A DNA stretch of 24,083 nucleotides. It comes from a virus. Numbering within the stretch: position 1 is the stretch's first letter; the number at the start of each line of letters is the position of its first letter. The position numbers and the translations under genes were made by a program. The stretch is taken from IMG/VR virus record IMGVR_UViG_3300028597_000335, positions 1 through 24,083 of that record; one strand, given 5' to 3'. The notes under the pieces were generated by a model. That model was not told the origin of the DNA. It did not search any database and was given only the letters and a program-made list of their open reading frames with translations. Positions 1-24,083 of this stretch are shown here, piece by piece.

Positions 1-178
1 TCATACTCTTCGGGTTGGTGTTGGGTATCTCAACCTTCTGACTCTTTTCGAACTCTAACTTCACAGGGTTCTTCGACCACAGGTAACGACGAATACCGCC
101 CCGGATAAAACTGAGGAACGCAGCCTCCGTCTTCCAGATGGTAGGGTGAGCCTCCCAAGGTTTGTAATCAGACGACAT
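1..178 (-). CDS. Conserved phage protein, partial (C-terminus beyond window edge)
   Basis: Opens at the ATG ending at 178, inside the last codons of the upstream gene, and stays open to base 1, so only the first 59 residues are present. The visible part contains HPTIWKTEAAF, FIRGGIRR and LWSKNPVKLEF. From memory this resembles the start of a phage family in which the missing half carries CxxC pairs and a DH, like HNH or endonuclease VII-type zinc nucleases. The zinc region is not in view, so a nuclease call is not supported here. No clear Shine-Dalgarno precedes the start; translational coupling to the upstream gene is likely. Confidence 0.65.
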   Translation of the reverse strand, partial: MSSDYKPWEAHPTIWKTEAAFLSFIRGGIRRYLWSKNPVKLEFEKSQKVEIPNTNPKSM

Positions 179-401
179 TGCCAGCAACCAACTCAACAAT
201 CACATACTTGTCTTGCTCTTTGAACTTTTTACCGATCAGTTCGTCAGGAAGCTTATAGTGACCATTCCAACTTTTAGCCCTACGGCTGATAAGGTTGAAG
301 CCTGCACTTGCTGCAGCTTTGCTAGCGTAACAGGTTCGCTCAGTACGGCAACGCTCACGGGTTACCTTGTTCAGCACTACATAACCAAATACTTGACTCA
401 T
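168..401 (-). CDS. Hypothetical protein, 77 aa
   Basis: Small basic protein beginning MSQVFGYVVLNK with an arginine- and cysteine-containing segment at residues 16-26, a probable helix, and a C-terminal half ending in a KYVIVELVAG strand. The ATG overlaps the stop of the preceding gene (ATGA) and follows GAGGTGG at normal spacing, so the start is well fixed. I do not recognise the family. It lies in the leftward run downstream of the exonuclease; co-transcription is inferred from the overlaps. Confidence 0.7.
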   Translation of the reverse strand: MSQVFGYVVLNKVTRERCRTERTCYASKAAASAGFNLISRRAKSWNGHYKLPDELIGKKFKEQDKYVIVELVAGNVV

Positions 402-577
402 TCTTCCACCTCGTAAATCTCAGTCAACACTCCAAGACTCATCACATAGTCTCGTTCGTCACGATCCCTACACATCTCATCTGCAAAGTTTGCTTGAAGA
501 CTCTCCCGGACTATACCTTTGTCAATCTGGTACCGAAGCTGTTCAGCCAGTTCGTTCTTTCGTCCACGAGTTACCAT
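398..577 (-). CDS. Hypothetical protein, 59 aa
   Basis: Starts at MVTRGRKNELAEQ, preceded by GAGGAG eight bases upstream; the frame is open further upstream but that part has no ribosome binding site and low-complexity composition. The protein is charged and mostly helical by appearance, with an N-terminal basic stretch (RGRK) and an acidic end. Its stop overlaps the next ATG. Function unknown; a nucleic-acid-binding role would only be a guess from the basic N-terminus. Confidence 0.65.
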   Translation of the reverse strand: MVTRGRKNELAEQLRYQIDKGIVRESLQANFADEMCRDRDERDYVMSLGVLTEIYEVEE

Positions 578-587
578 ATTACTCTCC

Positions 588-776
588 TCATCGTGGATCG
601 GTGAATGTGAAGTTGGTGAAGCAGTCGATTCGGTATTGATCAAACAGGTAGTTGAAGTTTGACCAACAGTCCTCATGACCTTTATCCTCTTCCTCTCGGA
701 AGCTCTTCACCAGCGATACAGGAATCAGATAGTTATCACTATCAGCCCGCATGAATTTCCAACGTTGTTCAGTCAT
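588..776 (-). CDS. Widespread small phage protein with DSDNYLIP motif, 62 aa
   Basis: Sequence pattern RWKFMRADSDNYLIP, then a helix, then DQYRID and a final aromatic TNFTFTDPR. From memory this layout (WK..DSD..YLIP....F....) is a common, uncharacterised family of small phage proteins. GAGGAGGATGA precedes the ATG and the start overlaps the stop of the upstream gene. No function is assigned to this family that I can recall. Confidence 0.7.
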   Translation of the reverse strand: MTEQRWKFMRADSDNYLIPVSLVKSFREEEDKGHEDCWSNFNYLFDQYRIDCFTNFTFTDPR

Positions 777-1012
777 TCATCCTCCTCAGTCAGATAGTTC
801 TCAAATTCGACCATTGATTCTACAGAAATACCTTCAACTTCGATCTTTCCATGATGACCATATTCACGATGTGCCCAATCCCACCATTCACTAATTACAC
901 TTTCAGAACATGACAATCCACTAGCAGCTGCAATGTTGTAATAGCCGTCAAGTCGTTCTTCAGCAGAGAACCACACCATACCCACGTTGTTTTCAACATA
1001 GTTCTTTGGCAT
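773..1012 (-). CDS. Hypothetical protein, 79 aa
   Basis: Acidic protein with a tryptophan-rich middle (SEWWDWAHREYGHH, residues about 41-54) and a C-terminal acidic tail ending TEEDE. The ATG overlaps the TAA of the exonuclease gene by one base (TAATG) with GGGAG upstream, so it is probably translated by coupling to the exonuclease. No family recognised. Confidence 0.7.
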   Translation of the reverse strand: MPKNYVENNVGMVWFSAEERLDGYYNIAAASGLSCSESVISEWWDWAHREYGHHGKIEVEGISVESMVEFENYLTEEDE

Positions 1013-2019
1013 TAATAGATCACTCCCATTTTGTCGAGGATCGGTTTGATCAACTTTGGCTCTTCATCCACAGACCGCTTCATGTGAGCCATCTGGAACA
1101 TTTCCTGCATGACGTACATCCAATCGATCTCAATGTCATCACCACGCCACCCCTTCACCACTTGTTTCTCAGGGTAAAGCATCTTGAAGGTGTCAACCAT
1201 CACTTGGAAGCATTCCTTGTCAGTCTTGCAGTTCTCCAAGGCGTAGAATGCACCCATCTTACCGAACTCAGTTTCACTGAAACAGTTGGCTTTGTAGTTG
1301 TCCACATCATCCTGACTAATCATCTGCCAGTAGAAGTGAATGCGACCTTCGCCCCGCACCTCTTTCTTCTTGTCGAGGAAGAGATGACCTAGCTTGTTGC
1401 AGTTAACAATGCCACGTTCCTGTCGGTTGATGTCAAAGAAGTTGATTGGACAACCCCAGTAGTCCTTGTCTTCGCCGATAGCGAAGTGGTTAGGCTCTCG
1501 ATAACAGCGAATGTTCACCATGTCATCAGCTTCAATACCGGTGATGAACTCAGCCTTGTACCGTTTAGCCAGATACTCAGTCACATCATCGAGGTGATAG
1601 GGCTTCACCAGATCATCCCGGTTACCCTTGTACTTCAGGAGAGTGCTAAGCTCAACCCGGAAGCTATCACCCTTACCCATGTAGAACTCGTAGGTCTCAG
1701 CATTGCTGGCTTCCAGAATACCGTCTACAAGGCTCTTGGCTGTGTGCAGGACGTTCGCCAATGGCTCAGGTGTGGATATGTCTTCAATCTCGAACTCGTC
1801 GGGATGCCACGGGCTTGTACGGTTCTTGTTAGCCTCAGCCAACCAACCACCCTGACGCTTCTTCCAGTGCCCCCAGAAGGCCGTTCGACTCTTAGCCTCT
1901 TCACTCCACCCTTCAGTCTTGTGCGTGGCTACAATCGAACGCTTTTCGCCCACATATGCCGCAGCATACTTGAATGCATCACCATCTACAATGGCATGTG
2001 TTGGTGCAATCTCAGTCAC
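1012..2019 (-). CDS. FEN/PIN-type 5'-3' exonuclease, 335 aa
   Basis: Probable 5'-3' exonuclease/flap endonuclease of the T7 gp6 and T5 D15 type, which degrades 5' ends, removes RNA primers or recycles host DNA during phage replication. Metal-site acidic clusters are in the expected order: D12 and D14 (IVDGDAFKYA), E163/D165/D166 (GIEADDMV), D184/D186 (GEDKDYW), then a DNA-binding helix region with D237, D238 and D240 followed by NYKA. Length fits phage members. The start is GTG at 2019, nine bases after a strong GAGGAGG, overlapping the preceding stop (GTGA); no better ATG exists. It sits in the same leftward unit as the SSB and polymerase. The family is clear; the exact role (recycling or lagging strand) is inferred. 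Confidence 0.88.
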   Translation of the reverse strand: MTEIAPTHAIVDGDAFKYAAAYVGEKRSIVATHKTEGWSEEAKSRTAFWGHWKKRQGGWLAEANKNRTSPWHPDEFEIEDISTPEPLANVLHTAKSLVDGILEASNAETYEFYMGKGDSFRVELSTLLKYKGNRDDLVKPYHLDDVTEYLAKRYKAEFITGIEADDMVNIRCYREPNHFAIGEDKDYWGCPINFFDINRQERGIVNCNKLGHLFLDKKKEVRGEGRIHFYWQMISQDDVDNYKANCFSETEFGKMGAFYALENCKTDKECFQVMVDTFKMLYPEKQVVKGWRGDDIEIDWMYVMQEMFQMAHMKRSVDEEPKLIKPILDKMGVIY

Positions 2020-2207
2020 TCGTTCACCTCCTCATGATACACCTGAATAATGAGGTTGTCTTGTTTTGCTTCTTTGAACGTCATCCCAAGCTGTTGATCC
2101 AACTCGTGGTCCATCCAAATAGTTGCGGCATACTCCCAAGCAGCATCCTCAGTCTTAAACAACTGACGACCAATACCCAGATCCCACTCACTCCAAACCG
2201 AATACAT
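2016..2207 (-). CDS. Small phage protein, YSVWSEWD type, 63 aa
   Basis: Begins MYSVWSEWDLGIG, a motif I recall from many uncharacterised phage proteins, followed by a helix (AAWEYAATIW) and a C-terminal strand NLIIQVYHEE. Start chosen at the ATG that overlaps the upstream TAA (TAATG) with GGGAG in front; an in-frame extension nine codons upstream lacks support. The stop overlaps the exonuclease GTG, so exonuclease translation is likely coupled to this gene. Confidence 0.72.
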   Translation of the reverse strand: MYSVWSEWDLGIGRQLFKTEDAAWEYAATIWMDHELDQQLGMTFKEAKQDNLIIQVYHEEVNE

Positions 2208-2434
2208 TATTGAATCTCCCCAAAGATCGACCAATCATCACGGTTGCGGAAGTCACCACGAGGGTCACACTGACGTTCAGTGCCGAACCCGTCATCACAT
2301 GCAACCTCATCAAGGAACGTCTCAAGACAGTCTGCAAAATGTTCACACAAGCCTTCATCGTCAGCTAAGGCTAACAACAAACGACCAGTAACCTTCACTA
2401 CGTTTTTCTGAATTTGCTCACTCGAAATAGCCAT
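2207..2434 (-). CDS. Conserved phage protein with C-terminal DPRGDFR motif, 75 aa
   Basis: N-terminal helical half (about residues 5-45) with two cysteines, then FGTERQCDPRGDFRNRDDW near the end. I recall similar (FGTE.Q.DPRGD.R) tails on small proteins of unrelated phages, all without known function. ATG follows GGAGAACAGA. The stop abuts the next start by TAATG, which places it in the same translational chain as the exonuclease. Confidence 0.72.
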   Translation of the reverse strand: MAISSEQIQKNVVKVTGRLLLALADDEGLCEHFADCLETFLDEVACDDGFGTERQCDPRGDFRNRDDWSIFGEIQ

Positions 2435-2444
2435 TCTGTTCTCC

Positions 2445-2609
2445 TTACCGATATTGGATACGGTACATGTTGCCGTTGCGGAATTCAGCCTTGTCCAACT
2501 CCACCCAACCGATTGCAGTCATACATTCAATCAGCATGTTAGGATCTTCATCCAAGCAACGAGCAGCGTGTTCGGGGATGACACCATCTTCAACCACTTC
2601 AAAAATCAT
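2445..2609 (-). CDS. Hypothetical protein, 54 aa
   Basis: Short gene found by direct translation: begins MIFEVVEDGVIPEHAARCL and ends RNGNMYRIQYR. TGGAG lies eight bases before the ATG and the TAA is ten bases before the next start, filling what would otherwise be an unexplained gap. Mixed alpha/beta appearance with a GWVEL segment. It is the first gene after the terminator at 2628-2652. No family recognised. Confidence 0.7.
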   Translation of the reverse strand: MIFEVVEDGVIPEHAARCLDEDPNMLIECMTAIGWVELDKAEFRNGNMYRIQYR

Positions 2610-2627
2610 TTACTTTACTCCAGATAA

Positions 2628-2652
2628 CAAAAAACCCCGCACTAGGCGGGGT
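2628..2652 (-). terminator. Rho-independent terminator
   Basis: On the minus strand, a 7-bp stem ACCCCGC/GCGGGGT (2646-2652 with 2634-2640) with a five-base loop, followed by six T residues. It follows the gene ending at 2695 and precedes the 54-aa gene, so it would end or attenuate the transcript carrying the SSB. No obvious new promoter lies just downstream, so partial read-through into the exonuclease group is likely. Confidence 0.85.
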
Positions 2653-2694
2653 CTCATTTATTCCAAATTGTCTCTACCTTGACTGATGACCCGA

Positions 2695-3027
2695 TCAGTC
2701 GTGGTAGCCAGTAATACGTTCATAAGCTGCAAAGAAGGTGAGAGATTCAATCTTTTTCTCCTCGTAGTCAGCAGCCGCGTAACGAACAGCAGACTTAGCA
2801 ATCTGCTTGATCTCATCAACGACGATGCCTTGAGGGTTATGCTTCTTATGGAATTTGTTGTCTTTGATCAGTTGCTTGATATCTTCCTTGCGGGTGTTGA
2901 TTTCTTTGTTCAGTCGAATCAGAGCAGCGAGCAGATCGTCTTCACTCATGATCGGCTTCGGACCAGCACCTTCGAGGGATTCGGTGTTCTCGAACAGTTC
3001 GCCAGTTTCTACGTTTACCAGTGTCAT
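2695..3027 (-). CDS. Hypothetical helical protein, 110 aa
   Basis: N-terminal 25 residues look flexible, followed by long charged helices (about residues 28-65, then DEIKQIAKSAVRYAAADYEE and a final helix ending ITGYHD). The heptad-like spacing suggests a coiled coil. Gene position directly after SSB suggests a replication or recombination accessory role, but nothing in the sequence proves this. The ending AAYERITGY and central helix recall GapR-like small DNA-binding proteins only weakly. ATG follows AAGGAGAGATAT. Confidence 0.75.
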   Translation of the reverse strand: MTLVNVETGELFENTESLEGAGPKPIMSEDDLLAALIRLNKEINTRKEDIKQLIKDNKFHKKHNPQGIVVDEIKQIAKSAVRYAAADYEEKKIESLTFFAAYERITGYHD

Positions 3028-3041
3028 ATATCTCTCCTTAC

Positions 3042-3242
3042 TTAGCCAATAATTACATTAATGATGCTGAATTTGTGGTCACCCTTAGATGCACTCACAT
3101 AATTCTTTTTCATTTCGTTGATGAACTGAGATGGCGTTTCGTAAAAGTTATTACCACCTACCTCAACCACTTCAGGGAAAACTTTACGAACATCACCTTC
3201 TAGATATTCAACCATTAGAACTACGGTTTTAACCTTTGCCAT
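3042..3242 (-). CDS. Hypothetical protein, 66 aa
   Basis: Small mixed protein: strand VKTVVLMVEYL, charged turn, helix with FINEMKKNY, and a last strand FSIINVIIG. The architecture suggests a compact alpha/beta fold. ATG at 3242 follows GGAGAGAAAGA, and the gene lies between the SSB and the 110-aa helical protein in one transcript. No family recognised. Confidence 0.7.
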   Translation of the reverse strand: MAKVKTVVLMVEYLEGDVRKVFPEVVEVGGNNFYETPSQFINEMKKNYVSASKGDHKFSIINVIIG

Positions 3243-3261
3243 TCTTTCTCTCCTAGAAAGG

Positions 3262-3281
3262 GTGGGCGGTGTTACCCGCCC
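3262..3281 (-). terminator. GC-rich hairpin after SSB gene, weak terminator or mRNA stabiliser
   Basis: Inverted repeat GGGCGG (3264-3269) and CCGCCC (3276-3281) flanked by further G and C runs lies just after the SSB stop at 3291. On the minus strand it is followed by ACCCTTTCT, a poor T-tract, so termination would be partial. It may set a lower level of the two downstream genes relative to SSB or protect the SSB message 3' end. Confidence 0.45.
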
Positions 3282-3290
3282 GGGTGATCC

Positions 3291-4397
3291 TTAGATCATG
3301 TGAAGGAAGTTGCGACCTTCCTGCAAGCCAATTGGGGCAAACGGGATGTCATCATCAAAGCTGTCAAAGTCTACTGGCTCTTGTGGAGCAGCTTTTGGTG
3401 CAGGCTTGGCTGGCTGAGCCTTTGGAGCCTGTTGTGGTTGTGGAGCCGAAGCACCACCTTCACCGAATGCAGCCTTTTGAGCAGCAGCAGCATCACCTTC
3501 TTTGATCTTGCCAACTTCGATCAGACCCTTCTCGATATCGCTACCGATGAAGTTGTCAGCCAGCATCATCGTGTTGATGACCGATTGACGCAGTTCCTTC
3601 AGCTTCTCAAGGTTCTGTGGACCTTTGAAGCGGATCAGAGCCATATGCTTGCGATCCAGTGTTGGGATCATCGACTGCATCATCTCTGGAACTGGACCAG
3701 CGAACGACATCTTCTCGTTCAGATAGGTCTTACCGTCGTACTCGTTGCCGAACACATGCACGTTGAACAGAGCGGCTTTACCGATCAGCTTACCCAGATA
3801 CTGGGGCTTCATGTTACCCTTCTCATCCAACACTTCAACAGCTTCTGCCAGCTTGTGCAGGATGCTGTTCGACCTCAGCGACCAAGTACCATCTGGGTTC
3901 TTCGATTCCTTCAGGCTGTAGGTCTTACTTACGGTCTTACCAACGCCTTTGGTGAAGTACTCGTTGTTCAGCAGACCACGGAATGGCAAATCTTCACCAA
4001 CACCGTCTTCATCGAAGAACTTACCACGGTTCACCAGCTTGGATGGAACGTCAAAGAAGACGATAACCGATTCCTGAGCATCCACAGGCCAACGCTTGTA
4101 ACGAGAAACCTGTTTCGTCTTTGGATCTTCCAGATCTTCAAAGTACTGGTTAGGATTCTTGGCGATTTCAGCAGCCTCTTCCTCTGGGGTACCGTTCCAC
4201 TTCATTTTAGCGTCTTCTTGTCGCTGCTTACCAACTTCGACAATTTGAGAAATGATGCCAATTTGACCGGACGGTTTCTTCTCACAGCCAACTGCTTCGA
4301 TAACGTATTTGGTCAGACCGTCGAAGTCAATGGTAGGGCCTTCGCCGGTACCTTTGTGTTCTACTTCGTATACGAAATCGTCGAATTGTTCGCTCAT
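3291..4397 (-). CDS. Single-stranded DNA-binding protein, 368 aa
   Basis: Likely the phage ssDNA-binding protein that coats replication intermediates. The middle (about 80-260) is beta-rich with patterns such as GKLIGKAALFNVHVF and YDGKTYLNEKMSF, as in OB-fold SSBs of large myoviruses. After a helix it ends in a low-complexity Gln/Pro/Ala linker (about 315-340) and an acidic patch DFDSFDDDIPF that would recruit replisome partners. Unlike classical SSBs the acidic tip is not terminal: about 17 more residues follow (ending NFLHMI). ATG at 4397 follows GAGGAAATAAT. It is flanked by a hairpin and lies with the nuclease and polymerase genes. The call rests on architecture and context; I see no direct motif match. 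Confidence 0.72.
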   Translation of the reverse strand: MSEQFDDFVYEVEHKGTGEGPTIDFDGLTKYVIEAVGCEKKPSGQIGIISQIVEVGKQRQEDAKMKWNGTPEEEAAEIAKNPNQYFEDLEDPKTKQVSRYKRWPVDAQESVIVFFDVPSKLVNRGKFFDEDGVGEDLPFRGLLNNEYFTKGVGKTVSKTYSLKESKNPDGTWSLRSNSILHKLAEAVEVLDEKGNMKPQYLGKLIGKAALFNVHVFGNEYDGKTYLNEKMSFAGPVPEMMQSMIPTLDRKHMALIRFKGPQNLEKLKELRQSVINTMMLADNFIGSDIEKGLIEVGKIKEGDAAAAQKAAFGEGGASAPQPQQAPKAQPAKPAPKAAPQEPVDFDSFDDDIPFAPIGLQEGRNFLHMI

Positions 4398-4543
4398 GTA
4401 TTATTTCCTCTTTGCAAGATTTTTCGTTGTGCCATCATGTGGCGGATGATTTTGTTGCAGATGATCTCAGAAGTAGGATGCTCCTCCCACCAAGAAAATC
4501 ATAGTACCATAGTGGGTTCTGAAAAAGCAACCCTCTTTGGCAT
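4394..4543 (-). pseudogene. Small gene interrupted by an in-frame TGA
   Basis: A 50-codon frame begins at an ATG two bases after the previous gene's last stop base pair group (TAA ATG at 4546-4541) and ends in a TGA that overlaps the SSB start (ATGA). Both ends have the spacing typical of real genes here. However codon 15 is TGA (4499-4501). The part after it, starting FSWWEEHPTSEII and ending QRGNNT, looks like ordinary coding sequence, and no ATG, GTG or TTG allows re-initiation near the stop. It could be a decayed gene, a sequencing error, or stop read-through. Confidence 0.45.
4501..4530 (-). promoter_or_regulatory. Possible extended -10 promoter for SSB
   Basis: On the minus strand, TTGCTT (4525-4530) is separated by 18 bp from TACTAT (4501-4506), which is preceded by TGG, giving an extended -10 (TGN-TACTAT). 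It would start transcription about 95-100 bp before the SSB ATG. The -35 is only a partial match and the site lies within the interrupted small frame, so this is tentative. Confidence 0.4.
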
Positions 4544-4849
4544 TTATTTTGCAGGATCCCAGTGAACCACTACTGCGATTTCTTCACGCTTGACAACCTC
4601 AGTAATGTAGTCGTCATGTTCGTAGTTCCAGTCAGTGAAGTGGCTACCGCTACGCTGGACAGACCAGCTGTAGTACTTACCAGTTTCCTTGTGCTGGATG
4701 ATAGTTGTGGCATATTGATACCGACCGCACTCATCCCACTCACCGTACTCTACCGCTTTCCAAGGACACTCAGGGTTACCCTCGTAGTCTTCTAGATAGC
4801 GAAGGTACTCAAGGTTCTGCTCATCCAGATCAATAGTGTTCTTCGCCAT
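4544..4849 (-). CDS. Hypothetical protein, 101 aa
   Basis: Acidic N-terminus with EYLRYLEDYEG, then a probable beta sandwich with many aromatic residues (KYYSWSVQRSGSHFTDW, residues about 58-74) and a final strand VVVHWDPAK. GGGGGAGACA precedes the ATG. It overlaps the end of the upstream gene by 20 bases. I recall similar small phage proteins with W-S-V-Q-R-S-G motifs but no function. Probably expressed with the SSB group. Confidence 0.72.
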   Translation of the reverse strand: MAKNTIDLDEQNLEYLRYLEDYEGNPECPWKAVEYGEWDECGRYQYATTIIQHKETGKYYSWSVQRSGSHFTDWNYEHDDYITEVVKREEIAVVVHWDPAK

Positions 4850-5126
4850 TGTCTCCCCCGTTCACCAGATCAGCCTTAACTCGTTCAACCTCAGCCATCA
4901 CAGTGTCATTGATTCGTCGTGCGGCTCGTTCGTCTTTGTCTTCTTCTACTTGACTATAACAACGAAGGATGTTGGTGAATTGACTTCCATGCTCCAGACG
5001 AAGAGATTGAGCAATTGCGTCAGGATAACCCTCCGCGTACTGGAGAAGGTGCACTACATGGCTCGTCTCGCTGTTCCAGTAATGCTGTACCTCCACCATC
5101 ACAGCAGCATATCGGATTCGAGTCAT
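4830..5126 (-). CDS. Hypothetical protein, 98 aa
   Basis: Predicted to be largely helical, with repeated patterns of basic and acidic residues from about residue 40 (EDKDERAARRIND and EVERVKADL), ending in an acidic tail. The ATG overlaps the TAA of the 52-aa gene (TAATG). The ribosome binding site is weak (AAGG, somewhat distant), consistent with coupled translation. No family recognised. Confidence 0.68.
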   Translation of the reverse strand: MTRIRYAAVMVEVQHYWNSETSHVVHLLQYAEGYPDAIAQSLRLEHGSQFTNILRCYSQVEEDKDERAARRINDTVMAEVERVKADLVNGGDNGEEHY

Positions 5127-5284
5127 TATCGGACGACCTTCGACTTGGTGGTGACAACTGTTTGGATGATCTTGGTGGATTCCTTGCTGAGACCGGCTTT
5201 ACGCAGTTTGCGTTGCAGGACTCGACCTTCTTCACGGGTGATCACTTTCTGACCATTTACGGTGTAGGAATATTTACGTTTCAT
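5126..5284 (-). CDS. Small basic protein, 52 aa
   Basis: Found by direct translation: begins MKRKYSYTVNGQKVI, then REEGRVLQRKLRKAG, ends TTKSKVVR. Strongly basic with an RxxLQRKLRKAGLS helix, so nucleic-acid binding is plausible but unproven. GATAGGAGAG lies just before the ATG, and the stop is shared with the next start (TAATG). The reading is better supported than the overlapping 71-residue frame at 5020-5235, which has no ribosome binding site. Confidence 0.72.
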   Translation of the reverse strand: MKRKYSYTVNGQKVITREEGRVLQRKLRKAGLSKESTKIIQTVVTTKSKVVR

Positions 5285-5296
5285 TTAACTCTCCTA

Positions 5297-5566
5297 TCAA
5301 TCAGTTGGCAACAGGTAAGCACGATGAATCTGCTTTACCGGGTGGGTGTACACAAGATCGATGTTGCGATTGACGACCTTGAGGTGACCATCTTCCAGCG
5401 AGAACGCTCGCACTGGACCAATCACTTCTTTTGGAGCAGTTCCTAGCTTCCACTCGACAATCAGTTCCAGATTCAGGTGTGCTGGTACCTCATGGAAGTA
5501 CTCATCACCTTTCAGTCGAAGTTCTGGGATGCCCATTGCACTAAGAGAACTCTGTTTACTTTTCAT
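5297..5566 (-). CDS. Hypothetical protein, 89 aa
   Basis: Beta-rich appearance: residues about 15-50 contain LRLKGDEYFHEVPAH and LELIVEWKLG, followed by VRAFSLEDGHLKVVN and a strand-rich end with LVYTHPVKQIHRAYLL. The ATG overlaps the upstream TAA with GAGGAGTTTTA in front. No family recognised. It lies at the downstream end of the run of barrel-like proteins starting at 6483 but does not share their motif. Confidence 0.7.
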   Translation of the reverse strand: MKSKQSSLSAMGIPELRLKGDEYFHEVPAHLNLELIVEWKLGTAPKEVIGPVRAFSLEDGHLKVVNRNIDLVYTHPVKQIHRAYLLPTD

Positions 5567-5934
5567 TAAAACTCCTCGATGAATGCTACAGTGATATTGC
5601 CGTGAACGGTCAGGCTCTCAAGCTCATCCTGATTGTTTAACGTCATCGGCATTGCTGCGATTGTAGCCCATCCTTCATCAGTGTTGCAAGCGATTACGTT
5701 ACGCAAAAGTTCGCCGTCCTTGAAGACGTTTCGGTTACCTCGACCGTCACCTACAAAGTGGTCAGCGTCAGTCACCTCAACAAACTCACCCGGTAGGAGT
5801 TGATTCGGGTCACCATCGTCATCCCGGATATTCACACTCCCGTCATCGTTCGTGCTGAGGACACCGTAGGTGGCTCCAAGGGTGAGACCGAACAAATCTG
5901 CAAAATCATCAAATTTCACCAGACGTACAAACAT
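5566..5934 (-). CDS. Barrel-like protein, array member 4, with added domain, 122 aa
   Basis: Residues 1-55 follow the pattern of the three upstream genes: VRLVKF at the start, GLTLGATYGVL in the middle and LPGEFVEV at the end, which would make a small SH3-like beta barrel. Residues about 56-122 are extra (GDGRGNRNVF, then a helix and two strands) and have no counterpart in the shorter neighbours. The ATG overlaps the upstream TAA (TAATG). I infer duplication followed by acquisition of a C-terminal extension; function unknown. Confidence 0.72.
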   Translation of the reverse strand: MFVRLVKFDDFADLFGLTLGATYGVLSTNDDGSVNIRDDDGDPNQLLPGEFVEVTDADHFVGDGRGNRNVFKDGELLRNVIACNTDEGWATIAAMPMTLNNQDELESLTVHGNITVAFIEEF

Positions 5935-6110
5935 TATTCAACCACCTCATATTCACTGTGATAGACTATTTCAAGATTACCGTCGTCACCGATAACCCAG
6001 TAACCTTCGTTGCTACAAGAGCCTACAACATCATACTCTTTACCGATGGTAAGGTCAATCAGGTATGGGTCAACGTTGTCACCATCAAGCTTTACCAGTT
6101 TGATTTTCAT
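5934..6110 (-). CDS. Barrel-like protein, array member 3, 58 aa
   Basis: Translated directly from a stretch without longer frames. Begins MKIKLVKLDGDN, has DLTIGKEYDVVG at 20-31 and ends YHSEYEVVE. It shares KLVK/R..., LTIG[KR]EYDVV and EYEVV with the neighbour starting at 6280, so the two are clear paralogues. Both boundaries are overlaps (ATGA with the upstream gene, TAATG with the next). Probable all-beta fold; role unknown. Confidence 0.78.
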   Translation of the reverse strand: MKIKLVKLDGDNVDPYLIDLTIGKEYDVVGSCSNEGYWVIGDDGNLEIVYHSEYEVVE

Positions 6111-6280
6111 GAGACCACCTCATATTCACCGGGGTGAATGGTGTTGATACATTCTCCATCGTCGTAGACGTAAACGCAACCAGTTTCTTCTTGGAAATCG
6201 ACAACGTCATATTCACGACCAATGGTCAGACCGTCAAGATCCTCTTCATACACCTGTCGAACAAGTTTAACACGTTTCAT
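6107..6280 (-). CDS. Barrel-like protein, array member 2, 57 aa
   Basis: Starts MKRVKLVRQVYEEDL, contains LTIGREYDVVDF and ends HPGEYEVVS. It aligns almost without gaps with the gene at 5934-6110. ATG overlaps the stop of the GTG-started gene upstream (TGATG), and its stop overlaps the next ATG. Two cysteines (CVYVYDDGEC) flank a turn and are not conserved in the paralogue. Function unknown. Confidence 0.78.
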   Translation of the reverse strand: MKRVKLVRQVYEEDLDGLTIGREYDVVDFQEETGCVYVYDDGECINTIHPGEYEVVS

Positions 6281-6483
6281 CAGACGATCTCCAGATCTTT
6301 TTCATCGTAGCTGTTGTTGTTACCGTTCGACCATTTCACGTGCACAGGCAGGATGCGGTAGTCTCCGATTTCATAGACAACGCCCTGAAGGTCTTCTGGG
6401 TTATGGTCATCGTAATGATCGTCATCAACCCAAGTATCTCGACCTTCTTCCGACAGACGCACAACCGAATCTACTTTGATCAC
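6280..6483 (-). CDS. Barrel-like protein, array member 1, 67 aa
   Basis: Begins VIKVDSVVRL with a GTG start at 6483. GAGGAG stands eight bases upstream, the GTG overlaps the previous stop (GTGA), and no ATG is available. The end, VKWSNGNNNSYDEKDLEIV, matches a common phage SH3/KOW-like pattern (V.WsNG..NSY...DLE). It is more distant from the next three genes than they are from each other but has the same size and predicted strand order. Role unknown. Confidence 0.72.
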   Translation of the reverse strand: MIKVDSVVRLSEEGRDTWVDDDHYDDHNPEDLQGVVYEIGDYRILPVHVKWSNGNNNSYDEKDLEIV

Positions 6484-6749
6484 GACAGAAACTCCTCGAA
6501 ACGTTGACGGACACGTTGGGCACGAACCAGTTCAGCACCGGACTCAGCTTTTTCCAGTTCCAGACGATCAATCTCAACTTGACTCTCTTCGATCTGATCT
6601 TTCAGTTCTTTTTCAGCGGCAACCATTTCTTCCTGAGCTTTACGGAACAGACCAAGAGCCTTGTCTACCAGATCGCTTGGCTTGCGTCGAACCTTGATAC
6701 CGATGCCCAGACCCGCCAGAGCGGAACCGAAGGTGGATTGTTGTTTCAT
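6480..6749 (-). CDS. Coiled-coil protein, 89 aa
   Basis: A short N-terminal segment with GSALAGLGIGIKVRRK (residues 8-23) is followed by one long charged helix, about residues 25-85, with heptad-like leucines, isoleucines and alternating acid/base pairs. It is probably an elongated oligomer. The basic RRK before the helix could touch DNA or membrane phosphates. ATG follows GGAGAGACAACA and lies 31 bases after a promoter -10. First gene of a transcript that continues into the barrel-like array. Confidence 0.75.
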   Translation of the reverse strand: MKQQSTFGSALAGLGIGIKVRRKPSDLVDKALGLFRKAQEEMVAAEKELKDQIEESQVEIDRLELEKAESGAELVRAQRVRQRFEEFLS

Positions 6750-6779
6750 TGTTGTCTCTCCTATGTGTTTGGTGTGTGT

Positions 6780-6808
6780 ATCTTATCAGGGTTAAGCAGC
6801 GATTGCAA
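6780..6808 (-). promoter_or_regulatory. Sigma70-like promoter, leftward
   Basis: On the minus strand, TTGCAA (6803-6808), 17 bp, TAAGAT (6780-6785). The -10 is identical to that of the promoter at 7655-7683. It overlaps the 3' end of the gene at 6792 and lies just before the coiled-coil gene, so it would boost the 6749-5297 group. Confidence 0.55.
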
Positions 6809-7136
6809 CAGTATTTTCAAGCTCTACCACTTTACCACCAGACCCTCGTGGGTTGGTTGGCTTAGGACCGTCATTATCAGGCCCCGGACCTTTGGTGTCA
6901 ACCTTTTTGTTCAACTTGTTTTCACTGTTGAGGCGATGAATCAAACCAGCAAACTGGCGATGGTCAACCTCGCTCATCGGAGAACTGACATCAAACAATT
7001 CACCACCCGTGTAGGTTGCCGCGATTTGACCATACATCGCTCCGAGGATGGCAAGATGACCAGCTGGGATATTGTGTCGGGTTACGACGTTGCCCGTGAT
7101 TGTAATACCCATTTCTTCCGAATGTACAGATTTCAT
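6792..7136 (-). CDS. Hypothetical protein, 114 aa
   Basis: Structured N-terminal part to about residue 72 (GITITGNVVTRHNIP, LAILGAMYGQIAATYTGG, HRQFAGLIHRLN), followed by a Pro/Gly-rich flexible tail (GPGPDNDGPKP, then a short hydrophobic end ENTVAIAA). The ATG overlaps the stop of the preceding gene (ATGA). No family recognised. Low-complexity tails of this type often join a domain to a partner-binding end, but that is inference. Confidence 0.7.
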   Translation of the reverse strand: MKSVHSEEMGITITGNVVTRHNIPAGHLAILGAMYGQIAATYTGGELFDVSSPMSEVDHRQFAGLIHRLNSENKLNKKVDTKGPGPDNDGPKPTNPRGSGGKVVELENTVAIAA

Positions 7137-7315
7137 TTTGCGATCTCTTCAAGAATGATTACACCTTCGGTCAACGGATCAAGAACCATTTCAAGGGCTG
7201 AGCGTATATCTTGAATACTAACACTACCGAATCTACCATCCAGCTGGTTGAGTAAAGCGTTCAATCCAGCTTCAGCCTGACCACATTTCATATAAGCAGC
7301 TTCCATTTTATTCAT
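7133..7315 (-). CDS. Hypothetical protein, 60 aa
   Basis: Helical small protein, MNKMEAAYMKCGQAEAGL then SIQDIRSALEMVL and a C-terminal EEIAK. Overlaps with both neighbours (ATGA each side) show that it belongs to a tightly coupled four-gene chain from 7634 to 6792. No recognised domain. Confidence 0.7.
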   Translation of the reverse strand: MNKMEAAYMKCGQAEAGLNALLNQLDGRFGSVSIQDIRSALEMVLDPLTEGVIILEEIAK

Positions 7316-7542
7316 TTTGCAATCTCCCGACGCAGGTCTTTAAGGAATGCTCGCATCTCTTTCCCCTCGTCTTCGCTAAGCACAAGGTCTCGGACCAGAC
7401 GACCGATAACTTCGTATGTAAACACAGTAGATTGCTGAGACAAGTCAATCTGAACAATTGCTTCAAGTGCCTGAGTTTCATCAAGGTCGTATGCGAGTTC
7501 AGTCAAGTTTACTTTTGCAGGTACTGTTACGTCAATAGTCAT
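7312..7542 (-). CDS. Hypothetical acidic protein, 76 aa
   Basis: Start taken at the ATG giving MTIDVTVPAKVNLTELAYDL, because TGGAG lies seven bases upstream and the ATG overlaps the stop of the 31-aa membrane protein. The frame extends 47 codons further upstream but that part is read in another frame by the small gene. N-terminal strand, central helix, C-terminal charged helix ending LRREIAK. Function unknown. Confidence 0.72.
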   Translation of the reverse strand: MTIDVTVPAKVNLTELAYDLDETQALEAIVQIDLSQQSTVFTYEVIGRLVRDLVLSEDEGKEMRAFLKDLRREIAK

Positions 7543-7634
7543 TTCATTACTCCAGTAAGTCCAGAATTGTTCGGTGGGTCTTGCTGGCTCCATATGAGCA
7601 CTAAGGCAAGAATCACTAGGATTAAAAGTTCCAT
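7539..7634 (-). CDS. 31-aa single-helix membrane microprotein
   Basis: Begins MELLILVILALVLIW, a hydrophobic helix of about 15 residues with almost no N-terminal tail, followed by a short polar Gln/Pro/Asn segment. AAGGAGACAC precedes the ATG, the promoter -10 at 7655-7660 lies about 20 bases upstream, and the stop overlaps the next ATG. First gene of its transcript. Such phage microproteins sometimes act on envelope or lysis timing, but nothing here assigns a role. Confidence 0.72.
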   Translation of the reverse strand: MELLILVILALVLIWSQQDPPNNSGLTGVMK

Positions 7635-7654
7635 GTGTCTCCTTGTTGGTGCTC

Positions 7655-7683
7655 ATCTTACTGAAGTCTGAGCACCTTGTCAA
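7655..7683 (-). promoter_or_regulatory. Sigma70-like promoter, leftward
   Basis: On the minus strand, a consensus TTGACA (7678-7683), 17 bp, TAAGAT (7655-7660). It starts transcription just ahead of the 31-aa membrane microprotein and lies right after the stop of the gene at 7687. Confidence 0.8.
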
Positions 7684-7686
7684 CAG

Positions 7687-7845
7687 TTAATTTTCAACTT
7701 CTTCAATACGAATGAGATGTGACCAGATTCCGTCCTCATGGAACAAATCCATGACCAAGGTTCCCAATGAGCACAGGTCGGATGCTGCACCCAATGCTTC
7801 ACCAGTTTCCTTATGGAACAACCTGTACTTCGGTTTGTCACTCAT
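7687..7845 (-). CDS. Hypothetical protein, 52 aa
   Basis: MSDKPKYRLFHKETGEALG then a helix around LGTLVMDLFHEDG and ILRI-type end strand. The ATG overlaps the end of the polymerase C-terminal gene (ATGAGTGA), so it is translated after the polymerase piece. A longer in-frame version beginning ten codons upstream would cover polymerase codons and is not favoured. Family not recognised. Confidence 0.7.
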   Translation of the reverse strand: MSDKPKYRLFHKETGEALGAASDLCSLGTLVMDLFHEDGIWSHLIRIEEVEN

Positions 7846-8383
7846 CGTCGTCTTCCTCTTCGTCACCAATAGCATTGATCAGCTTCTCAGCCTTTGCAAA
7901 ATAGTACTCGTAATCGAGGCCCCAGTCAAAGTCTTTCATGTCATTGCACACACGAACGTTCCACTCTTTGTCGATACCCTGTCGGCGTGGTGCCGTGGGG
8001 TCCTTAGCAGAAGCCAGTGGTGGCATGATCTTGACCAGCTTACCACCGTTCACGACAGGGATATAACGGCAGATGTTCTGAATCTGCTCATCCATCTCAA
8101 CGCCACTGAACTCATCAATCGTGACGTACATCAGCTTGTCAGTTCGCTTCACCTTTGTACGCAGAGTGAAGTCGTATGGTTCCTTGTGGTTCAGGATAAA
8201 GTCTTTGTAACTACACAGACCCAGAAGGTCGGCAGCTACAGCCATCGAAATCACCATAGCCGAGTGGTTTTTTTGCCACCCTAACTCCTCAAATGGCAAC
8301 GCTTCATACGCACCCTTGGTCTTAGCTTCACCTGACTCAATCATTGCTCTGAGAGCCTTTACAACCTCTTCATGCGACATCAT
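7838..8383 (-). CDS. Family B DNA polymerase, C-terminal part (thumb), 181 aa
   Basis: This is the missing C-terminal portion of the polymerase encoded at 8595-10361. After about 20 non-conserved residues it carries KTKGAYE (21-27), the KxKGxYE motif that follows the palm strand in phage family B enzymes. Thumb features come next: KNHSAMVISMAVAADLL, NICRYIPVVNGGKLVKI, and a final WNVRVCNDMKDF followed by YEYYFAKAEKLI. It ends in an acidic tail. It has no catalytic residues alone and must associate with the N-terminal protein. AAGGAGACTA precedes two adjacent ATG codons; either may be used. Its stop overlaps the next gene. Confidence 0.82.
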   Translation of the reverse strand: MMSHEEVVKALRAMIESGEAKTKGAYEALPFEELGWQKNHSAMVISMAVAADLLGLCSYKDFILNHKEPYDFTLRTKVKRTDKLMYVTIDEFSGVEMDEQIQNICRYIPVVNGGKLVKIMPPLASAKDPTAPRRQGIDKEWNVRVCNDMKDFDWGLDYEYYFAKAEKLINAIGDEEEDDDE

Positions 8384-8407
8384 TAGTCTCCTTACACCAC
8401 TGACTAA

Positions 8408-8602
8408 TCATTGACCATACCTCTTATTGATTTCGTATTTAAGTGTTTCAGGACTGCACTCGATGACACTCTGGAAGAAACGACCATCCAATCGAAGAGA
8501 CAGCCACCCGTCTCCAGCACCAATTGTTGCCCCGTGCTTTTTGAGTACCACGCGCAGTTCTCTCATGAACTCTACCTGTCTGATTTCTGCTAGGTTAGCC
8601 AT
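8408..8602 (-). CDS. 64-aa protein encoded between the two polymerase parts
   Basis: MANLAEIRQVEFMRELRVVL, a basic helix, then GDGWLSLRLDGRF and a helix ending EINKRYGQ. Its ATG lies inside the last codons of the polymerase N-terminal gene (ATGGCTAA) and it ends 24 bases before the polymerase C-terminal start. It shows no GIY-YIG, HNH or LAGLIDADG motif and no sign of a group I intron or intein, so it is not a recognisable homing element; it could be a remnant or simply a cargo gene. It may be needed for assembly of the split enzyme, but that is speculative. Confidence 0.72.
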   Translation of the reverse strand: MANLAEIRQVEFMRELRVVLKKHGATIGAGDGWLSLRLDGRFFQSVIECSPETLKYEINKRYGQ

Positions 8603-10361
8603 CTACCTTCTTCTCCTTAATCGCGATGTAGTTGTTGACATCCCGGATAAGCATTTTGCTGTAAAGCTCGCCTTCCATCTCAAGACCTGTCAATTTTTCC
8701 CAGTCTGCCACAAGCTGCTTCACCTTGTCCATATCTGATTTGCGAGCGATGAACTCGAAACCGTCAGTGTTGCACATCAACATCTTGGCTCCAACCTGAT
8801 CCATCATAGCCTCAGCCAGCATGCAAAGCAACAGCTGACCGTTGATCGTAATCGACATCGTGAACTGAGGGTCGTACATCGGGCTGAATTTGTCGTTCGA
8901 TGCTCCATACGTTCCGTTCAGTGCCAGCTTCAACGCCTTGTTCTGAGCAGACTTCTTGTCGTAGCTCTTACGTTCAACGTACAGTGCCTGATAGATATCG
9001 CAGAACAGTTCACCAAGGTGTGCTGGGTACAGACGGTTCTTAATCGACAGGTTTGGGTAGTAAGATGCAACGTCATACGTGTAGATCTGCCACTCATCAT
9101 CGGATGTGTGTACACCACGACAGGCCCCATGGATCCCACCTGTTCCGAAGTCAAACTGGAAACCATCAATGACAACGTTCAATGGACCAGAGGTTGCTGG
9201 TTTACCATCAAGCTTCGCCACACCATCGGTCACACGCCAGCAGAAATAGTAGCTACCGGTACCCTTTGGAGACTTCAACTCCTTCATTTCAATCCAACCC
9301 ATTGGGTGGAGGGCCATCAGTTCGTCCACGTGCTTCTGTGTCGGAACGTACCGCTTGTTCTTACTCCCCTGTTCCGGGCAATTCATCTTGATCGACTTGA
9401 CTTTCATGTTGGCATACTTGGCCACATCACCCAGTTCGTGTTCCTCAAGGTCAGACAGCGACCCTTTGGTCTCGATGATAGTCTTGTTCAAGAACCACTG
9501 GTGGATCGCTTGGAACTCTGGTCGATTGAACTTCACGTAAGGCAGAACACAGTCACGCAGATGGATCTGTTTACGCTTGGTCTGCTGCATCTTACGAACC
9601 ATCTTCGGACCCTGCTTCACCATCTTGTAGCAAACACCCGGGCGAGCTTCTTCCAGTCGGTTAACGAACAGTTCCTTGCCGATTTTGGTGTCGTTGAAGT
9701 TGGTACAGTCAAACCCAAACTGCTCAGACAACTCTTCACGCATCACCAAAGCATCATAGCTATAGTGATAGAACTTACAGGTTTCCCATACGTCTTTCTT
9801 GTTATAGCCTACCAACACATCCATCTGTTCCTCGTTGAGGTGCATGCCCGGTGGATACGGAAGGTCTGTAATCTCATCTGAACGCATGTTGTTCTCCAAC
9901 ATCTTCAGGGATGTGGAGCGTGCCCGGTTGTCAAAGTGGTGTACTTTGTACAAGTCAACCTGTGGAATGATCACATCCGCAGACTTGATCTGACTACCGA
10001 ACTGGCTCTCTTTCATTTCTTCAAAGATCGAACACGACTTGGCATACAGACGGTCAGGTGTAATGTAGAAAGTCTGACCCCGACTCTTTGCAAGCTTGGC
10101 GTTCTCCAAGATGTAATGGAGCATTGGATAGTCGTATCCAATGTTGTTAAACCCAACCATCCGATATTTACCCACCTTTACCTTACGCAGGAACTCCAGC
10201 AATTCAGCTGACTCATTCTTGCGAGTAGAGATCTCGTACACTCGCATACCCTTACCGTTGGCATAGCAGGCTGCAAGCGTAAAGATGGTCGGATAGCATT
10301 CGATGTCATAGATGAAATCGGTTGCTAGAAACTTCTTTCCTTCAAATTGTGTAATGTCCAT
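8595..10361 (-). CDS. Family B DNA polymerase, N-terminal part (exonuclease and palm), 588 aa
   Basis: Replicative polymerase with 3'-5' proofreading domain: Exo I D19/E21 (YDIECYP), Exo II around FNNIGYDYP (71-79) and Exo III Y186-D190 (GYNKKD). Palm motif A is D430 in YDVASYYPNL; motif B is KALKLALNGTYGASND (475-490); motif C is CNTDGF with D533 as the only Asp of the usual DTD. The protein stops after VNNYIAIKEKK, exactly where a contiguous enzyme would continue with KxKGxYE; that segment and the thumb are encoded at 7838-8383. ATG at 10361 follows AAGGAGAGAAC. The break falls outside all catalytic motifs, so the enzyme is presumably active as a two-subunit complex. Confidence 0.93.
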   Translation of the reverse strand: MDITQFEGKKFLATDFIYDIECYPTIFTLAACYANGKGMRVYEISTRKNESAELLEFLRKVKVGKYRMVGFNNIGYDYPMLHYILENAKLAKSRGQTFYITPDRLYAKSCSIFEEMKESQFGSQIKSADVIIPQVDLYKVHHFDNRARSTSLKMLENNMRSDEITDLPYPPGMHLNEEQMDVLVGYNKKDVWETCKFYHYSYDALVMREELSEQFGFDCTNFNDTKIGKELFVNRLEEARPGVCYKMVKQGPKMVRKMQQTKRKQIHLRDCVLPYVKFNRPEFQAIHQWFLNKTIIETKGSLSDLEEHELGDVAKYANMKVKSIKMNCPEQGSKNKRYVPTQKHVDELMALHPMGWIEMKELKSPKGTGSYYFCWRVTDGVAKLDGKPATSGPLNVVIDGFQFDFGTGGIHGACRGVHTSDDEWQIYTYDVASYYPNLSIKNRLYPAHLGELFCDIYQALYVERKSYDKKSAQNKALKLALNGTYGASNDKFSPMYDPQFTMSITINGQLLLCMLAEAMMDQVGAKMLMCNTDGFEFIARKSDMDKVKQLVADWEKLTGLEMEGELYSKMLIRDVNNYIAIKEKKVDG

Positions 10362-10379
10362 GTTCTCTCCTTATTTAAA

Positions 10380-10694
10380 TTACCACAAGCCTTGCGGGAG
10401 CATGTTCCTCTCAATACCGTCTTTTGCGAACTTGTTCCACGTAACCCGCAACTTGTCATGTTCGTATGTTGCACAACTTCCACCATGCCTGTGCACGTGA
10501 GACATAATCGACTCTACCTGCACCGGTCCAGAGTTATACACTGGGTAGCAGATGCACTTAGCAAAGCACCCGTTGTCGAATCGCCAAGCCCGAGGTTGCG
10601 TGCCGCAAGTCTTACAATCAACCCAACCTTCACCCACCTCTTCCCAGTAGTTGCCTCGGATCTCCCAGAGTTTGTCTAGGTATTCCTTTTCCAT
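10380..10694 (-). CDS. Lar-like zinc-ribbon protein, 104 aa
   Basis: Cysteines at WVDCKTCG and, after a 13-residue loop, CFAKCICY give a likely zinc ribbon; a C-terminal LRVTWNKFAKDG recalls the AxxxWN end of Lar restriction-alleviation proteins of prophages and of similar phage zinc proteins. The insert between the ribbon and this end is longer than in Lar and holds HVHRHGGSC, possibly a second metal site. Lar proteins help phage DNA escape type I restriction; that role is only a possibility here. ATG at 10694 fits AAGGAG spacing better than the GTG one codon earlier. Confidence 0.6.
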   Translation of the reverse strand: MEKEYLDKLWEIRGNYWEEVGEGWVDCKTCGTQPRAWRFDNGCFAKCICYPVYNSGPVQVESIMSHVHRHGGSCATYEHDKLRVTWNKFAKDGIERNMLPQGLW

Positions 10695-10712
10695 CACTAT
10701 CTCTCCTTAAAT

Positions 10713-10733
10713 GAAAAGGGGCCGAAGCCCCTT
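10713..10733 (-). terminator. Rho-independent terminator with TTCG loop
   Basis: On the minus strand a 7-bp stem AAGGGGC/GCCCCTT around a TTCG tetraloop, followed by TTCATTT. It lies immediately after the primase-helicase stop (10739). The stem is nearly symmetric but lies in leftward context. The downstream polymerase would then rely on read-through. Confidence 0.82.
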
Positions 10734-10738
10734 ATTTG

Positions 10739-12652
10739 TTAGAACCCGGGATCGTCTGGATCACCTTTTGGTCCTTCTTGTCGATAAGCGTCAGTCATTG
10801 CTTTCGTTTGCTTTGTTACCCAATCATTGTAATCCATAACACCTCGGGTTTCTACATCGTAAATCCAAGAACAGATCTCACCAGTGTCACCACCACGGCA
10901 CTTAGGCATGTGGACATAGGTGCGGTTCTTCTCAATCGGGTCAGTGGACATCTTGTTACGACCAATGACAATGTTGACAGCAGCAGACTGAACGAAGGAC
11001 GAACTACCAAAGGCATCATACTCAGTCGGCATCTTCCACTCATTATCACCACCAGCAGGCTTCCTTGTGTGAAGCACATTGATGATTGTAACACCCGACT
11101 TAACCACTTGCTTCTGCCACATCATATGAGACTCTTGTGCGTCCTTGTCCATCCCTCGAAGGATATCAGTCAGAACGTCGATCACAATGATCTTACAGCC
11201 ATGTTGGTTGATCAGTTTCATGATCTGAGCTTCAAGGCCCTTAACCCCACCATCGCGTTCATCAAGAATCGTGAATCGTGGTCGTCCATCTGGGTGTGCC
11301 AGCAGATCGTCATACAGTGCCATGACTTCAGGCTTATCCAAATACTCAAGGATTGCCTCACCCTCACCCATCCAAAGCAGGTTTTTCTCAAGGTGAATCG
11401 ACAACAGGTCAATGGTGTACTGACCTTCTGTTGCTTCCAGAGATACGATGCCTACCTTCTCAGGGGCATTGAACATCCAGTAGTAAACCAGATCGTTGAT
11501 GTGGGTGGACTTACCAACCGACGTATCACCGATGATGTTTACGATTCGACCTTGAAGGATACCACCCTTCATAGCCTTTTGCAACTCGTGCCAGTGTGGA
11601 GGCAGACCGATGCGTGGTCGCATCAATTCCTCACGTACAGCACTCATCAAACCTGTGGATTCTCGAATGTTCGACTTCACCAGAGGTTTTGCATTCCAGA
11701 AGTCTCGGTTAAACTGCTTCGACTTCCCATCTTCCAACATCTTGTTCGGGTCTTTTCCAGACCACGTGACAATTTCAACCTTCTCCTTTGGGAGAACGGC
11801 AGCAATGGCGTCAGCGGCTTTGCGACCTGCATCGTCGTTGTCCATACCGATACGAATAATATCGAAGGAATCAAGGAACGAATAGTTGAGTTGGATTTGT
11901 TTTACAGCGGAACCTTCGCCACAGGTTGGGGATACTACAGCGATTGAGTCAAAGTCTTTGTCTTTCCGTGCTTCTGCCAGCATCTGGTATGCGGCACACT
12001 TATCTTCTTCACCACCTACGATCAGAATGTACTTACCACCTGCGGTGAACTTTACCTGACCCGACAGTTGGTTCTTTCCACCAGTGTTGCCAATCTTCCC
12101 GTATCGGAAGTCTTTCGGATGGTTTCGACATTTGTATCCTGCCACCTTACCATTTGTGTTTGTTTCTGGATAGTACCGGGCTGTCACATTCCCGTTTTCG
12201 TCTTTCTTAGTCAAGTGACCGTAGAACTGTAGAACCTCATCACTGATACTTCGATACCCAAGACCGGCGAAGTGAGACACCTTCGTACCGTTAACCGTCT
12301 GTTGCATATCTCGGTACAGTCCTTTGATTTCCTCTACATCCATTGGATCTAGACAATCAACAACTGTTACACCTTCTGACACTCGTTTTCTCTCCTCTGA
12401 AAGTTTTGCATCTGTTACACCCAGAATCTCAGCTGTCTTGGCTCTGCCAGCCTTGTAGTCTTTCTCTAGGTCCATATCCTCCATGTACATCACAAAGTCT
12501 TCCATACTACTACCCTTACCACATCCGTAACACCACCACGTATTATTGTGGTCATAGATGTTGAGAGAAGGTGTGGACTCCCCATGGATCGGGCAACACA
12601 CCTTATCACCGGATGTCTCTAGACCGTAGTACTTGAGAACATCTCTAATCAA
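10739..12652 (-). CDS. T7 gp4-like DNA primase-helicase, 637 aa
   Basis: Bifunctional protein that makes RNA primers and unwinds DNA at the fork. N-terminal zinc ribbon has C20, H23, C41 and C44 (CPIH and CYGC), a CHC2 set rather than the four cysteines of T7. The Toprim fold shows VGGEEDK (212-218) and GMDNDDAG (269-276). The RecA-like helicase has Walker A GDTSVGKST (375-383), a Walker B ending at D492 (KIIVID) and the later motif VLHTRKP (526-532). The start is TTG at 12652, preceded by a near-perfect AAGGAGG at six-base spacing; no in-frame ATG is closer. The unusual start may lower expression. Neighbours are polymerase and Lar-like genes downstream. Confidence 0.93.
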   Translation of the reverse strand: MIRDVLKYYGLETSGDKVCCPIHGESTPSLNIYDHNNTWWCYGCGKGSSMEDFVMYMEDMDLEKDYKAGRAKTAEILGVTDAKLSEERKRVSEGVTVVDCLDPMDVEEIKGLYRDMQQTVNGTKVSHFAGLGYRSISDEVLQFYGHLTKKDENGNVTARYYPETNTNGKVAGYKCRNHPKDFRYGKIGNTGGKNQLSGQVKFTAGGKYILIVGGEEDKCAAYQMLAEARKDKDFDSIAVVSPTCGEGSAVKQIQLNYSFLDSFDIIRIGMDNDDAGRKAADAIAAVLPKEKVEIVTWSGKDPNKMLEDGKSKQFNRDFWNAKPLVKSNIRESTGLMSAVREELMRPRIGLPPHWHELQKAMKGGILQGRIVNIIGDTSVGKSTHINDLVYYWMFNAPEKVGIVSLEATEGQYTIDLLSIHLEKNLLWMGEGEAILEYLDKPEVMALYDDLLAHPDGRPRFTILDERDGGVKGLEAQIMKLINQHGCKIIVIDVLTDILRGMDKDAQESHMMWQKQVVKSGVTIINVLHTRKPAGGDNEWKMPTEYDAFGSSSFVQSAAVNIVIGRNKMSTDPIEKNRTYVHMPKCRGGDTGEICSWIYDVETRGVMDYNDWVTKQTKAMTDAYRQEGPKGDPDDPGF

Positions 12653-12663
12653 TTACAACCTCC

Positions 12664-13167
12664 TTACAGCTGACGAACGAAAATGGTGTTCTCCAAAGTC
12701 ATGTCCTTGATGTCATAATTGTGAGCAATCCGACTGATTACACCATCAGAACCACCTTCTTCATCCAACCACTCCCATTCTTCGTCACTTGGACTTAGTT
12801 GATATGGACTATTGTCGATATGGAAAGATCGAATATGCTCACCCTCAACATGCACATCGAGGAATGCACTACCACTGCTGCTGAATGGTGGATATCCATC
12901 TAATCGTTTCTCAGCGTAAACGTATGCCCTGTCACCTTCAGAAAGGTCGAGTGTAATGATCTCGTTTGGGTCACCGTCATATTCAAGAAACGCAATGTAC
13001 TTGATCTTCTCCAGACCGTTCTTCGCACCCTGACCAATCCGAGTGATACGAGTCAGATCATACTTGACAATGAATCGTGAAGGAGACATCTCATACTGGT
13101 CAACGAAATATTCAAGACCACTCTCAGTGGCTACATCAGTCAGCCAATCACCGTTAATCATTTGCAT
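12664..13167 (-). CDS. Hypothetical protein, 167 aa
   Basis: Largest unrecognised gene in this part. MQMINGDWLTDVATES begins an alpha/beta protein with acidic stretches (DEEWEWLDEEGG near residues 129-140) and strands such as FIVKYDLTRI and AFLDVHVEGEHI. ATG at 13167 is chosen because AAGGAGTGGGAACC stands at proper spacing; a GTG three codons earlier would overlap the Shine-Dalgarno. It lies directly before the primase-helicase with an eleven-base gap, so they are likely co-transcribed. No family recognised. Confidence 0.7.
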   Translation of the reverse strand: MQMINGDWLTDVATESGLEYFVDQYEMSPSRFIVKYDLTRITRIGQGAKNGLEKIKYIAFLEYDGDPNEIITLDLSEGDRAYVYAEKRLDGYPPFSSSGSAFLDVHVEGEHIRSFHIDNSPYQLSPSDEEWEWLDEEGGSDGVISRIAHNYDIKDMTLENTIFVRQL

Positions 13168-13349
13168 GGTTCCCACTCCTTCATGTAAATTAAATGTTGC
13201 ACAGCCTTTGCCAGATCGTCAACACACCGAGTGTTGAAGCAAGTACTGATGTACGAATCGCCATCCACACAACGAATCCATCCGCGTGCAAAGTCAACCT
13301 GCATACCATACTTCATCATCCGCTCAAGGATGAATGTTTGGTCACTCAT
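13158..13349 (-). CDS. Hypothetical cysteine-containing protein, 63 aa
   Basis: MSDQTFILERMMKYGMQ opens at the ATG that overlaps the upstream stop (ATGAGTGA). The middle has WIRCVDGDSYISTCFNTRC with three cysteines, then a helix DDLAKAVQHLIYM. The frame is open for 33 more codons upstream but those fall within the preceding gene in another frame. The first ATG of the next gene lies inside its end. Family not recognised. Confidence 0.7.
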   Translation of the reverse strand: MSDQTFILERMMKYGMQVDFARGWIRCVDGDSYISTCFNTRCVDDLAKAVQHLIYMKEWEPCK

Positions 13350-13554
13350 AACGGGCCACCAATTCACGCAGTTGTTCACCACGGACGTACCGTTTGTGCA
13401 TTGACTGTACAACTCGCTCACCCGTGGTGTTGTCAATAGCAAAGTCAATTTCGAATTCTGCTACTCCGTATCTATCCTCGTACACACCGAGTTCGACGTT
13501 GTACTCATCCAGCAGCTCTGCAAACTTGTTCATGAACTCTTCATACCGAGTCAT
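13342..13554 (-). CDS. Hypothetical protein, 70 aa
   Basis: An N-terminal helix (RYEEFMNKFAELLDEYNV) is followed by a beta stretch with YGVAEFEIDFAIDN and a basic helical end. ATG immediately follows the previous TAA (TAAATG). Part of the tightly coupled chain 14955-12664. Function unknown. Confidence 0.7.
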   Translation of the reverse strand: MTRYEEFMNKFAELLDEYNVELGVYEDRYGVAEFEIDFAIDNTTGERVVQSMHKRYVRGEQLRELVARYE

Positions 13555-13725
13555 TTAGTGTTCCTCCACAACATGTACAGAAAGATCGTTGGTGCGAGCA
13601 TTGCACTTCTCCTCAAATTGTTTTAGAAAGATTGACATGTGAGCACGTAGCTGATCAGTAGACGCAAAAGTCTTGGCCAGCTTTGTGAGCTTGTTTACCT
13701 CTTCTCGGAATTCATGGTCTTTCAT
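13555..13725 (-). CDS. Hypothetical helical protein, 56 aa
   Basis: Translated directly: MKDHEFREEVNKLTKLAK followed by a helical middle and DLSVHVVEEH at the end. It exactly fills the gap between its neighbours, with its ATG overlapping the upstream stop (ATGA) and its TAA abutting the next ATG. Highly charged and almost entirely helical by appearance. No family recognised. Confidence 0.72.
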   Translation of the reverse strand: MKDHEFREEVNKLTKLAKTFASTDQLRAHMSIFLKQFEEKCNARTNDLSVHVVEEH

Positions 13726-13919
13726 AGGCCCAACCTCTTGTTGAAAATTTCAGCTTCTGACCTACATTTGGTGAGTGCTTGCTCTGGGGTATCACCAGAC
13801 TGAACAATCACCATAACCATAGGTCTACGGATCATGCACTCGTAATTATCTGGATCGGAATCGAACTCTTTCTTGTTGAAGAGTTCTACTAGATACCAAC
13901 CTTCAGGAAGATCAAACAT
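13722..13919 (-). CDS. Hypothetical protein, 65 aa
   Basis: Alpha/beta pattern: MFDLPEGWYLVELFNKKEF, a strand MVMVIVQSGDTP and a helix EQALTKCRSEAEIF. ATG at 13919 fits AGGAG spacing; a GTG immediately before it is a weaker choice. Both ends overlap neighbours. Looks like a compact domain of unknown function. Confidence 0.7.
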   Translation of the reverse strand: MFDLPEGWYLVELFNKKEFDSDPDNYECMIRRPMVMVIVQSGDTPEQALTKCRSEAEIFNKRLGL

Positions 13920-14133
13920 CACCCTTCTCCTTTTTTAAATATTCCGTGTACTCATTGGCGAACTGCAATGCTTGAGCGCCTTCAATCGGCATGTCATGAA
14001 TCATGTTTGCGGCCACCAAGAGGTCTTTGATGGCATCGATCAGCAGTCGTTGCCTACGCTCTGATTGTATCAATTCCATACGGAGATCATCAACCTCTGT
14101 TGGATACTCAGTTTTCAATCGGGTTTGCATCAT
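13912..14133 (-). CDS. Hypothetical helical protein, 73 aa
   Basis: MMQTRLKTEYPTEVDDLRME leads into a long helix (about residues 15-45) and a second helix near the end with EYTEYLKKEKGDV; likely a helical hairpin. GGAGGTGAG precedes two adjacent ATG codons. Overlaps both neighbours. Function unknown. Confidence 0.7.
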   Translation of the reverse strand: MMQTRLKTEYPTEVDDLRMELIQSERRQRLLIDAIKDLLVAANMIHDMPIEGAQALQFANEYTEYLKKEKGDV

Positions 14134-14318
14134 CTCACCTCCATCATTTGAACTGCTGCCTGATACACTTCCCAGTCATTCCGTGCCTGATCCGAGATGT
14201 ACTCACCCTCGAACATCTTCAGATGTGGGGTCTGGCGACCATAACTACCTCTACGAATCTGCCAGTCGTATTTCTTGGTGAACCACTTCTCGAACTCTTC
14301 ACGGATGCTAGGTTTCAT
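14130..14318 (-). CDS. Conserved small phage protein, 62 aa
   Basis: MKPSIREEFEKWFTKKYDW, then a middle with SYGRQTPHLKMF and an end ARNDWEVYQAAVQMM. I recall many phage proteins of this build (REEFE.WF...Y and a final W..YQAA) with no assigned function. The ATG overlaps the stop of the secreted protein upstream (TGATG); a 15-codon upstream extension lacks a ribosome binding site. The GGAG is rather far away (12 bases), pointing to coupling. Confidence 0.72.
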   Translation of the reverse strand: MKPSIREEFEKWFTKKYDWQIRRGSYGRQTPHLKMFEGEYISDQARNDWEVYQAAVQMMEVR

Positions 14319-14665
14319 CAGATGCTTGCTCCAGTAATTGCTTTGATAACCGCTACTCGACATTGCCTATCGATCTCATTTGCGAAGAAATCAACAGCGT
14401 GTCGCTTCATCTCAGCCTGTTCCTCGATAGGTAGAATATAGGCTGCATGAACCATGGTGTCAACACTCGGAGTCAAAACATTTTCATCCTCTAGGAAGCT
14501 ACGGAGGTCATCGATTGTGGTACCACTCTGACGGGCTATCTGAGCCTGTCTGGCGAATTCCATGACTGGTCCACACACGACATCCGCTACGGTGCTTTCC
14601 GTTGCGAGAGCGGTGCTAGAGGACGCTACAGCTAGGGTTAATGCTATTGCTTTGATCAGTTTCAT
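14318..14665 (-). CDS. Secreted protein with conserved cysteine pair, paralogue 2, 115 aa
   Basis: Sec signal peptide: KLIK, hydrophobic ALTLAVASSSTALA, probable cleavage after A21. The mature part is helical with C31 and C102. It matches the upstream gene in spacing from the first cysteine: R at +14, G at +17, D at +21 and L at +23, then VD and Y-x-LP, then the second cysteine followed by a basic hydrophobic helix. A periplasmic disulfide is likely. ATG overlaps the upstream stop (ATGA). The target is unknown. Confidence 0.78.
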   Translation of the reverse strand: MKLIKAIALTLAVASSSTALATESTVADVVCGPVMEFARQAQIARQSGTTIDDLRSFLEDENVLTPSVDTMVHAAYILPIEEQAEMKRHAVDFFANEIDRQCRVAVIKAITGASI

Positions 14666-14955
14666 TTCATCTTACCAGCTTCACGCATTGCTCGAAGACA
14701 GCCACCACGAATCATGTCACCATGCTCTTGTGGATCAGTGGCCCTTGGTAGACTGTAGACATACTCGATTGCGTCCACCTTGGTGCTGTCATCCGCCCAA
14801 GCGTAAATGAGAGAGTCTTTGGAAACTCCTTCAATCCGTTTCTCCATGATAATCTCGTTGAAATCACCAACATGCATGCAGAAGGTGACAGGGTTCGCGT
14901 GTGCTGTGAATGCTGCAACAGACAAAGCTGTGGCCAGTACTAGTTTCTTGATCAT
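14662..14955 (-). CDS. Secreted protein with conserved cysteine pair, paralogue 1, 97 aa
   Basis: The start is the ATG at 14955, with CAGGAGAACCACC in front; the frame continues upstream through the promoter, which is not coding. Sec signal MIKKLVLATALSVAAFTAHA with cleavage expected after A20. Mature protein carries C26 and C86, R40-G43, D47/L49, VDAIEYVYSLP and a C-terminal basic helix. Exported to the periplasm, presumably with an internal disulfide. First gene of the unit started by the promoter at 14983-15011. Function unknown; superinfection exclusion or periplasmic inhibition are possibilities only. Confidence 0.8.
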   Translation of the reverse strand: MIKKLVLATALSVAAFTAHANPVTFCMHVGDFNEIIMEKRIEGVSKDSLIYAWADDSTKVDAIEYVYSLPRATDPQEHGDMIRGGCLRAMREAGKMK

Positions 14956-14982
14956 GGTGGTTCTCCTGTTTAATTGAGCCCA

Positions 14983-15011
14983 GTCTAAGGGATATGACCC
15001 GGGCTTGTCAA
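14983..15011 (-). promoter_or_regulatory. Sigma70-like promoter for secreted pair
   Basis: On the minus strand, TTGACA (15006-15011), 17 bp, TTAGAC (14983-14988). It lies between the terminator at 15023-15045 and the first secreted-protein ATG at 14955, giving a leader of about 20 bases. Confidence 0.72.
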
Positions 15012-15022
15012 CCCTCAGATAC

Positions 15023-15045
15023 GAAAAATCCCGCCGAAGCGGGAT
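15023..15045 (-). terminator. Rho-independent terminator with TTCG loop
   Basis: On the minus strand, a 7-bp stem ATCCCGC/GCGGGAT around TTCG, followed by a run of T residues. It immediately follows the 101-aa membrane protein (15050), separating it from the secreted pair, which has its own promoter. Confidence 0.9.
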
Positions 15046-15049
15046 CATT

Positions 15050-15355
15050 TCACTTGTTCAACATTTCCTTCACACGGCTGTCAGTGGCCTCGTATTCAGC
15101 CTTGCGTTTTGCATCACGTTCAGCTTCACTCAGGGGCTTGGACATCCGGTCAACCATTGGCTTGTCGCTTGCTACGGGAGCTACGAACACAGTTGGCTTT
15201 ACCTCACCTTTCGGCATGTAAGACGGCTGGAAATGGTTGTACAGAAAAATTGCCAGAATGGTGGCTACAGCGATCTTCCAACTCTTGCGACGGTAGGCCA
15301 CGTAGAAGCCAGTACCAGCAATCAGGAAGATAATCAGGTTCATTGCTGCGATCAT
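15050..15355 (-). CDS. Two-helix membrane protein, 101 aa
   Basis: Two hydrophobic helices, about residues 4-21 and 26-40, separated by a tight basic turn RRKSWK, which by the positive-inside rule faces the cytoplasm. This places both termini outside, with a C-terminal periplasmic tail of about 60 residues that becomes highly charged (SEAERDAKRKAEYEA) and probably helical. GAGGAGTAATAA precedes the ATG. It shares a transcript with the SPFH lipoprotein and ends at a strong terminator. The role is unknown; partnership with the lipoprotein is suggested by context. Confidence 0.78.
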   Translation of the reverse strand: MIAAMNLIIFLIAGTGFYVAYRRKSWKIAVATILAIFLYNHFQPSYMPKGEVKPTVFVAPVASDKPMVDRMSKPLSEAERDAKRKAEYEATDSRVKEMLNK

Positions 15356-15358
15356 TTA

Positions 15359-15559
15359 TTACTCCTCAGAGAAATAGGTTTTATAGCTTCGACCGAACAT
15401 ATCAGGTTCGATAGTAAATAAACAACCTTCAATTGTTAGACAACCATTTGCGATGTGGTCAATCCTCACGCGTTCAGGCATCCAATTACCACCTGTGCCA
15501 CCGTCGCGCTTTATCAAGCCTTCGTACCGCTTGTACAACACTTGTCCGACTTTCAGCAT
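15359..15559 (-). CDS. Hypothetical beta-rich protein, 66 aa
   Basis: MLKVGQVLYKRYEG begins like a small SH3-like barrel; then WMPERVRIDHIAN and CLTIEGCLFTIEP with two cysteines, and an aromatic end. AGGAGAGTGAG precedes the ATG. It lies between the SPFH terminator and the two-helix membrane gene. Cytoplasmic by appearance, with no signal or membrane segment. Family not recognised. Confidence 0.7.
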   Translation of the reverse strand: MLKVGQVLYKRYEGLIKRDGGTGGNWMPERVRIDHIANGCLTIEGCLFTIEPDMFGRSYKTYFSEE

Positions 15560-15571
15560 CTCACTCTCCTT

Positions 15572-15596
15572 GAAAGAAGGCTCCCCGAAGGGAGCC
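15572..15596 (-). terminator. Rho-independent terminator with TTCG loop
   Basis: On the minus strand, stem GGCTCCC/GGGAGCC around TTCG, followed by TTCTTTC. It is placed directly after the SPFH gene (15603). The T-tract is broken by C, so some read-through into the next two genes is expected. Confidence 0.8.
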
Positions 15597-15602
15597 GTTC
15601 AA

Positions 15603-16496
15603 TTACTTAGACGCTGGAAGTTGCATCAACATCGAAGTTCCAGAGCCTACCATAGTCTGTGGGTATTTTCCATCCCACTTCTCGGCCTTAATCTGCTCTA
15701 CTTCCAGTTCCTTCATACGAATGGTCTGAGAAGTTACGGCCTGTGCCTGTGCTTGGATCTTGATAGATTCGGTTTCAGCCTTTTCCTTCTCGATCTGACG
15801 TTGCAGCTTGGCTTCTTGCAGTTCACGCTCCAGTTGGACCTTGCTCACAGCCAGCTGAGCTTCTTCCTGCTGAATTGCCTCACGACGCTTAGCACTGTTC
15901 TCCTGAGCCTGAGTGATGATTGGCGGCAGGCTGAACTTGGTGATGCCAGCATACTTCACGTTGAATGGAGTGTTCTTCTCCATCGACTTTTGCAGAATCA
16001 CTTGGATGTCAGTGTTGATCTTGTCATTGTTCGAAGTGATTTCAGCAATGGTGTACTGAGTCAGGTAAGCTCGAACTTCTGCCAGCATAATCTGCTGAGC
16101 GTAAGTGTTGTAGATCGACTGAGCAGTAATGTTGGAGAACTGAGTAGTCTCAGCAACCTGTGGGAGCGAGCCGAACAGTGGGTTCACTCGTTTCGGGTCA
16201 ACCGACAGAGTTGCCTTCAACTGAATACCAATCTTCAGCTTGTCCGATGGAATGAAGATCTCCATCTCTTCGCTGTATGGGCGGTCGGTACCGTCAACCA
16301 CAACCAGACGGTCACAGTAAGTCACACAGGCTGGAAGTCGAAACTTCGATGCTGGGATCATTTCTTCCTGATAACCATCTTTGGTCAGCAGCTTGGCGAA
16401 GTGACCCGGTGGAACTTCAACCTTCTCACCACAGCCAACCATCAGAGCAGCTGCCAGAGCCAGAGCGGATGCTTTTGCTACGATACTGAATTTCAT
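15603..16496 (-). CDS. SPFH/band-7 (prohibitin-like) lipoprotein, 297 aa
   Basis: A lipoprotein signal (MKFSIVAKA, hydrophobic core, LMVGC) gives lipidation at C22 with G at +2, so the protein faces the periplasm. VPPGHFAKLL and GYQEEMIPASKF begin an SPFH domain of about 25-190, which contains C57 and C61. A long Glu/Gln/Lys coiled coil follows (about 195-270), then EKWDGKYPQ, typical of the flotillin/prohibitin C-terminus. SPFH proteins oligomerise into membrane rings and regulate proteases such as FtsH (HflK/HflC). Most are held by a transmembrane helix; an acyl anchor is unusual. ATG follows GGAGAGATAA and has its own promoter. The role in infection is unknown; envelope protection or protease control are possible. 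Confidence 0.85.
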   Translation of the reverse strand: MKFSIVAKASALALAAALMVGCGEKVEVPPGHFAKLLTKDGYQEEMIPASKFRLPACVTYCDRLVVVDGTDRPYSEEMEIFIPSDKLKIGIQLKATLSVDPKRVNPLFGSLPQVAETTQFSNITAQSIYNTYAQQIMLAEVRAYLTQYTIAEITSNNDKINTDIQVILQKSMEKNTPFNVKYAGITKFSLPPIITQAQENSAKRREAIQQEEAQLAVSKVQLERELQEAKLQRQIEKEKAETESIKIQAQAQAVTSQTIRMKELEVEQIKAEKWDGKYPQTMVGSGTSMLMQLPASK

Positions 16497-16526
16497 TTAT
16501 CTCTCCTTTGTTTGTTGATGGCGCCC

Positions 16527-16555
16527 ATCATACAGGAACCATTTTAGTGTGTCAA
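16527..16555 (-). promoter_or_regulatory. Sigma70-like promoter for SPFH lipoprotein
   Basis: On the minus strand, consensus TTGACA (16550-16555), 17 bp, TATGAT (16527-16532). The expected start lies about 25 bases before the SPFH ATG. Same -10 as the promoter at 18883-18911. Confidence 0.85.
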
Positions 16556-16559
16556 GCTT

Positions 16560-16794
16560 TTATTTTGCTTTGAAGTCAGATTTGTAAACCAGCACTTCAT
16601 CTTGATCGTCAACCATGTAAACCTTGCGACGATCTTCAAATCTTACTTCAATTTCAGGGTAGAAGTCAAGAGTGGTGCCAACTATGACCACGCTGCCTAA
16701 CCTCACCATCAGGGTCATAGTTGGAGTACAGACCTTCCAATTCGGTTGGCCATTCTTTATATCTTTCCCGTACAGCTTCAAGTAAGGTTTGCAT
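16560..16794 (-). pseudogene. Small phage gene split by a frameshift
   Basis: Two overlapping frames look like halves of one protein. The first starts at the ATG ending at 16794 (MQTLLEAVRERYKEWPTEL, then DPDGEVRQ) and stops at TGA 16666-16668. The second, shifted by +1, is open from 16781 to 16560 and ends FYPEIEV, then VYMVDDQDEVLVYKSDFKAK. Small phage proteins I remember have both parts in one frame: W-P near the start, D.DGEV in the middle, DD.D..lV...F at the end. The shift would give about 79 residues. It may be a decayed gene, sequencing error, or +1 recoding; alternatively only the downstream frame is real (start 16718 or 16709), without a good ribosome binding site. Confidence 0.5.
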
Positions 16795-16795
16795 T

Positions 16796-16823
16796 ATTCT
16801 ATACTGTTCCTTTTGGTTGTCAA
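16796..16823 (-). promoter_or_regulatory. Possible sigma70-like promoter, leftward
   Basis: On the minus strand, TTGACA (16818-16823), 16 bp, TAGAAT (16796-16801). The same -35, spacing and -10 occur in the rightward promoter at 19089. Transcription would begin slightly inside the frame that starts at 16794, which is inconsistent with that ATG being the only start. Confidence 0.5.
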
Positions 16824-17029
16824 GCGGTTTTCTTCATTACGTGTTTGAGAATCTGAAACACCCTAACCCATGCAAACAGAACCCAAGTGACAGGCCAGAT
16901 TGCGGTGAACAGCAGAGTGAATACAACATTCTCATTCTCTGTCACACATTTTGGTCTGCCGTTCTTACGGAAGGTTCGGATGAACAGAGCGAGGGTGATG
17001 ATAAACCCTACGATGTAAATTGCAAGCAT
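16820..17029 (-). CDS. Two-helix membrane protein of WP family, 69 aa
   Basis: MLAIYIVGFIITLALFI forms the first helix, followed by a basic turn (RTFRKNGRPK) and a second helix around VFTLLFTAIWPVTWVLF, with a basic end KHVMKKTA. The IWP in the second helix matches VWP and AWP in the genes at 18317 and 18102, which have the same layout, so I treat them as paralogues. AAGGAGAAAGAA precedes the ATG at 17029; upstream in-frame codons belong to the previous gene. Function unknown. Confidence 0.75.
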   Translation of the reverse strand: MLAIYIVGFIITLALFIRTFRKNGRPKCVTENENVVFTLLFTAIWPVTWVLFAWVRVFQILKHVMKKTA

Positions 17030-17039
17030 TTCTTTCTCC

Positions 17040-17390
17040 TTAGTAATTTCGATTGTGCCAGTTGCAGCATGGACAATCGCCGCAAGCTTCAGGCTCGTCA
17101 TCGTCTTCTTCATCATGCTCTTGTTGCATACGACGATTACGGGCATCAAGTAGGCGTTGAACCTTTACATCGTCAATGCGACCATCTGTGACTTGGCGGT
17201 CTTCTCGAACCAAAAGGTTGTCGTTGCGGACCCAGAGACAGTCCGCACTCATTGCTCCTCCTCGACCGATCCGCACCTGAACCCGGGCCATCTGGTTCTC
17301 AGCGTCGATCACGATTGCATCTCGACCATGGTATTCACTACCGTTGGTGATACGAACAAGATCACCTTCAACCAGCTTACGGTAAGCCAT
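17040..17390 (-). CDS. KOW-like domain protein with C-terminal cysteine cluster, 116 aa
   Basis: Residues 5-50 resemble a KOW/SH3-like barrel: LVEGDLVRITNGSEYHGRDA, then VQVRIGRGG. A charged helix follows (QRLLDARNRRMQQEHDEED), then an acidic segment and CGDCPCC near the C-terminus, a potential metal site. KOW domains bind RNA or polymerase-associated proteins, so an effect on transcription or translation is possible, not shown. ATG overlaps the upstream TAA (TAATG) with GAGGAG in front. Confidence 0.72.
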   Translation of the reverse strand: MAYRKLVEGDLVRITNGSEYHGRDAIVIDAENQMARVQVRIGRGGAMSADCLWVRNDNLLVREDRQVTDGRIDDVKVQRLLDARNRRMQQEHDEEDDDEPEACGDCPCCNWHNRNY

Positions 17391-17605
17391 TACTTAATCT
17401 CCTCAAACTCACCCACAAACAAGATCCATGGGTAGCCTACACTATCAATCACTTCATATGCAATGAGTGGGCTAGTTTCATCACCTTCGCTTGTATAAGC
17501 GATCCCACTCACATCATACTCATGGTCTCGGTGAATGTCGCATTCTTGGATCAGTGCTCGAACACGAATCTCTTTGGTTGGACGAGTCCAATACTTGTAA
17601 GGCAT
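17390..17605 (-). CDS. Hypothetical beta-rich protein, 71 aa
   Basis: MPYKYWTRPTKEIRVRAL begins a predominantly beta protein with DHEYDVSGIAYTSEG, LIAYEVIDS and a final WILFVGEFEEIK, typical of a small barrel. AGGAGAAAGAA precedes the ATG; its stop is shared with the next start. Family not recognised. Confidence 0.7.
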   Translation of the reverse strand: MPYKYWTRPTKEIRVRALIQECDIHRDHEYDVSGIAYTSEGDETSPLIAYEVIDSVGYPWILFVGEFEEIK

Positions 17606-17614
17606 TTCTTTCTC

Positions 17615-17974
17615 CTATTGAATAGTTCGTGAAGCATAATACTCTTCGTATCTACCTGTCAACTCCAACCATCGATCTTTTACTTCAGACCAACTATTCA
17701 TCTTCGCCTTGAAGATTGGAGTGAACTTGTACTCAGTGTCATACTCACTCCAGTATGAGTCGTGGTAGTGACTGATGTCAAGCCTGAAAACCACCTTCCA
17801 CAACCCAAGTTCTTCAGTGTTGTTGAAATGGTCACTGATGAAATGGTCACCCATGTACTCCGAGATGTCAACATCGTAATAGTGTGTTGTATCAGTGTCA
17901 AGCGAAATGATCGTCTGTTCGTAAATATCTGAACGGAACGGGGAACACCACGCTTCGATGATTACTGATTTCAT
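17615..17974 (-). CDS. Hypothetical protein, 119 aa
   Basis: MKSVIIEAWCSPFRSDIYEQ; beta-rich with many aromatic and acidic residues, including HYYDVDISEYMGDHF and HYHDSYWSEYDTEY, and a C-terminal helix VKDRWLELTGRY. The ATG at 17974 is favoured over an upstream GTG because it overlaps the stop of the 42-aa zinc protein (ATGA). Could be a soluble binding domain; not recognised. Confidence 0.7.
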   Translation of the reverse strand: MKSVIIEAWCSPFRSDIYEQTIISLDTDTTHYYDVDISEYMGDHFISDHFNNTEELGLWKVVFRLDISHYHDSYWSEYDTEYKFTPIFKAKMNSWSEVKDRWLELTGRYEEYYASRTIQ

Positions 17975-18099
17975 CGCCAAGACTCTCTTACGGTCACTTG
18001 TTTCTGACACCTATGACACTGCATCAGTCGGTGAGTGTTGGTGTGCTGTAGCTGAAACCAGTTGTGTTTGCAAACCATTTTGTGAATAAGGCGGATCAT
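17971..18099 (-). CDS. Zinc-ribbon microprotein, 42 aa
   Basis: Found by direct translation: MIRLIHKMVCKHNW, then a 15-residue loop and CHRCQKQVTV. The C-x-H and C-x-x-C arrangement is that of the very small zinc proteins seen in many phages. GAGAGGTAACG precedes the ATG and the stop overlaps the next gene. Basic overall, so nucleic-acid or protein binding is plausible; role unknown. Confidence 0.72.
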   Translation of the reverse strand: MIRLIHKMVCKHNWFQLQHTNTHRLMQCHRCQKQVTVRESWR

Positions 18100-18101
18100 C
18101 G

Positions 18102-18320
18102 TTACCTCTCGTTAAAGTAGTTGGCTATACGGTTTAAGACAACAATTGCCCCAAACAGTATTCCAAGAAATGGCCAAGCGAACACACTAACCACCAAGAT
18201 GCCACCAACATCTCCAGCGTCGAGGTAGTTACTCCTTGAGTAATCCCAGAGGATTCGGAATCCTATCACAAGTCCTACCACCATGTAAAGCGTGATTTGC
18301 CACCATTCTAACTCAATCAT
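18102..18320 (-). CDS. Two-helix membrane protein of WP family, 72 aa
   Basis: Helix one about 9-26 (LYMVVGLVIGFRIL), polar loop with DYSRSNYLDAGDVGG, helix two about 38-62 with VFAWPFLGILFG, and a short polar tail. Shares GDVG, WPF and the same spacing with the adjacent gene at 18317-18541. ATG overlaps that gene's stop (ATGA). A tandem duplicate; function unknown. Confidence 0.78.
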   Translation of the reverse strand: MIELEWWQITLYMVVGLVIGFRILWDYSRSNYLDAGDVGGILVVSVFAWPFLGILFGAIVVLNRIANYFNER

Positions 18321-18541
18321 TCCACACCCTTGTTAACGATGTACTTGACGCCTTCCACGAACCCAATCGCCAACAGGAATACTAAAGTGAATGGCCAGAC
18401 AATGCTCAGTACTACCAGGAACCCTACGTCACCACCTCCGATTTTATTCTGATACTTCCTAGCTCCATACATCTCTACCATCAGGACCAACAGGAACACC
18501 ACCACAATACCCACTGGATACACGAGCGCAGCCCACTCCAT
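18317..18541 (-). CDS. Two-helix membrane protein of WP family, 74 aa
   Basis: Helix one about 4-22 (VYPVGIVVVFLLVLMV), loop YGARKYQNKIGGGDVG, helix two about 38-62 with SIVWPFTLVFLLAIGF, basic end. Clear paralogue of the following gene. AGAGGAGATTCAAG precedes the ATG, inside the end of the upstream gene's reading frame, with which it overlaps by 83 bases. Function unknown. Confidence 0.78.
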   Translation of the reverse strand: MEWAALVYPVGIVVVFLLVLMVEMYGARKYQNKIGGGDVGFLVVLSIVWPFTLVFLLAIGFVEGVKYIVNKGVE

Positions 18542-18857
18542 CTTGAATCTCCTCTTTAATGTATTTCTTGAAAATGTGTTTGTACTTTAGCTCATCCTGA
18601 AGACCTTGTCTACAGGCGATTTCATGAAGGTACTCAACGTACCCCTGACACCAATCTGCTGACTTATACAACTCTAACAATCCACTAGAGATCTCAGACA
18701 ACGCAAAATCGATGTCAGACTGAAGCCCGTCACGATCACTCACACAATCGTATATCGACTCACTGGTTTCCTTGATCACTTCTAGATTCAGTTCAGCATG
18801 GAGTAGACCCTTCATCCACTCAGACTGAATTACAGCCTTCTGTTTACGTTTGAACAT
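18459..18857 (-). CDS. Hypothetical helical protein, first leftward gene, 132 aa
   Basis: MFKRKQKAVIQSEWMKGLLH begins at an ATG preceded by CGAGGAGGTGTT; codons further upstream lie in the promoter leader. Almost all helical to about residue 105 (ELNLEVIKETSESIYDC, EISSGLLELYKSADWCQGY), then a Gly/Cys-rich end that overlaps the next gene by 83 bases in another frame. The overlap is much longer than elsewhere in the window; the true end might be nearer if a frameshift exists. As first gene from the divergent region it is probably expressed early. Family not recognised. Confidence 0.68.
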   Translation of the reverse strand: MFKRKQKAVIQSEWMKGLLHAELNLEVIKETSESIYDCVSDRDGLQSDIDFALSEISSGLLELYKSADWCQGYVEYLHEIACRQGLQDELKYKHIFKKYIKEEIQDGVGCARVSSGYCGGVPVGPDGRDVWS

Positions 18858-18882
18858 AACACCTCCTCGAAATGGAGGTGAC

Positions 18883-18911
18883 ATCATATGTATGAGAAAA
18901 CCTCTTGTCAA
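18883..18911 (-). promoter_or_regulatory. Sigma70 promoter, leftward, proximal
   Basis: On the minus strand, TTGACA (18906-18911), 17 bp, TATGAT (18883-18888). It starts the whole leftward arm, about 20 bases before the first ATG. The perfect palindrome at 18922-18937 lies ten bases upstream of its -35. Confidence 0.85.
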
Positions 18912-18921
18912 GTACTATTTC

Positions 18922-18937
18922 TCATCGTTAACGATGA
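18922..18937. promoter_or_regulatory. 16-bp perfect palindrome, possible operator
   Basis: TCATCGTTAACGATGA reads the same on both strands. It sits ten bases upstream of the proximal leftward -35 in an A+T-rich gap without genes. The position suits an activator site or a repressor site; which, or whether any protein binds, cannot be told from sequence. Confidence 0.6.
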
Positions 18938-19025
18938 ATATCTTATAGAAAGAAACAATAAATAACACTACCATACTAAAGCTCTCGCTTTTCAACACCA
19001 ATCTTTCCGCTATCGCTTGAAAAGG
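18938..19025. other. A+T-rich gene-free segment of divergent control region
   Basis: With its flanks this is the only stretch of nearly 300 bases (18858-19149) without a gene. It contains the promoters and palindrome listed separately. The remainder is A+T-rich at its left side, with a short imperfect inverted repeat (TTTCAA near 18990 and TTGAAA near 19018). I see no iterons, DnaA boxes or coding frame with a ribosome binding site. Confidence 0.6.
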
Positions 19026-19055
19026 CAGTTTACTAAACGGTGCCAGCGTTTGTCA
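19026..19055 (-). promoter_or_regulatory. Sigma70-like promoter, leftward, distal
   Basis: On the minus strand, consensus TTGACA (19050-19055), 18 bp, TAAACT (19026-19031). It is about 145 bases upstream of the proximal leftward promoter and reads through the palindrome. The -10 is a 4/6 match and the spacing one base long, so it should be weaker. Confidence 0.6.
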
Positions 19056-19088
19056 AGACCTTGACGAAAAAGATTTCTGAAAAATGTG

Positions 19089-19116
19089 TTGACACAAGGT
19101 TCCAACCTTGTAGAAT
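19089..19116 (+). promoter_or_regulatory. Sigma70 promoter, rightward, with dyad in spacer
   Basis: TTGACA (19089-19094), 16 bp, TAGAAT (19111-19116). The whole spacer, CAAGGTTCCAACCTTG (19095-19110), is an inverted repeat with 7-bp arms and a CC centre, exactly between the two hexamers. A protein bound there would block polymerase, so this looks like a built-in operator. It starts the rightward arm. Confidence 0.8.
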
Positions 19117-19149
19117 GAGCACCAATCAACGACAACAGAGGTGTTAGAA

Positions 19150-19377
19150 ATGAATTACATCGAGATCTGGCATACCCTGCCACCAAAGGGTATTGGTGTG
19201 CCATTCATGGCTTGTGAGCCTACTATAACCGGAATTGACGTATCCGAGTATCGATGGAATGGTGACACACTGCAATACTCAGTTGAGTACGAACCGGGGT
19301 GTGTGCGGTGGTGCGAGGATAACACAGGGCAACTCTTCTATGAAGGGACTGTCTTCCTTGTTCAGATAGGAGTGTGA
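19150..19377 (+). CDS. Hypothetical protein, first rightward gene, 75 aa
   Basis: MNYIEIWHTLPPKGIGVPF; beta-rich with GDTLQYSVEYEPGCVRWCED and ending TVFLVQIGV. ATG at 19150 is chosen because AGAGGTG lies six bases upstream; the GTG nine bases before it is part of that site. First gene after the promoter at 19089, so probably early. Stop immediately followed by the next ATG. Family not recognised. Confidence 0.72.
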   Translation: MNYIEIWHTLPPKGIGVPFMACEPTITGIDVSEYRWNGDTLQYSVEYEPGCVRWCEDNTGQLFYEGTVFLVQIGV

Positions 19378-19542
19378 ATGGCTAGATTAATCACGACAGG
19401 CGTACCAAAAGGTAAAATGGTACCGACTGTGACAGGGAACGCCTTCAACAGCAACATCCCACCACCGAGTAAGGTGCCGTTGCTGCCGAAGAAAATGAAC
19501 ATGCCTTTCTGGCAACGTGTAAAGGAGTGGTGGACAGAATGA
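19378..19542 (+). CDS. Hypothetical proline-rich protein, 54 aa
   Basis: Translated directly: MARLITTGVPKGKMVP, a Thr/Asn/Pro-rich middle with NIPPPSKVPLLPKK and a tryptophan-rich end FWQRVKEWWTE. Basic and probably unstructured except for the final amphipathic helix, which might contact a membrane or protein surface. Tail-to-head with both neighbours (TGA ATG before, ATGA after). No family recognised. Confidence 0.7.
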   Translation: MARLITTGVPKGKMVPTVTGNAFNSNIPPPSKVPLLPKKMNMPFWQRVKEWWTE

Positions 19543-19748
19543 GTATTGTGGTAGAATGTCCAAAGGGTGTATTCACTCGCCTTATGAAAGGTCGTCGGGC
19601 ACTGGAACTATACGAACTAGCTAAGGGTCCAAACGGTAAGAAAGGGACGAAGCAGAAACCTAGCTTTGCTGACCAGTTCGTACACCATATGACAGAACTT
19701 GAACGTAAATATCAAAAGGAGATCGGAAATGTGGCGACCAATCGCTGA
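19539..19748 (+). CDS. Hypothetical basic protein, 69 aa
   Basis: MSIVVECPKGVFTRLMKGRR, a helix ELYELAKG, a lysine-rich loop (NGKKGTKQK) and a C-terminal helix. The ATG overlaps the upstream stop (ATGA); a GTG twelve bases earlier is too near the AAAGGAG. Basic loop suggests nucleic-acid binding, unproven. It overlaps the next gene by 20 bases. Confidence 0.7.
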   Translation: MSIVVECPKGVFTRLMKGRRALELYELAKGPNGKKGTKQKPSFADQFVHHMTELERKYQKEIGNVATNR

Positions 19749-19929
19749 GCTTCCACAGGTTTACAAAGACACTCGACGGATGTTCGTTGTGAGAGGTCGT
19801 GCTCCATATGGAAGAGAAAAAACCTATATTACAGACCCATATTGCGTCTGGCTAAGCAAGGTCAATGAGTATGTTCGTTGGCCACACAAGAACATCCAAC
19901 CAACTGAATTTATGGAGCTACCGGAATGA
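19729..19929 (+). CDS. DUF551-like small protein, 66 aa
   Basis: MWRPIAELPQVYKDTRRMF at the start and PTEFMELPE at the end recall DUF551-type phage and prophage proteins (W.pi.elP ... tHwmplPe), which have no known function. AAAGGAGATCGGAA precedes the ATG; upstream in-frame codons belong to the preceding gene. The stop overlaps the next ATG. Confidence 0.7.
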   Translation: MWRPIAELPQVYKDTRRMFVVRGRAPYGREKTYITDPYCVWLSKVNEYVRWPHKNIQPTEFMELPE

Positions 19930-20084
19930 AACCTACGCACATCACCAAACCAGAGTTTCCATACCCTGTCGAGTATTACCTGATCGATGGTGTGTTCTAC
20001 GTCAAGGACTACCACGACGAGCTTCAGGCAGGGATGATAAACCAGTTGGAAGATCCTTATGAACTCGTGGAAGAGATTCAATGA
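19926..20084 (+). CDS. Hypothetical acidic protein, 52 aa
   Basis: Translated directly: MKPTHITKPEFPYPVEYYLI, then DGVFYVKDYHDELQAG and an acidic end ELVEEIQ. It is bounded on both sides by ATGA overlaps. Small alpha/beta appearance; family not recognised. Confidence 0.72.
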   Translation: MKPTHITKPEFPYPVEYYLIDGVFYVKDYHDELQAGMINQLEDPYELVEEIQ

Positions 20085-20320
20085 AACCAGTTGCCTACAT
20101 GAAAGGTGAAGTACTCGAAACCCTGCACCCACAGGACTGCTTCTACGCCTTTGCTAGCCCAGCAAAAGGTGCAACAATAGGTCTGTACACAGAAGACCAA
20201 GTTCGTGAGCTATGGTCAAAGCTGCACGTTGAGACTGGGTTGCTTCAGGTTGTAGACGCGACAACATCTGGCACCATGTCATCAGTGACCAACATCGAAC
20301 CCTTGATGCTGATTTCCTAG
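20081..20320 (+). CDS. Conserved phage protein, PVAY/YTEDQVREL type, 79 aa
   Basis: MKPVAYMKGEVLETLH at the N-terminus and IGLYTEDQVRELWSKL at about 33-48. I recall PVAY...LYT..QV..L as a pattern shared by many short phage and prophage proteins without a known role; the second part is a helix. ATG overlaps the upstream stop. Last gene before the helicase promoter. Confidence 0.72.
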   Translation: MKPVAYMKGEVLETLHPQDCFYAFASPAKGATIGLYTEDQVRELWSKLHVETGLLQVVDATTSGTMSSVTNIEPLMLIS

Positions 20321-20329
20321 AAAATATTG

Positions 20330-20359
20330 TTGACAAGGCTATTGAGCTAGGTCTATAAT
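20330..20359 (+). promoter_or_regulatory. Sigma70 promoter for UvrD-like helicase
   Basis: TTGACA (20330-20335), 18 bp, TATAAT (20354-20359), both hexamers perfect. It lies just after the stop at 20320 and gives a leader of about 30 bases before the helicase ATG at 20396. The long spacer may reduce activity slightly. Confidence 0.85.
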
Positions 20360-20395
20360 CTCGCTCATCAAAACGAACACAACTGGAGAAACACA

Positions 20396-22039
20396 ATGAG
20401 CGTTATCGTACCAACCGCTGAACAGAAGGGTGTTATTGAGCTTTCCAAGATCCATAACGAGATCAAGATTGCTGCGTATGCCGGTGCAGCAAAGACTAGC
20501 ACCCTCACGATGGTTGCAGAAGAACACATCGTTCCGAGTCTGTTTCTGACTTTCAACAAGGCTCTGGCTGTTGATGCGCAAGCTCGTTTCCCATCGTGGG
20601 TCGAATGTCGCACTACTCACAGCTTGGCGTATCAAGCGTTTGGTGCACCTCTCCAGAACAAGCTGTCGCGACCAAAGGGTGCGTACAAGAACGTTGCTGG
20701 AACTGGTACCGAGATTGCCAAGTACTTCAAGCTTGGTGACTTCTTGTATCTCCTTCAGGGTGAGCGTGAGGAACGTAAGATCAAGAAAGGTGGTGTAGGA
20801 GTAGCCATTAAAGAGACTGTGGCGCGCTATGAACAGTCTGGTGACAAGGATATGGAGTTTAAGCATGTATCGACTACTGTTTGCGATACAGCACTCCTAC
20901 ATGATGAGAAAGCAATGCGTTCGTTTAAATACCACATTCTGACCTATGCTCAGAAGCTGTGGGCACTTCGCATCAATCCTAAGATTGATGTACTGTGCAC
21001 TCACGACACATACCTGAAGCTCTACCAGTTGTCGAAGCCTGACCTTAGCAAGTATGAGATTCTGTACCTTGATGAGGTGCAAGACACAGCTGGTGTTGTT
21101 CTTGACATTTTCCTGAACCAGATCGGTCGTTGTAAACTGATTGCTGTCGGTGATGAATACCAGAACATTTATAGCTGGCGTGGTGCTCAGAACGCAATGC
21201 TTAAACTGGACTGGCCTGAAGCCCGTCTCACTAAGAGCTTCCGCTTTGGTCAATCCGTTGGCGACATCGCGGACTGTGTACTTGCCCGAAATGGTGAAAA
21301 GATCACCGATGTGAAAGGTTGGGAGAAGTTGTCCACCTTCGTGTACGCACCGACTGACATTCCACAGGAAATCATGGACGGTCAGTATGCAATGCTGTTC
21401 CGTACCAACGGTGCACTGATCTTTGAAGCTGTCCGCCTGATGGAGATGGGTAAGACTGTCAACTTGGAAATCGACGTATCCGATTTCACGAAGATGCTTG
21501 ACTCTGCTATCGAACTGTACAAGGGTAACCAGTGGAAGGTGAAGCACGAAAACTTCCTTCAGTTCGAAGACTGGCAGGAATTCGGTATCGAAGCTGAGGT
21601 TGTGAAAGGTGAGATGCTTCGAATCTTCAAGATGGTCGAGAACGGCAGCGTATACCAAATCCTCGGACTTCTGTCGAAGCATGAGAACGTCGAAAACCCA
21701 GATGTGGTACTCACCACTGCCCACAAGGGTAAAGGTCGTGAATGGGATGTTGTGGTGCTTGCTGAGGACTTCCCAAGCCCATGGGATAACGAAGGTAAGT
21801 GGGTTGGTCTGACTGACGCTGAACGCAACCTGCTGTACGTCGCTCTGACCCGGGCGAAGAAGGTGTTGTGCTACAACGTGACTGTCATGGAGATGATCGA
21901 ACGCTGCATGAATAAGAACAAGTATGACTACGACGATCTTCTGTCTGAAGAACAGCTTGAGGCTCAACGCAACATCGAAGAGATCCTTCGTCGGGAAGCT
22001 CAGGAATTGAACACCATCGTCATCGGTATGGGAAAGTAG
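20396..22039 (+). CDS. UvrD/Rep-like superfamily 1 DNA helicase, 547 aa
   Basis: ATP-dependent 3'-5' type DNA helicase with all SF1A motifs in order: Walker A YAGAAKTST (K33), Ia LTFNKALA (51-58), TTHSLAY (73-79), Walker B YLDEVQDT (224-231), motif III VGDEYQNIYSWRGA (251-264), IV SFRFG (281-285), V TTAHKGKGREWD (440-451) and VI NLLYVALTRAKK (478-489, arginine finger R486). Length is shorter than UvrD (about 720), close to the F-box/FBH1-like and phage Dda-sized group. Likely roles are clearing proteins from DNA, recombination or replication restart. It has its own strong promoter and the ribosome binding site TGGAGAAACACA. No sign of a nuclease domain. Confidence 0.93.
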   Translation: MSVIVPTAEQKGVIELSKIHNEIKIAAYAGAAKTSTLTMVAEEHIVPSLFLTFNKALAVDAQARFPSWVECRTTHSLAYQAFGAPLQNKLSRPKGAYKNVAGTGTEIAKYFKLGDFLYLLQGEREERKIKKGGVGVAIKETVARYEQSGDKDMEFKHVSTTVCDTALLHDEKAMRSFKYHILTYAQKLWALRINPKIDVLCTHDTYLKLYQLSKPDLSKYEILYLDEVQDTAGVVLDIFLNQIGRCKLIAVGDEYQNIYSWRGAQNAMLKLDWPEARLTKSFRFGQSVGDIADCVLARNGEKITDVKGWEKLSTFVYAPTDIPQEIMDGQYAMLFRTNGALIFEAVRLMEMGKTVNLEIDVSDFTKMLDSAIELYKGNQWKVKHENFLQFEDWQEFGIEAEVVKGEMLRIFKMVENGSVYQILGLLSKHENVENPDVVLTTAHKGKGREWDVVVLAEDFPSPWDNEGKWVGLTDAERNLLYVALTRAKKVLCYNVTVMEMIERCMNKNKYDYDDLLSEEQLEAQRNIEEILRREAQELNTIVIGMGK

Positions 22040-22062
22040 TACCTCAACTTGAGATTGGAAGC

Positions 22063-22296
22063 GTGTCGATTGTTGATTGGAGGGACTACGGTCCCTCATT
22101 CGATACTCAGGTTGAGATAATGTTTGACGACGATAGTAATTGTATGTATGATGAGGACACAAAGTCGTACTGGGGCACTACAACCTTCCAAGGTGAAAAG
22201 ACCCGTACAGAATGGCATGACGACGGTCGAACAACCTATCATTGGGGTGGGCCATGTTTGCCAACTACTTACGATTCCAATGGGGAAGAGTGTTAA
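22063..22296 (+). CDS. Hypothetical protein, 77 aa
   Basis: VSIVDWRDYGPSFDTQVEIMF with a GTG start at 22063; the only in-frame alternative is an ATG nineteen codons later. Middle is acidic, then YWGTTTFQGEKTRTEWHDDG and YHWGGPCLP. Beta-rich. The ribosome binding site (GGAAG) is weak and near. The stop overlaps the next ATG (TAATG), supporting the frame. Family not recognised. Confidence 0.65.
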   Translation: MSIVDWRDYGPSFDTQVEIMFDDDSNCMYDEDTKSYWGTTTFQGEKTRTEWHDDGRTTYHWGGPCLPTTYDSNGEEC

Positions 22297-22616
22297 TGAA
22301 GATCTTAGTTATCACCGGCGATACACCGTGGATCAACTCAGGAAAGAGTCAGTTTAATGACCTACTGATTACAGCAATGTCAGAGCAAGGTCATGAGGTG
22401 GAGATCATGACGCTGGGCGAATATGCAAAAACGTACCCAGAGCAAAACAATACAGTATTTATTGGTGAAATGGCTGAGCTTGGTGACAAGTTAAAGCATT
22501 TTGATTATGTACTTGAACACAGTTACAAGGTTCCACATTACAGGGAGTTCCCGATTACAACTAACTTCAAGGAACGCAAACCTAAACCCTATTACAGAAA
22601 AGGGGAACGTTGGTGA
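22296..22616 (+). CDS. Short protein with GT-B-like N-terminus, 106 aa
   Basis: MKILVITGDTPWINSGKSQ then a helix and GHEVEIMTLGEY look like the first beta-alpha-beta of a GT-B glycosyltransferase or a related nucleotide-binding fold. The rest is short (YVLEHSYKVPHY, then a basic end), so at 106 residues it could only be a partial or divergent domain. It is not a clean Walker A site because the residue opening the loop is P, not G or A. ATG overlaps the previous stop, with GGAAGAG in front. DNA modification or a remnant of a larger transferase are possibilities. Confidence 0.6.
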   Translation: MKILVITGDTPWINSGKSQFNDLLITAMSEQGHEVEIMTLGEYAKTYPEQNNTVFIGEMAELGDKLKHFDYVLEHSYKVPHYREFPITTNFKERKPKPYYRKGERW

Positions 22617-22756
22617 GATATGAAATTGCAGAGTTGACAAAGTGGGGTTGGTTCATTCATACTTTCGACACGTTCATGGACCTGCACAGGTTCTGCGAAA
22701 GTCGGAAAGGTAAAGTCCAATCCACTGTTGAACCATTCAAAACTGAACCATTTTAG
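22613..22756 (+). CDS. Hypothetical protein, 47 aa, GTG start
   Basis: Translated directly: VRYEIAELTKWGWFIHTF, then FMDLHRFCESRKGKV and an end EPFKTEPF. GTG overlaps the preceding stop (GTGA) and AGGGGA is nearby; the TAG lies nine bases before the next ATG. Aromatic and basic, compact. Family not recognised. Confidence 0.65.
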   Translation: MRYEIAELTKWGWFIHTFDTFMDLHRFCESRKGKVQSTVEPFKTEPF

Positions 22757-22765
22757 GAGAACTAA

Positions 22766-22999
22766 ATGAAACTGATTGATGAACGCACAGCCACTATCAA
22801 CTACACTCGCGATACTATGAAACAAGGCAAGGTGTATCAGCAAATTGATGATAAAAACGTGGTAATTTATGTTGTTGATGAAGGCAAAGTCGTTGACTTG
22901 TGTACCAATGAACTGCTCAGCCTTGCCTATGACTTCGACATAGAAGACCGATTCGTAGAACTGGAAGCCACTCTCACTATCAAAAGAGTAACCGTATGA
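22766..22999 (+). CDS. Tandem-family small protein, copy 1, 77 aa
   Basis: MKLIDERTATINYTRDTMK then QGKVYQQIDDKNVVIYVV, CTNELLSLAY and a closing ATLTIKRV. The core G-x-[VTA]-Y, a turn, two strands, [ST]xEL[LF] and a final L-x-[IV] strand recur in the genes at 22996, 23726 and 23950, which points to local duplication. TAGGAGAACTAA precedes the ATG. Probably a small beta-rich domain with a helix; function unknown. Confidence 0.75.
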   Translation: MKLIDERTATINYTRDTMKQGKVYQQIDDKNVVIYVVDEGKVVDLCTNELLSLAYDFDIEDRFVELEATLTIKRVTV

Positions 23000-23229
23000 C
23001 TATAGTAATCAAAGACAATCGTGAAGAAACCCGGAAAGACGCTTATCCGCAGGAACTGGTTTACGGTCAAGCATATTTCTGTAACAAGCATCAGCAGGCC
23101 GTGTTTGTAGATATGGAGGAGAAAAACATCATCTACTTCGATGATGGTGTGGTCCAAGAAATTGAAAAACTTCAATATGATAGGACTTTCACCCCGATCC
23201 GTATCACTTTGACTATTGACCATGCGTGA
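22996..23229 (+). CDS. Tandem-family small protein, copy 2, 77 aa
   Basis: MTIVIKDNREETRKDAYP, then YGQAYFCNKHQQAVFV, acidic middle and RITLTIDHA at the end. Aligns with copy 1 over the G-x-x-Y turn, the following strands and the terminal TLTI; the EL[LF] motif is replaced. ATG overlaps the previous stop (ATGA). Function unknown. Confidence 0.72.
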   Translation: MTIVIKDNREETRKDAYPQELVYGQAYFCNKHQQAVFVDMEEKNIIYFDDGVVQEIEKLQYDRTFTPIRITLTIDHA

Positions 23230-23512
23230 ATTTCCGTGTGAGTATACAGTCCAGCTTGGGTGTGTTAGCATCGTCGTCAACGTAACCAGCGATGTTAACC
23301 ACCCGGGGTCTGGCGATCCTTTCGAAGTGTCCGACTGGGATTACTACGGCTGGCGTGATACTGAGTGGGAGATCGTATCAGGTGCTTGGACGATGTGGGA
23401 TGGTAGTCGTGAAGCTATGACCAGTCAGGAATGTGAGTCTGTGGTAAACTCATACTATGAGAAATTTCAAGGACTGGTTCAATACATGATTGACAAAGAG
23501 AGTGAGATGTGA
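23222..23512 (+). CDS. Hypothetical protein, 96 aa
   Basis: MREFPCEYTVQLGCVSIVV; aromatic- and acid-rich middle (SDWDYYGWRDTEWEIV) and a C-terminal helix ending KESEM. The ATG at 23222 lies inside the end of copy 2 with no Shine-Dalgarno; a TTG two codons earlier is no better. Coupled translation is likely. Family not recognised. Confidence 0.65.
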   Translation: MREFPCEYTVQLGCVSIVVNVTSDVNHPGSGDPFEVSDWDYYGWRDTEWEIVSGAWTMWDGSREAMTSQECESVVNSYYEKFQGLVQYMIDKESEM

Positions 23513-23715
23513 AATTATTCATGTTCTGGGCAACTGTCACCCTCGCTGTAGGAGGTTGGAATGTTTCCAAGCATAACGGACATGACCCAGCAGTGGTTGT
23601 CGAAACCCAATACAAGAAGTGGCTGATGGACCAACGTCAACTTCCACCGACACCAGTTGTTGACAGGGAATGGCCTGACACATTTGAACATCACGTTAAA
23701 CGTACAACAGACTAG
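23509..23715 (+). CDS. Membrane-anchored small protein, 68 aa
   Basis: GTG start at 23509 overlapping the preceding stop (GTGA). Residues 3-17 (LFMFWATVTLAVGGW) form one hydrophobic segment with a basic residue before it, so an inner-membrane anchor with most of the protein outside, or an uncleaved signal. The rest is polar with LPPTPVVDREWPD. No cleavage site of normal form is visible. Role unknown. Confidence 0.65.
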   Translation: MKLFMFWATVTLAVGGWNVSKHNGHDPAVVVETQYKKWLMDQRQLPPTPVVDREWPDTFEHHVKRTTD

Positions 23716-23725
23716 GAGAAACAAA

Positions 23726-23953
23726 ATGGCTATCAACATCTTTGGAACACCACCAAAACCAAGCATTCACTTCAAAGATCTGAAGTGGGGGCATACTTAC
23801 CGGAATATTGCATCTAGAGAGATTGTCCTCTTATCAACCGGGTGCGAGTTCCCAATCGTTCTAAGTCATGAACTGTTTGCAGCATTTACACAGGAATACT
23901 TTGGAGATCCATATTTTGAAGAAGTTGACCTGAATGTGGAGGTGTTGGCATGA
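23726..23953 (+). CDS. Tandem-family small protein, copy 3, 75 aa
   Basis: MAINIFGTPPKPSIHFKDL, WGHTYRNIASREIVLL, LSHELFAAF and VDLNVEVLA at the end, matching copy 1 at the same spacing. The TPPKP near the start is shared with copy 4. TAGGAGAAACAAA precedes the ATG; 23 in-frame codons upstream belong to the preceding gene. Function unknown. Confidence 0.75.
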   Translation: MAINIFGTPPKPSIHFKDLKWGHTYRNIASREIVLLSTGCEFPIVLSHELFAAFTQEYFGDPYFEEVDLNVEVLA

Positions 23954-24083
23954 GTGTTAAATTTGAAGTACCACCAAAACCAGCAAGTAATATCCTCAGC
24001 TATGAAGCCTTACGGCAGGCACGAGCCTACCAGAACATTCACTCGGGTCAAGTAGTCATCGCTACGGACGACCATTACGTTCT
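23950..24083 (+). CDS. Tandem-family small protein, copy 4, partial (C-terminus beyond window)
   Basis: Begins MSVKFEVPPKPASNIL and continues with ARAYQNIHSGQVVIA, matching the TPPKP and YRNIASREIVLL parts of copy 3. ATG overlaps the previous stop (ATGA). The frame runs off the window edge after 44 codons. Function unknown. Confidence 0.72.
   Translation, partial: MSVKFEVPPKPASNILSYEALRQARAYQNIHSGQVVIATDDHYV

Follow-up and report, generated by a model that had tools for sequence, protein, structure and literature searches.

Of all genes, that of the replicase is normally the least tolerant of a break. In the window, by which we mean the whole stretch of DNA analysed (an IMG/VR record of 24,083 bases), the family B DNA polymerase is encoded by two minus-strand ORFs, polA and polB, with a 64-aa gene between them. 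This raises the question of how the gene came to be divided, and of whether the small gene lodged in the gap has a part in the divided enzyme.

A whole polymerase in two cistrons

The initial annotation described a polymerase encoded as two proteins around a 64-aa gene, and the three ORFs lie as it described (Table 1). The two larger products match adjoining columns of the same DNA polymerase profile, phrog_1252: 53–509 for polA (E 1.7e-146) and 508–657 for polB (E 9.2e-27), which also settles the proposed kinship of the 181-aa protein with polymerases. PolB further matches phrog_15833 (E 1.5e-53); its structure was predicted with a pLDDT of 83, and a Foldseek search of the PDB with the thumb model returned no meaningful match. 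In an alignment with unsplit relatives (Pseudomonas phage SYP and phages of Nitrincola, Acinetobacter, Rheinheimera and Vibrio), the two parts join without the loss of a single conserved residue, span the whole enzyme and keep the same domain order. The exonuclease and palm motifs attributed to the 588-aa protein were seen in this alignment, and all recognized catalytic motifs (exonuclease and motifs A, B and C) sit in polA, while the thumb follows the palm hairpin in polB. The enzyme is a phage family B polymerase of the phrog_1252 type, and polA and polB are complementary cistrons that cover it completely, in the manner of gp43A/gp43B. Motif C reads N-T-D-G, not D-T-D, and does so in all seven unsplit relatives sampled.

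Table 1. Features of the divided polymerase locus, in window positions
Feature	Positions	Strand	Description	Basis
polA	8595-10361	minus	588 aa; 3'-5' exonuclease and palm/fingers	phrog_1252 match; alignment with unsplit relatives
polA exonuclease motifs			YDIECYP, VGFNNIGYDYP, YNKKDV	
polA polymerase motifs			A, DVASYYPNLSI; B, KLALNGTYG; C, CNTDG; K-x-Y equivalent, VNNY	
polA C-terminal end			...RDVNNYIAIKEKKVDG	
Shine-Dalgarno-like TAAGGAGAAGAAGG	8606-8619	minus	within final polA codons (I-K-E-K-K), upstream of the 64-aa gene start	
64-aa gene	8408-8602	minus	function unassigned; helix-three-strand-helix fold, low confidence	ORF call
Shine-Dalgarno-like AAGGAG	8388-8393	minus	upstream of the polB start	
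polB N-terminal extension MMSHEEVVKALRAMIESGEA	8324-8383	minus	predicted helix, residues 4-17; among relatives, in split ones only	
polB	7838-8383	minus	181 aa; palm-hairpin second strand (KTKGAYE), then thumb	phrog_1252; phrog_15833

When a profile of the unsplit relatives was aligned to solved archaeal PolB structures, the junction mapped to the turn of their palm hairpin (KKKYAVIDEEGKITTRG), in agreement with the earlier view of a break at a precise point between palm strand and thumb. On the polA side, VNNY is the counterpart of the K-x-Y motif; polB supplies the second hairpin strand and the thumb, and only the turn of this one hairpin differs from the unsplit relatives. PolA ends in RDVNNYIAI-KEKKVDG, of which KEKKVDG is a short added tail, and the conserved sequence picks up in polB at KTKGAYE. 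The start of polB had been taken as unconserved, a description that did not survive comparison: the roughly 18 residues before KTKGAYE, with a helix predicted from the polB model, form an extension common to split relatives. It is present in Pseudomonas phage phiPMW and in the IMG/VR loci L079, L080, L081, L083 and L195, is shorter in L084 and was found in none of the unsplit relatives inspected. In most comparisons, the codon differences within the extension lean to the third position, which fits its translation.

The 64-aa gene overlaps polA by 8 nt (ATGGCTAA), and the polA-terminal Lys-Glu codons, AAGGAG or AAGGAA, recur in most related split phages and double as the Shine-Dalgarno sequence of the next gene. 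PolA and polB lie in different frames with stops between them. An intron, an intein or a programmed frameshift that restores a single polymerase chain is a reading to which we attach next to no weight. The gap of about 212 nt is close in size to the group I introns of some phages, which average about 206 nt (PMC12363816), but no group I or II intron was detected with Rfam in the window or in 12 related loci, RNA folding was no better than that of shuffled sequence (z +0.83), and the parts have separate Shine-Dalgarno sites and starts. Moreover, the insert is wholly different between phages, yet the polB extension is conserved at the protein level. The initial annotation had named a sequencing error as what would undo its claim; such an error, a frameshift or chance is excluded because phiPMW, which was sequenced independently, and several other contigs show the same split.

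Endonucleases at the palm hairpin junction

In the polymerase tree, the window and phiPMW are sisters (support 100/99), L079 joins them next (97/98), and the sister of these three is the unsplit group of SYP, L008, L009 and L038 (100/99). L079, the next relative after phiPMW, carries a GIY-YIG endonuclease of 307 aa at the same break. Ten other loci (L080, L081, L083, L084, L195, L102, L048, L066, L090 and L091) also have an endonuclease at this junction, and the types over all these loci are GIY-YIG, HNH_3 or T5orf172: GIY-YIG in L080, L084, L195 and Acinetobacter phage phiAB441 (L102), HNH_3 in L081, L083 and the more distant L048 and L066. In Klebsiella phages of the genus Jedunavirus, the junction holds HNH_3 in KpVB3 and T5orf172 in BUCT791 and JD001, and the polymerase is unsplit in 1611E-K2-1, RCIP0108 and the related PEAT2, so that fused and endonuclease-occupied states occur within one genus. 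JD001 was considered as a case of a small replacement gene on account of an annotated 63-aa gene; this proved to be the tail of an intact T5orf172-type endonuclease of 276 aa (1684-2514), annotated merely as a 63-aa hypothetical protein.

The split forms do not make up one clade. L080, L081 and L083 are placed among unsplit relatives, and a single clade of the eight related split sequences was rejected (AU p 1.3e-85). Parsimony requires at least five changes of state on the tree of related sequences, counting gains and losses alike, some of which may be re-fusions rather than fresh invasions. The wider tree adds three further split lineages, L048, L066 and Jedunavirus. Given that endonucleases occupy the same junction in several lineages scattered among unsplit relatives, the palm hairpin junction is a homing-endonuclease hotspot. 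Four of the GIY-YIG proteins (those of L080, L084, L195 and L102) are 48–63% identical over nearly their full length although they accompany polymerases of separate lineages, a pattern that horizontal homing would produce; homing together with flanking sequence could also explain why the polB helix appears in several split lineages. A search of open-access papers brought up none that describes the junction as a hotspot, which is weak evidence that there is no such description.

Breaks at other positions were also encountered. The polymerase of phiAB441 (102-2944) is in three pieces, with the second break near window polA residues 364–404; that of Flavobacterium phage FPSV-F12 (2483-5550) is broken in the palm region, ahead of motif B, and a GIY-YIG gene separates its pieces; and locus L207, considered as a case of the same split, is broken elsewhere, through a change of frame.

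At the break in this genome there is no endonuclease gene, and the 64-aa gene stands there alone. We consider it very probable that an endonuclease split the polymerase at the palm turn and was later lost on the branch of the window and phiPMW, leaving a two-subunit enzyme with a small gene in the slot. A free-standing homing endonuclease gene would have inserted between the sequences for the K-x-Y motif and the thumb, where the palm beta-hairpin turns, creating polA and polB. This turn may tolerate a chain break, and each piece, with its own translation signals, would fold with the other into a non-covalent two-subunit polymerase. The ancestor of the window and phiPMW would then have lost the endonuclease, a small accessory gene taking over the vacated, translationally coupled slot, and we propose that the split persisted because precise healing is rare. 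That the window probably lost its invader yet stayed split agrees with the earlier suggestion of an invader lost and replaced, since relatives, including L079, carry GIY-YIG or HNH genes at the exact junction. The window gap itself shows no detectable remnant of an endonuclease, and thus we infer the loss and replacement from the relatives rather than see them.

No endonuclease trace was seen in the phiPMW gap either, as would be expected if the small gene itself had split the polymerase as a moron, with no endonuclease ever present in this clade. Likewise, the T4-type gene 43 of Acinetobacter phage KARL-1 (4992-9679) is split across a 2-kb gap that holds six small genes and no annotated endonuclease. 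We nonetheless regard a moron insertion as quite unlikely, because many relatives with an endonuclease in the gap are broken at this very turn, and because the next branch, L079, has both an endonuclease and the same polB extension.

The small gene in the gap

The closest counterpart of the locus is that of phiPMW (Plaisancevirus), in which the halves are gp196 and gp199, both already labelled DNA polymerase in RefSeq. It shares with the window the polymerase family, the break point, the gene order, the 8-nt overlap of polA with a small gene and the presence of small genes between the halves, and differs in having two 69-aa genes (gp197 and gp198) instead of one 64-aa gene, with proteins 60–66% identical. 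A term search of the phiPMW paper brought up no mention of the split or of an endonuclease origin (PMC5587285). Elsewhere in phiPMW, the genes for DNA ligase and RNA ligase are overlapped by annotated HNH endonuclease genes (gp88/gp89 and gp159/gp160), which indicates that endonucleases are common in phiPMW beyond its polymerase.

The initial annotation had noted the absence of any homing-endonuclease motif from the gap gene, and the searches agree. The 64-aa protein has no Pfam match even at E 10, nothing significant among the PHROGs (phrog_1647, E 0.25) and no relatives by direct search of the phage and IMG/VR collections. A fold model from three sequences (pLDDT 58) predicts a helix, three strands and a helix, at a confidence too low for a structure search. 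By eye, the strands resemble those of an endonuclease or AP2 domain, but comparison with the GIY-YIG and HNH/AP2 profiles gave probabilities of just 0.1 and 1.1%, and we rejected the protein as a remnant of either. Among the 1,209 ORFs of the window and phiPMW, gp198 is the third-ranked non-self match of the 64-aa protein (E 0.85), and the 64-aa protein is the best non-self match of gp198 (E 1.0). If only the two genes at this place are considered from the outset, the E value of 0.85 becomes, by calculation, roughly 0.0014; therefore, common descent of the 64-aa protein and gp198/gp197 appears likely from sequence, though not proven. The 64-aa gene can be described as a small ORFan at a probably vacated site, perhaps akin to the two phiPMW genes.

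The comparison of the junction across related phages that the initial annotation had proposed (small genes in phiPMW, endonucleases elsewhere at the same break) also bears on its other suggestion, that the 64-aa protein has been kept for a reason. As a dedicated partner of the split polymerase, it might bridge or chaperone the halves, or tune their ratio through coupled translation. Two phages with polA proteins that are 66% identical have retained the order polA–small gene–polB, with a small gene at the same place and the same 8-nt overlap, and the weak similarity suggests one alpha-beta-beta-beta-alpha protein family. The small proteins, however, are only 19–25% identical, far less than the polymerase halves, and L079, with the same split and the same polB helix, has an endonuclease and no such protein. 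Other split lineages also manage without it, and phiPMW holds well over 100 other small hypothetical genes. A dedicated partner is therefore unlikely in our view, and it would be a long shot that the small proteins of the window and phiPMW are a third component of the split replicase that, for example, clamps the hairpin or repels new homing endonucleases. Under the favoured history of endonuclease loss, the 64-aa protein would be dispensable for reassembly and activity.

Other small genes were noted in the window, all on the minus strand. At 5566-6483, neighbouring small ORFs (122, 58, 57 and perhaps 67 aa) show, by eye, LTIG.EYDV and EYEVV patterns and resemble a tandem array of paralogues. 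Two adjacent small proteins at 14318-15048 have signal-peptide-like N-terminal parts and both match phrog_2315 (E 6.9e-11 and 1.6e-4). The 297-aa protein at 15603-16496 matches phrog_200 (lipoprotein), and the 'band 7 protein' of SYP, encoded upstream of the helicase gene, is of similar length.

Comparison with other divided polymerases

A single hairpin turn in this phage family B polymerase has been the site of repeated breaks, made by at least three types of endonuclease, and the two-chain enzyme is apparently functional even after the endonuclease has gone. These natural two-subunit polymerases with matched unsplit relatives offer a test bed for split-enzyme reassembly, for whether the extra helix of the thumb evolved in compensation, and for how essential phage genes become permanent multi-subunit forms that house foreign genes.

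The initial annotation named two precedents, which hold in part. Among PAK_P1-like phages, Ab02 is reported to have a polymerase interrupted by an insert akin to one that carries an endonuclease of its own (PMC4482731). The T4-like gp43A/gp43B proteins of Aeromonas phages 44RR and 25 and of Acinetobacter phages are less close than supposed: they too are a phage family B polymerase in two cistrons, but belong to a different polymerase family, and their break, mapped on L9-6 and KARL-1, lies at about residues 500–527 of T4 gp43, in the fingers region and far upstream of motif C, whereas that of the window follows motif C at the palm–thumb hairpin. Splits of the T4-like kind parallel that of the window but occupy another site. 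A seg-type endonuclease sits at the gp43 split of phage 25, whose 43A and 43B proteins co-purify with activity, and an untranslated spacer at that of 44RR (PMC2988022); the polymerase of Acinetobacter phage ZZ1 is also reported to be split (PMC4177764). Presumably the halves of the window polymerase reassemble non-covalently as gp43A and gp43B do, and we infer that the two-chain enzyme is active.

The Jedunavirus phages JD001, KpVB3 and BUCT791 resemble the window in polymerase family, junction and two annotated or evident halves, but retain the endonuclease (HNH_3 or T5orf172), and their polB begins directly at K-x-KG, with no helix. The LUZ24-like phages likewise have a two-part replicase housing several small genes between parts I and II (PMC3890496); theirs, however, is a family A polymerase (PF00476) divided between the exonuclease and polymerase parts. 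The PolB of Methanobacteriales (Kelman et al. 1999) is, like that of the window, a family B polymerase in two polypeptides, but it is a cellular archaeal enzyme, and its split has been attributed to erratic intein excision (PMC4104785).
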